Assembly: GCA_020444175.1 (NCBI GenBank)
Contig: JAHLLM010000003.1
Location: 138,087 to 202,086 of the forward strand
Direction of reading: 5' to 3'
DNA: 64,000 nucleotides
From: Desulfobulbaceae bacterium
GTDB lineage: Bacteria > Desulfobacterota > Desulfobulbia > Desulfobulbales > SURF-16
This document shows positions 1 to 64,000 of this stretch, one piece after another (position 1 is the stretch's first letter; every line of letters begins with the position of its first letter). Under the pieces are notes generated by a model that saw only the letters and a program-made list of their open reading frames with translations, searched no databases and was not told the origin of the DNA. Made by a program: the position numbers and the translations under genes.

Positions 1-32
1 TATTGCACCTAAAAAAATGAATGGAGGACATC

Positions 33-518
33 ATGGCAAAAAAAACAAACACCAAAATCCGTAATCTGCTTTCTTTCATCTGTTCGGCAGGCACTGTTGC
101 CTCACTTATGCTTATTCAACCAGGCGGACTCCTGGCAGATGAAAGCAAACAGGCGATTCCAGAAAATGTGGATATCAACATCCAGGCAACCTGTCCTGAT
201 TTGGCAGGTCTGAGCGCAGATAAAAAAGAGGTAAAAAACTTCTCTCACAAACTCCATGTAGAAAAATATTTGTTAGGGGAAAGCGCCTATCATTCCACAC
301 CCTACACCGATGATTTTACCTGTGCAGCCTGTCATCTGACCGCTAAATCCCAGGAAGAAATTCTCGGTTCAGCTCCCTGTGACCGCTTGTCAGCAACGAT
401 TGATGCCAGAAATTATAAAAAGCAGATGCATTCAATGTGTCTGGATTGCCATAAGGGTATGAAGAAAGCCAAAGAGGCAACCGGCCCGACATCATGCAAG
501 GAATGCCATAACCGTTAA
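33..518 (+). CDS. periplasmic tri-haem c-type cytochrome
   Basis: A 161-residue secreted cytochrome. The start at 33 is chosen over an upstream ATG at 21 because a GGAGG ribosome site lies at 24-28, inside that longer version. A signal peptide (KR-rich start, hydrophobic stretch, probable cleavage near Ala35) precedes three CXXCH haem sites: CAACH at 97-101, CLDCH at 136-140 and CKECH at 155-159. His72 and His75, in an FSHKLH segment, are candidate axial ligands, as in class III / c7-type cytochromes. Extra cysteines sit at 54 and 116. The protein probably carries electrons in the periplasm; the partner is unknown. A small secreted protein follows after 65 bp. The cytochrome assignment is firm, the subfamily is not. 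Confidence 0.85.
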   Translation: MAKKTNTKIRNLLSFICSAGTVASLMLIQPGGLLADESKQAIPENVDINIQATCPDLAGLSADKKEVKNFSHKLHVEKYLLGESAYHSTPYTDDFTCAACHLTAKSQEEILGSAPCDRLSATIDARNYKKQMHSMCLDCHKGMKKAKEATGPTSCKECHNR

Positions 519-583
519 GAAGGACTGAGGACTGAATTCTAGAACAAAAACGTTTTATCAACAAAACAGAAAAGGAGAACACC

Positions 584-790
584 ATGAAAAAGTTGATGAG
601 CACACTTCTGGCAATCGCATTTGTAATGACTTCCGCCGCCTCCGGCCTTGCCGCAAGCGCCAAATGTACGGTCACCTCCATTGAGGAAAACAAGGTGATT
701 TTAGATTGCGGCAGCAAAGCTGACAAGTTTGAGGCAGGCTCTCAGGTAAAAATTAAAAGTGCAAAAAGAAAAGCCATCGAAGGTTGTTAG
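584..790 (+). CDS. small secreted protein of unknown function
   Basis: A 68-residue protein with a clear signal peptide (MKKLMSTLLAIAF, probable cleavage after GLAA). The mature part is about 45 residues and lysine-rich, with cysteines at about 28, 42 and 68 and a short beta-like pattern (CTVTSIEENKVILDCG) suggesting a tiny OB- or SH3-like barrel. A good ribosome site (AAGGAG, 572-577) supports the start. It follows the tri-haem cytochrome and ends just before a strong terminator, so the two probably share a transcript. Similar short proteins occur near cytochrome genes in metal- and selenite-reducing bacteria, but I cannot assign a family from sequence alone. Confidence 0.65.
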   Translation: MKKLMSTLLAIAFVMTSAASGLAASAKCTVTSIEENKVILDCGSKADKFEAGSQVKIKSAKRKAIEGC

Positions 791-811
791 ACTCTCACAT
801 TTTCCAGATGG

Positions 812-856
812 TGGCGTGGAATGAAAGGTATTTTTTTCATTCCACGCCATTTTTTA
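812..856 (+). terminator. rho-independent terminator
   Basis: A perfect 15-bp stem (812-826 with 835-849, left arm TGGCGTGGAATGAAA) is followed by a T-run. It ends the cytochrome / small-protein transcript. Confidence 0.9.
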
Positions 857-1078
857 TAGGCGTAGCCATACTGAACCGAACAGCAAAAGTCCGTATTGAG
901 TGATAAAGGACTCCGTACACCTCTTCTTCTCATTTGTTTCCAGCACATCTTCAACATCGGATTCTTCTATCCACCCCACCCACTCCCATAGACTTTACCT
1001 ATTTTACAAATCACAGCATCCGATGTAAAAATTCTCTTGATTGAAATGTATGAAATCCTTAGCAGGAGGACAGAAGTT

Positions 1079-1597
1079 TTGGAATCTGTACAGCTTTGCA
1101 GTGATAAAAGTAACCTTGAAATTCATCAAACCCGGACTTTTATGAAAAAAATGCAGACGTTGCACAAGGCTGGAAAAAATGAACGTGCTGCAGCTCAAAA
1201 ATCAGAAAAGATAATCGCCATGCTTCAGGCTGACCCACTTCATGAAGAGGCCGAGTGCAAACGCACCAAACATGGAGAATTACGTTTGAAAGACTGCCGG
1301 AAATATGATCTTGCCTGCGGATTCCGGCTGATTTGCCTTAAACGTGATGACCGACTGATTTTCACCTATATCGGCAGCCATGACGAGTGTCATCGCTGGA
1401 TTGAAAATAACCGGGACAATCAGGATGAACTGGAGTCTACCCCCATCCCTTTACTGACTTTGACTGGAGACACATCGAGACAAAATACGTCACGAAGAGA
1501 AGACGATTTTGATGAATACGAGGAAAATCTAATGGCTGAAATTGATGAAAAAATACTTCGTACGATTTTTGCCGGACTGGCCGGGAACGGGGCCTGA
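1079..1597 (+). CDS. RelE/ParE-fold-like protein with acidic C-terminal tail
   Basis: About 172 residues from a TTG at 1079, chosen because AGGAGG lies at 1064-1069, 9 nt upstream; an in-frame ATG at 1046 would be a longer alternative with no visible ribosome site. The first two-thirds resembles RelE/YafQ-type proteins: a helical FMKKMQTLHKAGK segment, then strands in RKYDLACGFRLICLKRDDRL and IFTYIGSHDECHRWIENN. The last 45 or so residues are acidic and low in complexity (REDDFDEYEENL), which is not typical of free RelE toxins. No antitoxin-sized gene adjoins it. It may be an orphan RNase-type toxin, or a non-toxic relative whose tail acts in cis. Function is not shown. Confidence 0.6.
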   Translation: MESVQLCSDKSNLEIHQTRTFMKKMQTLHKAGKNERAAAQKSEKIIAMLQADPLHEEAECKRTKHGELRLKDCRKYDLACGFRLICLKRDDRLIFTYIGSHDECHRWIENNRDNQDELESTPIPLLTLTGDTSRQNTSRREDDFDEYEENLMAEIDEKILRTIFAGLAGNGA

Positions 1598-1649
1598 ACA
1601 GGCAACCTCTTTCCCTGGAGTTGAAAATAATCGAAACTATAAGTTATTC

Positions 1650-1704
1650 GTATCTATTCAGCGCGGGCTCGAAATGGGCCTCAACTCAAGGCCGTAACTA
1701 TTCA
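1650..1704 (+). repeat. 55-bp dispersed repeat with GTAYCTATTCAG ends
   Basis: This segment begins GTATCTATTCAG and ends GTAACTATTCA. It matches the reverse complement of 32008-32063 at about 50 of 56 positions by eye. It lies between the RelE-like gene and the lipoprotein gene, outside any coding region. Confidence 0.65.
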
Positions 1705-1731
1705 AACATAAAATATTGAAGAGGGACAGAA

Positions 1732-2088
1732 ATGCCTTTTAGAAAAAAAACGACAACCGCAATCATTATAACCATCATTGCCACAACACTGCTTATGTTT
1801 GCCGGCTGTGCGGATAAGAAAGGGGGTACCCCTGAAATGCTCGAACCCGGCATGTATTTTGTTAAGGGCAAAATAAAAAAGGTTTCTCTTGAAAAAGGCA
1901 AAATTACCATCAAACCTCCCAAAGGAGATCGGGTAAAATTGTTTATAAACGAAAACACGGAGTTAAAGGATTATTCTTCTGTGGAATCAATCCAAAAAGA
2001 TCAACCCGTTGAAGCTGTCTATAAAGAAGCTGAGGGAAAAAATATTGCCATATCCATTAAGCAGCTTCCCCAGGGGAGTTGCCAATAA
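1732..2088 (+). CDS. small lipoprotein, OB-like domain
   Basis: A 118-residue lipoprotein. After a basic start (MPFRKKTTT) and hydrophobic segment comes a lipobox ending at Cys25 (LMFAGC), so the mature protein is probably lipid-anchored. The rest alternates strands and charged turns (FVKGKIKKVSLEKGKITIKP, RVKLFINENTELKDY), the pattern of a small beta-barrel like DUF5666/OB-type domains. A GAGGGA ribosome site lies just upstream. It stands alone between a repeat and a convergent gene. No specific function can be assigned. Confidence 0.7.
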   Translation: MPFRKKTTTAIIITIIATTLLMFAGCADKKGGTPEMLEPGMYFVKGKIKKVSLEKGKITIKPPKGDRVKLFINENTELKDYSSVESIQKDQPVEAVYKEAEGKNIAISIKQLPQGSCQ

Positions 2089-2324
2089 TCTTTTTCCCCG
2101 ACCAGTTTATCTCCAAGCTCCTCAACTTACGGCTGCTTGGGGGTAAAAGGCAACACCATTTCATTGAACCAGTACTCTTTGCCTATTAAGCAAGGACAAC
2201 TGAAACAATGATTGATATACAGGCCCAGCCCCTGGTAAATCAATTTTCTTTTTTTGCGTGTAAAGTGGAAGAAAATTTAACTAGACACCTTAGAGGGGTC
2301 AGGCCCTTTCCTGCACTCAATGCA

Positions 2325-2681
2325 TTATCCACATGAACCGCTTGAACATGAGCTGCCGCAACCGCAGCCTGAACCAGGAAGAGGACGTTCCGAGGAAAGG
2401 GAAAAGCCACCGCTGTTTCCGCCGCAGCCGCAACTGGAGGTGCTGGGTTCAATAAAATCAATTTTTATTGTACCGCATAGCTCAGCTAATTCGCGGCTGA
2501 CAAGTATTTGTACAGCACCTTGTTCGATCAGGTTGTCCTCTTCTTTTTGCTGATCCAGACTAAAGCCCAGCGAGGGTCCGGAGCATCCGTTTATAATGAA
2601 AACCCGCACCGGTGAATCAATTTTATTTTCTTCCAGGTATTGTTTCAGTTTTTTTTCTGCAGCATCAGTCATTTCAATCAT
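2325..2681 (-). CDS. HesB/IscA-like protein with cysteine-rich tail
   Basis: A 118-residue protein. Residues 1-80 fit the A-type Fe-S carrier / HesB fold: TDAAEKKLKQYLEE, VRVFIINGCSGPSLGF, then ILVSRELAELCGTIKIDFIE. The first conserved position, in NGCSGPSLG, is Cys here; several anaerobe relatives are known to carry selenocysteine there. The tail is unusual: a CGCGG motif near 83-87, then a Gly/Ser-rich stretch ending with closely spaced cysteines (GCGCGSSCSSGSCG), giving many possible thiolate ligands. It probably binds an Fe-S cluster or metal, perhaps in cluster delivery. It stands alone, minus strand, downstream of the hdrA operon terminator. Confidence 0.75.
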   Translation of the reverse strand: MIEMTDAAEKKLKQYLEENKIDSPVRVFIINGCSGPSLGFSLDQQKEEDNLIEQGAVQILVSRELAELCGTIKIDFIEPSTSSCGCGGNSGGFSLSSERPLPGSGCGCGSSCSSGSCG

Positions 2682-2735
2682 TTTCTTCTCCTATTAAGTT
2701 ATTTTGGTTAAAATTTATCCTATATCAAATTGAAT

Positions 2736-2768
2736 GCAGGGCGGGAGATAGTCTTCTTCCCGCCCTGC
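2736..2768 (-). terminator. hairpin ending the hdrA-mvhD-cytochrome operon
   Basis: A perfect 11-bp GC-rich stem (2736-2746 with 2758-2768) lies about 75 bp past the stop of the split-Soret-like gene. There is no strong U-tract on the minus strand, so it may be a transcript-end stabiliser rather than a classical terminator. Confidence 0.55.
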
Positions 2769-2844
2769 CCTTTTGTGGCATGTTTTAAACATTCACTTTA
2801 TGAGGGCTTCATTCGCCTGGATTTTTGCATCAAAAATTCCCTGC

Positions 2845-3612
2845 TCAAATGCCTTTTGGCTCCGGCACATCATTGCCGTGGCACTCCATGCAGTTATTCT
2901 GGGCTGTTATGCCGTATTCAGCTGATTGAGAATCGCTTTCCATCTCAAATTCACCATCGGCAAATTTATTAAGCAAAGTTACGGTATGGAAAGCGACATC
3001 CGCAGCTACCCGAGCGCACCGATCTTTTCTTTCAGGACTCTTTAGAGCAACACCTTCCTTTTTCATCCATTTTCCGACGGAAATATGACAAAGCGGGGAA
3101 TCACTGACATTGGTATGTTTAAATACTGCTTTAGGCTTGGCTGGTTTGTAAATAGGCAATTCAGTTTCTCCGTACCAGGCTATGACATCATTAAGGATTT
3201 CCTCTCCTTTTTTACCAGCGGCAAAACTTGTAACAATACCGGCACCCGTGAGAGTGCCGCACAGAGTGCCCCAACCGACAGCCCCGCCGTGACCCCATAT
3301 AAATGCCTCAGCCGGCAAATGATCGTAAGGCCCTCCAATCTTTTCCCTTAGTTGATCAAGTATGGCTGCGCTAACGGCATAACAGCAATAATTTTTATAC
3401 CAATTTTCATAGGCGAGATCGGCAGTTTTTTTAGGATCAAGTTTTGTGTAGCCCCAAGGTGTCTGCTCCGGCGTAACCGTTGCATCGGCCTTGGAGATTA
3501 ATCCACCGCCGGCTGAAATAATTGCTGCCCCGACAACAGCTTTTCCGGTTCCGGTAATGAGATTTCTGCGACTTACATCAACTTTACTCAATTTGGATGT
3601 TTCTGTTCTCAT
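2845..3612 (-). CDS. split-Soret-type cytochrome c, C_GCAxxG_C_C family, Tat-exported
   Basis: 255 residues from the ATG at 3612; the upstream ATG at 3633 is rejected because the codons between them contain the GGGAGG ribosome site. A twin-arginine signal (SRRNLITGTG, then a hydrophobic AAIISAGGG stretch) predicts Tat export. The body has the spaced cysteines of the C_GCAxxG_C_C family: NYCCYAV, LCGTLTGAG, PLCHIS and RCARV. One canonical haem site, CMECH, lies near the C-terminus. Split-Soret cytochromes carry two haems and a cluster per subunit; only one CXXCH is seen here, so cofactor content may differ. It is the last gene of the hdrA-mvhD operon, which links a periplasmic cytochrome to cytoplasmic flavoprotein genes. 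Confidence 0.8.
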   Translation of the reverse strand: MRTETSKLSKVDVSRRNLITGTGKAVVGAAIISAGGGLISKADATVTPEQTPWGYTKLDPKKTADLAYENWYKNYCCYAVSAAILDQLREKIGGPYDHLPAEAFIWGHGGAVGWGTLCGTLTGAGIVTSFAAGKKGEEILNDVIAWYGETELPIYKPAKPKAVFKHTNVSDSPLCHISVGKWMKKEGVALKSPERKDRCARVAADVAFHTVTLLNKFADGEFEMESDSQSAEYGITAQNNCMECHGNDVPEPKGI

Positions 3613-3681
3613 CTGCCAACCTCCCTTCTTCATTTATTGATAAATTCCATCATGAATTCATGATGGAGCGGTTCCTCTTTT

Positions 3682-4278
3682 TCAAACCAGTTCCCCCAGC
3701 GCCTTAGCACATTTTTCCTGCACCATAGAGGAGATTGTTGTTCTTGAAAAATCGCGCTTTTTCATCATTTCACGGGATGCGTTTATGAGCCCGATACGAA
3801 TCTTACGACTTCTGGCGGCTTCTGCAGCCTGGGCCAGCTGACTGCGTATTTCTTCAGGGCTCTTCCCTTCCGCCTTTCCCAGAGGTCCGAGTTCAGCCAC
3901 TCTTTGAGTAAAAGCGGTAATAATTTTCACAAAATTCGGTCCTTCTGCTGCCGAGGCCCAGTCAATCAGAAAACGTTCCTTGCTAATGCCGATCTTTTCC
4001 AGCATTTCATGAACCAGGGAGGCAGAAACCAGAGCATGATAGTTGCCGTCCTGGTAGTGGCATTCACCTGGATGACATCCTCCGACAAAGATTCCATCCG
4101 CGCCATTGGCCAGACCTTCCAAGGGAAAGGAGGGATCCAGCCGACCGGTGCACATGATGCGGATTACCCTGAGATTGGGCGGATACTGATAGCGTCCGAC
4201 TCCTGCCGAATCTGCGGCGGTGTAGCAGCACCAGTTGCATAGAAAACCTAAAATATGGGGATTATATTCAGCTGACAT
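3682..4278 (-). CDS. mvhD: MvhD/FlpD-like electron-transfer subunit
   Basis: 198 residues starting at MSAEYNPHILGF (4278, AAGGAG upstream); the start overlaps the end of hdrA by 11 bp, which indicates translational coupling. The fold is the methyl-viologen-reducing hydrogenase delta-subunit type: an N-terminal CNWCCYTAAD segment, an RVIRIMCTGRLDP strand and GCHPGECHY, whose cysteines bind the [2Fe-2S] cluster in this family. MvhD passes electrons between HdrA and a partner dehydrogenase, hydrogenase or NAD(P)H module in the cytoplasm. No hydrogenase is adjacent, so the donor or acceptor is unknown. Residues 150-198 are helical and charged, longer than the minimal family core. Confidence 0.88.
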   Translation of the reverse strand: MSAEYNPHILGFLCNWCCYTAADSAGVGRYQYPPNLRVIRIMCTGRLDPSFPLEGLANGADGIFVGGCHPGECHYQDGNYHALVSASLVHEMLEKIGISKERFLIDWASAAEGPNFVKIITAFTQRVAELGPLGKAEGKSPEEIRSQLAQAAEAARSRKIRIGLINASREMMKKRDFSRTTISSMVQEKCAKALGELV

Positions 4279-7200
4279 TTTCTTCTCCTTGCGGGTTAAA
4301 GGCGCGGACCTGGGCCATAATCGAATCATAGGTAAAGCGTCCCATATCTATGGCCAGGGTCGGACAACGGGCAGCGCAGACGCCGCAGCCCTTGCATGAG
4401 GCGCTTATGGTTCCGGCTTTGCGGATTTTACCTTCCTTATAAATCTGGATCGCCTTGTACGGACAGAATTTCTCACAGGCCCCGCAGCCGATGCACTTCT
4501 CCGGATCAACACTCGAAACAATGGGTTCAGGTGTAATACGTCCATGGGATAAAGGCTGACAGGCTCGGCCTCCGGCAGCCTGGGCCTGGGCTATTGTTTC
4601 CTCAATGGATTTTGGTGAATGGGCCAGTCCGCAGACAAACACGCCATCCACCGCAAGATCGACGGGGCGAAGTTTGACATGGGCCTCCAGATAAAACTTG
4701 TCAGCGGTGATCGGCACCTTGAGCAGTTTAGCCAGGGCGGTTGGATCATCAGCCTCAATCCCGGTGGACAGAATAAGAAGATCAGCTTTTCTTTCCACCT
4801 CTTCGCCAAGGATCGCATCATAACTTGTAACTATCGGTTTATTGCGGCTGTCTTTGCCTACTGTCACCTCTGGAGGACGTTCCGGAGTGTAGCGTGTAAA
4901 GAGAACTCCCTTTTCACGGGCCTTGCGATAATCATCTTCCATGAATCCATAGGTTCGCATATCCCGGTAGAGGATAGTGACCTGGGTTTCCGGGCTCAAT
5001 TCCTTAATACGCAGAGCATTTTTTACCGCCTGCCCACAACAGACTCGGCTGCAATAGGATAGATCATCGCCCCGCGATCCCACGCACTGGATCATGACAA
5101 TCTGGCGGCAGTTGTTGGGTAGTGGTTTTTTTCTTTCCAGTCGCTTCTCCAGGTCAATTTGTGTCAAAACAAGACTTGAGTCGCCATACCCATATTTCCG
5201 AGGCACATAGGGCTTGCCGCCGGTGGCCAGAATAACGACACCATGGTTAATCACCGTGTTGCCTTTGGGACCGGCAACTGTTGAGGTAAAATTACCAACA
5301 TAGCCGGAAATCGTGTCCAGCTCCGCCTCTGTCAGGACGGTAATTTTCTCATGGACTTTCACCCTGTCGCTCAACTTCTTGACGGCTTCGCCAGGAACAT
5401 TGCCAAATCTGTCTTTACTGAGAAGCAGCGTTCTGCCTCCAAGTTTTTTTTCCCGTTCCACCAGGGTGCACTCATATCCCTGATCGGCTATGGTCAACGC
5501 TGCCGTCATACCGGCAAGCCCGCCTCCCAACACCAAAGCAGAGGGAGTGACCGGCAATTCCTGCTCCTCAAGAGGGGTGAGCAGACAGGCCTTGGCTACT
5601 GCCATGCGTACCAGATCCTTGGCCTTTTCCGTGGCTGCCTCTTTTTCGTGCATGTGCACCCATGAGCATTGATCTCTGATATTGGCCATTTCAAAAAGGG
5701 ACCGATTCAAACCAGCTTCACGCATGGTGGCCTGAAAAAGCGGCTCATGGGTGCGCGGTGTACAGGCGGAAACAACCAATCGGTTCAACTTGTGTTCCTT
5801 GATGATTTCAACCAGATGTTTCTGGGTATCCTGGGAGCAGGAATAGAGATTGTCGGTGGTGTAAACGACGTTCGGCAAAGTCTTGGCGTAATCACGCACA
5901 TCAGGCACATTCACGACCCCACCGATATTGATGCCGCAATGGCAGACAAAAACGCCGACCCGAGGCTCTTCGCCTTCTATGTCTCTTTCTACCGGGAAAG
6001 TTGCAGCTACGGTTTCGCTGTTTCTGGCCTGGGCCAGAACTCCTGAACAGATGCCTGCAACGCCTCCGGCCTGGGTAACACTATCTGGAATGTCTTTGGG
6101 ACCCTGAAAGGCTCCGATGACATAGACACCGGGCCTGCTGGTTTCCAGAGGTGCGTAGGAATCGGTTGCGGCAAATTGATAGTGATTCAAATCAACAGAT
6201 GCGGCTTGAGCAAGTTTATCCGCATCCTCCGGGGCTTCAAGCCCCTGGGAGAGAACAACCAGGTCAAATTTTTCATACTGATGTTTGCCTGCCTCGTCCA
6301 CCCAGGTCAGCAGTAAACCGCCGTCAAAAACATCTTCCACCCGTGGCGGCCTGGCATAGACAACCCGGAAGTTATTTTCGGCAATGGCCCGTTCCCGGGC
6401 AGCATCAAATCCTTTTCCATGGGTACGCACATCCATATAAAACAGCGTAATTTCAGCGTCCGGATCATGCTCGCGGGCAAGGGATGCCTGCTTGATGGCA
6501 TACATGCAGCAGACAGAAGAACAGTAGTTATTCCCGCAGGTCTCGTCCCTGGAACCAATGCACTGCAGAAAGGCGATTTTCTTCGGATGTTTTTCGTCGG
6601 AGGGGCGAACAATCTCGCCGCCGGTGGGACCGCTGGCACACATAAGCCTCTCATGCTCAAAAGCGGTCAGGACATCATCAAATTTTCCCCAGCCATAGGT
6701 GCGGAGAACCTCTTCACTCACCCGACCGAATCCCGGAGCCAACACGACCGCCCCTACCGGCACATCGACGATCTCCTCCGTATCATCAAAACGGATGGCC
6801 CCTGCCCGACATGCAACTGCGCACAGTCCGCAGGTTTCATAATTAAGCCGCAGACAGCTTTTAGGATCTATATGGTAACTGGTGGGCACGGCCTGGGAAT
6901 AATCGATGTGGGCGGCTGCCGTCCGGCAGAGATTCTCGTTATAATCGTCCCCGATCTGCTTCAGACAATAAAGAGTACACTGCCCGCAGCCGGTACAGAC
7001 TTCTTCATCTATATAACGAGGCTGTTTCTTTATCCTGGCCGTAAATCTGCCGGGCTCGCCTTCGAGGGAAAGCAATTCAGATTTGGTAAGAATCGCTATA
7101 TTTGCGTCCCTGCCCGCCTCGACCAACTTAGGGGCGAGGATGCAGAGAGAACAGTCATTTGTGGGAAATGTTTTATCGAGACGGGCCATGACGCCACCTA

Positions 7201-7345
7201 TGGCCCCGCTTTTTTCAACAAGATAAACCTTAAACCCGAGATCTGAAAGATCAAGGGCAGTCTGGACACCGGCGACACCGCCGCCGATAACCATGACTGA
7301 GCCAATGGTTGACAGAGATTGGCTATTTGGAGCTGGAGCATTCAT
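4268..7345 (-). CDS. hdrA: HdrA-like FAD/Fe-S protein, double flavin module
   Basis: 1025 residues from MNAPAPNSQ (7345), chosen for the AAGGAGG directly upstream; longer versions would include that site. Order of parts: FAD-binding GGGVAG near residue 20; the HdrA signature TNDCSLCILAPK near 65; a cluster region CTGCGQCTLYC and CGLCAVAC (about 115-190); SSVCCMYAIKQAS; then a second half with FVCHCGINIGG, a second flavin motif (GGGLAGM, about 640) and SRVCCGQAVKNA; finally two 4Fe-4S motifs, CIGCGACEKFCPYKA and CKGCGVCAARCP. It is about 1.5 times the length of a classical HdrA and looks like an HdrA duplication. HdrA proteins can bifurcate electrons at FAD. It heads the operon with mvhD and the split-Soret-like gene; no HdrBC or QmoC is present. 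Confidence 0.88.
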   Translation of the reverse strand: MNAPAPNSQSLSTIGSVMVIGGGVAGVQTALDLSDLGFKVYLVEKSGAIGGVMARLDKTFPTNDCSLCILAPKLVEAGRDANIAILTKSELLSLEGEPGRFTARIKKQPRYIDEEVCTGCGQCTLYCLKQIGDDYNENLCRTAAAHIDYSQAVPTSYHIDPKSCLRLNYETCGLCAVACRAGAIRFDDTEEIVDVPVGAVVLAPGFGRVSEEVLRTYGWGKFDDVLTAFEHERLMCASGPTGGEIVRPSDEKHPKKIAFLQCIGSRDETCGNNYCSSVCCMYAIKQASLAREHDPDAEITLFYMDVRTHGKGFDAARERAIAENNFRVVYARPPRVEDVFDGGLLLTWVDEAGKHQYEKFDLVVLSQGLEAPEDADKLAQAASVDLNHYQFAATDSYAPLETSRPGVYVIGAFQGPKDIPDSVTQAGGVAGICSGVLAQARNSETVAATFPVERDIEGEEPRVGVFVCHCGINIGGVVNVPDVRDYAKTLPNVVYTTDNLYSCSQDTQKHLVEIIKEHKLNRLVVSACTPRTHEPLFQATMREAGLNRSLFEMANIRDQCSWVHMHEKEAATEKAKDLVRMAVAKACLLTPLEEQELPVTPSALVLGGGLAGMTAALTIADQGYECTLVEREKKLGGRTLLLSKDRFGNVPGEAVKKLSDRVKVHEKITVLTEAELDTISGYVGNFTSTVAGPKGNTVINHGVVILATGGKPYVPRKYGYGDSSLVLTQIDLEKRLERKKPLPNNCRQIVMIQCVGSRGDDLSYCSRVCCGQAVKNALRIKELSPETQVTILYRDMRTYGFMEDDYRKAREKGVLFTRYTPERPPEVTVGKDSRNKPIVTSYDAILGEEVERKADLLILSTGIEADDPTALAKLLKVPITADKFYLEAHVKLRPVDLAVDGVFVCGLAHSPKSIEETIAQAQAAGGRACQPLSHGRITPEPIVSSVDPEKCIGCGACEKFCPYKAIQIYKEGKIRKAGTISASCKGCGVCAARCPTLAIDMGRFTYDSIMAQVRAFNPQGEENVS

Positions 7346-7935
7346 GAGAGCTTCCTCCTTCATTGATCGCATGCATTTATAGCCCGCAAAAGCAGGTTTC
7401 ATGCTCCCTGCAACCCTGAAGAAGCGAAACTCTCTCTAGATAAAGGTGGAGTTCAGTAAAGAAGGGGATGAGAAAGCAGTACACCGGCATTTCGCCCAAC
7501 CCGGACCGGGTGGCGCAACAGGCTCAACTTTCAGTATGATGAATGTGTATGATGATTCATTTTTTAATTCTGTTGATTTTAATATTTGTTTCAGAACCCA
7601 CGAATCTACAAAAATTTTACCTATGAGTCAAATAGAAAAACACGATACAAATATACCGCACTGACAGATTCTTAAAATAATTCCTCATCTTCACTTCTTT
7701 GAATCATGTTCCAAGATGAGTCGACCTCAATACGCCATCACCACATTGGGTAATCCAACCCACACTTGCCCCAATCTTATTAACAAATGAGTTATTTCAC
7801 CAGTCAATACAGTTAAAAATGTCTAACAGCACCATTCATTTTATATCCTCCATCCTTTCCACGTATTTTTTTTAATCAATAAATCCTATAGCTTTGATCG
7901 TAAAACCCATTTTTGACATAGAAAAAATTAATCCA

Positions 7936-7951
7936 AGGCATAGGGTTTGCT
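7936..7951 (+). promoter_or_regulatory. possible sigma-54 promoter of the octahaem cytochrome
   Basis: AGGCATAGGGTTTGCT has the GG-N10-GC spacing of -24/-12 promoters and lies about 80 bp before the cytochrome ATG. The first base of the -24 box departs from TGGCA. The remainder of the gap 7346-7935 is AT-rich and contains no convincing gene or repeat. Confidence 0.35.
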
Positions 7952-8031
7952 GATGACAAACTCAACAATTTCCCCAAAATTGCGAGCAATGCGTTTCACC
8001 ACAAACTCTCAATTCGTTGAAGGAGTAAGAA

Positions 8032-11000
8032 ATGAAAAAAAAGTATAGTTCAAGCTTACTGGTGTCAGTTGTAACTGCAGCTGCTCTTTTCGTAAGCTCA
8101 CAAGCCTTTGCCATCCCCCAAGGCGGAGTGACCCTGAAGGATGCTGCCGGCAATGCCGTCACAGGCGACAGCGGCACGCCTTACAGCCCTAAAATGACCT
8201 GTGGAGGCTGTCATTTTGACTGTGCTACCGGGAATCCCGCCACAGACCAATCGCAGTTCTGCCAGGACGATGCAAGCCAATGGGACTGCAGTGCGAGCGA
8301 TTGCCCTGATTATGGAACCGGCAGGGCAATGTCAGTCCACACTCAGGGTGTTATCGAATCTGACGGCAATGTCTACTGGCAGGCCCATGAAGTAACCTCC
8401 TTTGCCCATGGTGTTTCGGCAAGTCGGCATACAAACCATGGACGCAACGAGGATTACGGGCCCAACATGAGAGAAGCTCGTCATGACGGCTTTTTCACAA
8501 ACTCCCCCGGGATGTTCGGCAAATACTGTCCTCCATCCAACAGACAGCTTGCGGCCAAGGATATAGATCCACTTGGCGACAGCATTGACCCTGAATCCAT
8601 TGAAGCCGGCGCCCAGGACTGGGTTCTCAAATGCGGTGTCTGCCACGTAGGCGGCGGGCAGCTTGAATACGACAGGGACCTCAACCCTTACAGTGCCGCC
8701 TCGTCGTCGGGTGACTACTACATGTTCGACTACCCGACCCCGTCAAATCCCAATCCCGCAGCTGTCACTCCGGGCTTTATGAGTGACACCAACATGGCCG
8801 AGGTGGATTGTCTCTTCTGCCACTCTGAGAATGCCGCTAATGGTCATTACTGGTACATGACCCTTGGTTGCAGCGACACCATGCCGGTAGGACCGGGAAA
8901 CGATAAAAACTGTGACGGCATTAATGACAGTCCCATGTACGCCGGCATGTCTCCTGTAAACCCGCCGGCAGTTGGCAGCGGTTATGACGCCTACAACCGC
9001 AACGCGGCCTTAAGGGTTCAAAATCTGGATTTTGCCGCCTCCATGGGTATAGGCGCCAGAGGTATAGATTCCGACATGGATGGAAATTTCGACGCCATTG
9101 ACTGGGGCGGAGATTCTTCTCCTATCACAATCAGCTCCATCAAAGGCACCCCGAACAGCGCCAACTGTTCTGTCTGTCATGCCCGCGATGATAACACTAT
9201 CGGCCTCCCCGGCATGACCCAGATGAAAACAGGCTATGGCAACTACGGTGAAATCAACCCGGTCGGTACCGGCTATGACAGTTCCGATAGCGGCGACAAG
9301 GCAAATGATATTTACTGGTTTGATCTCGGCTGTAAAACAGGCATGGGTAAGCGCGGCCACCGTATCGGCTTAGGTCCCAACGACAGATGGGGCATGTCCA
9401 TGTTCAACATCATGTTCGGTCTTGGCAAGAACCCGGGAGACCCTGTTGTTGACGAAACATTCGATCTTTCTGCCATGGGTATGGGTAATTTGCAGGTCAA
9501 GGAAAGAATGCCGGACTTTGATGTCCATGATATAGGGTACAACAACGGCGCCATGGACGGCAACAAACTACAGTGTGCTGACTGTCATTATGCCCTGGGC
9601 TCCACAGCAACAGACAGCGGCCAGAAAGATATGCCGGCCGGTACTTTCCGCAATGTCGACTATGCTGCTGAAACAATTTACGGCATGGATCATATGTTTG
9701 CCCAAGGGGACTGTGCACCGGACAACAATTCAAAGGATAATCTCGACGGTACGGTTACCTGCGAATCCTGCCATATCACCCGAACCCACCCCAAACTGAC
9801 GGATAATGGCGGTTCTCTGACAGCACCGACCCCGCTGCATAACGGTCTGCCGCAGCTCCATATTGACAGGATCGGTTGTACAACCTGCCATGCCCCGGAA
9901 GTTTATGGCGCACCTGGCCGGAAAAAATATCGCGACTGGTCTGTTGGTTTCTACAAAAACAATTACTTCAGAAACATGCTGGACTGGAACTACGATCTCA
10001 TTACCGGGTCTCATACCACTATGCCAGTTGTTCACAAATGGATGAAAAGAAACGGCGAGACAAAAATTTATCCATTCCTGCCGTCTTTTGAACCGATCTG
10101 GATGGAAACTCTCATAGATACAGGCAGTATCCTTGGCGGAGATGTATCAGCAACATGCAGTGCTGGTGGCAGTATCGGTGATCCCTGTGCGGTTGACGCA
10201 GACTGCGATACTTCCGTTGGCGCAGGTGACGGCATCTGCACAACCTATGATCCTGAAGCAGTCCATCATCAGGTCCTTGGTCCCGTTAAAAACAGAATGG
10301 CCTCCAGAGCAGGTGAAGTAGCCGAGACAGTGGGCTGGATGAAAGTTCGTCGTAATGACGGCAACACGGTTCCCCTTTTCGACGGCTTCTCCCTGTCCGA
10401 TTCCCTTGAAATCGACACCAAGGCAGAAATAGACGAAATGATCGACAACATTTTCCCCGGTCTGTCCGGTGAGTCAGCTGATGTTGTTGAGTTGAAATTC
10501 ATGCAAAAGGACTTTGATATCAATCACGGTATTGTTCCGGCGGAATGGGCCCTCGGCGGCTCCAAACGTGGTGGTTGTGTGAGCTGTCATTCAAGTGCCG
10601 ACCCGCAGATTGATACGGATCCGGCCAGCTCGACCTACGGACAGCCCACCAATCCGAATTATTCACCGTATTCCATTGGTTTCTTCGAAGGCCGTGTCCA
10701 ACCGCTTGATAATATCGGTAACGGCATGGGAATAGGCGGTACGGATCATATCAAAAACTGGTTTGCCTTGTTTGCAGATTTCGACTGTACTGCCCTTTGC
10801 GGCAGGGGCAATTTAAATGACGCGGCTCTTTTCAATGGCATGACCAATGATCCTCTTTGGGGAACTTCCTGTGCACCCGGCTCCATGTTCGGCACCATTG
10901 ATGAATGTGTAGACATGATGACCTCAACTTTTGATGCCACCATGGGCTTCCCGAATGGCACAGCCATGATGATGGGCATGTGGGATGGTGTTGCCGGACT

Positions 11001-12222
11001 TCAGGGCTTTACTGTCCGCGAAACAGTGGAAGGCCTTACCCAGGGCTGCAACCCGTTTGCCGGTCCGGTTAATTCTCCGGTTGCCCAGGCATTTGGAGTG
11101 AGTGTCAACAGCTGTGTTGCCCCAGGCGTGATGGACGGTACCTGTAGCGGTCCCGCTGATTCCATGTGGCCGACAACCTGCGCGGGAGGCTTCCGGGACG
11201 GTAAAGGCTGCGCTGCTGACGTTGACTGCCAGGGAACCATGACGGCCACTCTGCCGGCAGATGATCCGATGGGTGGGGTGACTATGCTCTACACCAGAGA
11301 TGAAGTCCGCACGAATTTTAAGATTAACCTCCAGCAATCAATTGTGAACGATAAAAAACGTGTTGACTGGACCATTAAGGGAGAGAAGAATCCGTCCAAT
11401 CCAAATCACATGATACCATGGCAACAATCTAATTATTGTTATGACTACTCAGGAGGCAATCCTTTTAAACCTGACGTTAAGCCCTGTGCTGACGGCGAAC
11501 TGATTGCCACTGTGGTTAATGCCAACCAGTACCTCGGCTATACACCCCAGACCCTGGAGTTGTTGATGTCTCCCGGCGTCGCTCAAGCTCAGAAGACATA
11601 CATGGCAACAGCGCAACTCAGCGCTCTTTCTTCTGCTGAATACGATCTGGTAGTTGAGCTGAATGCAAGCCGTTCAAGCTGTTCGGTACTTATTGATGGC
11701 GTCTCTACTCCATGGGGTGAAGGCTGCAGCTACGGTTGGGATACAACTGCCGGAACACTTGGAGTATCCTTACTTGGCGAAAATCCTGATTTCCCGGCAG
11801 ACTCAACCCGGGTCCTGCAGTATTCCGACGAAGGAACCTACACCGAAAGCGTTACTGTCTGCCTGAACGATGATCCGTCAACAGATGCTGATGAGTCGGC
11901 AGTATGTGACACTGCAAGTGTTGATGCAAACCCTGTCGTTGTTGAAACTGCAGTTGCTGCTGATTTCAGTGCCTCGGTTTCAGGCAACGAGGCGACAATT
12001 TCAGCAACAATTGATTCATCTGCATATCGCGCCTACATTTACTGGGGCGACAGGTCTCGTACAATCTCAAATACCCCTGTAGCTGATCTCGCCGCAGGAA
12101 TCACTCACGCCTATAGTCGCAGTGGTGATTATCGTATCAGGATTGTCGTCTTAGATGCTCTCCATAACAGAACCGACTACACTTTCGTTGAAGACGGTGA
12201 TCTCGAGGTAACCATTAATTAA
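8032..12222 (+). CDS. large secreted octahaem c-type cytochrome with PKD-like end
   Basis: A 1396-residue protein with a Sec signal (MKKKYSSSLLVSVV, cleavage after SQAFA). Eight CXXCH motifs are seen near residues 57 (CGGCH), 201 (CGVCH), 260 (CLFCH), 379 (CSVCH), 514 (CADCH), 577 (CESCH), 616 (CTTCH) and 849 (CVSCH), so haems are spread widely through the first 850 residues. Several additional Cys pairs (for example near 707-730 and 1035-1080) could be disulfides. Residues 1310-1390 form a PKD/Ig-like domain (YIYWGDRSRT, HAYSRSGDYRIRIVVLDAL). A strong AAGGAG site supports the start. It is probably extracellular or on the outer membrane, working in electron transfer or surface redox. It is monocistronic with a terminator after it. 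Substrate unknown. Confidence 0.85.
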   Translation: MKKKYSSSLLVSVVTAAALFVSSQAFAIPQGGVTLKDAAGNAVTGDSGTPYSPKMTCGGCHFDCATGNPATDQSQFCQDDASQWDCSASDCPDYGTGRAMSVHTQGVIESDGNVYWQAHEVTSFAHGVSASRHTNHGRNEDYGPNMREARHDGFFTNSPGMFGKYCPPSNRQLAAKDIDPLGDSIDPESIEAGAQDWVLKCGVCHVGGGQLEYDRDLNPYSAASSSGDYYMFDYPTPSNPNPAAVTPGFMSDTNMAEVDCLFCHSENAANGHYWYMTLGCSDTMPVGPGNDKNCDGINDSPMYAGMSPVNPPAVGSGYDAYNRNAALRVQNLDFAASMGIGARGIDSDMDGNFDAIDWGGDSSPITISSIKGTPNSANCSVCHARDDNTIGLPGMTQMKTGYGNYGEINPVGTGYDSSDSGDKANDIYWFDLGCKTGMGKRGHRIGLGPNDRWGMSMFNIMFGLGKNPGDPVVDETFDLSAMGMGNLQVKERMPDFDVHDIGYNNGAMDGNKLQCADCHYALGSTATDSGQKDMPAGTFRNVDYAAETIYGMDHMFAQGDCAPDNNSKDNLDGTVTCESCHITRTHPKLTDNGGSLTAPTPLHNGLPQLHIDRIGCTTCHAPEVYGAPGRKKYRDWSVGFYKNNYFRNMLDWNYDLITGSHTTMPVVHKWMKRNGETKIYPFLPSFEPIWMETLIDTGSILGGDVSATCSAGGSIGDPCAVDADCDTSVGAGDGICTTYDPEAVHHQVLGPVKNRMASRAGEVAETVGWMKVRRNDGNTVPLFDGFSLSDSLEIDTKAEIDEMIDNIFPGLSGESADVVELKFMQKDFDINHGIVPAEWALGGSKRGGCVSCHSSADPQIDTDPASSTYGQPTNPNYSPYSIGFFEGRVQPLDNIGNGMGIGGTDHIKNWFALFADFDCTALCGRGNLNDAALFNGMTNDPLWGTSCAPGSMFGTIDECVDMMTSTFDATMGFPNGTAMMMGMWDGVAGLQGFTVRETVEGLTQGCNPFAGPVNSPVAQAFGVSVNSCVAPGVMDGTCSGPADSMWPTTCAGGFRDGKGCAADVDCQGTMTATLPADDPMGGVTMLYTRDEVRTNFKINLQQSIVNDKKRVDWTIKGEKNPSNPNHMIPWQQSNYCYDYSGGNPFKPDVKPCADGELIATVVNANQYLGYTPQTLELLMSPGVAQAQKTYMATAQLSALSSAEYDLVVELNASRSSCSVLIDGVSTPWGEGCSYGWDTTAGTLGVSLLGENPDFPADSTRVLQYSDEGTYTESVTVCLNDDPSTDADESAVCDTASVDANPVVVETAVAADFSASVSGNEATISATIDSSAYRAYIYWGDRSRTISNTPVADLAAGITHAYSRSGDYRIRIVVLDALHNRTDYTFVEDGDLEVTIN

Positions 12223-12256
12223 ACTTTTTCAGACAGCTTGAAAAAATCTTTAACCT

Positions 12257-12293
12257 AAAACAGGCCGGGCGGAAAATCCGCCCGGCCTGTTTT
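12257..12293. terminator. strong bidirectional terminator
   Basis: A perfect 17-bp GC-rich stem (12257-12273 with 12277-12293) with A's on one side and T's on the other. It serves both the octahaem cytochrome on the plus strand and the convergent MglA cluster on the minus strand. Confidence 0.92.
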
Positions 12294-12336
12294 ATAAAAA
12301 TCTTTGCCTGGAAAGACAAGAAGGCTGGCAACAGCC

Positions 12337-12531
12337 CTACTTGTCTCTTTTTTTATCAATAGCGGGCTGCACCACTTTGGAATTTGCTTGAACTTTCTCA
12401 CCAGCCTTTTTCAGGCAACTGACAGTCATAAGAAACTGACACTCCCGGCACCGAAATTGATTGCTGTCAGGTTCGACTTCTTCAGGAGGAAAGGAGTAGC
12501 GCTTCCCGCATTCTTCGCAAAAAACAAGCAT
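12337..12531 (-). CDS. small zinc-ribbon protein
   Basis: A 64-residue protein with two CXXC pairs 20 residues apart (CEECGKRYSF and CRECQF), the pattern of an MJ0042-type zinc ribbon. The C-terminus is basic (DKKRDK). It is the last gene of the MglA/roadblock cluster, 8 bp after the 435-residue helical protein. In delta-proteobacteria, similar ribbons are often fused to or near motility and polarity proteins. Role not established. Confidence 0.7.
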   Translation of the reverse strand: MLVFCEECGKRYSFPPEEVEPDSNQFRCRECQFLMTVSCLKKAGEKVQANSKVVQPAIDKKRDK

Positions 12532-12539
12532 ATCTGATT

Positions 12540-13847
12540 TTAATTCTGAGTAATGAGTTCAAGGAGCTCTGTTCTGAGCGAATCAACTTCCTGCCGAACA
12601 ATTTCGACAACCTCGCTCCGTATTTCTTCAGGCAATTTCTCTGTTTTTTTCAACGCCATCTCGTCATAAACAGACGGGGCCTCAACGACTGTTTTCTGCA
12701 TTGCGGAAACAATCTTCTCATGCCAGTTTATATAATCCTGCATCATATCAAGATGGGCGGCAAGCAAATGCTGTTGCGGCTTCATGGTAAAAAGTGCGTG
12801 GGAAAGCCTGTCATACATTTTTTGCAGAATCTCACAGGATAATTCCAACTCACATTCTTTGTTCGATTGCAGATGGCGACCAACCGAAGCAATACTTTGA
12901 AGAAACAGGAGCATGGAGGAATGATCAGGATACTTGCCTTGCAAAGCCTTAATTTCTTCCGCCAGCTCTGCCAGAAGAGAATCGCTTACATCTTCATTGA
13001 TGGCCTTGACGATACGCTCAATTTTTGAGACATCAACCTCTTCGCCAGCCTCCTCAACAGATGCAACATCGACAACCGTCTCCTCAACTTTTTCATCTTT
13101 TATCTGGCCGACATCAACCTCCACAGTCCCGCCGGCCTCTTCCTGTTGACCGGGCTCTTCATCGCCGAGGGACAGGTCCAGTCCGTCGTCTGAAAAGAAA
13201 TCATCAAGCAGATCATCCGCTTCCTGAAAAACCTCCTCGTCATGGCGATCAGGCACGACCTCTTTATCACCTTCGCCCTTTACGGGTGTGCTGGAAGGCA
13301 TGGCTGAAGGGGCAGCCTTGGAAGGAGGTTGACTGTTATCACCGGACACCATTTCATCGAAAAGTGCATTAAAAGCCCCATCAACCGCCCGATCCTCTTT
13401 CTGATCCATCAGGTTGCGAATAGTACTTCCACCCCCTCCGGCACCTGCCGTAACATCCTGCGGAGGAGCGCTCGGTTTTGCAGCACTTTTCCGGGGTTTA
13501 GCCAGTTCATTTTTCAGATGGTTGTATTTATCCACCTCAACACGAACCAGTGCAACTATTTCTTTTTCATCGAGAGCATCACCGGTAACAGCTTTCTCAA
13601 GGGCTGCGAAAACTGACGGCAACAGCTGGATAGCATCAGGATGAGCTCGCTGTTTTGCTTTCTTGATGTACTGCCCCAGTGTTCCCATAACCTGCAGACA
13701 GACAAGAAGTGGTTTCTTCCCCGCCAATTCCTTTTTTAAAGGCTCAATGGCGTTCATCAGGCTCAATATGGCATCATCATTAATTTCCCATTCAATGGCA
13801 AGTATGGCAGCTTTCAGATCCTTTATTGCTTCGTCTCCACTTGACAC
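12540..13847 (-). CDS. helical protein with duplicated end domains, MglA-linked
   Basis: A 435-residue cytoplasmic protein of unknown family. It has two related helical domains. The N-terminal one (about 5-85) contains LLVCLQVMGTLGQYIKKAK and the C-terminal one (about 270-350) contains MLLFLQSIASVGRHLQSNK; the surrounding helices also align. Between them is a long acidic, Pro/Ser/Gly-rich linker (about 110-265) with a TIRNLMDQKEDRAVDGAFNA segment and DDLLDDFFSDDG. Residues 370-435 are helical and may form a coiled coil. It lies 13 bp after the MglA-like GTPase gene, so it is a candidate effector or scaffold of that switch. No function can be given from the sequence. Confidence 0.75.
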   Translation of the reverse strand: MSSGDEAIKDLKAAILAIEWEINDDAILSLMNAIEPLKKELAGKKPLLVCLQVMGTLGQYIKKAKQRAHPDAIQLLPSVFAALEKAVTGDALDEKEIVALVRVEVDKYNHLKNELAKPRKSAAKPSAPPQDVTAGAGGGGSTIRNLMDQKEDRAVDGAFNALFDEMVSGDNSQPPSKAAPSAMPSSTPVKGEGDKEVVPDRHDEEVFQEADDLLDDFFSDDGLDLSLGDEEPGQQEEAGGTVEVDVGQIKDEKVEETVVDVASVEEAGEEVDVSKIERIVKAINEDVSDSLLAELAEEIKALQGKYPDHSSMLLFLQSIASVGRHLQSNKECELELSCEILQKMYDRLSHALFTMKPQQHLLAAHLDMMQDYINWHEKIVSAMQKTVVEAPSVYDEMALKKTEKLPEEIRSEVVEIVRQEVDSLRTELLELITQN

Positions 13848-13860
13848 GATTATTCTCCTC

Positions 13861-14466
13861 CTATTGCAATTCTTTGCGGAAAGAAATGAGAGTCATGGAG
13901 ATAATTTTTTTCAGGGTCTCCACCACATTTTCGCCGGTAATGGCACTACCAACGAAAGAAGGGACTTTAAGCTCCTGATTCAAATCCTGCTCCATTTCTT
14001 CCACACTAAGCAGAGGAATGCCCTCTTTTTTCAGATCTATTTTGTTATATTGCAACACGAGAGGAATCTTGGAAATATCCTTGTTGTGGGTCAGCAGATT
14101 TTCTTTCATCTGCTCAAGAGACTTGATGTTACTCTCCTGCCTCTCCTTCTGCAGATCAGCAACAAATACCAGTCCATCCACACCTTTCAAGACGAGCTTC
14201 CTGGTGGCATTGTATTTGACCTGTCCAGGCACCGTATAAAGCTGAATTTTGATATCAAAACCATGAATCTTCCCGATATCAACAGGCAAAAAATCAAAAA
14301 ACAGGGTCCTGTCACCATGGGTTTTGATGCTGACCATCTCAGTTTTAATTCTTTGCTTATATTTCTTATTAATGTAGTCAAGATTGGTAGTCTTTCCGCC
14401 ACGCCCGGGACCGTAATAAACGATCTTAATCTGAACTTCTTTTTTCTTTACATTAATAAATCCCAC
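13861..14466 (-). CDS. mglA: MglA-like small Ras-family GTPase
   Basis: A 201-residue GTPase. The P-loop is GPGRGGKTTN (about 19-28), the Walker B region TVPGQVKYN (about 78) replaces the usual DxxG with PGQ as is typical of MglA, and NKID (about 141) is the base-specificity motif. KTHGDRTLFFDFLP matches MglA switch I. In Myxococcus and relatives MglA sets cell polarity and motility, controlled by the roadblock protein MglB. A roadblock gene lies 117 bp upstream on the same strand, and the 435-residue helical protein follows, so the cluster is probably a polarity or surface-motility switch. Confidence 0.9.
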   Translation of the reverse strand: MGFINVKKKEVQIKIVYYGPGRGGKTTNLDYINKKYKQRIKTEMVSIKTHGDRTLFFDFLPVDIGKIHGFDIKIQLYTVPGQVKYNATRKLVLKGVDGLVFVADLQKERQESNIKSLEQMKENLLTHNKDISKIPLVLQYNKIDLKKEGIPLLSVEEMEQDLNQELKVPSFVGSAITGENVVETLKKIISMTLISFRKELQ

Positions 14467-14583
14467 AATCCATCCCTCTTATCTATAATGTCGCCAAAAG
14501 GTCTTGCGAACTGCCTTTAGCCCTGAACCTTCAAGAATGTGCAGAAAACTATCCTAAGGATAGCTAAATACCGGATCCGCGAT

Positions 14584-14973
14584 TTACTTATCCCAGATAC
14601 TTTTGATTTTATCTATGACTTCAGCTGTTTTCAGTCGCAGAAAGCCAAGGGAGACATCCTGCCCGAAAATACAAATGAGCAAAATATCCTCATTAACCTT
14701 GCTGAAATGAATGCTTTCACTTTCCCCTCTATGAAAATGTAAGGAAAACTGTTCCTCGCCTACCAGTTTTGCCATGGCATCCACTGCGGCAAAATTTCCA
14801 GCAGCCAAGGCTGCAAATGCAGCAACATCGAACGTGCAATGACCATCATCAATCTGAGCTATGGTATTCCCGGCAACATCAATAATTATAGTACAATGCA
14901 CCCCGATGCTGAGTAGATCACCCTTCAAGATAGCATCAATATCTTCGAGCTGTTCCTGTGAAACATCATACAT
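14584..14973 (-). CDS. roadblock/LC7-domain protein (MglB-like)
   Basis: A 129-residue single-domain roadblock/LC7 protein: a first helix (SQEQLEDIDAILKGD), strands (VHCTIIIDVAGNTIAQ), a helix with AALAAGNFAAVDAMAKLVGEE, and final strands (HFSKVNEDILLICIFG). This is the layout of MglB, the GTPase-activating partner of MglA. It is the first gene of the cluster leading to the MglA-like gene. A homodimer acting on that GTPase is the likely form. Confidence 0.82.
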   Translation of the reverse strand: MYDVSQEQLEDIDAILKGDLLSIGVHCTIIIDVAGNTIAQIDDGHCTFDVAAFAALAAGNFAAVDAMAKLVGEEQFSLHFHRGESESIHFSKVNEDILLICIFGQDVSLGFLRLKTAEVIDKIKSIWDK

Positions 14974-15084
14974 TTTTTTGTCCTTTTAATACTGAGCATG
15001 AAAAAATTTTTTAATTTTCTTGTCAAATTCCTTTTATTTATGATGCACCGACAAGAGGGGTAATGTCGAGAAAAATTTCATTAT

Positions 15085-16581
15085 TCAAACAAGTGGCGCC
15101 ACAATCCTGACGATCCCCTCAATAAGCTTCCTGCCCGTCCCGGCACGATGGGAATCAACAAGAGTATCAGAGAACAAGCTGTCGGCCCAGCGCACCATGG
15201 TCTCGACTTCCCGATGGCTGTATACGAATACTGCCACCTCATAATTTATAAACAGACTGCGCAAATCCATATTGGCCGAGCCGATCATCGCCATGTCATC
15301 ATCCACAACCATAAGTTTGGCGTGAAGCATGCCCGGTCTGTACAGCATAATCCGTGCCCCTGCCTCTCTGATTTCACGAAGATAATTTCCACGGACAATA
15401 TCCGCCAGCGGATGGTTTGATTTTTCCGGCACAACAACACGAACATCCACACCCCGCCTGCAGGCAATGATTAATCCCTGGGCAAGAGCATCATCCGGAA
15501 CAAAGTAGGGAGTCACAATCCACAGCTTTTTTCTTGCCTGAAAGATTGCCGACAAAATAGCCTCGTACAGACCGTCATGGTGCAAATCCGGCCCGGACGG
15601 GACAACCTGCAAGACAGCCTGTCCGCAGGCATCAATAGTACCTCCACCATCACTGTCATCCATTTCAAGCTTTTCTCCACTGGCAAACAGCCAGTCGGAA
15701 AGAAAAAGCTCGACAAATGGCCGCACGGCAGGCCCCTCCACAGCGCAGGAAAGATCTTTCCAGCCAACATTATATGGCTTGCAGCTCAAAAAGTGACGCT
15801 TTAGCAACAAATTATGCGCCCGCTGCCGAAATGCATTCACCCCTTTAGGGTTATTTGGATAGCAGGGCAGATCCGTGTGGCTTTGTGAATCCAGCAAATA
15901 TTCATTGGCAATATTTGTCCCACCGGCCATTAGAAATCTTCCATCAGACAGGGCAATCTTTCTATGGTTTCGCAGATTGGTTCTGCCGCGCAGGGGATGG
16001 TGCAGTACGGGCATAAAATAGGCGAATCTCCCCCCAGCTTCGGCAAGGGGCTTGAAAAAAGTGCTCCCTGTTTTCAATGACCCCACTCCATCCAGAAGAA
16101 GCCGAACCGTAACTCCTCTGGAAGCCTTGCGAACAAGACGGGATAAAATATCCCGACCGACCTCGTCATCAGCAAAAACATAGGTGGAGATGAACAGACT
16201 TTTTTCCGCTTTCTCAATCAATTTGACCAGACAATCATAAGCTTCTGCTCCTGAATTACAGAGTTGCATGCTGTTGCCAAGCATGGCGGCCGGGACATGC
16301 AGACTCCGGAGACCCCGATCAATGGACGAAGCCTCGGACAAAGGCAGGATATCACTCTCATTGAGATATACGGGACGTTTACTCTGCGCAATCCGGGCCA
16401 TTTTTCTGCCGCCAAGCAGAATGTAAAGTGGGATACCGATATAGGGGAGTAAAACCATAATAAGAAGCCAGGCAACTGTACTTGACGGAGCACGGCGCTG
16501 CTGGAGCATATGGCCAATGGCCGCTACGGCAAGAAGAACACCGATGACTATGGCAAAATGCGATTCAAACCAATGATTCAT
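15085..16581 (-). CDS. cls: cardiolipin synthase (phospholipase D family)
   Basis: A 498-residue inner-membrane enzyme that joins phosphatidyl groups to make cardiolipin. Two N-terminal membrane segments (about 8-22 and 37-55) precede two HKD sites: NHRKIALSDGRFLMAGGTN (about 205) and HAKLMVVDDDMAMIGSANMD (about 420), both with the His, Lys and Asp in place. Length fits ClsA. A GGATGATGG site lies upstream of the ATG. It is monocistronic. Confidence 0.93.
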   Translation of the reverse strand: MNHWFESHFAIVIGVLLAVAAIGHMLQQRRAPSSTVAWLLIMVLLPYIGIPLYILLGGRKMARIAQSKRPVYLNESDILPLSEASSIDRGLRSLHVPAAMLGNSMQLCNSGAEAYDCLVKLIEKAEKSLFISTYVFADDEVGRDILSRLVRKASRGVTVRLLLDGVGSLKTGSTFFKPLAEAGGRFAYFMPVLHHPLRGRTNLRNHRKIALSDGRFLMAGGTNIANEYLLDSQSHTDLPCYPNNPKGVNAFRQRAHNLLLKRHFLSCKPYNVGWKDLSCAVEGPAVRPFVELFLSDWLFASGEKLEMDDSDGGGTIDACGQAVLQVVPSGPDLHHDGLYEAILSAIFQARKKLWIVTPYFVPDDALAQGLIIACRRGVDVRVVVPEKSNHPLADIVRGNYLREIREAGARIMLYRPGMLHAKLMVVDDDMAMIGSANMDLRSLFINYEVAVFVYSHREVETMVRWADSLFSDTLVDSHRAGTGRKLIEGIVRIVAPLV

Positions 16582-16827
16582 TTTTTACCATCATCCTGTT
16601 TTGGAAAAAAACACAAACGAATCCAGTCAATATTTTGTGTGTTTTCAAGGAAACAAACCTCTAATCTCCAGGAAGATATTTTGACATTGCAGAAAAACAT
16701 ACACTTGCTCAAGAAAAATTTGAAGGGATAAAGAAGCATATGCGGAGAGATGGCTCTTGGCTTCCCGTCAGGCGCGCTCAGGAAGAGGAAGGAACAAGGA
16801 GGAAAGCTCAAAATTGTGGACAGGTTC

Positions 16828-17286
16828 TTAAGAAACTTGCGGCATAAGGGCCCATTTAATGACCCAGGATGTTTCAGGGAGCTTGTCCAGGCAGACAATG
16901 CCACCATTCTGGAATTTGAAAACACAGATGTTCTCATTGCCGGCGACCAGACAGGATGTCAGCTTTTCAAGAAAAGGCAGGTGACTGACCAGCATCATAT
17001 TTTTGTCATTATCCAGAGTTTCAGCAAAAGCTGGTACATCGTCCAGGGGCTTTATCCCCGACAACGCGATGATACCCTGTGAAGGTTGAAGCATGTCATT
17101 ATAGATTTCTGCAGTCTGCAACGCTCTTTTTTTGCCGCTGTGGGCAATAATATCAACAGGTATTTTATAATGGCCAGCCACCTCGGCAATCCTTTTTGCG
17201 TCACGGATGCCCTCATCAGACAATCCCTGTTCAGGATCAATTTCTTTTGCCAGAGATTTTCCATGCTGGACGAGGTAAACAGCCAT
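16828..17286 (-). CDS. sixA: SixA-like phosphohistidine phosphatase
   Basis: A 152-residue histidine-phosphatase family protein. It has the short catalytic motif LVQHGKS (the family has RHG; here QHG, so the usual Arg7 is Gln), the IIAHSGKKRALQTAEI helix that supplies a phosphate-binding Arg/Ser, and LVSHLPFLEKL with the second catalytic His. SixA removes phosphate from histidine-containing phosphotransfer proteins. The QHG change also occurs in some SixA-like proteins and may alter activity. GAGGAG lies just before the ATG. Confidence 0.82.
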   Translation of the reverse strand: MAVYLVQHGKSLAKEIDPEQGLSDEGIRDAKRIAEVAGHYKIPVDIIAHSGKKRALQTAEIYNDMLQPSQGIIALSGIKPLDDVPAFAETLDNDKNMMLVSHLPFLEKLTSCLVAGNENICVFKFQNGGIVCLDKLPETSWVIKWALMPQVS

Positions 17287-17403
17287 ACACTCTCCTCAAT
17301 TATGAATACAATTTCAAAAGAGATTACCACTGAAACTCAGGCAGTCTTGCAGCAGGTACTGTAATGCATTAATAATTCAAAAAAAAATACTGTCTACACA
17401 AAA

Positions 17404-17476
17404 GTCATTCCCGCAAAAGCGGGAATCCAGAGTAGCTGGCTAGTCCGCCTAGATTCCCGCTTTCGCGGGAATGACG
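17404..17476. repeat. REP-like palindromic pair
   Basis: Two inverted units (GTCATTCCCGC...GCGGGAATCCAG, then the reverse) form a long cruciform. The same unit type recurs at 28098-28165. It accounts for much of the gap 17287-17638; nothing else recognisable is there. Confidence 0.8.
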
Positions 17477-17638
17477 TATAAAAAGGCTGAAGATGAGTGG
17501 TAATCAAAATTTCAAAAGAGATTAATCATGATTATCCGGTCGGATAATGTCAATATGTTATAAATATACCGCGAAGTTTAAGGGCTTTTTTTTGAGCAAG
17601 ATCGCCAATTGCCAAAGTCCTGCACCTTCCAACCCTGC

Positions 17639-18592
17639 CTACAAACCTGCTTCCGCGAGTTCCTGCAACAACTTTTTTTGTTCTTTGGTTGCCTTCTTGG
17701 GAACAGCAACAACAATTTTCACAAAGATATCTCCCTTTGGACCGAGGGGGCCGTTGGGCAGTCCATGCCCTTTCAAACGGAGTTTGGACTGGGGCTGAAT
17801 ACCAGCCGGCACTTTGACCTTTAACTGTTTTCCGTTTAACGTGGGTACGTCCACTTCTGTGCCAAGTGCGGCAGCAGTAAAAGGAACCTGCTTTTCGATA
17901 ATCAGGTCACTCCCCTCCCTTTTAAAGGTAGGATCGTCTGCTACCCTTATATGCAGATAAAGATCTCCTGACTGCCCTCCCATTGGAGATGCGGACCCCT
18001 TGCCAGAGACGCGCAGCTTTTTCCCGGATTCAATGCCTTTGGGAATTTTAACAGAGACCTTTTCGCCTCCCCGGCCCAGCGAAATAGTTTTTTCGGACCC
18101 ATTCATGACATCCATCAAAGATATCGGCAGCTCAAGGGTAATATCCTGCCCTTTAGCAGGTTGTCTGCCTCGACAGCCATGGGATTGACCTCCCCCTGCC
18201 TGGTTGAAAATGTTGTCAAAAGGGCTTTGGCCTCTGCCGCCGCCGCTTGTAAATGTACGGAAATTGCCGGAATTGAAGCCCCCTCCGCCGCCCATTCCTC
18301 CAAAATTGATACCAAATTCTCTGAGGATCGAGCCGATATCCGAGTTTCGAAAAATATCTTCCTGGGAATATCGTTGGGAGAAACCGGCGGAACCGAAGGT
18401 GTCGTACTGTTTCCTTTTTTCCGGGTCGGAAAGAACCGCATAGGCTTCGTTAGCCTGTTTAAATTTTTCTTCTGCCTCTTTATCATCCTTATTGCGATCA
18501 GGATGATACTTCAAAGCCATCTTGCGATACGCTTTTTTAATCGCATCGGCAGAATCTCCCTTGGAGACACCTAATATTTTATAGTAATCCAT
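17639..18592 (-). CDS. type II J-domain cochaperone (CbpA/DnaJ-like)
   Basis: 317 residues: a J-domain with the HPD motif (YHPDRNKDD, about residue 31), a Gly/Phe-rich linker (about 85-150), then two DnaJ C-terminal substrate-binding domains ([36 protein letters not shown], and [19 protein letters not shown]). No CXXCXGXG zinc finger is present, so it is a CbpA-type J-protein working with DnaK. It is monocistronic. Confidence 0.92.
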
Positions 18593-18788
18593 GTTTGAAT
18601 AAATCTTATCCTGTTAAAATTAAACTATCCGGCAAATTACCGGCACCTTCTTAAACCACATTTTATCGACATTGGTCGGTACAGATTAACTGCATCTAAT
18701 TTAAGACTTGTCGGGCTGAAGTCAAGAGAAGAAAGCAAGCATTCCCCTGCATTTAACGGAAATTTAAAGAACAGGAATAAATCAAAGA

Positions 18789-18866
18789 AAACTGACCAGC
18801 CGCCAACCGCCACCGACACGCATGAAACTCGTTGCTATCGCGCTGGCGGTTGGCCGGCTCCAGGAC
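18789..18866. repeat. degenerate copy of the ~107-bp TIR element
   Basis: The core CCGACACGCATGAAACTCG followed by CTGGCGGTTGGCCGGCTCCAG-like bases matches the core of the copies at 31829-31935 and 58535-58656. The terminal repeats are not preserved. It is an imperfect palindrome on its own. It lies in the gap 18593-19009. Confidence 0.5.
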
Positions 18867-18923
18867 TCTGTGCGGGTTCATCAACAATTCAGCCAAGGTG
18901 TGAAACGTGCCCTGCTCCGAATT

Positions 18924-19005
18924 GTACCTGTTCACTTACACCCCACCAGGACCAATCACACTGAGAGGCAAACGCAGACTCCGTGGAATATTGGTGAACA
19001 GGTAT
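18924..19005. repeat. 82-bp segment with inverted ends GTACCTGTTCAC / GTGAACAGGTA
   Basis: Inverted termini at 18924-18935 and 18993-19005 enclose about 57 bp of non-coding sequence, ending at the stop of the universal stress gene. The termini resemble the GTAYCTATTCAG ends seen elsewhere in this window. Confidence 0.5.
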
Positions 19006-19009
19006 CATT

Positions 19010-19453
19010 TTATTTATATGGATTAAAGCTTAAAACCGGACAGTGGGCTCTCTTAATAACCCTTTCCGCAACACTGCCAAGCAGAATTTTTTCAAGCCCG
19101 CTTGCCCCATGGGTAGCAACAATAATAAGATCAGCTCCTTCAGCTTCTGCATAGGCGACAATCCCATCCACAACATCACCGTCCACAACTTTTCCGGAGC
19201 AACCTCCACCATAATCGGAACAGTCCTCAACAAGATTTTCCATCTTCTTTTCAGACGCCTCCCGCACCTGCTTTACTATATCTTTAAAGGAGGTTATGCC
19301 CAGCATCATGTCATACCCCTGACGGGAAGTTGCCACGTGGATAAAATGGATTTTTGCTGAACATTTTGCCGCCATATCCACGGCATACTTGACCAATTTT
19401 TCCGTGTTTTTACCAAAATCAACAGGGACAACAATATTTTTTATTTCATTCAT
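19010..19453 (-). CDS. universal stress protein, UspA family
   Basis: A 147-residue single Usp domain: IVVPVDFGKNTEKLVKYAVDMA at the start and the ATP-binding signature THGASGLEKILLGSVAERV (G-2X-G-9X-G-S) near 115-133. ATP binding is therefore likely. A good AGGAGG lies upstream. It is distinct from the two Usp-like cassettes at 30-33 kb, which lack that clear signature. Cytoplasmic stress adaptor; exact role unknown. Confidence 0.92.
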   Translation of the reverse strand: MNEIKNIVVPVDFGKNTEKLVKYAVDMAAKCSAKIHFIHVATSRQGYDMMLGITSFKDIVKQVREASEKKMENLVEDCSDYGGGCSGKVVDGDVVDGIVAYAEAEGADLIIVATHGASGLEKILLGSVAERVIKRAHCPVLSFNPYK

Positions 19454-19794
19454 GTGCTACCTCCTTTGATGTTGTTTATAATTTCCACCTTCTTTTGCGG
19501 TTACGGCGAAAATCCTGTCAAATCCTCCTTGCATCAAAAAATGCCGCTCTATCAGAGCAGAACAAACGAACGGACAATCTCTAACAGGTCGAAATTTCTC
19601 TCTATCTATAAGATATGATGTGCTTTCAACCTGACGCAATGGTTTAAAATTAGATAGAAAATAGATATATTATATATTCACATCTTTCAATTCCCTGCTA
19701 TAATCAAAATTAACGCTCTCGAAAAAATTTTGTGCCGAAACAGTTCAATGCACCTTAAACACCCCAAAAGATCTATTCTAAAAAAAAGAAGCCA

Positions 19795-21426
19795 ATGAAC
19801 CACTTTGTTAATAACAAAAACCTTTTTCACCAGCTTGTCACTCTGTCTCCTGCCGGTATTTTTCTAACTGACGAACAGGGGAATTATCAATACGTCAATG
19901 AAAGGTGGTGCCAAATGACAGGTCTCACTCCTGAAAAGGCGAAAGGCAGGGGCTGGGTCCAGGGCCTGCATCCTGATGATCGCGAAAAAATTGCAGCGGC
20001 CTGGTACAAAATTCCTCTTTCCCAAAAAAAATGGAGCGCTGAATTCCGTTTTCTGAACAAAGAGGGGCAGACCACCTGGGTCTATGGACTTGCAAACTCT
20101 TTAAAGGATGCCAAAGGAAACGTCACCGGCTACATCGGCATTAACACGGATATCACGGCACAGAAACTCGCAGTCATAAAACTCCAGGAAAACGAAGCAA
20201 AATTCAGGACAATTGCAGACTACACCTATAACTGGGAATACTGGATGAGCCCGGAGAAAAAATGCTTATACAGTTCTCCATCCTGTGAAGGTTTAAGCGG
20301 TTACAGGGTTGATGAATTTATGCAGGACCCGAATCTCTTTCTGTCAATCGTCCATCCTGACGACAAGGAAAAAATAACAAGACACCTGGAAGATGAATTG
20401 GCTGCCCGTGAACCGGTGCACCTTGTTTTTAAAATCATTACCAGGCAAGGGGAAGAAAGATGGGTTGCCCATTCCTGTCAGCCTGTCTTTGACGAACAGG
20501 GCATATTTATGGGGAGAAGGGCAAGTAATCGCAACTTCACCTACCGAAAAAAAATGGAGATGCAGCTTGAGGAAAATGAAAATCGCTTACGACAGATTCT
20601 CCATGCCTGCTCCGATGGATTCTGGGACTGGGATCTCGTTAACGAGAAGGTTTCCTGGGGCCGCGATTGGCACCGGCTTCTGGGCTATGCTGATGAAGAT
20701 TTCAAAAAAACACCGCTGACGTGGGAAGAGCTGGTTCACCCTGAGGACAAACCAAAAACACTGAAAAAAATAAATAAACATATAGACGGGCTGACGAGCC
20801 GCTATGAAGCTGAATTCAGAATGAAGAACAAGGCCGGAGAATGGCAGTGGCTCCTGTCACGCGGCAAGGCGGTTGAATGGGATGAAGAGAATCGTCCATT
20901 GCGCATAGTCGGCTCCCTTACAGACATTACACACCGTAAAAATTTTGAAATAGAACTGAAAAATGCCTATGCCGATCTAGAAAAAAGGATCAAGGAACGC
21001 ACCGTTGAACTCGAAGAAACAAACGTTGCTCTGCGGGTTTTGCTGAAAAAAAGAAGTGAAGACAGATCGGTTCTTGAGCAGCAGGTTATAAAAAATGTTA
21101 CAAGTCTTGTGGAGCCTTACATCATGAAACTGAAAAAAAGCAAGCTCACCAAGGAGCAGAAAATAATAGTCGATATTCTCCAGTCAAATCTGGAGGAAGT
21201 CACCTCACCATTCACCAGCACCCTCTCATCCAAATTCATGAAGCTTACTCCGTCGGAAATCCAGGTGGCAAACCTTGTCAAACAGGGGAAAAGAACAAAG
21301 GATATTGCTGAACTGCTCAGCCTGGCACCCGGGACAATTAATATTCACAGGAAAAATATCAGAAAAAAGCTCGAACTCACCCATCAGGGCGTCAACCTCC
21401 AAACAGTTCTCTCTTCGTTATCCTGA
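19795..21426 (+). CDS. PAS-domain regulator with LuxR-type HTH
   Basis: A 543-residue cytoplasmic sensor-regulator. It has three PAS/PAC units: about 10-125 (SPAGIFLTDEQGNYQYVN), 130-255 and 260-385 (ILHACSDGFWDWDLV), each ending in a PAC-like TDITAQKL / NFTYRKKM / TDITHRKN. A coiled coil follows (about 385-425), and then a LuxR/GerE HTH at about 480-540 (LTPSEIQVANLVKQGKRTKDIAELL). No kinase domain, so it senses and binds DNA in one chain. The ATG at 19795 has only a weak ribosome site. The 341-bp gap before it (19454-19794) is AT-rich; I see no firm promoter motif. Its targets are unknown. Confidence 0.85.
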   Translation: MNHFVNNKNLFHQLVTLSPAGIFLTDEQGNYQYVNERWCQMTGLTPEKAKGRGWVQGLHPDDREKIAAAWYKIPLSQKKWSAEFRFLNKEGQTTWVYGLANSLKDAKGNVTGYIGINTDITAQKLAVIKLQENEAKFRTIADYTYNWEYWMSPEKKCLYSSPSCEGLSGYRVDEFMQDPNLFLSIVHPDDKEKITRHLEDELAAREPVHLVFKIITRQGEERWVAHSCQPVFDEQGIFMGRRASNRNFTYRKKMEMQLEENENRLRQILHACSDGFWDWDLVNEKVSWGRDWHRLLGYADEDFKKTPLTWEELVHPEDKPKTLKKINKHIDGLTSRYEAEFRMKNKAGEWQWLLSRGKAVEWDEENRPLRIVGSLTDITHRKNFEIELKNAYADLEKRIKERTVELEETNVALRVLLKKRSEDRSVLEQQVIKNVTSLVEPYIMKLKKSKLTKEQKIIVDILQSNLEEVTSPFTSTLSSKFMKLTPSEIQVANLVKQGKRTKDIAELLSLAPGTINIHRKNIRKKLELTHQGVNLQTVLSSLS

Positions 21427-21521
21427 CACCCTCGCAAGAAATCCATCCGGAAGTCAGAGAGGTCTAAGCTATTTTAAACTTGCTGAGCATGCTTTTCAAA
21501 GTCTGACATGATAAAATCGCA

Positions 21522-23315
21522 TCAAAAAGGGAAGAAAACAGGAGTGAGGGCTATGGTTATGAAGCCGACCAGGAGTGACAGGGGCAGTCCTATTTTAACA
21601 AAATCGCCAAAGCTGTACTCCCCCGGACCATAGACCATCAGGTTAGTCTGGTAGCTGACCGGAGAAATAAAACTGCATGATGCGCCAACCATAACGGTGA
21701 TGACAAATGGCATGAAACTGACTCCCAGTCCGCTTGCCATTGTCATGGCAATGGGAAACATAAAAACCGCCGAGGCCACGTTGGTGACGATGGCATCCAT
21801 AATGATGCAACCCAGAAAAACAACAGCCAGGGCAATGTAGACATTGTCTCCGCCAAGCCCTGCCAGGAAAACACCCATCTGGTCCGACAATCCGCTTGCC
21901 GTTACTGCTGACTCAAGGCCCATGGCCGAGGCAATGACCACAAGTGTGGCAAAATCAACTGATTTGCCGGCAGCCCTCAAATCCATGCATCCTGTTAAGA
22001 GCATTGCCCCTGCAGCCAGAAGAGCCGCATTCAGCATGGTCATAAAACCAAAGGCCACGGAAAAAACCATACTGGCAGTGATAAATGTGGCAACAAGTGC
22101 CTTATCCGTTCTTTGAATAAGAGCACCACGCAAGTTTTTGGTCATGGAGAATTCAACTTCATTTCTGTTTCGGTAGAAAAAAGCATCTTTTACTTCAAGA
22201 AGCGCCACATCGCCGGCCTGGACCACGGCGTCCCTGAGTGGGTAATCGATTGCAGCTTCACCCCTGGCAAAGCCAACAAGCCATACCTCGAATTCACGGT
22301 CCTCTTTTTTCAATTCTCCCACCCGTTCTCCCAGAAATGAGTTTCTGCGGGAGATGGCCACCTCGACAAGATGATGCCTATGACGCACAGCCTTGACATC
22401 TTTAGTCGCATAAAGAGGCTGCAGACCAATGGTTGCCCAGAGAAATTTCGCACCGTCGATGTCAGCGGAAAATCCGAGTAGATCATGAGGCCGCAGAATC
22501 GTACCCGTCCCGCACTCCTGGATGTTTTGCCGGCGGTGAAAGGATATGATTGAAAAGCCATCGGAAGTATAAAGCCCGGCATCCTCCAGACTTTTCCCGA
22601 CCAAAGGCCCATCAGGATCGACTTCCAGTTCCACCCGGAACAACCTGCGCTCCGAAGCCTTTTGCAGGGTTCCTTTAACAGGAGATCTTGGAAGCAGCCA
22701 TCTGCTGAAAAGCATGATAAAGGCCAGCCCGGCAATTGTCACAGGTAATCCAACCCATGAGAGACTGAACATGCCTATGGGCTCTATGTGGGGCATACCT
22801 GAATCGCCCCGGGCAATTGCATCATTAATCAAACCGTTGATGACCAGGTTGGTGGCCGTGCCGATGAGAGTGCATGTTCCACCCAGGATTGAAGCATAAC
22901 TGAGCGGGATATAGAGTTTTTTGACATCAAGACCGCAACTTCGGGACAAGTCCCGTATGACCGGAATCATCATGGCCACAAGGGGTGTATTGTTAAGAAA
23001 GGCGCTGCCAAAGGAAATATGGGGCAGAATCTTCAATTGTGCTTTGAAAACGGATTTGGGCCTGCCGATCATTTTTTCGCTGAGAATGGAAACCGCACCG
23101 GTTGAATACATGCCGGCGGCAATCATAAACAAGGCGCCTATGGTCAGCACTCCGGGATTATTAAAACCTTTCAGGGAATCGGCAAGCGGTGCCAGTTTAA
23201 AGGTAATGGTCAGGGTAAGCGCCCCGATAAAAACCGCTGCAGGCGGCAAACTGGTAAAAATGAGAAACCCGAAGGTCAAAGATAAAATAATGATGGTAAG
23301 AATAACGGCGGTCAT
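21522..23315 (-). CDS. SLC13-type permease with RCK_C domains
   Basis: 597 residues from MTAVILTIIIL (23315); a longer TTG start upstream adds a non-hydrophobic extension and is less likely. It has about 11 membrane segments of the DASS/SLC13 (CitT, sulfate/dicarboxylate) fold, with the SNT-like motif SAFLNNTPLVAMMIP and the repeat-half motif IVTNVASAVFMFPIA. The middle (about 205-380) holds two soluble RCK_C/TrkA-C-type domains (VGKSLEDAGLYTSDGF and ERVGELKKEDREFEV). Family members move sulfate, dicarboxylates or other anions with Na+. The substrate cannot be told. It converges with the PAS-LuxR gene. Confidence 0.85.
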   Translation of the reverse strand: MTAVILTIIILSLTFGFLIFTSLPPAAVFIGALTLTITFKLAPLADSLKGFNNPGVLTIGALFMIAAGMYSTGAVSILSEKMIGRPKSVFKAQLKILPHISFGSAFLNNTPLVAMMIPVIRDLSRSCGLDVKKLYIPLSYASILGGTCTLIGTATNLVINGLINDAIARGDSGMPHIEPIGMFSLSWVGLPVTIAGLAFIMLFSRWLLPRSPVKGTLQKASERRLFRVELEVDPDGPLVGKSLEDAGLYTSDGFSIISFHRRQNIQECGTGTILRPHDLLGFSADIDGAKFLWATIGLQPLYATKDVKAVRHRHHLVEVAISRRNSFLGERVGELKKEDREFEVWLVGFARGEAAIDYPLRDAVVQAGDVALLEVKDAFFYRNRNEVEFSMTKNLRGALIQRTDKALVATFITASMVFSVAFGFMTMLNAALLAAGAMLLTGCMDLRAAGKSVDFATLVVIASAMGLESAVTASGLSDQMGVFLAGLGGDNVYIALAVVFLGCIIMDAIVTNVASAVFMFPIAMTMASGLGVSFMPFVITVMVGASCSFISPVSYQTNLMVYGPGEYSFGDFVKIGLPLSLLVGFITIALTPVFFPF

Positions 23316-23515
23316 ATTTTTTCCATTCAGTGAGCAGGCAAAGCAGGGCCAGCTTTCATCCTCTGGTTTGCTGAAAATCAATAATACAGAATATAGTATC
23401 CAGATAATAGATGATTTGTTCCCGAATATTCAAGAAATGTATCTGGCAAGTTGCCAAAACAATGGAGGGAAAATATGAAAATGACTTTTTCCTGCTGTCT
23501 TTAGTCTACTCTACT

Positions 23516-23908
23516 TCACTTCCCGTGCCTGGCATTGCTGTCCGCATTGAGCTGTCCGCTGTCGTATAAGGCCTCAAGATCAAAAGCAGGAACTGATGCC
23601 GATATATACACGAGCTTTTCAGTGCCAATATTTTCCATGCTGTGAATCACGTTGGAAGGAATAAAGACGAGATCTCCGGCATGAACATCGCTAACCTCAT
23701 CGCCAACCTGCATCCGTCCGACCCCACTGACGATGACGTAAGCTTGCTCAGGAGCGTGGGAGTGGGGTTGCTGGTTATGGCCCGACTGAATTTCCACCCA
23801 GGTAATGGCCAGGTTGTTGGACTGTGTATCGCCCTGCTGGAGCAAAATGTGGGAAACAAGGCCATTGCGGATACGCGTTGGAGCCTCAGACAAATTTTTC
23901 TTTTTCAT
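23516..23908 (-). CDS. single-domain cupin protein
   Basis: 130 residues from MKKKNLSEAP (23908); the GTG nine bases upstream overlaps the AGGTGG ribosome site and is rejected. The two cupin motifs are present: HSHAPEQAYVIVSGVGRMQVG with His/His/Glu metal ligands, and PSNVIHSMENIG with the third His. It probably binds a metal in a small beta-barrel, acting as an enzyme or sensor of unknown substrate. It follows the GIY-YIG-like gene by 37 bp and may share its transcript. Confidence 0.85.
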   Translation of the reverse strand: MKKKNLSEAPTRIRNGLVSHILLQQGDTQSNNLAITWVEIQSGHNQQPHSHAPEQAYVIVSGVGRMQVGDEVSDVHAGDLVFIPSNVIHSMENIGTEKLVYISASVPAFDLEALYDSGQLNADSNARHGK

Positions 23909-23945
23909 CGTGTCCACCTAAAAAAATGAGGTCCTGCTTTTTCTC

Positions 23946-24365
23946 TCAAATCTGTCCCCAATAGGCTTGCCGCACAGATGCCGGTCCCAGCAGTACATAG
24001 ATGTAATAATGCTGATACTGATCAATGAGTTCTCCACCCAGGGTCTTGTTAAGACATTTATGGGCAAAGGCCGGGGAAGCTCTGAGGAATTTAATGAGCA
24101 ACTTCTCTGCCTCCTGGGCATCTCGGGCATTGGTAGTGTTGTAAATAGCAACCATGCGCGTCCACCCCTGGCTTGGATCCGCCTCAAAAGGGCGCCTTTT
24201 TGACCGTGCAAAATGTGCCCGGGTCCGCTTATCAATGTCGCCGGTGATCCCGATATAAACACAGGCTGCCTGGCCGGCATAATTTATAACAGCTTTTTTG
24301 AGCCCCTCAATATGCTGGGCTACCGGTGGCCCCTGGCTATATAAAAAATCTTCTTTTATATCCAT
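23946..24365 (-). CDS. GIY-YIG-like domain protein
   Basis: 139 residues from ATG at 24365; the ATG six bases earlier sits directly on the AAGGAG site. ACVYIGITGDIDKRTRAHF resembles the YIG half of a GIY-YIG nuclease fold and WTRMVAIYNTTNARDAQEAEKLLIKFL the following helix. The catalytic Arg/Glu pair cannot be placed with certainty. It may be a nuclease-fold protein without proven activity. The gap 24366-24749 upstream holds no other recognisable feature apart from a short inverted repeat (TCCGA/TCGGA) near 24581-24595. Confidence 0.55.
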   Translation of the reverse strand: MDIKEDFLYSQGPPVAQHIEGLKKAVINYAGQAACVYIGITGDIDKRTRAHFARSKRRPFEADPSQGWTRMVAIYNTTNARDAQEAEKLLIKFLRASPAFAHKCLNKTLGGELIDQYQHYYIYVLLGPASVRQAYWGQI

Positions 24366-24749
24366 GGACATCTCCTTAACGAAAACTCAATACCGAGTTT
24401 ATGCGCGTTTTGCCTCTTCACTCCCTTACCCATATATAGGGAGGGGCGGCTTGGTTTGTTTGGACAAAATGAGACAAAAAAACGCTTCCCATAGTGAACT
24501 GGCCATTTTTTGCCCCTTTTCGTTTTGCATGAATTTAACAAATTGGAACAACAGAACAACATTTTCACCTAACACTCTGTCCGAATTTGTCGGACCGGCT
24601 CGACTCCAAGTGGTCCTCAGATTGTTGTACTACATGCCAAGTTGAATATGTAGATTTGAAATATGAAAACAAGAACTTTAAGGATGAAAGACCAAGATAT
24701 TCAAAAATGATCGAAAAAAGACGCCAAATTTATTTTATTAAAACAAATC

Positions 24750-24826
24750 TGGTGGGCGAGGCGGGATTCGAACCCGCGACCTTCGGCTTCGGAGGCCGAC
24801 ACTCTATCCAGCTGAGCTACCCGCCC
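24750..24826 (-). tRNA. tRNA-Arg (anticodon CCG)
   Basis: On the minus strand the 77 bases fold as a cloverleaf. The acceptor GGGCGGG pairs with CTCGCCC (one G-U). The D-arm is TAGCTCAGCTGGATAGA. The anticodon stem TCGGC/GCCGA encloses the loop CTCCGAA, so the anticodon is CCG. The T-arm is GCGGGTTCGAATCCCGC. The 3' CCA is encoded. It reads CGG codons. Confidence 0.97.
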
Positions 24827-24841
24827 TGATTGACTTGAGTA

Positions 24842-24884
24842 TCAAATCGTTATGACTTTTTTTCAATTGGGTATAACGATTTGA
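24842..24884. repeat. inverted repeat upstream of tRNA-Arg
   Basis: TCAAATCGTTA (24842-24852) is repeated inverted at 24874-24884. It lies about 15 bp 5' of the tRNA gene and could affect its expression. The rest of the gap to 25454 is AT-rich, and no gene or clear promoter is seen. Confidence 0.55.
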
Positions 24885-25454
24885 ACATGCTGAAAAAATA
24901 GCAGGCTTTTAGTTTTATGGCAAGCCATTTTACTCGACTCCTCTTTTGCAACCGCACGAGTTTTATAATTTCTTTTTATTCAGAACATTTTCGGTCACTT
25001 GACGCATCATGCATACGAAAAATCTATCAACATGTTAATTTCCTCACATTTTCATTTTTAATCCATACCTGACATCTGAAATACACTTATGCGGCTCCCT
25101 GTTCATATACAAATTTTATTTCAATAAAATAATTACAGCATTAAATGAAACGCTTAACGGCTTAACATCATTTAAGAATTTCAACAAGTACTAAAACGCC
25201 ATTCGCCTTCTTCATTTACCCCCGCCCCCCATACCACAATGTGCCAATATTGCACCAAAAACAAATAATTTCTGGACATATTCTCTGTAACTCAATAATA
25301 TCGATTTTACCTATTAACACTCATTCATTCTCCAGAATTGAAAAGTTGCCGGGGAAAAAATTCGCACCAAAAAACTCCCAGGCGAATCTCCATAATGTTG
25401 TTGAAGCAATGAAACTCTTTAACCCTAAAATGAAAAAGAAAGGAGGAGGAAAGT

Positions 25455-27584
25455 ATGAGGAAATGGCAATTAAAATGCCTGCAGGGAGCCTGTGTAACCT
25501 TTATGGCTGCAGGGATGGTTCCGTTTATTGGTGTCGGGAAATCTTTAGCCGCCGATTCGAGCTGTATTCAATGTCACACCGACGAAGACATGCTGGAAGA
25601 AAACCTGAGTCAGGTTAAGGCAAAAGGTTCCTCCATGACATCAGGCTCCGGCTGAGGCGGAGCTGTGGCTCCGTTGGAGCCATGGGAAAAAGTTCTTGTT
25701 GCAGAGGATTTTCTTGATACCGATCATGGGCAAATCGCTTGTGAGCAATGCCATGGGGGTAATCCGGGAAATAAAACCAAAAAAGGCGCACATGAGGGTT
25801 TTGATGCCCACCCGTCAATCAACAACCCCGAAGGTGCTTGCGGTGAATGTCATGAGGATATTGTTTCCACTGCCAAAGATTCACTTCACGCCACTCTATC
25901 AACATTTCCAACCATTCTGAAAACCCGCTCTGACATGAGCAAATGGCACGAAATCGACAAAGCACGTGCCGGACACTGTTTCTCATGTCATACGAGTTGC
26001 GGCGGCTGCCACGTAAGTCGACCCAAATTTGCCAAAAAAGGTTTTGTTAACGGGCACATTTTCAAAAAACGTAGCGACCCCTTCAACCAGTGTACAGCCT
26101 GCCATGGCAGCCGTGTTGGCAACGAATATTACGGCACACGCGGCCAAGGTGATGTCCATGTTTCAAAATATGACATGGATTGTGTTTCCTGTCATGATGC
26201 AACAGAAATGCATGCCGCCGGTCCTGCCGGATTGAAAGGGCGTTATCACCTTCCGGAAATGGTTAACTGCGAGGATTGCCATAAAGACCTGCAATATGGT
26301 TCCGTTCGCGATCACAATATCCATATCGGCAAAGTCCAGTGTCAGGTTTGCCATTCCCAGACCTATGTCAACTGCTATAGCTGCCATACAGGCATGGACA
26401 GTGAAGGACTGCGCTACTTCCAGAACGAGAAGGAAGTGGAAGGCATGAAAATCGGCTTCAACTATGATAAGGAAGAACCGAATACCACCAATGAATTTAT
26501 CCTTGTCCGCCATGAGCCGAGCGATCTTGAAGTTTTTGATTTCTATGTAAAAGACGCTTTTACCAATTTTGGCAATACGCCTACCTGGAAAAGGACATCA
26601 CCCCATAACATTCAGCGCAAAACCTGGCAGACGGCAAACTGTAACAACTGCCATGGCAACAGAGACCTCTTCCTGAGCAAAAATGATCTGCTCAGCTACG
26701 AGATCGAAGCAAACTCTAAAGTAGTTGTACCGGATGACAAAATCCCGCAGAAACGCAAAAACGTCACGCCGATTGCCATTGACACCTCAAAGGTTAAATC
26801 GAACATGGTTGTTGATGCGGCCTGGCTGCACAAAAATCTTGGCAAAGTCAAAGTTATTGATGCCAGGAATCCAGGCCTGTATGCCAAAGGTCACATTGAA
26901 GGCGCTGTCAACCTTGATCCTCTCAAATCAGGGCTGCGCTATTCATGGGATGACGACAATCCTATGCAACTTGTGTCTGATGACAAACTCCACGAAATCC
27001 TTGGCTCAAAAGGCCTGAAAGCCGACGATCACATTGTTGTTTATGACAAGAGCGGCAAGGATGCGGGTTTCATTCTGTGGGTACTTGACTATGCCGGTGC
27101 GAAGAACATCTCCTATGTTAACGGCGGCATAGAGGCGCTCCACGAGGAAGGTCTCCATACAACGGACCATGAAACCAAAGTGAAGGCCACAACCTTCGGC
27201 GGCAAAGTGAATAAAAATGCCACAGCCAGTAACGCCTTTGTTCGCAAAAACCTGGACGCCAACAATGCAATTATTATTGACGCCCGTGTTATCCAGCAGG
27301 CAAAAGGTCTGTCCAAACATGGTGCGGCGGAACGCGCAGGAAGGATACCTGGTTCCGTCAACCTGACTCTTGGCTCTCTGTATATGGATGATGGCATCCT
27401 GAAGTCCCCCGAGGAACTTCTCTGGATGCTGAAGAAAAACGGCATAACCCCGGACAAAACCATTGTAACGACGTGCAACACAGGACAGCTTGCAGGTGCT
27501 GCCTACTTCATGTTCAGCTATCTTGGTTTTGAAGATGTCAGGGTTCACGATGCATCCTGGGTCAGCTGGTGTGCTGTTGATTAA
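25455..27584 (+). CDS. predicted selenoprotein: 11-haem cytochrome c fused to tandem rhodanese domains
   Basis: A 709-residue secreted protein if the in-frame TGA at 25653-25655 is read as selenocysteine (Sec67). Without readthrough it would split into a 66-residue fragment and a leaderless remainder with no ribosome site. AGGAGG precedes the ATG. The Sec signal peptide ends at SLAA. The first CXXCH (CIQCH, 37-41) is before the TGA and ten more follow (CEQCH, CGECH, CFSCH, CGGCH, CTACH, CVSCH, CEDCH, CQVCH, CYSCH, CNNCH), so both halves belong to one cytochrome. The Sec lies in GSG-U-GG. Two rhodanese domains follow (about 445-560 and 590-709); the first lacks the active-site Cys (VVYDKSGKDAG), the second keeps it (TTCNTGQLAG). 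Likely periplasmic sulfur- or selenium-linked redox. Monocistronic, terminator after. Confidence 0.82.
25663..25685 (+). promoter_or_regulatory. bacterial SECIS-like hairpin
   Basis: A 10-bp stem (25663-25672 with 25676-25685, two G-U pairs) closes a three-base loop GTT at 25673-25675. The loop starts with G and lies 17 nt after the TGA, both as expected of bacterial SECIS elements. An alternative fold pairs 25644-25649 with 25676-25681 and 25658-25663 with 25668-25673. Confidence 0.7.
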
Positions 27585-27628
27585 TATTCTCCGTTAAAAC
27601 CCATAAAAGCTTTTTCTTACAAGCTGAC

Positions 27629-27665
27629 AACCCCGGAAGAGAGACTCTCTTCCGGGGTTTTTTTT
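27629..27665 (+). terminator. rho-independent terminator
   Basis: A near-perfect 15-bp stem (27629-27643 with 27645-27659), followed by a run of T's, ends the selenoprotein transcript 45 bp after its stop. Confidence 0.92.
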
Positions 27666-27744
27666 ATCCTCTTTCCTGGGCAAAAGATTAATCTCTTTTC
27701 TCCACGGACCGATAAAACGTAATATACAAAGAAAAATACGAAAC

Positions 27745-27867
27745 TTGACAATATCGCGTTTATGCCCTTTAGGGTAAAAAGCTCTGAAGCTGACCATCCG
27801 CCAAAGTAATATCAACAAGTTGCATGCGTGTCGGCGGCGGTTGAGCGGTTTTTGCGAAACCGTCAAA
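27745..27867. mobile_element. ~107-bp TIR element, copy with extra palindrome
   Basis: The ends TTGACAATATCGCG and CGAAACCGTCAA are inverted repeats; the core has GCTGACCATCCGCC and CGGCGGCGGTTGAG. It contains an added palindrome ATGCCCTTTAGGGT at 27762-27775 inside the left end. Other copies are at 30081, 31829 and 58535, with a degenerate one at 18789. Too small to encode a transposase. Confidence 0.75.
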
Positions 27868-27931
27868 CTCGGAACAAATTCAAAATTGAAAAAAGATAAA
27901 TTGCCTCTATACAATTCTTAGTAGCCAACCT

Positions 27932-28097
27932 CTAGCAGGCTGTTGAAAAACTACTGCGCTTGCTGATACTGCGTCAAAATTCGGCTCAAAATGCTCATTT
28001 ACTCCATGTAAACTGTGCTTTTTCGCCTCATTTTTACCCTAAAGGGCATAAATCCTTGTCTCCGCTACGCTCGCTACATTTCTCAACAGCCTGCTAG
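27932..28097. mobile_element. 166-bp MITE-like element with CTAGCAGGCTGTTGA ends
   Basis: The ends CTAGCAGGCTGTTGA and TCAACAGCCTGCTAG are perfect inverted repeats. The interior is non-coding and carries the same ACCCTAAAGGGCAT palindrome at about 28036-28049. Elements with this terminus are common in Proteobacteria. Confidence 0.75.
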
Positions 28098-28165
28098 ACT
28101 CCCGCCTCCGCGGGAGTGACGATGGGCTTGGTTATGTCATTCCCGCGGAGGCGGGAATCCAGTAT
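28098..28165. repeat. REP-like palindromic pair
   Basis: CCCGCCTCCGCGGGAGTGACG followed by GTCATTCCCGCGGAGGCGGG: two units of the same type as at 17404-17476, directly abutting the MITE. The remaining sequence to 28509 has tandem TTTCGAATTTC motifs near 28324 and 28347 and an ATGCCC...AGGGT palindrome near 28252-28268, but no gene. Confidence 0.75.
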
Positions 28166-28509
28166 TGGAAACTTGGCGACAAGAAAGTGGCAATTTTTAA
28201 CTGAGAATTGTTTATAACCATAAAAGATAAAAGAACTGCTCCATACATGACGATGCCCTTTTTAGGGTATCCTGTGTATTTTTCTCTGTTTTGAAAATTA
28301 TGCTTTGCTGTTATTTGTCATTGTTTCGAATTTCGTTATTCGTATTTCGAATTTCAGAACGTATTATCAGTTCAAATTCAACAAAACGACCTCAAGGGGT
28401 ATTCTTTTTTCACTTTGTCCAGACAACTGCTTCCATATTTTGAATTGGCTTATGAATTATGCTACCCTGAATGTATTCCTTTTTTTATGATCTTCACTGG
28501 ACAAGAAAA

Positions 28510-28944
28510 ATGCAAAAAAAACTACTGATCTTCTTTTTACTCCTTTTTTCAGGGCTTCCCTCTCCCTGCCTCGGCAGCGAACAACTTGACCCTCTGCTCC
28601 AGGGGAAACAATTTCTGGAAACAGGAGAATCTGACAGGGCGTACGAATATTTTTGGATTCTCGTTCAAAACACCCCCCAGGATGCCTCATTCAACTTTTA
28701 CCTTGGCAAAGCGGCATTGGCAAAAGGAGACTATGAAGCTGCTGTCATGGCCTTTGAACGGGTTTTAATCATTGACCCCTTTGTCGTTGCAGTAAAGGCT
28801 GAGCTTGCAAAATCCTTTTATGCCATGGGGGCAACAGAAACTGCCATACACTATTTTGAGGAATCTCTGCAGGGCGAACTGAACACGGAGCTTCGCCTGG
28901 AGATTACCGAACTTTTAGAAAAGTTAAAAAAAACAGAACAGTAA
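28510..28944 (+). CDS. secreted TPR-repeat protein
   Basis: 144 residues from MQKKLLIFF (28510); the upstream part of the longer frame is not hydrophobic. A signal peptide (cleavage near PCLG-SEQ) is followed by about three TPR units (LDPLLQGKQFLETGESDRAYEYFWILVQN, ASFNFYLGKAALAKGDYEAAVMAFERVL and VVAVKAELAKSFYAMGATETAIHYFEESL). It probably binds proteins in the periplasm. A FecR-domain gene follows 43 bp downstream; TPR + FecR pairs recur in delta-proteobacterial surface loci. Confidence 0.8.
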   Translation: MQKKLLIFFLLLFSGLPSPCLGSEQLDPLLQGKQFLETGESDRAYEYFWILVQNTPQDASFNFYLGKAALAKGDYEAAVMAFERVLIIDPFVVAVKAELAKSFYAMGATETAIHYFEESLQGELNTELRLEITELLEKLKKTEQ

Positions 28945-28987
28945 CAATTTACGGAATTTGTCCGCCTTCTCTCAAAAGGAAAAAATC

Positions 28988-29995
28988 ATGACCCGACCCG
29001 ATACATTTTACGCACGGTCTGTTTTTGTCTCTATCCTGCTTTTCATACAGTTTGTTGCTGTAGCAACAAGCCTTGCGGAAGATCTCCCTCAGCCCCAGGC
29101 AGGGTCGGTTATTGCAATACGTGGCACCGTAACGGCTACGAACGGACAAGGACAGACACGTACTCTTTCCATAAAATCCCCCATCTATGTAGATGATTCA
29201 ATAACCACCGCAAAGAGAGGTCGCCTGCAGATACTTTTCAAAGATAACTCCATAATCAGCCTTGGCAATGATACGGTCACTAAAATTAACGACTACCAAT
29301 GGAATCCGGACAAAGAGGAAGCAAAACTGAATACAGAAATAAAAGAAGGGGTTTTTCGAGTAATGGGTGGGCTTATTTCCAAGAAATCCCCGGAAGAATT
29401 CAAAGTACAGACTCCTGCAGCAACCCTTGGCATCCGCGGTTCAATGTATTCCGGAAGAGTATCGCCCGAAGGCCTTATCGTTATTTTTGAAGGCGGCAAA
29501 GGGATCGACCTCACAAACGGTGCAGGTACGGTTGCCATAACAAGGAGTGGAGACGCCTCTTCTGCATCAAACTGGAACACGGTGATCAGCCCGCCTTCCA
29601 GGATGGGAATGGATCTTTTCATGACGATCCTGCAGCCCCTTACAAGCTACAACGCAGCTGATCCAAGCGCACTATCCCCTCCTCAAGGTTCGAATGGAAA
29701 AGTTACCTTCCCCGTTTCCTTATCAAAAAATGAGCAGCATGCTTTACACAGGCAGAGCGTAACGACAAGGGTCAAAGCCAATCCCCAACAGGCTTCGAAA
29801 ATAGTCAAACAGGCGGTGGACAATGATATCCTGGAAATAGACCCTGCTCTGGGAGCAGCGTTGCAGGGAATGGAAAACATCGACAGACAGAGTTTTGACA
29901 GACTGATAAATCAAGCCATTGACAAAGGAATGACAGTGGACAGAGCCAGAAAAGTAGTTGAAGAGTTTAAGGCAACCGGCGGGGTCTGCGAATAA
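28988..29995 (+). CDS. secreted FecR-domain protein
   Basis: 335 residues from MTRPDTFYARS (28988, AAAGGA upstream). A signal peptide ends near SLAE. A FecR domain spans about 40-200: PQAGSVIAIRGTVTATNGQG, DDSITTAKRGRLQILFKDNSIISLG, EGVFRVMGG and VQTPAATLGIRGSMYSG, the last being the family signature. The C-terminal part (about 230-335) is helical and has internally similar segments (QASKIVKQAVDNDILE and DRLINQAIDKGMTVDRARKVVEEF). No TonB receptor or sigma factor is nearby, so this is the stand-alone secreted class. It is paired with the TPR gene. Confidence 0.82.
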   Translation: MTRPDTFYARSVFVSILLFIQFVAVATSLAEDLPQPQAGSVIAIRGTVTATNGQGQTRTLSIKSPIYVDDSITTAKRGRLQILFKDNSIISLGNDTVTKINDYQWNPDKEEAKLNTEIKEGVFRVMGGLISKKSPEEFKVQTPAATLGIRGSMYSGRVSPEGLIVIFEGGKGIDLTNGAGTVAITRSGDASSASNWNTVISPPSRMGMDLFMTILQPLTSYNAADPSALSPPQGSNGKVTFPVSLSKNEQHALHRQSVTTRVKANPQQASKIVKQAVDNDILEIDPALGAALQGMENIDRQSFDRLINQAIDKGMTVDRARKVVEEFKATGGVCE

Positions 29996-30080
29996 ACGAC
30001 AAAGCACCCGGCGGCAGATAGATATGTTCAGGACTGGCTCCCAAAGATTGCACCTTTTTGGTTTCCAGCATATCCAAACG

Positions 30081-30186
30081 TTGACAATCTCGCAAAAAGT
30101 CCTGTAGCTGACCATCCGCCGGCGCAATATCAACAAGTTACACACGTTCCGGCGGCGGTTGAGAGGGTTTTTACGAAACCGTCAAA
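30081..30186. mobile_element. ~107-bp TIR element
   Basis: TTGACAATCTCGCAAAAAG at the left pairs with CTTTTTACGAAACCGTCAA at the right. The core is the same as the copy at 31829-31935 but in the opposite orientation. It fills most of the gap between the FecR gene and the first Usp-like cassette. Confidence 0.8.
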
Positions 30187-30202
30187 CGTTAGAGATATAA
30201 AA

Positions 30203-30243
30203 TTTCGCAACAGTCCCGCTTCTTAAGCGGAACCGTTGCGAAA
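30203..30243 (-). terminator. terminator of Usp-like cassette 1
   Basis: Stem-loop TTTCGCAAC...GTTGCGAAA with an inner CCGCTT/AAGCGG stem; on the minus strand it is followed by TTTT. A matching hairpin ends cassette 2 at 31937-31977. Confidence 0.75.
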
Positions 30244-30272
30244 GCCTGGGTTAATGAGTCAGAAAATGCGAT

Positions 30273-30542
30273 TTAAACATGCAGTCTCGGGCGCTGAGCC
30301 TGCTGCCTGCGCCTCTGGTCGATATTGGCTTCATGGGTGTTGTTCCATCTCGCGTCCTCTCCCGTTGTGGCATTGACATCTTTACCAGTCAGATCTGACA
30401 TCTTGAAGAAACAGTACCAGTCGCTTCGCGATGCAGTTTCGCCTGCTTTTCTGTTTCTGGTTACTGCACTGACTGCTGTTGCAATTAAATGAAAGGCACC
30501 GATAACGCCGACAGATGCTGCAAAAATTGTATTAGGCTCCAT
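30273..30542 (-). CDS. small single-span membrane protein, cassette 1
   Basis: 89 residues from MEPNTIFAAS (30542, AGGAGA upstream); the longer frame to 30635 overlaps the previous gene. One membrane segment (about 4-26) is followed by a polar tail with RNRKAGETASRSDWYCFFKMSDLTGKDVN and a basic end (DQRRRQQAQRPRLHV). It is about 70% identical by eye to the 83-residue protein at 32095-32346. I do not recognise the family. It follows the Usp-like gene by 31 bp, so a membrane partner for that protein is a reasonable inference. Confidence 0.8.
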   Translation of the reverse strand: MEPNTIFAASVGVIGAFHLIATAVSAVTRNRKAGETASRSDWYCFFKMSDLTGKDVNATTGEDARWNNTHEANIDQRRRQQAQRPRLHV

Positions 30543-30573
30543 GACAGTTCTCCTTTCCTTAAGGTGTGTAATT

Positions 30574-31122
30574 TTATAAGCGAGAGCAATTAAGATCAAA
30601 GACAGGGACTTCAACACGGCCCTGACTTGCTTCAATAGATTCCTGATCCGGTTTTGTCAGAACGTATCTGATTCCCGCATCTTCCTTACTGAGTTCTGCG
30701 ATAACTTCTTCCTGCTCGCCAATTTTCATAAAATGCCCTGTGGGAATTCCCATGGCATCGGCGCGCAGCGAAAATGATTCTGCATTCTTTTTGGCCATTT
30801 CGTAAAATCGATTGGTTTCCCTTTCTTTTCTTTCACCGGAAAACTGAAGAGGAGCGTCTGTTACATCCAGGGCTACGATTTCACAATCAAGTCTGTGGGC
30901 CATTTTCAGGGCATATTCGGTTACCTTTTCCGAATAATCGCCGTCCTGGACCATGAGAACCTTTGTGGGTGCATTCTTTTGGGCGACCATTTTCGCCATG
31001 GCTTCTGCCGCAGCGGAAGGATTACCGGCAGCTATTGCACCGGCATCAATGGATTCTTCTTTCAGCTTAACAACATTAACTTCTTCCTTTTTCCCTTTTT
31101 TAAACCAGTTTAAAAAACCCAT
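30574..31122 (-). CDS. Usp-like protein, cassette 1
   Basis: 182 residues. The N-terminal ~55 residues are a lysine-rich start (MGFLNWFKKGKKEE) and an Ala-rich helix (GNPSAAAEAMAKMV). Residues 50-182 have a universal-stress-like alpha/beta pattern (TKVLMVQDGDYSEKVTEYALKMAHRLDCEIVALDV and VIAELSKEDAGIRYVLTKPDQ). The Gly-rich ATP signature of UspA is absent. MGFLNWFKK could be a membrane-binding amphipathic start. A close paralogue is at 32380-32934. A sigma-54 promoter lies about 70 bp upstream. Confidence 0.8.
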   Translation of the reverse strand: MGFLNWFKKGKKEEVNVVKLKEESIDAGAIAAGNPSAAAEAMAKMVAQKNAPTKVLMVQDGDYSEKVTEYALKMAHRLDCEIVALDVTDAPLQFSGERKERETNRFYEMAKKNAESFSLRADAMGIPTGHFMKIGEQEEVIAELSKEDAGIRYVLTKPDQESIEASQGRVEVPVFDLNCSRL

Positions 31123-31192
31123 TTTTTATCTCCTGTAATTATTTGTTGAAGTACATTTTAGTCTCTATTGTTGCTCTTTGATTTTCTAATAA

Positions 31193-31208
31193 TGCAGAGG
31201 CCGTGCCA
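31193..31208 (-). promoter_or_regulatory. sigma-54 promoter of cassette 1
   Basis: Minus strand TGGCACGGCCTCTGCA, an excellent match to TGGCACG-N4-TTGCA with GG-N10-GC spacing. The same 16 bases occur at 33006-33021. It lies 71 bp before the Usp-like ATG. Confidence 0.85.
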
Positions 31209-31305
31209 TAACAAAAAATTATTTATTTATCCTGTAATAACAAATAGTTACAAGAAAAAATATCACTTCACAGTAAAAAAAAAGTAAATAGCCCCAAATT
31301 GGCTT

Positions 31306-31487
31306 GTTGCGCATTGCAACCTTAAAATGGACAATCTGGAGTTTTTTTTGGGGTCCGGAAAGGAATGCAAAGAGAGCGCAAAGCAATAACTATTTGAAAT
31401 TATAGTGTTTTAAAAGAATAACCCAATTCATTCCACACCAAACATCATCTCCCGTTGCACAATGTAGCGGGGTTTCATTGTGCAACG
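31306..31487. promoter_or_regulatory. enhancer-like palindromes of cassette 1
   Basis: GTTGCGCATTGCAAC at 31306-31320 lies 98 bp upstream of the -24 box. A second inverted pair, GTTGCACAATG / CATTGTGCAAC, is at 31454-31464 and 31477-31487. Cassette 2 has the same two sites at the same distances. The rest of the gap to 31828 has no supported gene. Confidence 0.75.
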
Positions 31488-31828
31488 AGCCCATCATGAC
31501 ACTGGTTAGATGTACAAAAAAACAAATTCAACACTGCCTGCTCTTGTTGACTTTCAGCTCATCTATATTTGGTTACCGACTCGCTGCTTTGCACGTGCAG
31601 GTGACCTTGCCTCACACAAAGAGCCTTGCTTCATGAAAAACATTCCTGAAAGGGGAAAAAGGATTCAGCTCGAAGCCACAAAGAACTTTTATTTCGAATC
31701 CAACAGTGTTCTTCAGACATACAAACAACGACTATGAACAGAAAAAAAGGGAGGAAATAATCGGGAAAAGAATTGAAAAGTAAAGGCAAGCGAGGTGCTT
31801 AAAGACTAAAAAATGCGGGAGATCAAGA

Positions 31829-31935
31829 TTTGACGGTTTCGTAAAACCCCCCTCAACCGCCGCCGACAAGTATGTAACTTGTTGATATTGCGTTGGCGGA
31901 TGGTCAGCTTGAGAGCTTTTTGCGAGACCATCAAA
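31829..31935. mobile_element. ~107-bp TIR element, best-preserved copy
   Basis: The ends TTTGACGGTTTCGTAAAA and TTTTTGCGAGACCATCAAA are inverted repeats with two or three mismatches. The core holds AACCGCCGCCGACAAG and GTTGGCGGATGGTCAGC. The orientation is opposite to 30081-30186. Confidence 0.8.
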
Positions 31936-31936
31936 A

Positions 31937-31977
31937 TTTCATAACGGCCCCACCTCCTGAGCGGAACCGTTATGAAA
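31937..31977 (-). terminator. terminator of Usp-like cassette 2
   Basis: The arms TTTCATAACGG and CCGTTATGAAA form a stem that is followed on the minus strand by TTTT. It is the counterpart of the hairpin at 30203-30243. Confidence 0.7.
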
Positions 31978-31983
31978 AATCTG

Positions 31984-32063
31984 GGTACCTATTCAGCTGC
32001 ACCTCATCTGAATAGGTACGGCCTGGAGTTGAGGGCCATTTCGAACCCTCGCTGAATAGATAC
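31984..32063. repeat. repeat with GTACCTATTCAG ends
   Basis: GTACCTATTCAG at 31985-31996 is inverted at 32008-32019, and CTGAATAGATAC closes the unit at 32052-32063. The 32008-32063 part matches 1650-1704 in reverse. Confidence 0.65.
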
Positions 32064-32094
32064 AAATCTGGTTTAAAAAGTCGGGAAAAGATAT

Positions 32095-32346
32095 TTAGGC
32101 ATGTATTCTGGGACGCTTGGCCTGTTGCCTGCGTCTCTGATCGATATTGGCATCATGAATATTATTCAATGCGCCATTAACGTCTTTGCCAGTCAGATCC
32201 GACGTCTTAAAGAAACAGTACCAATCACTCCGTGTTTCCGTTTCACCAGCTTTTCTGTTTCTGGTTACAGCATTGACCGCTGTTGCAATTAAATGGAAAA
32301 CACCTATAAAACCGACAGACCCTGCAAAAATAGTTATAGCTTCCAT
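32095..32346 (-). CDS. small single-span membrane protein, cassette 2
   Basis: 83 residues, paralogue of 30273-30542. MEAITIFAGSVGFIGVFHLIATAV is the membrane segment; RNRKAGETETRSDWYCFFK and the tail DQRRRQQAKRPRIHA are nearly the same as in copy 1, while the linker is six residues shorter. AGAGGGG upstream supports the ATG. It follows the second Usp-like gene by 33 bp. Confidence 0.8.
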   Translation of the reverse strand: MEAITIFAGSVGFIGVFHLIATAVNAVTRNRKAGETETRSDWYCFFKTSDLTGKDVNGALNNIHDANIDQRRRQQAKRPRIHA

Positions 32347-32379
32347 GACATTACCCCTCTCATTGGCGCATATCTTTTT

Positions 32380-32934
32380 TTATAAACGTGAACAATTCAG
32401 ATCAAAGACAGGGACTTGAACGCGATCTTTGTCCGCTTCAGCAGACTCCTGATTCGGTTTTGTCAGAACGTATCTGATTCCCGCGTCTTCTTTGCTGAGT
32501 TCCGCAATAACTTCTTCAGGATTGCCAACTTTCATGAAATGCTCTGTGGCAATACCCATGGCATCTGCGCGTAATGAAAAGGTTTCAGCATTCTTTTGGG
32601 CCATTTCGAGAAAACGATTGGTTTCCCTTTCTTTTCTTTCATCTTCAAACTGAAGAGGAGTATCCGTCACATCCAGGGCTACAATTTCACAATCAAGTCT
32701 TTGGGCCATCTTCAGGGCATATTCGGTTACTTTTTCCGAATAATCACCGTCCTGCACCATAAGAACCTTGGTGGGAGAATTCGTCTGACCAACAATTTTC
32801 GCCATGGCTTCAGCAGCGGCGGAAGGATTGCCGGCAGCCATTGCACCCGGATCAATAGATTCTTCTTTCAGCTTAACAACATTAACTTGTTCGTTTTTAT
32901 CCTTGCCCATTTTAAACCAGTCAAAAAATGTCAT
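32380..32934 (-). CDS. Usp-like protein, cassette 2
   Basis: 184 residues from MTFFDWFKMG (32934, AGGAGG upstream; the ATG at 32961 is rejected). It is about 80% identical by eye to 30574-31122, including NVVKLKEESID, GNPSAAAEAMAK, KVLMVQDGDYSEKVTEYALKM and the end VPVFDLNCSRL. The first ten residues and the 105-125 region differ most. Expression is probably from the sigma-54 promoter at 33006-33021. Confidence 0.82.
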   Translation of the reverse strand: MTFFDWFKMGKDKNEQVNVVKLKEESIDPGAMAAGNPSAAAEAMAKIVGQTNSPTKVLMVQDGDYSEKVTEYALKMAQRLDCEIVALDVTDTPLQFEDERKERETNRFLEMAQKNAETFSLRADAMGIATEHFMKVGNPEEVIAELSKEDAGIRYVLTKPNQESAEADKDRVQVPVFDLNCSRL

Positions 32935-33005
32935 GCCCAACCTCCTATAATTATTTAACAAAAAAAGATTTTCTCATTTATTGTTGCTCTTTGACAGACC
33001 TATAA

Positions 33006-33021
33006 TGCAGAGGCCGTGCCA
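33006..33021 (-). promoter_or_regulatory. sigma-54 promoter of cassette 2
   Basis: The same 16 bases, TGGCACGGCCTCTGCA, as at cassette 1. They lie 72 bp before the Usp-like ATG. Confidence 0.85.
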
Positions 33022-33118
33022 CAACAAAAAAATATTTATTTTATCAATAAAAACAAGATATTGAAACCGGAAGGCACATCAAGAGAAAGAGAACCACAAA
33101 AACAGACAGCATTGCTTT

Positions 33119-33303
33119 GTTGCGCAATGCAACTTTCAGAAGAAAAACTGCAAGGATTTTTTATTCTCAAAACATGAACAGGCAGGTTTTCAAACAGGGT
33201 AACACGCTGATAAAACAGACATTTAAAAGAAAATGACGGTTACTGTCAGACAAAAAACTATACCCGTTGCACAATGAAGCAGAGTTTCATTGTGCAACGG
33301 GTA
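33119..33303. promoter_or_regulatory. enhancer-like palindromes of cassette 2
   Basis: GTTGCGCAATGCAAC at 33119-33133 is 98 bp upstream of the -24 box. A perfect 18-bp inverted repeat at 33261-33303 contains GTTGCACAATG and CATTGTGCAAC, 245 bp upstream. Spacing equals that of cassette 1. Confidence 0.75.
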
Positions 33304-33338
33304 TCCAGCAGAACGGCCATCATGGCGACATCATCAAG

Positions 33339-35360
33339 TCAGACAAGAACCTTATTTATCAGCTGATCGTCAACTGCATCAACAAGCTCAATATGCAGTT
33401 GACCTGTCACATCCTCTGAAAGGGTTTCAATGTCTTCTTCATTCTTATGAGGGAGAAGGACATCGGTAACGCCTGCAGTGCCGGCGGCCAGCAGTTTTTC
33501 ACGAATGCCGCCTACCGGTAAAATTCGCCCGGTCAGAGTCATTTCTCCTGTTATTGCAACATTTCTGCGCACAGGACGCCCGGTTAAAAGCGAAATAACG
33601 GCAATGGCAATGGCAACACCGGCTGATGGCCCGTCTTTTGAAACAGCACCGGCAGGCAGATGTATGTGAATATCACTCTGCTCATAGAAATCTTCGGCAA
33701 TTCCCAACGAGACGGCGTTGCTTCGTATATAACTGAGAGCGGTCTGGGCTGACTCACGCAGCACTTCCCCCAGGGAACCGGTGAGAATCAGATTCTTGCT
33801 GCCCGGCATTTTTAACGCCTCAACGAACATAATCTCACCGCCGAATTGCGTCCAGACAAGACTCGTGACAACGCCCACCGTATCCTGCCCCTCAGAGACT
33901 TCCTTTCTGTATTTTCGGGGGCCAAGCAGTTGTGTGATCATTTTTTCATCAATATCTGGAAGCGCTATCTCGCCTTTATTTCTAAGGTAGAGATGAGCCA
34001 GCTTCCTGCAGATCGTACCAATTTCTCGGCTAAGCCCCCTTACCCCGGATTCACGGGTATAATCACTGATAAGCTTTGCCATGGCGTTTTCGGAAAAATC
34101 AGGTTGTTTACTGGTCAGTCCATTTTCCGCCATCTGCTTCGGCAAAAGATAGCGCTTGGAGATAACAAGCTTCTCCTGCATGGAATAACTTGGAAACGAG
34201 ATAATCTCCAGACGGTCAAGAAGCGGCCCTGGAAGCTTCTCCATATTATTGGAAGTGGCGATAAACATGACACCGGACAGGTCAAACGGAATTTCCAGGT
34301 AGTGATCAGTAAAAGAGGCATTCTGTTCCGGATCAAGCACCTCAAGGAGAACAGAGGCAGGATCGCCCCTGAAATCCTGGCCGACTTTATCAATTTCATC
34401 CAGAAGAAAACATGGGTTCATTGTCTGGGCGCGCTTCATCTCGCTGATGACTCTGCCCGGCATGGCCCCAACATAGGTCCGGCGATGCCCTCTGATCTCT
34501 GCTTCATCCCTGAGTCCGGCCATGGAGAGGCGGACAAATTTGCGCCCCAGTGCTGTGGCAACGGCATGGCCTATAGAAGTTTTCCCCGTCCCGGGAGGAC
34601 CGGTAAAACAAAGCACCGGGCCTCTGCTCAATTCAAGCTTTTTTTTCTTTTGCAGGACGTCTTCAACCGTCTGCTTCATATCGTCCAGTTTTACCGGCTT
34701 GGAAAGGTAATGGGTCGCCCCTTTACGCATGGCATCAACAGCAGTTGAAACTGTTGCATATCCCGTGACCATAATAATATTTGTCTCAGGAGAGATACGC
34801 GCAACATTTTCAATCAGAGTAAGGCCATCCATCTCATCCATCTTGAGATCGGTTATGAGAATATCAAAAAACAAACTCTGCTCAACACGCGTAATCGCCT
34901 CTCTGCCGTTCGAGGCCGATTGGACGAAATACCCTTGACCTTCAAAAAAATATTGCAGATTATTACGTGCCACTTCCTCATCGTCAACAATAAGGATCCT
35001 GGCTTTTTCCTGTTTCTTGAGGGTTTTTGCGGCAAGAAATTCAAGCACCCGTTCTTTGACAAGCGGCAGCCCGTAATGGTGCTCGTTGAGAACGGTCTCG
35101 GCTCGATTAAGATCCAGATTATCTGTGGTATGAGAAAACCAGGGAAGGGAAAGCAACAGTTCGATATAATTTACAGCAATGGAAAACTCCGCGGCAATGG
35201 GATCGGTCTTTTCAAGCTTATCAAGCTCGTTCATTGCCTGGGTGGAGACATATTCCGGCAAATCCGTTTTGATTATCTTGTGTTTGAGTTCCTCCACCGG
35301 AGAAAAACTCTTCGGACTGACAGACGCCGGAGGAGCCCCCTTTTTTTTATTAAAAAACAT
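33339..35360 (-). CDS. Lon-type ATP-dependent protease with inserted response-regulator receiver domain
   Basis: 673 residues. Residues 20-115 match the helical part of Lon just before the ATPase (LLSLPWFSHTTDNLDLNRAETVL, VKERVLEFLAAKTL). A complete CheY-like receiver domain follows (about 121-237: VDDEE, ITDLKM with Asp171 as phosphoacceptor, VTGYAT, SKPVKL). The AAA+ module resumes with GPPGTGKTS (about 254) and CFLLDEIDK. The protease domain has KDGPSAGVAIA with catalytic Ser and GGIREKLLAA with catalytic Lys. The N-terminal LAN substrate-binding domain of Lon is missing. The insertion is exactly between the helical linker and the ATPase, so phosphorylation could gate unfolding. It lies downstream of an Xre gene, with a terminator between. 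Confidence 0.93.
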   Translation of the reverse strand: MFFNKKKGAPPASVSPKSFSPVEELKHKIIKTDLPEYVSTQAMNELDKLEKTDPIAAEFSIAVNYIELLLSLPWFSHTTDNLDLNRAETVLNEHHYGLPLVKERVLEFLAAKTLKKQEKARILIVDDEEVARNNLQYFFEGQGYFVQSASNGREAITRVEQSLFFDILITDLKMDEMDGLTLIENVARISPETNIIMVTGYATVSTAVDAMRKGATHYLSKPVKLDDMKQTVEDVLQKKKKLELSRGPVLCFTGPPGTGKTSIGHAVATALGRKFVRLSMAGLRDEAEIRGHRRTYVGAMPGRVISEMKRAQTMNPCFLLDEIDKVGQDFRGDPASVLLEVLDPEQNASFTDHYLEIPFDLSGVMFIATSNNMEKLPGPLLDRLEIISFPSYSMQEKLVISKRYLLPKQMAENGLTSKQPDFSENAMAKLISDYTRESGVRGLSREIGTICRKLAHLYLRNKGEIALPDIDEKMITQLLGPRKYRKEVSEGQDTVGVVTSLVWTQFGGEIMFVEALKMPGSKNLILTGSLGEVLRESAQTALSYIRSNAVSLGIAEDFYEQSDIHIHLPAGAVSKDGPSAGVAIAIAVISLLTGRPVRRNVAITGEMTLTGRILPVGGIREKLLAAGTAGVTDVLLPHKNEEDIETLSEDVTGQLHIELVDAVDDQLINKVLV

Positions 35361-35377
35361 TATTATTGAACCTTACT

Positions 35378-35417
35378 AAAAAAGCCCATCCCGACAAGGA
35401 AGAGGGTCAGGATGGGC
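35378..35417 (-). terminator. terminator or attenuator between xre and lon-REC
   Basis: The hairpin GCCCATCCTGACCC...GTCGGGATGGGC on the minus strand is followed by TTTTTT, right before the Lon gene. It may reduce readthrough, leaving Lon partly on its own promoter. Confidence 0.8.
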
Positions 35418-35425
35418 AAGAAAAT

Positions 35426-35764
35426 TTAACGCGTATCATAGGGCTGAATTAATATTTCAGCCGGTATATCAAGATACTTGTTCAGATTCCGAATCATTCT
35501 GAGAGATAAAGGCTTATGGCGATTCAGGACCGAAGATACTGTGCCTGAGCTACCGATATAAATCTTTAAATCCCTGTTGCGAAGGTGCCGTTCTTCCATG
35601 ACTTTCTTTAAAAAATCTATTGGATCGGGAAAGCTTCTTCTTTCAGGAGCTCTTTTTGCCCTCGCAATATAGGAAATGGTATCGTCAAGCAATGCGTCAT
35701 TCGGCCTTGTTCCCCTTTTTTCAACAAACTTTCTGATTTCGTGGGACAAGACATTCTGATTCAT
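35426..35764 (-). CDS. Xre/HigA-like HTH regulator
   Basis: 112 residues. The C-terminal two-thirds match HigA-type HTH proteins: RSFPDPIDFLKKVMEERHLRNRDLKIYIGSSGTVSSVLNRHKPLSLRMIRNLNKYLDIPAEILIQ, with the HTH about 60-105. Such proteins are often antitoxins to HigB; no HigB gene is adjacent. Here it lies 10 bp after nhaD and before lon-REC, so it may instead regulate this locus or be a Lon substrate. Those roles are inference. Confidence 0.82.
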   Translation of the reverse strand: MNQNVLSHEIRKFVEKRGTRPNDALLDDTISYIARAKRAPERRSFPDPIDFLKKVMEERHLRNRDLKIYIGSSGTVSSVLNRHKPLSLRMIRNLNKYLDIPAEILIQPYDTR

Positions 35765-35774
35765 AACTTTTTCC

Positions 35775-37196
35775 TTAAAACAATTTACTGTTTACAAGCA
35801 TATGGCAATAAATGCTAGCGGCATAACCTAATGCCACAACCGGAGCCCATTTAAGATGGGCGCCAAAAGTATAGTGTCCCCGCGCAGATCCCATTAAAGC
35901 GACACCTGCGGCTGAACCAATGGACAAAAGACTTCCACCGACGCCGGCGGTCAGGGTAACCAGCAGCCATTGCCCCAGGGACATGGCGGGGTCCATTGTC
36001 AGGACAGCAAACATAACCGGGATGTTATCAACAATGGCTGACAAAATACCAACCAGTGTATTGGCCGGAGTGGCACCCAGATCATGGTACATGGAATTTG
36101 ACACCATGGCCAGATAGCCGAATTGAGACAGGCCGCCTACGCAGAGGATAACTCCATAGAAAAAAAGCAGCGTATCCCACTCAGCTCTTGCCACGCGCCG
36201 GAACAGATCAAATGGGGCTGGAACATCTCCATTTGCCCGAACACCCAGGGGATTGTCATACTCCAACTGGCGATGTTCGTGGCGTTTAATGTAGTAACTG
36301 AAAAAACCAAGGTAAGAAAGGCCAAGCATCATGCCTGCTGCTGGAGGCATCTCAAGAAAATTATGGAAAGAAACCGCGGTAACGATTGTCATCAAAAAGA
36401 GTAAGATGATCCGTTTTGCGCCGAATTTCATCACAACCTTTTCATCGGCAGCATCTGGTCTTTCTTTGCTGATAAAAAAACTCATGATAAAGGCAGGAAT
36501 CAGCCAGTTGACCAGGGACGGAAGAAAAAGGGCAAAAAACTGGATGAATTGAACCTTACCTGTCTGCCAGACCATAAGAGTTGTAATATCGCCGAAGGGT
36601 GAAAATGCTCCACCGGCGTTGGCGCCGACCACGATGTTGATGCAGGCTATGGCAATAAATTTTTTATTGTCCCCGGCCACGGCAAGCACAACAGCTCCCA
36701 TAAGAAGAGCCGTGGTCAGGTTATCTGCGATCGGCGAAATAACAAATGCCAGCAGGCCTGTTATCCAGAAAACAACGCGCAGGGAAAAGCCCCGTGTCAC
36801 CAGCCACGAACGCAGCGCCTGAAAAACATTACGCTCTTCCATGGAATTGATGTACGTCATGGCCACCAACAGAAAGAGCATCAGCTCGGAGTATTCCATA
36901 ATATTATGGAGTATGGCATCATGGATAGCTTCCGGATGCCCCAACTGCTTATACAGGATTGCCAGCAGTACCCAGATTACTCCTGCCGCCAGCATGACAG
37001 GTTTACTTTTTCGTAAATGGATTTTCTCTTCAAAAATGACAAGCGTGTAAGCCAGAACAAAGAGAACCAGGGCCGCATACCCATATGGGGATGCGGTAAG
37101 ATTCCTAACCGTTTCAGCAGCACCTTCCCCGGATGACGCCAGAGCAGGTATGGCTGAAAACAGCGTTACAATAAGCGAATAAAATATTGCTTTCAT
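35775..37196 (-). CDS. nhaD: NhaD-type Na+/H+ antiporter
   Basis: 473 residues from MKAIFYSLIV (37196; the GTG nine bases upstream lies on the AAAGGTG site). A cleavable-looking signal (PALASSGEGA) precedes about 12 membrane segments. The NhaD motifs are visible: SPIADNLTTALLMGAVV, GANAGGAFSPFGDITTLMVWQ and SAIVDNIPVMFAVLTMDP. NhaD exports Na+ (or Li+) for H+ at alkaline pH. Its position between an SLC13 permease and stress genes under a sigma-54 promoter suggests induction with the stress module. Confidence 0.92.
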   Translation of the reverse strand: MKAIFYSLIVTLFSAIPALASSGEGAAETVRNLTASPYGYAALVLFVLAYTLVIFEEKIHLRKSKPVMLAAGVIWVLLAILYKQLGHPEAIHDAILHNIMEYSELMLFLLVAMTYINSMEERNVFQALRSWLVTRGFSLRVVFWITGLLAFVISPIADNLTTALLMGAVVLAVAGDNKKFIAIACINIVVGANAGGAFSPFGDITTLMVWQTGKVQFIQFFALFLPSLVNWLIPAFIMSFFISKERPDAADEKVVMKFGAKRIILLFLMTIVTAVSFHNFLEMPPAAGMMLGLSYLGFFSYYIKRHEHRQLEYDNPLGVRANGDVPAPFDLFRRVARAEWDTLLFFYGVILCVGGLSQFGYLAMVSNSMYHDLGATPANTLVGILSAIVDNIPVMFAVLTMDPAMSLGQWLLVTLTAGVGGSLLSIGSAAGVALMGSARGHYTFGAHLKWAPVVALGYAASIYCHMLVNSKLF

Positions 37197-37210
37197 ATGA
37201 GACACCTTTC

Positions 37211-37249
37211 AAAAAGAGGTACGAAATAAATTTCCCCGCACCTCTTTTA
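37211..37249 (-). terminator. hairpin between SLC13 permease and nhaD
   Basis: AAAAGAGGTGCG and CGTACCTCTTTTT form a stem on the minus strand, ending in T's, 15 bp before nhaD. It may act as an attenuator within the operon. Confidence 0.6.
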
Positions 37250-37315
37250 TTAATAGTCAAAAAACGATGGTATGAATGGGATAAATGGAGAGCATGTCGT
37301 GTCTCCTCATCACTC

Positions 37316-39121
37316 TTAAATACCGAAAAATACAACCATGGCAGCCATCATAACCACCAGGTAAAGAATGGTCATACCGCTTCCTGCCCGGAAATAATCT
37401 ATGGTCCTATACCCGCCGGGGCGCATAATGAGGGCATTCACCTGGTGAGTTGGCAACACAAAGGTATTTGAACAGGCAACAGCAACAACCATGGCTGCGA
37501 CCCGCGGGTCAGCTCCGGCAGAGTTGGCCATATTCATGGCCAGGGGCACCATGAGTACGGTTGCACCAACGTTTGAGGCAACCAGGGTAAAGAATGAGGT
37601 AAGAATACCGATGACTGTCAACAGAATCAAAGGCGAAACAGATCCCATGGCTCCCATGATTGTTTCAGCAATCAATTTTGCAGCCCCGGTTTTTTCAAAG
37701 GCAATACCAAGAGGAATTAACCCGCCAAGCAGAAAGACGGTCATCCAGTCCACTGAATCATAGGCCTCGTCTATGGACAGTACTTTTGTAAGCACCATGG
37801 ACAGAGCACCGGTAAGGAGTGCAATGGAAAGCTGTACATGAAAGCCGAGAATCATGATAAGAGAAAGAACCAGACTTCCAACAGCAAATTTCACCTTATC
37901 CGTACGAAGGATTTCACCCTGAACTTCCTCGGTGAAAACAAGATCTGGTTTTTCTTTGAGAAAATGAAACTTTTCCCACCGTCCCTGCATAAGCAGAGCA
38001 TCGCCGGGTTGCAGTTTAATTGTTGAGATGCCGCCGACAAATGTTTTGTTCTCCCTGAATATGGCAAGGGGATTCACGCCATAATGTTTGCGGAAAGAAA
38101 AATCGCGAAGGGTGCGTCCGGCCAGTTCAGAACGAGGAGAAATGATACCTTCCATAATTCCCGCGTTATTGGGAGAAAGCCCTTCGGCAAAGACGCTGAG
38201 ATCTTCTTTGATTTCCCAGCCAAATGATTTGGCCATCTTGACAACCAGCTCCGGAGTTCCTTCTACGGCAATGGTATCTCCCCCTGAAATTTTATCGGCA
38301 AAATCAGGTGAGAAATTTGTTATGCCCCCTTTTGAAGCGATGGCAACAACGCTTGCAAAGAAAATTGGCCTGATTTCCAGCTCTTCAAGAGTTTTTGGCC
38401 CTTTGAAGGATTCGGGGATGGCAATTTCAAAAAGTGTACCAATGTCCTGATAGGTACGTTGTAGATTTCCGGACATGGCGCCGGAACCCCCTTCATCACC
38501 CTGCCCGGAAGGAAGAATGAACCTTCCGAAAAGGACAAAATACACGAGGGCGGCAACAATCAGTGCAAGACCTACCGGGGTGACGGAAAAAAGCCCATAT
38601 GGTTCAATATTCGGGTCTGATATTTTCATTACGTCATTCAGTAGAATGAGGGGACTTGAACCGATCAGGGTGATACAACCGCCGATAATGGCACAAAAGC
38701 CCATGGGCATCAGTATCCGGGATACAGGAATATTTGTTTGGCGACAAATACGCTTGGCAGCCGGCATGAATAGCGCTGCAGCACCAATATTCTGCATGAA
38801 GCTCGAAATAAAAGCCACAGTTCCGGAAATGAGTACCATAATCCTGCTTTCACTTTTACCGGCAAATTTAAGCAGTACTCTGGCAAGTGAGTTCATGGCT
38901 CCGGTTTTATCTAATCCGGCGCCAATAATTATAACGGCAATGATTGAAACGACTGCATTACTCGAAAGACCGCTGATTGCCTCTTTGGGCGTAACCAGGC
39001 CAAGAAGTGGCAATAAGATCATCATCAGGATGCCGACAACATCAACACGCACCCATTCAAATACAAACATCAGGATGGCCAGAACAAGCACACCCATGAC
39101 GAGAATTACTGGTAAAGACAT
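37316..39121 (-). CDS. SLC13-type permease with RCK_C domains
   Basis: 601 residues. The DASS/SLC13 fold has motifs SSFMQNIGAAALFMPAAKRI and SNVGATVLMVPLAMNMA and about 11 membrane spans. The soluble middle (about 210-395) has two RCK_C-type domains (IVSPRSELAGRTLRDFSFRKHYGVNPLAIFRENKT-like segment near 320). It differs clearly from the SLC13 protein at 21.5 kb. Substrate unknown. It is the first large gene of the operon with nhaD, reading from the sigma-54 promoter at 39388-39403. Confidence 0.85.
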   Translation of the reverse strand: MSLPVILVMGVLVLAILMFVFEWVRVDVVGILMMILLPLLGLVTPKEAISGLSSNAVVSIIAVIIIGAGLDKTGAMNSLARVLLKFAGKSESRIMVLISGTVAFISSFMQNIGAAALFMPAAKRICRQTNIPVSRILMPMGFCAIIGGCITLIGSSPLILLNDVMKISDPNIEPYGLFSVTPVGLALIVAALVYFVLFGRFILPSGQGDEGGSGAMSGNLQRTYQDIGTLFEIAIPESFKGPKTLEELEIRPIFFASVVAIASKGGITNFSPDFADKISGGDTIAVEGTPELVVKMAKSFGWEIKEDLSVFAEGLSPNNAGIMEGIISPRSELAGRTLRDFSFRKHYGVNPLAIFRENKTFVGGISTIKLQPGDALLMQGRWEKFHFLKEKPDLVFTEEVQGEILRTDKVKFAVGSLVLSLIMILGFHVQLSIALLTGALSMVLTKVLSIDEAYDSVDWMTVFLLGGLIPLGIAFEKTGAAKLIAETIMGAMGSVSPLILLTVIGILTSFFTLVASNVGATVLMVPLAMNMANSAGADPRVAAMVVAVACSNTFVLPTHQVNALIMRPGGYRTIDYFRAGSGMTILYLVVMMAAMVVFFGI

Positions 39122-39160
39122 TTCATTTTCCTCTTATATTAAATAAAACCGTATATGTTA

Positions 39161-39274
39161 TTAATTTCTTCTCCACCTCTCTTTCTGGGGATGTGGTGGC
39201 CCTGTTGGGTAGTGAGCCGTTCTCCCCGTGGCTCCTGATTCCTCTTCATTTTTTATTTTTTCCAATGTCTGCAT
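39161..39274 (-). CDS. candidate 37-residue leader protein
   Basis: An open frame (MQTLEKIKNEEESG...) with a strong GGAGGAG site 9-10 bases before the ATG, situated between the sigma-54 promoter and the SLC13 gene, 39 bp before the latter. It is hydrophilic with a Trp/Arg-rich end (KERWRRN). No known family. The good ribosome site is the main support. Confidence 0.4.
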   Translation of the reverse strand: MQTLEKIKNEEESGATGRTAHYPTGPPHPQKERWRRN

Positions 39275-39387
39275 CTTAATTATTTCTCCTCCAAAGACGG
39301 TTATGCCTCCACTTCTTCGCCTTCACTCCTAACCATCTTCGCCTTTTTGTTTTTTTTCATTAGTGATGACGAATGATCGATGATCTG

Positions 39388-39403
39388 TGCAACCTGCATG
39401 CCA
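39388..39403 (-). promoter_or_regulatory. sigma-54 promoter of the SLC13-nhaD operon
   Basis: Minus strand TGGCATGCAGGTTGCA fits TGGCAYG-N4-TTGCA with GG-N10-GC spacing. The 267-bp leader to the SLC13 ATG includes the 37-codon frame. Confidence 0.75.
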
Positions 39404-39632
39404 TCTTATTTTTTTTCATTTTTTAGTTACGTTCTCTTATTTTTAATATGTGAAAACAGCTTTGATTGAGCATTTCTTTTCAGGATGAAAAGAATCTTTT
39501 TTTGTTGCAGAGTGAAACAGGAGAAAGGTTTGCAGCTCTTTTTTAAACTTTGAAGGCATGCTCTTCAAAAAAACCGTAACTTCTGAAAATTTGGTTAAAA
39601 ACCGAGACAGAAACGCCACACGTGCTACATTA

Positions 39633-39685
39633 TGCAACGTTGCAATAAGACACAGCGTTGCGCGATGCAACACTGTGTCTTATTG
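39633..39685. promoter_or_regulatory. enhancer-like palindromes in the divergent region
   Basis: TGCAACGTTGCA at 39633-39644 is followed by GTTGCGCGATGCAAC at 39657-39671, which is itself nested in a 13-bp inverted repeat CAATAAGACACAG / CTGTGTCTTATTG (39643-39655, 39673-39685). The 15-bp site matches those at 31306 and 33119. It lies between the SLC13 operon and the kinase gene. I see no convincing promoter for the kinase. Confidence 0.72.
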
Positions 39686-39869
39686 TACTAACAGGTTTCT
39701 TTTCTACGCTTGACAGAAAATGAGTATATGAGGCTGGCAAATAGTTCTATATAAGGAAAAGAAAAAAAAATGAGCACCAAATCACAAGAATACCACCAAT
39801 CGGTCTAAAAATTGCTTTGTGACTTTGAAGTTATTGTTACATGGTCAGTCTATATGAGGAGAAGTTTAA

Positions 39870-41333
39870 ATGTTTCAGTTAAACCTACGGCAGAAAATGG
39901 TCGCCTGTTTCAGCCTCCAGCTCATTTTTTATGGAGTGCTGGGCGTCACTTTCTTACGAGATTTCGAGATGTTCAATGAAGATGTCACCCTTCTGATGAA
40001 AGCTGGAAATCTCAGCAATATCTGTCTTGAAATCAGACGATATGAGAAAAACTTTATTATCAGACAGGACGAAGAGGACTTTAAAACAGTTCTCAATTAT
40101 ATAGACGAGGCGACAAATTATGTCCCCAGCATGCTTATGGACCTTCAGATTATGCCTCACCCCTATTACCTTAATGATCTGTCCGCAAAGCTAAATAAAT
40201 ACAGAATAGTCTTTGACACATACAGACAAACCTGCAGCGTAGACCAGGGGAATGGAGAATGCATTCCACAGGAGGAACTGCGCTCACTCGGCCACGAACT
40301 TGTCCAGATAAGTGAAGCTCTTGTCCAGTTTGAGCAACGTAAAATGGTCAATTTCATCAAATCATTCAAGACCAGACTCCTTCGTTCCGTGGCTTTTCTT
40401 ATAGTTCTGACTGTTTTTACTCTTATTGTCCTTTACAGTAATATCATTCTCCCCCTGAAATCTATTGAAAAGGCGGCAAGACGCGTTGCAAAAGGAACAT
40501 TCACCCTGTTGGAGGTTTCCGGCGCCTCCAAGAAAAAAGATGAGGTGAGCAGTGTCCTCCATGCCTTTAACAGTATGGTCATGGAACTGGAAGAAAAACA
40601 GGAGCAACTTTTTCAGGCCAAGAAACTCTCCTCAATCGGAACTCTTGCTTCCGGAACGGCTCACCAGATAAACAATCCTTTGAATAACATTTCAACCTCC
40701 TGCCAGCTGGCACTTTCGGAACTTGACGATGGGAACTGCCAATTTGTTGGAAAAATGCTGAGTACCATTGAACAGGAAACCCAGAGAGCCGGTGAAATTG
40801 TCCGGGGATTACTGGAATTTTCCAGGGTCCAGACTTTTGCCATGCATCCTGTATTTTTGAAAGAAATCGTGAAAAATGCCATGCGACTTGTTGCCAGTGA
40901 AGTTCCCCCCGGAGTCACCATAACCAAGGACATACCTGAAGACCTTGTTTTAAATCTTGACGAGCAGAAGATGGTGGAGGCACTCCTCAACCTGCTGATA
41001 AATGCAATCCAGGCAATATCCCCCCCTCCTGGAACTGTCTCCATCACAGCCACTGTCGACGAGCCCACGGATAAGGCGACCATTATAATTGAAGACACAG
41101 GAAAGGGTATTGACGAAGCAGATCTTCACAAAATTTTTGATCCTTTTTTTACCACTAAAAATGTAGATGAAGGAACGGGACTTGGCCTGGCAGTAGTTTA
41201 TGGAATTATAAAAAAACAAAACGGCTCAACAAGGGTAGAATCAGTGAAAGGAGAGGGAACACGATTTATCATCACATTGCCGGTCTGCCACGAGCCTGCA
41301 CGGCTTCGAAACGAATCTGTTATAAAAAATTAG
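39870..41333 (+). CDS. membrane sensor histidine kinase
   Basis: 487 residues. The first membrane segment (about 10-30), a periplasmic sensor region (about 31-170, helical, with two Cys in QTCSVDQGNGECIPQ) and a second membrane segment (about 170-195) are followed by HAMP (about 195-250), then the His box GTAHQINNPLNNI (about 267) and an ATPase domain: N box LNLLINAIQA, DTGKGI, DPFFTTK and GTGLGLAVVYGI. The phosphate is expected to go to the NtrC-type regulator that begins 10 bp downstream, and perhaps to the receiver domain in the nearby Lon. What it senses is unknown. Confidence 0.92.
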   Translation: MFQLNLRQKMVACFSLQLIFYGVLGVTFLRDFEMFNEDVTLLMKAGNLSNICLEIRRYEKNFIIRQDEEDFKTVLNYIDEATNYVPSMLMDLQIMPHPYYLNDLSAKLNKYRIVFDTYRQTCSVDQGNGECIPQEELRSLGHELVQISEALVQFEQRKMVNFIKSFKTRLLRSVAFLIVLTVFTLIVLYSNIILPLKSIEKAARRVAKGTFTLLEVSGASKKKDEVSSVLHAFNSMVMELEEKQEQLFQAKKLSSIGTLASGTAHQINNPLNNISTSCQLALSELDDGNCQFVGKMLSTIEQETQRAGEIVRGLLEFSRVQTFAMHPVFLKEIVKNAMRLVASEVPPGVTITKDIPEDLVLNLDEQKMVEALLNLLINAIQAISPPPGTVSITATVDEPTDKATIIIEDTGKGIDEADLHKIFDPFFTTKNVDEGTGLGLAVVYGIIKKQNGSTRVESVKGEGTRFIITLPVCHEPARLRNESVIKN

Positions 41334-41343
41334 CGAGAAAAAA

Positions 41344-42750
41344 ATGCCAGACCAGACAATACGCATACTTCTGGTTGATGACGAGGTTATCAATCTTGAA
41401 AACATAAGCCACTTTTTAGCCACTAAAGGCTATATTGTCGAAACCGCCGCAAACGGCACAGAGGCTGTTGGAAAGCTTTCCCATGAAAGCTTTGACCTTG
41501 TTATTACTGATCTGAAAATGGGCGACATGGACGGCGTACAGGTCATGCATGCCACAAAAGAACTGCAGCCCGACGCAGAAGTCATCATCATAACAGGATA
41601 TGCCACCATTGATTCGGCTGTGAATGCCATGGCACAGGGCGCTTTTTATTATCTTCCTAAACCGATAAAATTAAAAGAGCTGCACACCTTTGTCCAGAAA
41701 GCCATGGAAAAAACGCTGCTGAAACGGGAGATTACCCGCCTGCAGCAACGAATAAAAGCCAAAAAAGGGGTAACGCAGTTTGTCGGGCACAATCCCGCTA
41801 TCCTGAGACTGAAAGATTCCATTGCCCAATTTGCCCAGCTTGACTGCAATGTGCTCATAACAGGGGAAACAGGCACCGGCAAGGAGCTTGTGGCTCGAAC
41901 AATCTACGAGCTCAGCCCCAGGTCAAACAGGCGATTCCTGCCCATCAACTGTGGTGCCATGACCGAGGAACTCATGCTCAATGAACTCTTCGGCCATGAA
42001 AAAGAGGCCTTTACCGGGGCGGCAAAAATGCGTAAAGGGCTGTTGGAATCAGCCAATGGAGGAGTTGTTCTTTTTGATGAAATCGGCGAAATGCCAATCC
42101 CAATGCAGGTGAAATTGCTCCGCGTTCTGCAGGAGAAGAAAATTTTGCGCGTTGGCGGCACACAGGAGATACCTATTGATGTGAGAATCCTTGCTGCCAC
42201 GAATCGCGACCTTCTTGATGAGGCAAGAAAGGGTGATTTCAGACAGGACCTTTATTACCGTCTCAATGTTGTCTCTCTTCACATACCACCGCTCAGGGAA
42301 CGCAAAGACGATATCCCTCTCCTTGTAAACCATTTTCTTGCCAAATATTCTACCCCGGAAGGCTCAATTCGCAGTATTTCCCCGGAAGCACTGTTGCGGC
42401 TGCAGTCATATGATTTTCCAGGAAATGCCCGGGAACTTGAAAATATTATTGAACGATCACTGGCAATATGCGGGGAATCTGACGTTGACGCCCATCACCT
42501 TCCTGCCGAACTCGGTAACTATCAGTCATATCAGACACCCCCTCCTCAGCCAGACCAGAATTTAGGGCAACCTCAAAGCCTTGAAGACAACGAGAGAGAA
42601 TACATACTCTCCGTTCTGCAAAGTGTGGATGGCAATAAAACACAGGCAGCCAAAATTATCGGCATAGACAGGGTTTCTTTATGGCGAAAGATTAAACGGT
42701 ATAAAAATAAAGGACATGATGTTGATAAATATCTGCAGAAAAAAGAATAG
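41344..42750 (+). CDS. NtrC-type sigma-54 response regulator
   Basis: 468 residues: receiver domain (about 8-120, VITDLKMGDMDG with Asp about 56, IITGYAT, PKPIKL), AAA+ domain (about 145-385: GETGTGKELVART, FDEIGEMPI, NARELENIIERSL) and a C-terminal Fis-type HTH (NKTQAAKIIGIDRVSLWRKIKRY). The sigma-54 contact loop reads EAFTGA where GAFTGA is usual; FTGA is kept. The receiver is strikingly like the one in the Lon protein. It probably activates the three sigma-54 promoters in this region by binding GTTGCGCRWTGCAAC-type palindromes. It is translated with the kinase (10-bp gap). Confidence 0.94.
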   Translation: MPDQTIRILLVDDEVINLENISHFLATKGYIVETAANGTEAVGKLSHESFDLVITDLKMGDMDGVQVMHATKELQPDAEVIIITGYATIDSAVNAMAQGAFYYLPKPIKLKELHTFVQKAMEKTLLKREITRLQQRIKAKKGVTQFVGHNPAILRLKDSIAQFAQLDCNVLITGETGTGKELVARTIYELSPRSNRRFLPINCGAMTEELMLNELFGHEKEAFTGAAKMRKGLLESANGGVVLFDEIGEMPIPMQVKLLRVLQEKKILRVGGTQEIPIDVRILAATNRDLLDEARKGDFRQDLYYRLNVVSLHIPPLRERKDDIPLLVNHFLAKYSTPEGSIRSISPEALLRLQSYDFPGNARELENIIERSLAICGESDVDAHHLPAELGNYQSYQTPPPQPDQNLGQPQSLEDNEREYILSVLQSVDGNKTQAAKIIGIDRVSLWRKIKRYKNKGHDVDKYLQKKE

Positions 42751-42957
42751 CCAGTTTGTAGAAATCGCTAAAAATGACTTCTTCCGAGCCAGACGGCAAA
42801 AGTTTTTCCCTTCACCACCCACCCCCCATTTTCACTTGCCATAACGGCCTTATCAAAGCACAACTGGTTTAGTTGACGCAGAAAGAATAGTCAAGACAAG
42901 AATCAACCTATCTATCCCACACACCTGGCACCTCAACTTACATTTTAGGCGTAGCGG

Positions 42958-43701
42958 CTATTTAAAGTAATTCAACAAGGCATGCAGGGTGGTAAGCGGA
43001 TGGGGAGGACAGCCCGGAATATAGAGATCAACCGGAATAAGGCTGTCAAGGTCACCGACAATCTCATCACTGCCATAAAAAGGGCCGCCTGAAATGGAAC
43101 AGGCACCGCTGGCAATAACTACTTTTGGTGAAGGAACTGCTTCAAATGTAGAAATCACCGCTGCCTTCATATTCCGTGAAATCGGGCCGGTTACATGGAT
43201 ACCATCGGCATGGCGGGGAGATGCGACAAACTGGATACCAAAACGAGCCAGATCAAAGAAAGGCGTATTTAAAACGTTGGTGTCTGCCTCACAGGCATTG
43301 CACCCTGCTGCAGATATCTGGCGCAACTGAAGGGAGCGCCCGAACAGTTTCTTGAAATGCTTCTTTGAGTGCTCAGCAAGCTCAGGCAAGCTCCCGCCTG
43401 TGAGCAAATCACTTTTGTTTGCAACACCCAACTCAAAATTCTGGCTGAACTGAATAAATTTTCCCCCTGACAGAGTCTCACATAACCCGCAGAAAACACA
43501 CCTGCCCAGATCAATTTTTTTGCTTTGAGCATCAATAGCGTCTTGAGGGCAGCTGTCAGCACAGAGCTTGACAAGGGCCTGATCACAATTTGAATCTATT
43601 CTGGGCAGTCCGCGAAATCTTTTATAGAGAGAAATAGGCTCCTTGGGGTATTTAGATGTCCGGTGGCCCTGTTCCAGTCGATTTTTTATTACTTCATACA
43701 T
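42958..43701 (-). CDS. Hyf/Ehr-type small subunit fused to a ferredoxin domain
   Basis: 247 residues. The N-terminal part (about 30-90) has cysteine clusters CDQALVKLCADSCP and CVFCGLC, fitting a HyfH/NuoI-like 2[4Fe-4S] ferredoxin. The rest is a NuoB/HycG/HyfI-type small subunit: SAAGCNACEADTNVL, HADGIHVTGPISRNM, ASGACSISGGPFYG and LYIPGCPPHPLTTLHAL, with the four cysteines that hold the proximal (N2-type) cluster. The fusion of ferredoxin and small subunit is a shortened version of separate hyfH and hyfI genes. It is the last gene of the complex. Confidence 0.88.
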   Translation of the reverse strand: MYEVIKNRLEQGHRTSKYPKEPISLYKRFRGLPRIDSNCDQALVKLCADSCPQDAIDAQSKKIDLGRCVFCGLCETLSGGKFIQFSQNFELGVANKSDLLTGGSLPELAEHSKKHFKKLFGRSLQLRQISAAGCNACEADTNVLNTPFFDLARFGIQFVASPRHADGIHVTGPISRNMKAAVISTFEAVPSPKVVIASGACSISGGPFYGSDEIVGDLDSLIPVDLYIPGCPPHPLTTLHALLNYFK

Positions 43702-43739
43702 AACAACACCTTAAATGTCTCATAACAGCTGAGATTCTC

Positions 43740-45254
43740 TTATAAATCAAATCCGCAGTAAGAGAGGTTAAAACTCTTATTGCACAGAGGAAAATCGGAA
43801 ATCCCTTCATCTCTCAAGGACAAGGCCAGGCCGGTCCAGTTATGGAAAGAGGGATCCTTGACCTTGTAGCGCAGGAGGTTGCCGGCATCATCGGTCAGCA
43901 GACAGTGTGAGATCTCACCGCGCCAGCCCTCATTAATGGTGACAACGAAAGAAGCAGGAGCAAGTTGGTATTCGCGGGGTCGGTATGCCTCCGCCTCAAC
44001 TTTGCGTTCAAGAAGAGTATTAATCAAATCAGTAGAATGCATAATCTCCTCTCGACGCACTGTAGCACGGGAGCAGACATCTCCATCTGTTTTTTCATTT
44101 TTATTGGCAGGAAGATCGTCATAACACTCTGTCGGGAAACTGACTCTGGAATCATAGGCTAAACCGCAAGCACGGCCTGCATAGCCGACCAAACCAATTT
44201 TTTCGGCATTTTCATAGCTTACTTTTCCCGTATCCTCAAAACGAGCGGCTACTGTGTGGGCGGAGAAAATCAGCTCACTTACATGCTCAACCTCTGGAGT
44301 AAGTTCAGCTAATTTTTCGGAGAGCAGCTTCACCTGCTCGTCACCCATAACATGTGTCACGCCGCCGGGCCTTACAAGCCCCCGGCCAAAACGGCTGCCG
44401 CCAAGAATCTGGGTTAAATTGAGATACTCACCCCTGATCCGACCGAAATAAGCGGCTGGAGGATTAAAAGCGACATCAAGGCTCAAGGCGCCGAGATCAC
44501 CTATATGATTTGCGATACGTTCAAGTTCCAGAGCAATTGTCCTGACAATACTGGCACCTTCATCAACCGACAGACCAGCAAGTGCTTCAACAGCTTGACA
44601 GTGACAGAGATTGTGGCCAATAGTCGTATCTCCGGCTATGGTTTCCGCAATGATCGGCAGTCGCTTAGCCGGCACGCTTTGCATGAGAGTCTCTACACTC
44701 CGATGCTGATAGCCAAGTTGAATTTCCAGGTGGAAAACCCGCTCACCAACACATTGAAAACGAAAATGACCAGGCTCGATAATTCCGGCATGAACGGGCC
44801 CAACGGCCACTTCATGGACCGTCTCACCTTCAACTGTGAAATAAGGATAATTGCCAGGAATATCAAAATTATAATTGTTTCCAAAGGCATCCGGCTTGCG
44901 GTTGTAATTGGCGTGATAGCGAACCATTTTCAACCATGGATGCCCATCCGGCTTCACCCCGTATTGCTCGGCAATCTCCCTTTCAAACATATGAAATTTT
45001 TCATTTTCTTTTGTTAGAGAGGAAAAACTGCCTTCAACATCACAGCCGGTTACGTAGAGGGCATCATTTGCCTCATTGCGCAACACGGCAAGAAGTTTAC
45101 TTTGACCGTTATCGACATAGGCAAAAAATTGAACAATATTTCCGCCTTCATTGGCAAATTGAACTAATTCCCGACGAAAACTCTCAAAAGGTATATTGGG
45201 TATATTTTCCCGGTCAACCCTTTGCCCATTGCTTATTTTCAGGAGGTTATCCAT
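43740..45254 (-). CDS. Hyf/Ehr-type large subunit lacking [NiFe] ligands
   Basis: 504 residues from MDNLLKISNG (45254, GGAGG upstream; 8-bp overlap with the previous gene). An N-terminal NuoC-like part (about 1-130: LYVTGCDVEGSFSS, MFEREIAEQYGVKPDGHPW) is fused to a NuoD/HycE-like part (GPVHAGIIEPGHFRF, YQHRSVETLM, GDTTIGHNLCHCQAVEAL, ELERIANHIGDLGAL). The hydrogenase ligand motifs (CxxC near the middle and DPCxxC at the end) are not found: the first reads NLCHC and the C-terminus has only scattered cysteines (PLCNKSFNLSYCGFDL). It therefore resembles Ehr proteins, which are not hydrogenases. It likely forms the quinone- or ion-coupling core of a membrane complex. Confidence 0.87.
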   Translation of the reverse strand: MDNLLKISNGQRVDRENIPNIPFESFRRELVQFANEGGNIVQFFAYVDNGQSKLLAVLRNEANDALYVTGCDVEGSFSSLTKENEKFHMFEREIAEQYGVKPDGHPWLKMVRYHANYNRKPDAFGNNYNFDIPGNYPYFTVEGETVHEVAVGPVHAGIIEPGHFRFQCVGERVFHLEIQLGYQHRSVETLMQSVPAKRLPIIAETIAGDTTIGHNLCHCQAVEALAGLSVDEGASIVRTIALELERIANHIGDLGALSLDVAFNPPAAYFGRIRGEYLNLTQILGGSRFGRGLVRPGGVTHVMGDEQVKLLSEKLAELTPEVEHVSELIFSAHTVAARFEDTGKVSYENAEKIGLVGYAGRACGLAYDSRVSFPTECYDDLPANKNEKTDGDVCSRATVRREEIMHSTDLINTLLERKVEAEAYRPREYQLAPASFVVTINEGWRGEISHCLLTDDAGNLLRYKVKDPSFHNWTGLALSLRDEGISDFPLCNKSFNLSYCGFDL

Positions 45255-46674
45255 TGACTCCACCTCCAATAGTGGAAACTGCATCTAAAATTGTTTGATA
45301 AAGACTGTCCGGCATCCATACACAAAGAATTATTGAAGCCAGTAGCAGGGCATAGGATGGAGCAACTCGTACAAAATTTTCCTGCACCAGGATTTCATCT
45401 TCATATTTACCAAATGACATCCTCATTACCAGTCGCGACGCACCGGCAAAAATAACAACGAGAGCAAAGATGAAAACGCTGATACTTATGTGCCTTCCCT
45501 GCTGAAATGCTCCGAGAATAATCAGAATTTCACTGATAAAAATACCAAAAGGAGGAAAGCCCGATATCCCGGCAAATCCAGCAAAAAAGGAGGCGAACGT
45601 CTTGGGCATAAGCTTGGCCAAATTGCCTGTGCGATCAATCAGCTTGCTGCCGTAGCCAAGCAGGATATTGCCTGAAGAAAGAAAGAGAGACGATTTGATC
45701 AATGAATGATGAATAAGATGAAGCATGGCTCCATACGTTGCCAGCCCTCCGACTCCAACACCAAAAGCAATAATCCCCATATTTTCGATACTTGAGTAGG
45801 CCAGCATTCGTTTGTAACCGGTCTGGTTGTAAATAAAAACAGCAGCAATCAGCATGGAAAGCAGTCCAAAGCCAATCAAAAGGTTACTGGAGAAATCACC
45901 AAGTCCGGCAGCATAAAGCAAATTGTGGCTCCGATATACTCCAAGAAATGCACAGTTAAGCAAGGCACCTGAAAGCAGAGCTGAAGCAGGGCTTGGTGCT
46001 TCGCTGTGGGCGTCAGGCAACCAGGTATGCATTGGAGCCAAACCCATCTTCGTGCCGTAGCCGATTATGGTAAAAATAAAGCCGGCTTTGAGCCAAACAG
46101 GATCAAGCCTGTCCGCCACACTCGCTAATGAACTGAAAGTAATGGGCACATGGATATTGCCGATATCCATGGCCAAAACGATAAAGAAGCAGCCGAGAAG
46201 AGCCAGGGCAATGCCTACGGAACAGATGAGAACATATTTCCAGGTTGCCTCCAGGGCTGATTTTGACCGGTGCAGAAAGATCAAAGGAGCGCTCATTAAC
46301 GTAGTGGCTTCGATAGCAATCCACAGAACAATGAGGTGGTCGGCAAGTGCCACCATGCTCATGGAGGACAGGAAAAACAGGGTGCAGCCGATGTAAATGG
46401 GCTCGCTGGATATGTCAGCCTCACTCATATAGGAAACGGCATATATTGATATAAACAAAAAGATAAACGACGTGACCAGAAGCACGAGAAGACCTTCAGG
46501 CGTAGCGGAAAAATAGCGAGTAAGGCCAGGTGTTATCTTTCCCATCCAGCCGAAAATAGAGAGCTGCAGGTGCAGGAAAGCAGTAACAACAAGAATCATC
46601 CGCCCCAGCTTAACAGGCAGGAACATTGCAAATATTCCGGTAAACAGAGGGATAAGGCATGCAAATTCTAACAT
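45247..46674 (-). CDS. Hyf/Ehr membrane subunit, HyfF/NuoN-like
   Basis: 475 residues with about 13-14 membrane segments of the antiporter-like (NuoL/M/N, HyfF) fold. Conserved proton-channel segments include [55 protein letters not shown] and [17 protein letters not shown] (the middle piece shown in part). Helix-breaking Lys and Glu residues typical of the family are present. It overlaps the large-subunit gene and follows the HyfE-like gene by 4 bp. Confidence 0.9.
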   Translation of the reverse strand: [475 protein letters not shown]

Positions 46675-46678
46675 ATTT

Positions 46679-47332
46679 TCAGTCCTTTAATTGGCCAAGT
46701 AAACCTGTATCAACATCATCAAAGGCTCTATTGATATTATGCAGGACAATTCCCATGATCATAATACCAACGAGCAAATCCAGTAAAACGCCAAATTCAA
46801 CAACATAAAGAGTATGGGTCTGCTTTGCGAGCGCAGTACCAATAAGATAAATACCGTTTTCCATCATCAGGTAGCCAATGACCTGAGTGATGGCTTTGTA
46901 GCGAGTCATCAGCAGAAAAAGCCCGGAGGCTAAAGTTGTGACGGCAGTAACCATGAGCAGAACATGCTCGTCGGGGAGTGAATTTTGCAAACTGTCGGCG
47001 ATAAAGGCTGACAGCAATATAAAGATCAAACCGGCGAAAACTGAAGCATGATAGCCGACAATAGGCTCGACCTCTCGCTGGATCTTCACCTTTTTAACAG
47101 CCACAAACATAAATCCCGGGATAAGAAAGCCCTTAATGAGAATCATGATCTGCAAAAAAAGCAGGGTACCGATCGCCATATCGGCATGGTGCTCCAGAAA
47201 GATTGGAATCAATGATACGGCTATTCCCTGAAAAGCCATGATCTTCACAAGACTCATAAGCCTGTTAGAGGCCAGAGACATGAGAACCGAAAGCAGAACC
47301 AAGGAAAGGAGAGCATCGGATAAGTGGATCAT
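46679..47332 (-). CDS. Hyf/Ehr membrane subunit, HyfE-like
   Basis: 217 residues and about 7 membrane segments. Like HyfE it has a NuoK-like section (TQVIGYLMMENGIYLIGTAL, VEFGVLLDLLVGIMIMGIVLHNI). It overlaps the HyfC-like stop by one base, showing coupling. Confidence 0.87.
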   Translation of the reverse strand: MIHLSDALLSLVLLSVLMSLASNRLMSLVKIMAFQGIAVSLIPIFLEHHADMAIGTLLFLQIMILIKGFLIPGFMFVAVKKVKIQREVEPIVGYHASVFAGLIFILLSAFIADSLQNSLPDEHVLLMVTAVTTLASGLFLLMTRYKAITQVIGYLMMENGIYLIGTALAKQTHTLYVVEFGVLLDLLVGIMIMGIVLHNINRAFDDVDTGLLGQLKD

Positions 47333-48249
47333 TAGAGAAACTCCATGGTAAGTATGGTAACAAAAAAGACCAGAGCAAAAGAGGTCAGGATGAACTTTGG
47401 AACCAGATTCATTTTATATCTGGCGGTAATTGATTCGACTGTACCTATAGTTACGTAAATCAGGCCTACAATTACATAAAATATGAGCCCATTCAGAAAA
47501 ACATTGCCCACCTGAAAGGGATACAACAGCCTGGCAACAAAAGCGGAATAAAAGAGCAGCTTGAAGTAGGCGCCAAGCTCGATTAAAGCCAGGTCCGGGC
47601 CGCTGTGATCGAGAATCATCACCTCATGAATCATGGTCAATTCAAGATGCGTGGCCGGGTCATCAACCGGAACCCTGGAGTTCTCAGTGAGCAACACAAT
47701 GAAAAGACCAACAACGATAAGCAGCAACAATGCGCCATGCTCACTCAAGAGACTGATGGCATGACTTCCGGAAAAGAATTCCGCAAAGCTCATTGAACCG
47801 GTAAGACGATAAAAAAGGATAAGGATGGCAAAAACAGTGGCCTCTGCCAGTGTAGAGAAAAATGCTTCCCTGGCAGCACCCATGCCCTCAAAGGGAGATG
47901 CCGTATCAAGTGCGGCTAAAATGGTAAAGAAACGACCAAGCCCCATGAGATAAAAAAGAATGATGACATCGCCATGAAACGAGAAAACCGGATCAATTCC
48001 GGCCATGGGAAAAAAGAGGAGCATCATCAGACTGGTAGAAAACCCGACGACAGGTCCCATCTTGAAAACAAAACTGGTGCTGGTGCTATAAACCGAACCT
48101 TTGCGGAACAATTTAAGCATTGTGTAATAATTGATGAGCAGAGGCGGCCCCTGTTTACCTGCAAAATACGCTTTGACCTTCTGAATAACCGCCGCCAGCA
48201 GGGGGGCAATGCAAACTGCTATACAAAATGAAAGTATGGATTCCATCAA
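47332..48249 (-). CDS. Hyf/Ehr membrane subunit, HyfC/NuoH-like
   Basis: 305 residues with about 8 membrane segments. NuoH-family motifs include KAYFAGKQGPPLLINYYTMLKLFRKGSVYS (in part), PFEGMGAAREAF and ENSRVPVDDPATHLELTMIHE, which form the site linking the peripheral arm to the membrane arm. It follows the HyfB-like gene by 35 bp. Confidence 0.92.
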   Translation of the reverse strand: MMESILSFCIAVCIAPLLAAVIQKVKAYFAGKQGPPLLINYYTMLKLFRKGSVYSTSTSFVFKMGPVVGFSTSLMMLLFFPMAGIDPVFSFHGDVIILFYLMGLGRFFTILAALDTASPFEGMGAAREAFFSTLAEATVFAILILFYRLTGSMSFAEFFSGSHAISLLSEHGALLLLIVVGLFIVLLTENSRVPVDDPATHLELTMIHEVMILDHSGPDLALIELGAYFKLLFYSAFVARLLYPFQVGNVFLNGLIFYVIVGLIYVTIGTVESITARYKMNLVPKFILTSFALVFFVTILTMEFL

Positions 48250-48284
48250 TAACCTCTAAATGGTTTTAATTGGCATCTTGACTG

Positions 48285-50243
48285 CTATAAAAAGAGGAGC
48301 AGCACCACAATCGCCAGGATAATATAGGAGATATAGAGCTGAATATTACCATGCTGAATCCAGCGCAGTTTTCCCATCAACTGCAGAAGTGGCATGATCA
48401 GCATTTTGTCGGAATTGACTTCTGCAAAATCATCAACTTGGGTTCCATAGGTGGTTTTTCCCGGAAAAATCTTGCGAATACCGGAATACATTTTTCTGAC
48501 CGGGACAAAAGGCCGATAAAAATCGATCATTTCTGCGGCATAAGAGGTGCCGGTATACTGCATACGAACTGTTCCCTGGGTAAAACCGCACCCCCAGGTT
48601 GGGCTGCTGCCGATCTCTTTTTTGATATAAAGAATTTTCCGAAACACGGTGACAGCAATAAAAACACCAACAAACAATGCTGCCGTATTGGCAATATTCC
48701 GAAGCATCACCATGAATGATGCCGTATCATATCCTCCGAGAAATGTAATGTCGCTGACTCCCAAAAAGGCCAGACGAACAAATGGTTCCGGCAGCACACC
48801 TATCACCAGGCAGGCGACAGCCAGCAGCACCATGATAAACCGCATGGAGAACCCTGCTTCACTGGCGTTGGCAGCCATTTCCGTACGTGGCTCACCCAAA
48901 AAGGCAAGCCCGACAACCTTTGTGAAGCAGGCTGAGGCAAGACCTCCGATAATTGCCAGGGAAATGATAGCGAGTATGGACAGGATAAATGAGTAGCGTT
49001 GCAGCCCTATACCCTGAAAACTTCCGTAATAGATAAGAAACTCTCCGATAAAACCGCTGAATGGGGGCAAACCGGAGATTGCCACGGACCCGGCCAGGAA
49101 GGACTTACCCGTGGTTGGCATTCGCTTGATCAACCCGCCGAGCAAGTCAATATTTTTCGTTTTGGCCTTATGCAACACCGCCCCAGCCCCCATAAAGAGC
49201 AGGGATTTAAAAATTGAATGATTGAAAACATGCATAAGGGCGCCGGTAAATCCAAAAAAAGCCATGCCCAGATTTTTTTCCGTAACACCGATCATGCCTA
49301 TACCAAGACCAATCAGAATTATGCCGATATTTTCCACACTACTATAAGCCAACAGTTTTTTGATATCCTGATTGGCCAGGGCATAAACCACGCCGAGAAC
49401 ACCGGTAACCATTCCGGTGACAACGACAATCTGACCGATTATCGGGGTTGACGCCTCCAGTAGAAGATAAATGCGTATTATTCCGTAAATACCCATTTTA
49501 ATCATCACCCCCGACATGATTGCGGAGATATGACTTGGAGCCGCCGGATGAGCATAAGGCAACCAGATGTGCAGAGGAAAAATACCGGCCTTTGAGCCAA
49601 AGCCGATAAATGCGAGAACAAACACCAGCAATTTGGCACTTTCAGGAATCTGTGAAATTGAATCAAAATTAAAACTACCCGTATGACTAAAAATAACGGC
49701 AAAGGCGGCAAACAGAAACATGGCGCCGGCCTGGGCAAATATAAAATAGAGATAGCCGGCCCTCCTGTTTGCCTTGACCTCATAGTCAAATACCACCAGA
49801 AAATAGGAAGAAAGTGACATAATCTCCCAGGCCAGGGCAAAAGTAACGATATTGGCGGCTGAAACAACCAGCGCCATAGAGGCCACCAGCACGGAAAAGA
49901 AAAAATAGTTTACAGCTGTCCGGAGAGCTTTCTCTTTGTTTTCCATATAGTGAAAGCTGTAGAGTAAGGCGAGAGGGGAAACAACAAAGATGGGAATAAG
50001 AAAAAAAGTTGATACGCTGTCAAGCTTAAAAGAGAGAGTGAAAATATGCAACCAGTCCCACGATGCAGTAGCAGCACTACTCGAATTGAGCAAGCGCGAC
50101 AAGGATGAAAAGAGCCCAACAAGACAGCCGGCGGAAATAGTCACTATGACAGCAATTTTCATCAGAACAAATTGTCGGGACAGAAAAAGTGCTATAAAAC
50201 CGCCGGCAAAAATAACGGATAGGGACAGAAACAGAGTGTCCAT
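48285..50243 (-). CDS. Hyf/Ehr membrane subunit, HyfB/NuoL-like
   Basis: 652 residues from MDTLFLSLSV (50243, GAGGAG upstream), the first gene of the complex. It has about 15-16 membrane segments of the HyfB/NuoL type: FALAWEIMSLSSYFLVVFD, GIFPLHIWLPYAHPAAPSHISAIMSGVMIKMGIYG (in part), LAYSSVENIGIILIGLG and ISGLPPFSGFIGEF. It is likely one of the two ion-pumping modules. The 480-bp gap upstream carries an imperfect inverted repeat (50518-50604) but no clear promoter. Confidence 0.92.
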   Translation of the reverse strand: MDTLFLSLSVIFAGGFIALFLSRQFVLMKIAVIVTISAGCLVGLFSSLSRLLNSSSAATASWDWLHIFTLSFKLDSVSTFFLIPIFVVSPLALLYSFHYMENKEKALRTAVNYFFFSVLVASMALVVSAANIVTFALAWEIMSLSSYFLVVFDYEVKANRRAGYLYFIFAQAGAMFLFAAFAVIFSHTGSFNFDSISQIPESAKLLVFVLAFIGFGSKAGIFPLHIWLPYAHPAAPSHISAIMSGVMIKMGIYGIIRIYLLLEASTPIIGQIVVVTGMVTGVLGVVYALANQDIKKLLAYSSVENIGIILIGLGIGMIGVTEKNLGMAFFGFTGALMHVFNHSIFKSLLFMGAGAVLHKAKTKNIDLLGGLIKRMPTTGKSFLAGSVAISGLPPFSGFIGEFLIYYGSFQGIGLQRYSFILSILAIISLAIIGGLASACFTKVVGLAFLGEPRTEMAANASEAGFSMRFIMVLLAVACLVIGVLPEPFVRLAFLGVSDITFLGGYDTASFMVMLRNIANTAALFVGVFIAVTVFRKILYIKKEIGSSPTWGCGFTQGTVRMQYTGTSYAAEMIDFYRPFVPVRKMYSGIRKIFPGKTTYGTQVDDFAEVNSDKMLIMPLLQLMGKLRWIQHGNIQLYISYIILAIVVLLLFL

Positions 50244-50517
50244 CAATTCTCCTCTCAAAAAAGTCAAACAATATTAACAAGTTAAGAACAAAACCCAAAG
50301 AATACTGTTCTACAATGAAAATGCTTTACTTAATTCACTTGTAGATTTGGGAAATAAATTTCGGCACAACTTAGGATATAACTTTCGATAACAGTATCGA
50401 AGTCGGCTGCGGTGAGCTCGTATCTATACTCCTATCGTCGTCGGTCATGGGTCAGGTGGCAAAGACGCACTGGCGACATGGCTGGCGGCGCTTGTGGGTC
50501 ATATCAATAGCTCTTTT

Positions 50518-50604
50518 TTTGCAAATGTCAAGAAAATTATGAAGAAATTAAAGAGTTATTCAGCTTGATGTGGATTTTCATATTTTTCTGACATTTGCAA
50601 ACCA
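50518..50604. repeat. imperfect inverted repeat TTTGCAAATGTCA
   Basis: TTTGCAAATGTCAAGAAAAT is repeated inverted about 35 bp away (ending CATTTGCAAACC). It lies in the gap upstream of the Hyf/Ehr complex and downstream of the LCIB-like gene. Sequence 50420-50515 looks unlike its AT-rich surroundings but cannot be assigned to a gene. Confidence 0.5.
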
Positions 50605-50644
50605 GGACAAAATTCTGCCGGGTAATTCAGGGTGACGGACAAAA

Positions 50645-50708
50645 CAGCCACATTTATTCATTGGTGTAAAACTTTTGACAGTTTTACACCAATGAATAAA
50701 TGTGGCTG
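50645..50708. repeat. perfect 29-bp inverted repeat
   Basis: Arms 50645-50673 and 50680-50708 are exact inverted copies around a 6-base loop, 18 bp past the LCIB-like stop. There is no T-run, and the stem is longer than usual for a terminator, so it may be a mobile-element remnant or a transcript-end hairpin. Confidence 0.85.
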
Positions 50709-50725
50709 GAATCATCGTATGCTTT

Positions 50726-51913
50726 CTAATTCTTTTTGGGATTGCGGATATCAAAATGGGGCGCTTTCAGCATACGGCCAATCTCTACTTTTAAATCAGC
50801 CTGATCCGGGTTAACGCTTTCCTGCTCAGTAAGCATTGCAAAAAGTTTATCCTGTTCAATGGTGTGTTGATACTCTTTCGGGGTCCCATCCTTTAATTGA
50901 ATATGGGCGGCCCAGGGTACAAAATAGGTAGTCGCCGGGAACCCCTCAAATTCTGAGATATCAACATTAAGGCCCGCCACATAGAGAAGATTCTTGCCCT
51001 GGTAATCAACACCCCGCCGTATAGACTCCACAGTCCTGGCAAATTCCAGCTGGATGTTGATTTTTGCTGCCCGCAAGGGAGGGTTCTTGGCGGTGACGAT
51101 GGTGGGCATGAATTCAATGAGGTTTCTTTCAAGGAGAATGGACTCATCGGTTTCATGGAGATCTTCACGGAAATAGAAAAGGTCGTCTGTGAGGTTCGTA
51201 CCAATACTCTCCCCTTCACCACCCTTCCATGTATAGCCGGTGGAATCAATGCGTTTTACGAAGTCTTCGGTAAGCTCGTAAGAATGGGTAGTGCTGAATG
51301 TCGCCGCCGGCAGAATATGTCCGTTGTCCGACATTTTAGCGATATTTTCCAAGCGAAGCACCAAACCATTCTTTACTGGATGAGAGAAAAAATCGATAAA
51401 AGAATTTTTAACCGTGATCAAGTGCCTGCCTTTGTCGTCGCGCAGTAAAAAGATGCGATCTTGGGCAAACTCGTATTGCTCAAGATATGGGGTAATAACA
51501 TGTGTTATCTTCCCGCAGGAATTAGATATACATGTGCCTTTCATTTTAGGCCGGATGCATTTCCCATAAACACCTGTACCCGGATCATAACCAACATGGC
51601 TGGCCTGGACAATGACAGAGTCTTCGCCATGATGGGCATGGGGACCATGACGGTCAATGGCGACTATGCCGCCGACCCGGCCATGATTAAAGGGAAAGGT
51701 ACCGAAATGTTTGGTCAACAGGATTATGGGCCACCCCTGGTTTTCATCTGAGCAAAATGCCCTGGACGGCATTATCAGATCTTTTCGGAAACCAAGGCTC
51801 ATACAAAGATTATAGAGTTGAGGAACAAACTCAGGATACGGAATAGCCAAGCCATCAACTTTGAACGGTGCGCTTTGGCGAATAATACTTGGATTAAGAA
51901 ATCTATAGGGCAT
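50726..51913 (-). CDS. possible LCIB-type carbonic anhydrase
   Basis: A 395-residue cytoplasmic protein. Residues 75-150 hold clustered His and Cys (RHGPHAHHGED, VQASHVGYDPGTGVYGKCIRP, GTCISNSCGKI), which resembles the HVG...G-VGK...CC layout of LCIB/C-type carbonic anhydrases, though at low similarity. The rest is unassigned (TYWKGGEGESIGTNLTDD-like and YFREDLHETDESILLERN segments). If correct, it would hydrate CO2 using Zn. It is alone, between the Hyf/Ehr complex and the secretion locus. The assignment is tentative. Confidence 0.4.
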   Translation of the reverse strand: MPYRFLNPSIIRQSAPFKVDGLAIPYPEFVPQLYNLCMSLGFRKDLIMPSRAFCSDENQGWPIILLTKHFGTFPFNHGRVGGIVAIDRHGPHAHHGEDSVIVQASHVGYDPGTGVYGKCIRPKMKGTCISNSCGKITHVITPYLEQYEFAQDRIFLLRDDKGRHLITVKNSFIDFFSHPVKNGLVLRLENIAKMSDNGHILPAATFSTTHSYELTEDFVKRIDSTGYTWKGGEGESIGTNLTDDLFYFREDLHETDESILLERNLIEFMPTIVTAKNPPLRAAKINIQLEFARTVESIRRGVDYQGKNLLYVAGLNVDISEFEGFPATTYFVPWAAHIQLKDGTPKEYQHTIEQDKLFAMLTEQESVNPDQADLKVEIGRMLKAPHFDIRNPKKN

Positions 51914-52100
51914 GTTGTTTTCCTCCTCTACTATGGATTTTTAATCATTTGCTGGAGCTGCGTTCTTTAATATAAATATGTACTTGATTTCCATTGAATA
52001 ATTACTGAATATCAATTCAGTAATTAAAATTTACCTACCATAATAAATCATAATTGCCACTATTATTCATAAATGAGTAAAAAAAATATTCAGGAAAATG

Positions 52101-54254
52101 TTAAAAACCGCTTTCTCTGATGAAGACGGCAACAACTCTTTTCCAGGCCGAAGCAAGAAGACTTCTTTCGCCTCCCTTGAGCACCACCTTCCCCCTGACA
52201 ACCTGGTCCGGCCGATCCGGCGCACTCGGCCTCAGAGTGAGCCGATACAGGCTTTTATGCGTCTTCATCCTTTTTTCTTCCCTGCTAATCTGAACGCCTA
52301 TTTCCCCTCCATAGGTCGAGGCGAGATAGGGTTCCTGCAGATAGACCGTGGCAGTGGGATCAATTTGCGCGACCCGGCATTTCATGGGACCAGAGTCCTT
52401 GTTTTCAGGGAAAAATCGCCCTTCATTGCCAACCTCAATTGAGCCAAGATGGCTTTCATCAACATAGGCTTCAACAATGAATCGGGAACGATCCACAAGT
52501 AAGCCAAGAAGCTGTCTGCTGTCCAGCCAGAGACCTACTCTAAGTCCCTTAACCACATCCTGCAGTGTGCCATCCATACGAGCTCTCACCTGTAGTCGCT
52601 TTTTCTGCTTTCGATGGGCGCTAAGCTCTGTGAGGCATTCAGCCAGTTGATTTTCCAAAATTTTCTGCGACTCAAGCAGTTCCCGACCAGTGGACTGCTG
52701 CTTTATCCTGTTTTCAAGATCCTGACACAGGGTGACGGACTGTTTTTCCAGGTAGTCGATCTCAGGATTACTCAAAGAAAAAAGCAGATCCCCCTTTTTA
52801 ACATCCTGCCCTTCTGTTGCATGAATTTCCTCAATTCTGCCGGAAAACGGCGTATATATCTGCCAATAGGCCTCTGCCTTAAAAAGTGCCGGCATCTCGA
52901 CTTTTGCATGCCTGGGAACGACAACAAAGGCGACAATCCCTGAAAAAAACAACATGGAAACAATAATATTATGACGGCAGGAACCTATTGATCTTCTTTG
53001 CTGCCACCAGACTCCCATCTCCCGCAGGACGGGCAGGGCAATGAACCAGCAGATTTCGACAAGGAAAAGAAAAATACCAAGAACCTTGAAAAAGAAATGG
53101 TAGACAGTCAAGGCAATACCTGTAAAAAGAAAAACTCTGTAGATCCAGACGCCATATGCATAGGCAATAAGAAACAGATTGCGGTCCGCACCGAAATCCT
53201 CAGGGATTTCCTGCCGAATTCCCAGAAGAAGTTTGCGAAGATGCCATTTCCCCAAATCAAAGGATCTGTCCTGGAGATTCGGGATATCCAGGTAATCAGA
53301 CAGGAGAAAATATCCGTCAAAACGCATAAAGGGATTGAGATTCCATAACACTGAGGTAACCCAGGATACAGTGGCCACGATAAAGCAGGCGCTTCTCAAT
53401 GGGGAATCAGGCAGAAAATTCCACAGAAAGGTCGCCACAACGGCAAGCAGTAATTCACTGAGAGCTCCAGCGGCCACGATGGACAAACGATGGTTGCGAT
53501 TCGTCAACTTCCACGACTCAGTGGTATCGGAATAGAGAATAGGCCAGAGGACGAGAAAGGCCACACCCATGGTGGGCACTTTCACCCCATAGTACTTGGC
53601 GGTATAGGCATGACCAAGCTCATGGACAACTTTAACCAGAATGAGGGTGACGGCATAGAGCAGAAAACCTCTGGCAGTAAAAAAAGAGGGAAAAGTATGA
53701 ATGAACGTCTGCCATTGTCGGGTGACCATATATATGCCGGCAAGTGCACCGAGAGCCAGAAAGGTCAAGAAAATCCTGCTCACCAGAAAACGGGCCATTG
53801 GCAGCGTGGAAGACAGAAAGCGGTCCGGCTGCAGCAGAGGAATACGAATAAAAAGATAATTGTGCAGCAGCCAGGTAAGGAATTTCTTTTTCTTGGTCAT
53901 TCTGGCCTGGAGCAGGGCCTGCACCTCAGGACTTCCGGCTTCCAGCAGACAGTTCAGCAGTAAAAATTGCTGCAGGGACAGGACTTCCTCTTCATCGGTA
54001 TGGAGGGTTGTTTCGTCGTTCACCCTTGAAACCAGATCGCCAACCGTCACCAAGTTTGACTTTGCCGTGGACCAGCGGGCCAGCAGTTCAAACTCCAGCC
54101 AGCCTATCCGGAAAAAAGTATTGCGAACTCGGTCGTGCAGGCTCCAGCTGGGAGAGCCATCCTCGGCAACAGGTCCGGGAAGAAGCTGCAGGTCTTCCCG
54201 CAGGGGCAAAACAAAGCTCTCACTGTCCGGCACCGTCATTACCATAGGAGCCAT
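52101..54254 (-). CDS. M50 metalloprotease-HlyD fusion
   Basis: 717 residues. The N-terminal part (about 35-130) may be a PqqD-like winged helix. Residues 150-450 form a membrane site-2-protease-type domain with HELGHAYTAKYYG (zinc site, about 214) and NLNPFMRFDGYFLLSD (second motif, about 313), both intact. After another membrane segment, residues 490-700 are an HlyD/lipoyl adaptor: FSGRIEEIHATEGQDVKKGDLLFSLSNPE, coiled coil, and YVDESHLGSIEVG. Such fusions occur in peptide and surface-protein export loci. It starts 1 bp after the GAF-HlyD gene and is the last of the set. Confidence 0.85.
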   Translation of the reverse strand: MAPMVMTVPDSESFVLPLREDLQLLPGPVAEDGSPSWSLHDRVRNTFFRIGWLEFELLARWSTAKSNLVTVGDLVSRVNDETTLHTDEEEVLSLQQFLLLNCLLEAGSPEVQALLQARMTKKKKFLTWLLHNYLFIRIPLLQPDRFLSSTLPMARFLVSRIFLTFLALGALAGIYMVTRQWQTFIHTFPSFFTARGFLLYAVTLILVKVVHELGHAYTAKYYGVKVPTMGVAFLVLWPILYSDTTESWKLTNRNHRLSIVAAGALSELLLAVVATFLWNFLPDSPLRSACFIVATVSWVTSVLWNLNPFMRFDGYFLLSDYLDIPNLQDRSFDLGKWHLRKLLLGIRQEIPEDFGADRNLFLIAYAYGVWIYRVFLFTGIALTVYHFFFKVLGIFLFLVEICWFIALPVLREMGVWWQQRRSIGSCRHNIIVSMLFFSGIVAFVVVPRHAKVEMPALFKAEAYWQIYTPFSGRIEEIHATEGQDVKKGDLLFSLSNPEIDYLEKQSVTLCQDLENRIKQQSTGRELLESQKILENQLAECLTELSAHRKQKKRLQVRARMDGTLQDVVKGLRVGLWLDSRQLLGLLVDRSRFIVEAYVDESHLGSIEVGNEGRFFPENKDSGPMKCRVAQIDPTATVYLQEPYLASTYGGEIGVQISREEKRMKTHKSLYRLTLRPSAPDRPDQVVRGKVVLKGGERSLLASAWKRVVAVFIRESGF

Positions 54255-54255
54255 A

Positions 54256-55608
54256 TCATATCCCCAGGGTTTGCCTCAGAAAAGTCAGAGGTCGACGCAG
54301 CAGATAATAGTAAAACGGCACACTTTTCCCATAAATTTTCGCTGTACCCCGCAGCCCTATGCGGGGAACCTCCTGCTCCGTGCTCAACGAGACCTTGAGC
54401 CTGAAGGCGAGTATCCCCTCCGGAGTAATGCTTGCCTCGTATGATGCCTGACGGAGAGCAGCTTCAATGGGGCGATCAGGTCTGATATTTAAAAAAAGAA
54501 GCACCTCAGCGCCTTTCTGCAGATTAATGGCATCTTCAACAGGCAACCAGACATCGCCCTCCACACGGGCCGGGTCCGCGATGGTCAAAATCTTTTCACC
54601 AACGACCACAGGCTTTCCAAGCCAGTCGCCCACTTCCGAGAAAACGACAATGCCATCCTGTTCAGCCTGAATCTCAGACTGCTTAAGCAGTTCCGCCATA
54701 TAGGCGACCTCTGCCTTTTTTCGATCTATCTCTGCCTCCAGATGACGGATCTCTCCGCGACTCTGTGCATCGGCAAAAGACTTCTGGCTTATGCGCCGGT
54801 ATTCAGCTTCCACAACGGCAAGGCCTTTACGTGAAACCTCATAGTCATTGCGCATGGCAGTATCATCCAGGGAAAAAAGCAGATCTCCCTTTTTGACCGG
54901 CTGATTGGGAAGCACATGAAACTGACTGATTACCCCGCTTATCGGTGCTGAAACGAGATAGGGAGCAGAAGGGACAATTTCAACAGGGGCAAGGGCCGAC
55001 AACCGCACAGGTTGATCAAAAACAAAAAGAACAAGTACGATAAGCAAGAGCTGCACTATGCCCTTGCGCGAAGAACGGGTCAAACGCTTTACCAGACTCC
55101 GCCTCGGTCCTTTCAAGGCCATCCAGGCGTGGGCATAGGCCTCTGCAAGTCGGCTGACAACTGCAACCTGGGCCTCTTCCCATTGGGCTTCTCCGATAAA
55201 AAGAAGACCGCCGGGAAAGTCTCCATCCAGAGTAACAAGGGGACACCAGAGAACAAAGGTATTAAGCCATTCATCCCAGCCCTCCCGAAGCTTCTCAGGC
55301 AGCTCCTCGGGATCAATGAGACGGCTTTCCTTTTTCCAGGACTGCCGATTGATGTGGATTAAAAGTTTTTTAATATAACTCAGAAAGGGGGCATTGCGAT
55401 CCGGACGGTCAAGACCGGAAACTGCCTCGACCTGCACCTTTCCAACCGCGCTGTGACGCCAGAAAATGGCCTGACGATAATGAAGAAGCCGATACGTTTC
55501 ATTTACAACGACAAAGGAAAACTCTGCGGGATTTTTGGCACGTCTGGCCTGCTGTTCGAGCTGAATAAGGGTACTGAGCAGAAGAATCTGTTGTTCCTGG
55601 GAGGCCAT
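54256..55608 (-). CDS. HlyD-type adaptor with N-terminal GAF-like domain
   Basis: 450 residues. Residues 1-165 look like a GAF domain (LIQLEQQARRAKNPAEFSFVVVNETYRLL, FVLWCPLVTLDGDFPGGLLFIG). One membrane segment (about 180-200) is followed by an HlyD adaptor: SAPISGVISQFHVLPNQPVKKGDLLFSLDD, a coiled coil with ISQKSFADAQSRGEIRHLEAEIDRKKAEVAY (in part) and the return half EQDGIVVFSEVGDWLGKPVVVGE. A cytoplasmic sensor attached to an export adaptor is unusual. It is coupled to the M50-HlyD gene. Confidence 0.82.
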   Translation of the reverse strand: MASQEQQILLLSTLIQLEQQARRAKNPAEFSFVVVNETYRLLHYRQAIFWRHSAVGKVQVEAVSGLDRPDRNAPFLSYIKKLLIHINRQSWKKESRLIDPEELPEKLREGWDEWLNTFVLWCPLVTLDGDFPGGLLFIGEAQWEEAQVAVVSRLAEAYAHAWMALKGPRRSLVKRLTRSSRKGIVQLLLIVLVLFVFDQPVRLSALAPVEIVPSAPYLVSAPISGVISQFHVLPNQPVKKGDLLFSLDDTAMRNDYEVSRKGLAVVEAEYRRISQKSFADAQSRGEIRHLEAEIDRKKAEVAYMAELLKQSEIQAEQDGIVVFSEVGDWLGKPVVVGEKILTIADPARVEGDVWLPVEDAINLQKGAEVLLFLNIRPDRPIEAALRQASYEASITPEGILAFRLKVSLSTEQEVPRIGLRGTAKIYGKSVPFYYYLLRRPLTFLRQTLGI

Positions 55609-55733
55609 AGGGTCGCGTCAAGCTTGAATTATCATGTAAGGTCGGCATAAACACGCCGACTCAGGTGTGCAGGAAAGGGGTTCCAGATCTACGAAAGCGA
55701 TACGTCCTTACCACTCCAACCCCTCGCCTTTCA

Positions 55734-56489
55734 TCATTTTACTTTTTTAAAAGACGCGGTGCCACTCATTCCGGCCAGAAGTTCAGGATGATTCCCCTTG
55801 ATCTTTGCTCTCATCTCAATGGTCTGACTCACCGGATCCACTTTGGCTCCATGCACTGTAATTGCCGCACTATACGTTTTCCCTGTTTCGTCAATTTTCA
55901 CAGTAAAACCGGTTCCGGATTTCAACCATGCCAACCATTCAGAGGGCACAAAAAGTTGCAGGCTGAGATTGATATTATCGACAATTTCGAGCAATGGCTG
56001 CCCAGGGGCAATGTGCTCATATGGACTTGCCTGACGGCTTATAACCTGCCCGGCAAAGGGGGCCTTGACACTGCATTTTCGCTGCTTGACCTCCCAGAAA
56101 CTCACCTCAGCCCTGGCCTTTTCCAGCCTGGCTTCCGAGACGGCAACCTCAAGATCACTAATCGATTTGTAGCCCTGCAGACGAGTGTTTACCTGGTGTA
56201 CCTGCTCAGCCTCCTGCAAATCCGCCCTGGCCTTTCTTGCTTCAGCGTTTAATGTATCACAATCAAATTCAATCAAAACCTGATCTTTTTTAAAGTGATC
56301 CCCGATATCAACGTTCATCTTTCTAATGGTGGCCGGGATCTCACCGGAGATGGACAACTCAAGTTCCGGCACGAGCAATGCCCGTATCAGTTCGAGAGAA
56401 AATCCCACAGACGGATAAAAGCACAGAAACAGGAAACCTGCAATAAAGGGAAGAAGCACTCCCCGAAGAAAAATCAAATATTTACTCAT
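55734..56489 (-). CDS. periplasmic adaptor, HlyD/RND-type
   Basis: 251 residues: a membrane segment (about 8-28), a barrel-sandwich half (ISGEIPATIRKMNVDIGDHFKKDQVLIEFD), a short coiled coil with KARADLQEAEQVHQVNTRL, the return half KAPFAGQVISRQASPYEHIAPGQPLLEI and a beta-barrel (MRAKIKGNHPELLAGMSGTASF). It starts inside the TolC-like gene (8-bp overlap). Confidence 0.85.
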   Translation of the reverse strand: MSKYLIFLRGVLLPFIAGFLFLCFYPSVGFSLELIRALLVPELELSISGEIPATIRKMNVDIGDHFKKDQVLIEFDCDTLNAEARKARADLQEAEQVHQVNTRLQGYKSISDLEVAVSEARLEKARAEVSFWEVKQRKCSVKAPFAGQVISRQASPYEHIAPGQPLLEIVDNINLSLQLFVPSEWLAWLKSGTGFTVKIDETGKTYSAAITVHGAKVDPVSQTIEMRAKIKGNHPELLAGMSGTASFKKVK

Positions 56490-58518
56490 TTGTATCAGGG
56501 GCCGTTAAATCCACCCGCACCGATGAGCCGCTGTTCGGATATGGCAGAAAGACAAGTCCGGTTCCCGGCCTGAAACCATGTGCCACCAGCGGCACCTTGA
56601 CACCTGATCCCCATCCGGCCATCAGTTGCGTCTGAGATACAGCGTTTCTCGGCATCCCTTTTGAAACAAGCTGCACACGATGAGGATCATAAAGAGATTC
56701 ATCAACCGGGAGTAATACGTTTCCGCCCCCCATGCTTTCCGCCTTCATGGACACCCTTGCCGAATCATCTCCGGACATGTGCCCCGCTGTGTCCGGAGCC
56801 ATATCCTGTTGTAATTCCTGCTCAACAAATCTCTTGCTTGCCACAGGAGGAAGCATGATGGGCTGGCCACTCCCGGCGGGACTCGCACTCTGATTCAGCC
56901 AGTCATAATCATAGGAAACCGTGGACGCCTTGCTTTCAGAGGCAGGGAGATTGAGACCTTTATCAAAGGCGGCAAGAATCGAAGCTACCCCCGTGTCATC
57001 CAGGTCATCAACATCATCGCTCTGTTCCCCCAGATAGTTCACAAGTTTGTCCCATCTTTCAAATGACGTATTCAGGGTTTCAGCCATTAACGTCAGATTG
57101 GTTGTCTGCACGCCTTCCGGCAATGGATCAAGACCAAGGGAATTAAAAAGACGCCCGGCGGCATTCTGCATTTCCGCATAGGCCATATAATGACGCAGTC
57201 GGGCAACCATGGCATTGGTAGCACTCCTGATGGCGGTAAGCTCATCACCCCGTCCCGCGACATTTTCAAAAATAACCTGTTCGTTTAGCTTGCTGTTTAT
57301 CTCGTCAAGCTTGCGGTTGACCAGATATTGACGTTTTGTCAAATGATAATGCTGATGGGCAAGGCGCACCTGCAGCATGATTGCCATGCTCATAGCCTGA
57401 CGCCGCAAATCAACGAGATCCTTCTGCGCCTTCGCCGCCTTGATTTTAGCAGGTCCTGAAAACAGGTTAAAGATTTTATAGGAGATAAAGGTACCGGCGT
57501 TCCACCACTCTTTATTATAGAGGAACTCATTGGAATCATAATTGTAGCCCCCCTGCAGATCAAGGCCGGGCAACATCTGCAGCATGGCTTTACGCACGTC
57601 AAGGGCACTGATACGGGCGTTATAATCTTCCTGGCGCAACTCGGGACGCGAAATAAGAGCAAGCTGCTCAAGGGCATTTATATGCGATGCAAAGCCGGGC
57701 ACTTCCGGGGTATCCCATTTGGGTTCGGCTAAATTATAAGTGGTTCCGGGGGGCAGGTTCATGAGAGAGGCCAACTCAACCTTGGCAGGACTGAGGCGCT
57801 GGATAAGCTCCCACAGCATACGGATATTTTCCAAAAGAGCACGCTGGTACTCCAGGGACTCTTTGGGTGCCTCAAGCCCCTCCTCGGTCATTTGCCGGGA
57901 ACGCTTCAAGGCCGATTTACTCCGGTCCAGCAGGGCAACCATATCCTTGACCAGATGTTCGGCACAGACTGCCCGCCAATAGGCATACCGAACATCCTGG
58001 ATAATATTCTGCACAACTTTGCGTCGCCTCTCTTCAATAATCAAGGCCTGGTCCGCCTGTTGTTTGGTTCGCAGATAACTGACCCCGAAATCAAGAACAT
58101 TCCAGACAATTTTTATTTCAGAGGTCCGGATATCCTTTTCCTGTGAAGAAGAGGAGACAAGCGACTCCGTGCCGTCCAGGAGAGACTGGCTGTTGGAACC
58201 AAGATCATTGCTGCGGCTGGTGTAGCCCGCAGAAGCCGTTATGTCAGGCAGAAGATCATAACGGGCAACGGTCAGCTGCTTATTGGCCAGGGCAATTTCC
58301 ATCATCTTGAGACGATGATCAAGATTATACTGAATTGCCCGGGCCATAGCTTCATTCAGGGTGATGGGAACATCACCCACCGACAGCTGGTCGGCGTGCA
58401 TGGTCATCAGGTCTTCATCTGCCCGTTGTTCGATTTCCCGGCTGGTCAAAGGGTCCGTTGATACAGCGCAGGAACAGAGGAACAGCGACATCATTACCAG
58501 AAGAATAGGATTTCTCAT
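56482..58518 (-). CDS. TolC-like outer-membrane efflux lipoprotein
   Basis: 678 residues from MRNPILLVMM (58518). The longer start at 58575 is rejected because it begins inside the repeat at 58535-58656. The lipobox FLCSC makes it a lipoprotein. Residues 50-460 are two TolC-type repeats: ITLNEAMARAIQYNLDHRLK, ALANKQLTVARYDLLPDITASAGY and RSNDLG, then the second half with SRPELRQEDYNARISALDVRKA and LPGLDLQGGYNYDS. The C-terminal ~200 residues (about 480-678) are an additional Pro/Ser-rich tail, not usual in TolC. It is the first gene after the giant protein. Confidence 0.87.
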   Translation of the reverse strand: MRNPILLVMMSLFLCSCAVSTDPLTSREIEQRADEDLMTMHADQLSVGDVPITLNEAMARAIQYNLDHRLKMMEIALANKQLTVARYDLLPDITASAGYTSRSNDLGSNSQSLLDGTESLVSSSSQEKDIRTSEIKIVWNVLDFGVSYLRTKQQADQALIIEERRRKVVQNIIQDVRYAYWRAVCAEHLVKDMVALLDRSKSALKRSRQMTEEGLEAPKESLEYQRALLENIRMLWELIQRLSPAKVELASLMNLPPGTTYNLAEPKWDTPEVPGFASHINALEQLALISRPELRQEDYNARISALDVRKAMLQMLPGLDLQGGYNYDSNEFLYNKEWWNAGTFISYKIFNLFSGPAKIKAAKAQKDLVDLRRQAMSMAIMLQVRLAHQHYHLTKRQYLVNRKLDEINSKLNEQVIFENVAGRGDELTAIRSATNAMVARLRHYMAYAEMQNAAGRLFNSLGLDPLPEGVQTTNLTLMAETLNTSFERWDKLVNYLGEQSDDVDDLDDTGVASILAAFDKGLNLPASESKASTVSYDYDWLNQSASPAGSGQPIMLPPVASKRFVEQELQQDMAPDTAGHMSGDDSARVSMKAESMGGGNVLLPVDESLYDPHRVQLVSKGMPRNAVSQTQLMAGWGSGVKVPLVAHGFRPGTGLVFLPYPNSGSSVRVDLTAPDTNE

Positions 58519-58534
58519 AGGTCGTCTACCATTT

Positions 58535-58656
58535 TTGACGGTCTCGTATTTATGCCCTTTAGGGTGAAAAACCACTCACCGCCGCCGACACGTATGAAAC
58601 TTGTCGACATTACGTTGGCGGATGGTCAGCTTCAGAGTTTTTTTGCGAACCCATCA
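58535..58656. mobile_element. ~107-bp TIR element with extra palindrome
   Basis: TTGACGGTCTCG at the left and TTTTTTGCGAACCCATCA at the right mark the ends; the core CCGCCGCCGACACGTATG and GTTGGCGGATGGTCAGC matches the other copies. ATGCCCTTTAGGGT (58552-58565) is inserted near the left end, as in the copy at 27745. It lies between the giant-protein and tolC-like genes. Confidence 0.78.
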
Positions 58657-58779
58657 TTTTTCAATTTTTTCCAGATTGCACTACTCTTCGTCATACTCGC
58701 CTTATTTCATTAATGTTTTTTCGTCTTGTCGTTGACAGCGGCATTCTAAACAACGGCCAACCTGCAGCTAATGACATTG

Positions 58780-58931
58780 GTAACTATTCAGCAAGAGCAA
58801 GGAATTGCGCTTACCTTCAGAGTGTAACTGTTCAGATGTGCTTCAGATTCGTTCATTTCGGACTTCGAAGCATATACATGATATTCGAGAAGGCCGAAAT
58901 GAACGAAGATGGAGTGCAGCTGAATAGTTAC
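58780..58931. mobile_element. 152-bp IS66-like MITE with 8-bp target duplication
   Basis: GTAACTATTCAG at the left and CTGAATAGTTAC at the right are perfect inverted ends, flanked by TGACATTG at 58772-58779 and 58932-58939. GTAA ends and 8-bp duplications fit IS66-family elements. An internal inverted pair GTTCATTTCGG / CCGAAATGAAC is present near 58851-58903. Its right end supplies the stop codon of the giant protein. Confidence 0.88.
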
Positions 58932-61900
58932 TGACATTGTAGCAATTCAAAAACCTCATTAAAAGTCTCGGAAATAACTTTTTGATCAACCTGAGACTGT
59001 TTTCCGCCTTTTTCACCCTCATCGGCCAGAAGTTCCTGGCGGTTTTTCTCAAAACTTTCCGCTGCCGCACTTATCTGGGCGGCAAGACCAGGCGCAACAG
59101 CTGCCGGCGGAGCGGGTGCCGGAGCTTTGGCGGCAGGCTCATCGCTGAGCAATTCCTCCCCGGCCTCTTCCCCAGGCTCAACACCTTCCTTGTCAAGCTG
59201 CTGCTCCTCTGCTTTACGTTTTTCATCACCGCCATCTTCACTGTCAGGCAATTTCTCATCTGCTCCCTCATGCTCATCGGAAAGAACCTCTTCCTTTATA
59301 TCAGCATCAAGGAGAAGTTCCGGCGGGAGAGGAAGATTTTCATCGGAGAGTTCTTCCAGAAGTCTATCGACTTCACGGTTAAACGCTTCAATATTTTTAT
59401 CCGAAAGTCCCGCCAAATCGGACAGGGGACTTTCGCCTCCATAAAACTTATCAAACTGGCTGCTCGCTCCAGAGAGATTAATAAGTCTTTCATCACTGCC
59501 AAACTCAAGTTCATCAAACACTGACTCTTCGCGTTTGAAGGGGGCATCGCTCAGAATACCATCAATTATGGCTCCAGGCATTTCATGGGGGGGAATAACA
59601 GGGACAGGCGGCACGTCAACAGGCTGCAGGGCCTGATCCGAGGGAACCGGCATATTGGCAATAACATCAATTGTACTGCTTATGACGGCACTGTCCAATT
59701 CCCCGTCATTGACCACAAAGGTAATAGTCCGAGGACCCGGTTCGGGGAAAGTTTCACTATTATTAAAGGAAACTCTGCGCAACACTTCCTCGTACTCAGT
59801 AACTGATCCCTCACCGCTGAAAGTCAGCACTCCGGTTTCAGCATCCCAGCTGCCGGTGATATTGGCAGTATCAGCAAACACAAGTTCATCCTGATCAGCC
59901 ACATACCCCCCACTGATAGTCACAGTGGCACTATTTATGCTGGTAAGATCCGGATCGCTGAGAGTGAGATTTCCAGCAACAGGTACATCTCCAGGTAGAT
60001 TTTCATAAACGTGCTCCTCCCCGCCCGTCACTTCAGGAGCGTCATTAACCGGAATAACGGTGACGGTAGAAGTCTCGGCATCACTGTCGGCTAAGCCGTC
60101 ATTCACTGCAAAACTGATAGTACGGCTGCCGCCGTCAACATCATCTCCAAGTGATTCAAAAGTGATACTGCGCAAAATATCCTGGTACGTACTTTTTGTG
60201 GCGGTCCCTGAAAAGGTAAGAACTCCGGTGCCGGCATCCCAGGACCCGGTGACGCCGCCGGACAGGCCATAATTCAAAATATCATGATCCCTGTCATAGC
60301 CGGAACTGATGGCAACAACGGCACCATCCAGGGTGGAATCGTCGTTATCGGTTATGGTCAAAAGCCCGGCAACTCTCACGGCAGCACCATTTTCCGTAAA
60401 GGTAAGGGAAGAGCCTCCGCTTAGTTCAGGAATATCATTAACCCTGATCGTGGCGGTATCCGAATCCTGGCTGAAAGGGGTAATCCCACCATTTGCACTG
60501 GCATCGGCATATGTCCCTGCCGTACCGGATGTTTTGTCCCAGGCCTGGAAAGTTAAAGTCGGCGACCCATAGTAATCCGCGTCAGGCACAAAACGAATAC
60601 GCTGGTCGCTATCAGAGCCGTCAAGCAGCAGAGCGTGGTTCGCAGCCAGTGAGCCGTCATTAATATCATTCCAGTTGCTGCCGCCGTCGGTTGAGTACTG
60701 CCAGGTACCGTTCGTGTCGTCCACGCCAGTGACAGCAATGGCTTTCACAGCACTGGTATCCACATCAGTAATCGAACCGTCGGCAATGATTGAAGCCACG
60801 GAATCACCGTTATTCGTGGTATCATTTTCAGGAATCGTGGTCAGGGAGTGGGATGCACCTGTATCAAGCACCGGAGCATCGTTGACAGCCGTGACATCCA
60901 CAGTCATGGTATAATCGGTACTGAAATCCGTGCCGTCATGCACCTGAAAGTTAAAGGAATCATAACCAGCCCCATTGCCGTCAGCAGCAGGCGTATAGAT
61001 CAGTTTTCCTAATGCAATATCGGCCTCTGAAATCACATCACCTAAGGCGACATCAGCACCATTGAGTTGTAGAGTTCCTCCTGAAACAAGACTTGATATC
61101 TTGATCTGGGCAAAAGCATCGCCTTCTGCATCACTATAATTAAAATCGGCCACAACAAAGGTATAGGCCGTATCCTCATTGGTGGTCACGGCGTTATCGA
61201 GCGAGGTGGGAATGTCGTTTACGGCTGTGACGTTTATAGTAAAGGTTTTCCCCACTATATCCAACGGTGGACCTCCCACGCCGTCATCCACGGAAAAATC
61301 AAAACTGTCATTGGGTGCGGGTGGGTCAATGCCGTCATGTCTATAACTTATATTTCCAGCATCGATCTGGGCCTGTGTAAATGTATCACCCACATTAAGA
61401 GTAGTGACAGCAAGTGTATTAGGATCTGTAAACTCCAGGAAGCCGTGGATCGGCACAGCATCAAGGGTATAGGTCAGGTTCGCACCTGTATCCACATCCG
61501 TTGTCTGCAGCATGGTGTTATCCAGCACAACGGTCTCCCCTTCATTGGCGGTCAAACCGGCATTCACGGCCAAACCCGGGGCGTCATCCTGCGGAGTGAC
61601 AGTAACAACCTTGCTTCCTGTAATGGTCGTCGTACCGTCGCTCACCGCCGTATCAATGGTAAAATTCTGGTCATAATCCGCTACCGGTGTAAAAGTGATA
61701 CTGCCCAGCAGAACGTTGACATCGGCAAGCGCACCTGATGCCGTCCACACTCCACCGACAAATGTGGAGGTTACGGCGTTTGATGTCCCGGTGGACATGC
61801 TGCCCGCCGCCGGGTCTGACAGGGTTAAAGTGGCGGTGACATTGGCGCTGTCAATATCACTGACAACAATACCGGTCAGCCCAAACGCACCATCTCCCTC

Positions 61901-64000
61901 TGTAAAACTCTCGGCTGCACTCATATTTGATGCTGTGGGCGCATCATCAATGGCCTGCACATCCACCGAACTGGTCAGGGCCAGGCTGTTATCCGTCCCG
62001 TCATTAACTATAAATGAAACAGTACGAGTGCCGCTGGTCGGATTTGCAGGAGGAGCAACTGTATTATCAAAGGTAATTGTCCGCAAAGCAGCCTGATAGG
62101 CGGCAATGGTATCCGTTCCAGTAAGAGACAAGACGCCTGTTGCGGCAGTCCAGGTTCCCGTAATATTGGCCGTATTGCTAAAGGCAAGAACATCCTCACC
62201 ATTCACATAGCCGGTTCCTATGGTGATAGTTGCACCTGCCAATGTAGTGTTGTCGTTATCGGCAAGGGTGATTGTCGAATCAACGACCATGGCACTGTCA
62301 CCTTCAGTAAAGGTAACGGAAGTGCCGCCACTTATGGTGGGCAGATTATTGACGCCGCTAATATTGACAGTGCTGGTACTCGGCACACTTGAATCCGTTC
62401 CGTCATTAACCTCAAAGGAAATAGTGCGACTGCTTGTAGCCGGGTTGACCGAGTTTGTATTTTCATAGGTAACGGTTCGTAAAGCAGCCTGATAAGCGGC
62501 CAGAGTATCCGTACCCGTCAAGGTCAGTGTTCCTGCCCCATCCCAACTGCCCGTGATATTCGCCGTATTGCTAAAGGCAAGAACATCCTCCAAAGGTTTA
62601 AAACCTGCTGTTATGCGGATTATGGCACCGTTAATTGTCGTTGAATCAACATCACCTATGACAATGGTTCCATCAATAACCGTAGCAGGATCGGCCTCCG
62701 TATAATTGAGTGTTGCACCGGCTGTCACGGTTGGGGGATCATTCAAAGAAGAAACAGTGATAGTGCTCGTCGCCGGCAGACTGTTATCAGCTCCATCATT
62801 CACCTGGAAAGAGATTGTCCTTGATCCGGCAAAAGGGTTTGCTGTTTCAGAGTTTTCATAAGTGACATTTCGCAGAGCATTCCTGTAAGCCACAACGGTA
62901 TCAACACCTGTCAGAGTAAGAACACCGGTGGCAGCATCCCACGTGCCGGTTATATTTGCTGTATTCGTAAAGGCCAGAACATCCTGGCCGTTAATATAAC
63001 CTGAACTGATCGTCACCGTGGCGCTGGAAAGCGTTATACTGTCCACATCCGCAATATCAATGGCTGCATCTATTGCTGTCGCTGCATCATCTTCCGTATA
63101 ACTCAGCATACCGCCGGCGCTTATTATCGGGGCATCATTGATGGTTGTCACGGCAACAACACTGTTTGCTGACGCACCCGTATAAGGGCCATCAATGTCA
63201 TTATCCGTAACCGTAATAGAAATTACCCGGTTGCCCGCAGTGGGATTATTTTTCAGATTAACGTAAGTAATGCTTCTCAAGGCTGCCTGGTAGGCAGCAA
63301 CACTTGCAGTCCCGGAAACGCTGGTCAGGGTCAACTCACCGGTTCCACCGTTCCAACTTCCGGCAATATCGGCAGTATCCGTAAAGCCCAATTGATCCTC
63401 TCCAACCACAAAACCGCTGCTGATAGAGATAACTGCGGATGTTATTTCGTCACTGTTATCCGAAACAAAAATTGTTGGATCAATGACGGATGCCGGATCC
63501 TTTTCCGTATAATTTAAAGTATTCCCCGCCGTCACAACCGGGGCATTGGCATTGATAACATTAACAGTAAAGACATAGGAGGCGATACTTTCCAGCCCGG
63601 TATTATCAAGGACCGTAAAATCAAATGTGGAAGCCCCGGTAAAATCGGCAACCGGAGTAAAGACAAAATTTCCCGCTACAATATCGGCCAGATTGACAAG
63701 GTCATTCGCAGCCACCGCGGAACTGTTTAGAATGAGTGTTCCCTCGCCCGCCGCTGGCAGAGAGGTGATACGTACCTGACCTAACGAATCTCCGGTATCA
63801 ACATCCGAGAAATTAAAATCCGTATCCAGGAATGTGTAGGTTATATTCTGGATAACATTGGCACTGCTTACCGCTGAGGTGGGAACATCGGGGGCAGGGG
63901 TAACATCCAGGGTAATGGTGCCTGTCTGCGCTACAGCTCCATCTTCCCCTCCATCAGCTATGTTGACGGTTATCGTGGTATCCAGATCATTATTAGTCGC
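58928..64000 (-). CDS. giant cadherin-like repeat surface protein (5' end outside window)
   Basis: The reading frame is open to the window edge; 1690 residues are seen. About ten 110-130-residue beta-sandwich repeats are present, with signatures YTEDDAATAID, DVDS, ANITGSWDAATGVLTLTG, YQAALRTVTYEN, RTISFQVNDG and SLND/AVND linkers, of the cadherin/Ig-like (VCBS-like) class. The DxD/NDG patterns suggest Ca2+ binding. The C-terminal ~250 residues are acidic and Pro/Ala-rich (DEHEGADEKLPDSEDGGDE in part) and lack RTX nonapeptides. Adhesin-like secretion to the surface is likely, by the genes downstream (TolC-like, HlyD-type, M50-HlyD). The stop codon has been changed by the MITE: CAG-TAA replaces an inferred CAT-TAG. 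Confidence 0.9.
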   Translation of the reverse strand, partial: ATNNDLDTTITVNIADGGEDGAVAQTGTITLDVTPAPDVPTSAVSSANVIQNITYTFLDTDFNFSDVDTGDSLGQVRITSLPAAGEGTLILNSSAVAANDLVNLADIVAGNFVFTPVADFTGASTFDFTVLDNTGLESIASYVFTVNVINANAPVVTAGNTLNYTEKDPASVIDPTIFVSDNSDEITSAVISISSGFVVGEDQLGFTDTADIAGSWNGGTGELTLTSVSGTASVAAYQAALRSITYVNLKNNPTAGNRVISITVTDNDIDGPYTGASANSVVAVTTINDAPIISAGGMLSYTEDDAATAIDAAIDIADVDSITLSSATVTISSGYINGQDVLAFTNTANITGTWDAATGVLTLTGVDTVVAYRNALRNVTYENSETANPFAGSRTISFQVNDGADNSLPATSTITVSSLNDPPTVTAGATLNYTEADPATVIDGTIVIGDVDSTTINGAIIRITAGFKPLEDVLAFSNTANITGSWDGAGTLTLTGTDTLAAYQAALRTVTYENTNSVNPATSSRTISFEVNDGTDSSVPSTSTVNISGVNNLPTISGGTSVTFTEGDSAMVVDSTITLADNDNTTLAGATITIGTGYVNGEDVLAFSNTANITGTWTAATGVLSLTGTDTIAAYQAALRTITFDNTVAPPANPTSGTRTVSFIVNDGTDNSLALTSSVDVQAIDDAPTASNMSAAESFTEGDGAFGLTGIVVSDIDSANVTATLTLSDPAAGSMSTGTSNAVTSTFVGGVWTASGALADVNVLLGSITFTPVADYDQNFTIDTAVSDGTTTITGSKVVTVTPQDDAPGLAVNAGLTANEGETVVLDNTMLQTTDVDTGANLTYTLDAVPIHGFLEFTDPNTLAVTTLNVGDTFTQAQIDAGNISYRHDGIDPPAPNDSFDFSVDDGVGGPPLDIVGKTFTINVTAVNDIPTSLDNAVTTNEDTAYTFVVADFNYSDAEGDAFAQIKISSLVSGGTLQLNGADVALGDVISEADIALGKLIYTPAADGNGAGYDSFNFQVHDGTDFSTDYTMTVDVTAVNDAPVLDTGASHSLTTIPENDTTNNGDSVASIIADGSITDVDTSAVKAIAVTGVDDTNGTWQYSTDGGSNWNDINDGSLAANHALLLDGSDSDQRIRFVPDADYYGSPTLTFQAWDKTSGTAGTYADASANGGITPFSQDSDTATIRVNDIPELSGGSSLTFTENGAAVRVAGLLTITDNDDSTLDGAVVAISSGYDRDHDILNYGLSGGVTGSWDAGTGVLTFSGTATKSTYQDILRSITFESLGDDVDGGSRTISFAVNDGLADSDAETSTVTVIPVNDAPEVTGGEEHVYENLPGDVPVAGNLTLSDPDLTSINSATVTISGGYVADQDELVFADTANITGSWDAETGVLTFSGEGSVTEYEEVLRRVSFNNSETFPEPGPRTITFVVNDGELDSAVISSTIDVIANMPVPSDQALQPVDVPPVPVIPPHEMPGAIIDGILSDAPFKREESVFDELEFGSDERLINLSGASSQFDKFYGGESPLSDLAGLSDKNIEAFNREVDRLLEELSDENLPLPPELLLDADIKEEVLSDEHEGADEKLPDSEDGGDEKRKAEEQQLDKEGVEPGEEAGEELLSDEPAAKAPAPAPPAAVAPGLAAQISAAAESFEKNRQELLADEGEKGGKQSQVDQKVISETFNEVFELLQCQ

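Follow-up and report, generated by a model that had tools for sequence, protein, structure and literature searches.

Among described proteins, the selenocysteine (Sec) cytochromes closest to the one reported here are ExtKL and the TIGR04315 octahaem cytochromes, the only entries that our literature search returned for an earlier account of a Sec cytochrome combined with rhodanese. ExtKL (NF040886, cyt_C_like_Sec, Geobacter extKL) is a periplasmic multihaem c-type cytochrome of Desulfobacterota that contains Sec and has a rhodanese-like gene in its cluster. Its Sec is placed after all five haems (PMC1914089), within the motif GHxIPDGUPTPNR. Some TIGR04315 members contain Sec as well, of which a selenoprotein review lists one GenBank example (PMC13188914); these proteins have eight haems, and their Sec or Cys lies in NF[U/C]xxI between their own haems 1 and 2. 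On the rhodanese side, the tandem sulfurtransferases (thiosulfate / 3-mercaptopyruvate, PF00581) pair an N-terminal domain without Cys with a C-terminal domain that has it. Selenoproteins with rhodanese domains are also known (forms 1–5), with the Sec motif assigned to the rhodanese-like protein (PMC13188914).

The protein encoded in the window (the whole 64,000-nucleotide stretch of DNA that was analysed) differs from each of these. In contrast to ExtKL, it has 11 haems with Sec between haems 1 and 2. ExtKL and the 11-haem family share only a short, CxxCH-driven profile similarity, and NF040886 (cut-off 250 bits) stays below cut-off in the genome of origin and gives no match to the window protein. 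By profile alignment, the core at haems 3–9 resembles octahaem tetrathionate-reductase-type cytochromes, and the TIGR04315 core aligns with haems 3–9 of the family (hhalign probability 98), but the window protein scores 23.6 bits and family members 20–38 bits against a cut-off of 375. Since the octahaem core aligns to haems 3–9, the Cys/Sec of TIGR04315 falls between haems 3 and 4 of the 11-haem family and the Sec positions of the two families are not equivalent. We therefore rejected the identity of Sec67 with that residue, as the alignment puts Sec67 outside the octahaem core. Octahaem TIGR04315 genes with one in-frame TGA (e.g. L150, L154, and L155), in which Sec replaces Cys in NF[C/U]xxI, are themselves common in Desulfobacterota. 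Residues 452–705 match the solved sulfurtransferase 1e0c; unlike the tandem sulfurtransferases, however, this rhodanese is fused behind a Sec cytochrome and exported, with the active loop CNTGQ. It also departs from forms 1–5 in that Sec lies in the cytochrome while the rhodanese keeps its Cys.

The family is widespread in sulfur-cycling bacteria and apparently unnamed. When 12 members were tested against NCBIfam release 20, no model naming the cytochrome scored above cut-off; the sole model that did was a generic triheme domain, in an extra N-terminal module of L145. That protein, with its additional haem module, has 17 CxxCH motifs. In the 2026 inventory of 119 selenoprotein families (PMC13188914) we found no match to the 11-haem family. 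The deep-Sep study screened Desulfolithobacter dissulfuricans and lists no new family for that organism (PMC12013277). This species probably carries the unfused form of the family, with the rhodanese as a separate gene. The 11-haem Sec proteins may have been counted earlier under the generic label 'cytochrome c family', so their novelty may not be absolute.

Layout of the gene and its product

The frame begins at ATG 25455, which is preceded by AAGGAGGAGG, and with TGA read as Sec it runs for 709 residues to a TAA ending at 27584. Its sole internal stop is residue 67, in the context SGSG-U-GGAVAP. A preliminary description of this DNA had reported two open frames in the same phase split only by the TGA at 25653, a total of 11 haems, a 3' part without a ribosome site of its own, and a Cys retained solely in the second rhodanese domain, and on all of these our reading agrees. 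There are 11 CxxCH motifs, one ahead of the TGA and ten beyond; the earliest start beyond the TGA (GTG 25665) has no ribosome site; and the first rhodanese domain has VVYDKSG where the second has its Cys loop with Cys674. PF00581 finds two domains in the protein, with a whole-protein score above the gathering score and the predicted catalytic Cys in the C-terminal domain. Structure prediction modelled the rhodanese half, the cytochrome part having a pLDDT of ~25. Comparison with homologues shows these parts to form one predicted protein, composed of a signal peptide, an 11-haem cytochrome, and a tandem rhodanese (Table 1).

The gene appears to be monocistronic. An Rfam scan around it gave nothing relevant. 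Farther along the window, at 28091–28165, both strands give sub-cut-off Rfam matches to a family of animal miRNAs; the site is a strong palindrome, probably a repeat element.

Table 1. Positions in the window of the gene, its signals, and the parts of its product
Feature	Position	Strand	Basis
Strong ribosome-binding site AGGAGGAGG	25441–25449	+	Direct reading
Complete coding sequence (709 aa, Sec67) for an exported c-type cytochrome with 11 haems, followed by a fused tandem rhodanese	25455–27584	+	Same-length homologues with one TGA
Signal peptide, residues 1–32, predicted cleavage between ...SLA and ADSS	25455–25550	+	By-eye reading of translation
11 CxxCH haem-binding motifs, residues 37–400	25563–26654	+	Translation and profile comparison
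UGA as selenocysteine codon (residue 67 in GSG-U-GG)	25653–25655	+	TGA in 77/88 homologues at this column
Bacterial SECIS hairpin, stem 25663–25672/25676–25685, loop GUU 25673–25675, loop 17 nt after UGA	25663–25685	+	Folding, covariation, synonymous conservation
Rhodanese domain 1, residues 455–564, catalytic Cys lost	26817–27146	+	PF00581 match, alignment
Rhodanese domain 2, catalytic Cys674 (codon 27474–27476, CNTGQ loop), approximate limits	27222–27575	+	PF00581 match, alignment
Hairpin and T-run, probable intrinsic terminator	27630–27665	+	Direct reading

The UGA codon, its hairpin, and the Sec machinery

We examined the Sec column in 88 aligned homologues from dozens of families across the phylum. 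It holds TGA in 77, Tyr in 10, and Cys in one (L036), and TAG or TAA in none; the alignment misplaced one Sec member (L144) by one column, and we count it with the Sec proteins. The loop around the UGA is conserved as G-[U]-[GA]-[GV]. Within the order (258 genomes), each close fused homologue has exactly one TGA, always within G[SA]G-U-GG. Close homologues occur in Candidatus Desulfobia pelagia, Desulforhopalus, Desulfocapsa, and other Desulfobulbaceae MAGs. The genome of origin also encodes a paralogue, 38% identical, with TGA at the same column. A phylum-wide sample of 395 genomes gave homologues at E ≤ 1e-40 in 46 of them, almost always with a single TGA. Some distant matches that looked fused contain TAG codons; we considered pyrrolysine and rejected it, as these are plain stops between adjacent in-frame genes.

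Published rules for bacterial SECIS elements call for a loop of 3–9 nt with G in the first two positions, a stem of 4–16 bp, a spacing of 16–37 nt, and a minimum free energy of at most −7.5 (PMC13188914). The hairpin geometry given in the preliminary description is right, and the hairpin lies within all four rules, with its GUU loop, 10 bp, 17 nt, and about −16 kcal/mol. Its stability alone is weak evidence, as 3 of 200 dinucleotide shuffles fold equally well; 46 of 300 synonymous recodings are as stable, so the difference is not significant, and we turned to comparison between relatives. Across 32 distinct sequences, pairing holds in 94.9% of the pair cells and four pairs have changed on both sides; the covariation score is 0.321 versus 0.176 in shuffles, none of which (0/500) reaches the observed value. 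Pairing falls to 37–48% in slid helices. In one branch a GCT and a GAG codon trade places, which swaps Ala and Glu in the protein and keeps the stem paired. Synonymous conservation is the strongest in the gene over the hairpin codons, with the top-ranking intervals within a few codons of the UGA in two separate clades, and codons that are not preferred are fixed there (AGG for Arg in one clade, TTG/TTA for Leu in the other). No such peak appears in the Tyr clade, where this stretch is ordinary and ranks 108th of 573. The loop starts 16–18 nt from the UGA in 68 of the 77 genes and, by script count, has GU in 72 of them.

The machinery for Sec is in place in the same genome, in which we found a tRNA-Sec with anticodon UCA together with selA, selB, and selD, the full set that had been proposed for checking. 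The selD gene (L055, contig C79) has an in-frame TGA of its own at the active-site GU motif. TGA is also an ordinary stop, as at the end of the Lon gene in the window, so the code is not reassigned and we rejected a genome-wide reassignment of UGA. Five MAGs with the Sec form, ~90% complete and from two related genera, have no selB match at E ≤ 1e-60 (G155, G156, G157, G158, and G160, with loci L031, L028, L027, L030, and L029), and tRNA-Sec is found in two of the five. Incomplete assembly is probably the reason for the missing selB and tRNA-Sec, or else selB is divergent in these organisms.

If the TGA were a true stop, as standard annotation would call it, a 66-residue one-haem peptide would be followed by a separate protein from GTG 25665, and the downstream ORF is indeed open for 639 codons. 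That ORF, however, lacks both a ribosome site and the signal peptide that periplasmic haem attachment requires, and the UGA recurs in 77 homologues with a covarying SECIS hairpin directly after it; we regard a true stop as very improbable. A sequencing error or a pseudogene could be suspected because the genome (5.4 Mb) is a draft in 90 contigs, but independent assemblies across the phylum share the same TGA and the frame is otherwise intact and constrained. The homologues refute this reading, and its probability is negligible. We consider the comparative sequence evidence, comprising the TGA column, the covariation, and the synonymous constraint, decisive for Sec and for the SECIS element, and UGA 25653 is almost certainly a selenocysteine codon. 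The Sec67 predicted in the preliminary description is supported by the same evidence and by the Sec machinery.

Fusion, loss of Sec, and rhodanese linkage

All fused proteins form one group in the tree (support 98/98), indicating that the fusion arose once. The fused proteins make up a single branch of a family that spans the phylum, and in this family the rhodanese is usually encoded by a neighbouring gene of its own. Sec was lost in one branch inside the fused group, whose first-branching member (L036) has Cys and the remainder Tyr; the tree rows L024 and L145, labelled noSec by a crude script, both do contain Sec. Homologues with neither Cys nor Sec at this position had been named beforehand as an argument against selenocysteine. 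Ten such proteins do exist, all with Tyr, but they form one nested clade with decayed SECIS constraint, which shows a later loss of Sec. The ten Tyr sister proteins retain all haems and the rhodanese, hence Sec is not needed for the role of that branch. Most genomes of the branch keep SelB, so the loss of Sec did not follow from a loss of the machinery, an explanation that we rejected.

The rhodanese linkage extends to the unfused members. In 52 of 57 of these a rhodanese gene lies directly downstream on the same strand, starting within 700 nt and often within 70 nt; when the start rule was tightened slightly in a second script, the count was 50 downstream and one upstream, with the opposite strand contributing none. 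Among the remaining five, two have a weak rhodanese-like neighbour (L132 and L133), one is at a contig end, one has its rhodanese upstream, and one has none nearby. Most often the closest partner has two rhodanese domains, but in some deep branches it has one. All fused proteins retain the Cys of the second domain, as does, among those listed, the nearest downstream tandem rhodanese; this Cys has been lost from the second tandem partner found with the separate form. Downstream of the paralogue in the genome of origin (L015, 8392–10319) lie two tandem-rhodanese genes, of which the second has Ser in place of the catalytic Cys, as in its relatives. On contig C136 of G606 (L114), a TIGR04315 octahaem gene, a Sec 11-haem cytochrome, and a rhodanese stand in a row on the same strand. 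Around the fused gene we found no conserved neighbours in the loci examined, which is expected of a self-contained unit.

By comparison, the predicted window protein is shown to be a member of a family of 11-haem Sec cytochromes in Desulfobacterota, nearly always encoded beside a rhodanese or fused to one. The preliminary description had proposed a cytochrome that handles sulfur or selenium; the sulfur part is well supported by the rhodanese linkage, and the selenium part finds no specific support.

Proposed function

A Gly-flanked Sec near the haems and a nearly obligatory rhodanese suggest that a Cys persulfide and a selenolate exchange a sulfane sulfur atom in a reaction coupled to the haem chain. 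Acting in the periplasm, the protein would take sulfane sulfur as its substrate, be it polysulfide, thiosulfate, or a persulfide. Cys674 of the second rhodanese domain would take up a sulfur atom as persulfide, and the Sec67 selenolate, on a loop between haems 1 and 2 that is probably mobile because of its flanking glycines, would attack this sulfur or receive it. The haem chain would supply or remove electrons. The outcome would be either the release of sulfide, as in a sulfane-sulfur reductase, or, in reverse, the formation of an S–S bond with the electrons passed on.

Two other functions have to be weighed. The family might be Sec-containing selenite or tellurite reductases akin to the Geobacter ext system (ExtKL with the rhodanese-like ExtH), as the ext cluster, which is implicated in the reduction of selenite and tellurite, likewise combines a multihaem Sec cytochrome and a rhodanese-like protein, and the separate rhodaneses of the family give sub-cut-off matches to ExtH. 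This is unlikely, given that ExtKL is a different protein, with five haems and then Sec in IPDGUPTPNR, whose model does not match the window protein, and that no ext genes were seen beside the family in the clusters examined. The protein might instead be a pure electron conduit or a metal-reducing cytochrome, with Sec there to protect or tune a haem and the rhodanese confined to maintenance. Eleven haems in ~400 residues are dense, as is typical of electron carriers, and the Tyr branch manages without Sec. Set against this are the nearly universal rhodanese linkage over deep branches and the phylum-wide retention by selection of both UGA and SECIS, suggestive of a catalytic role for Sec; we consider a conduit improbable as well.

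As a whole, the locus is probably best explained by a Sec cytochrome–rhodanese that acts on periplasmic sulfane sulfur. We lean slightly towards sulfane-sulfur redox as the chemistry itself, the substrate being suggested by gene linkage. It is conceivable, though we propose this only tentatively, that the phylum-wide undecahaem selenocytochromes and their rhodaneses together constitute a haem-wired periplasmic sulfane-sulfur oxidoreductase by which sulfur-reducing and disproportionating bacteria reduce or oxidise zero-valent sulfur, with the encoded Sec as the reactive chalcogen. If so, the known selenoproteins would gain a large family whose genes are cut in two at the UGA by gene finders, and selenocysteine would be tied directly to periplasmic sulfur redox chemistry. 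The family would then provide a candidate enzyme for the exchange of electrons, in either direction, between Desulfobacterota and zero-valent sulfur outside the cytoplasm.
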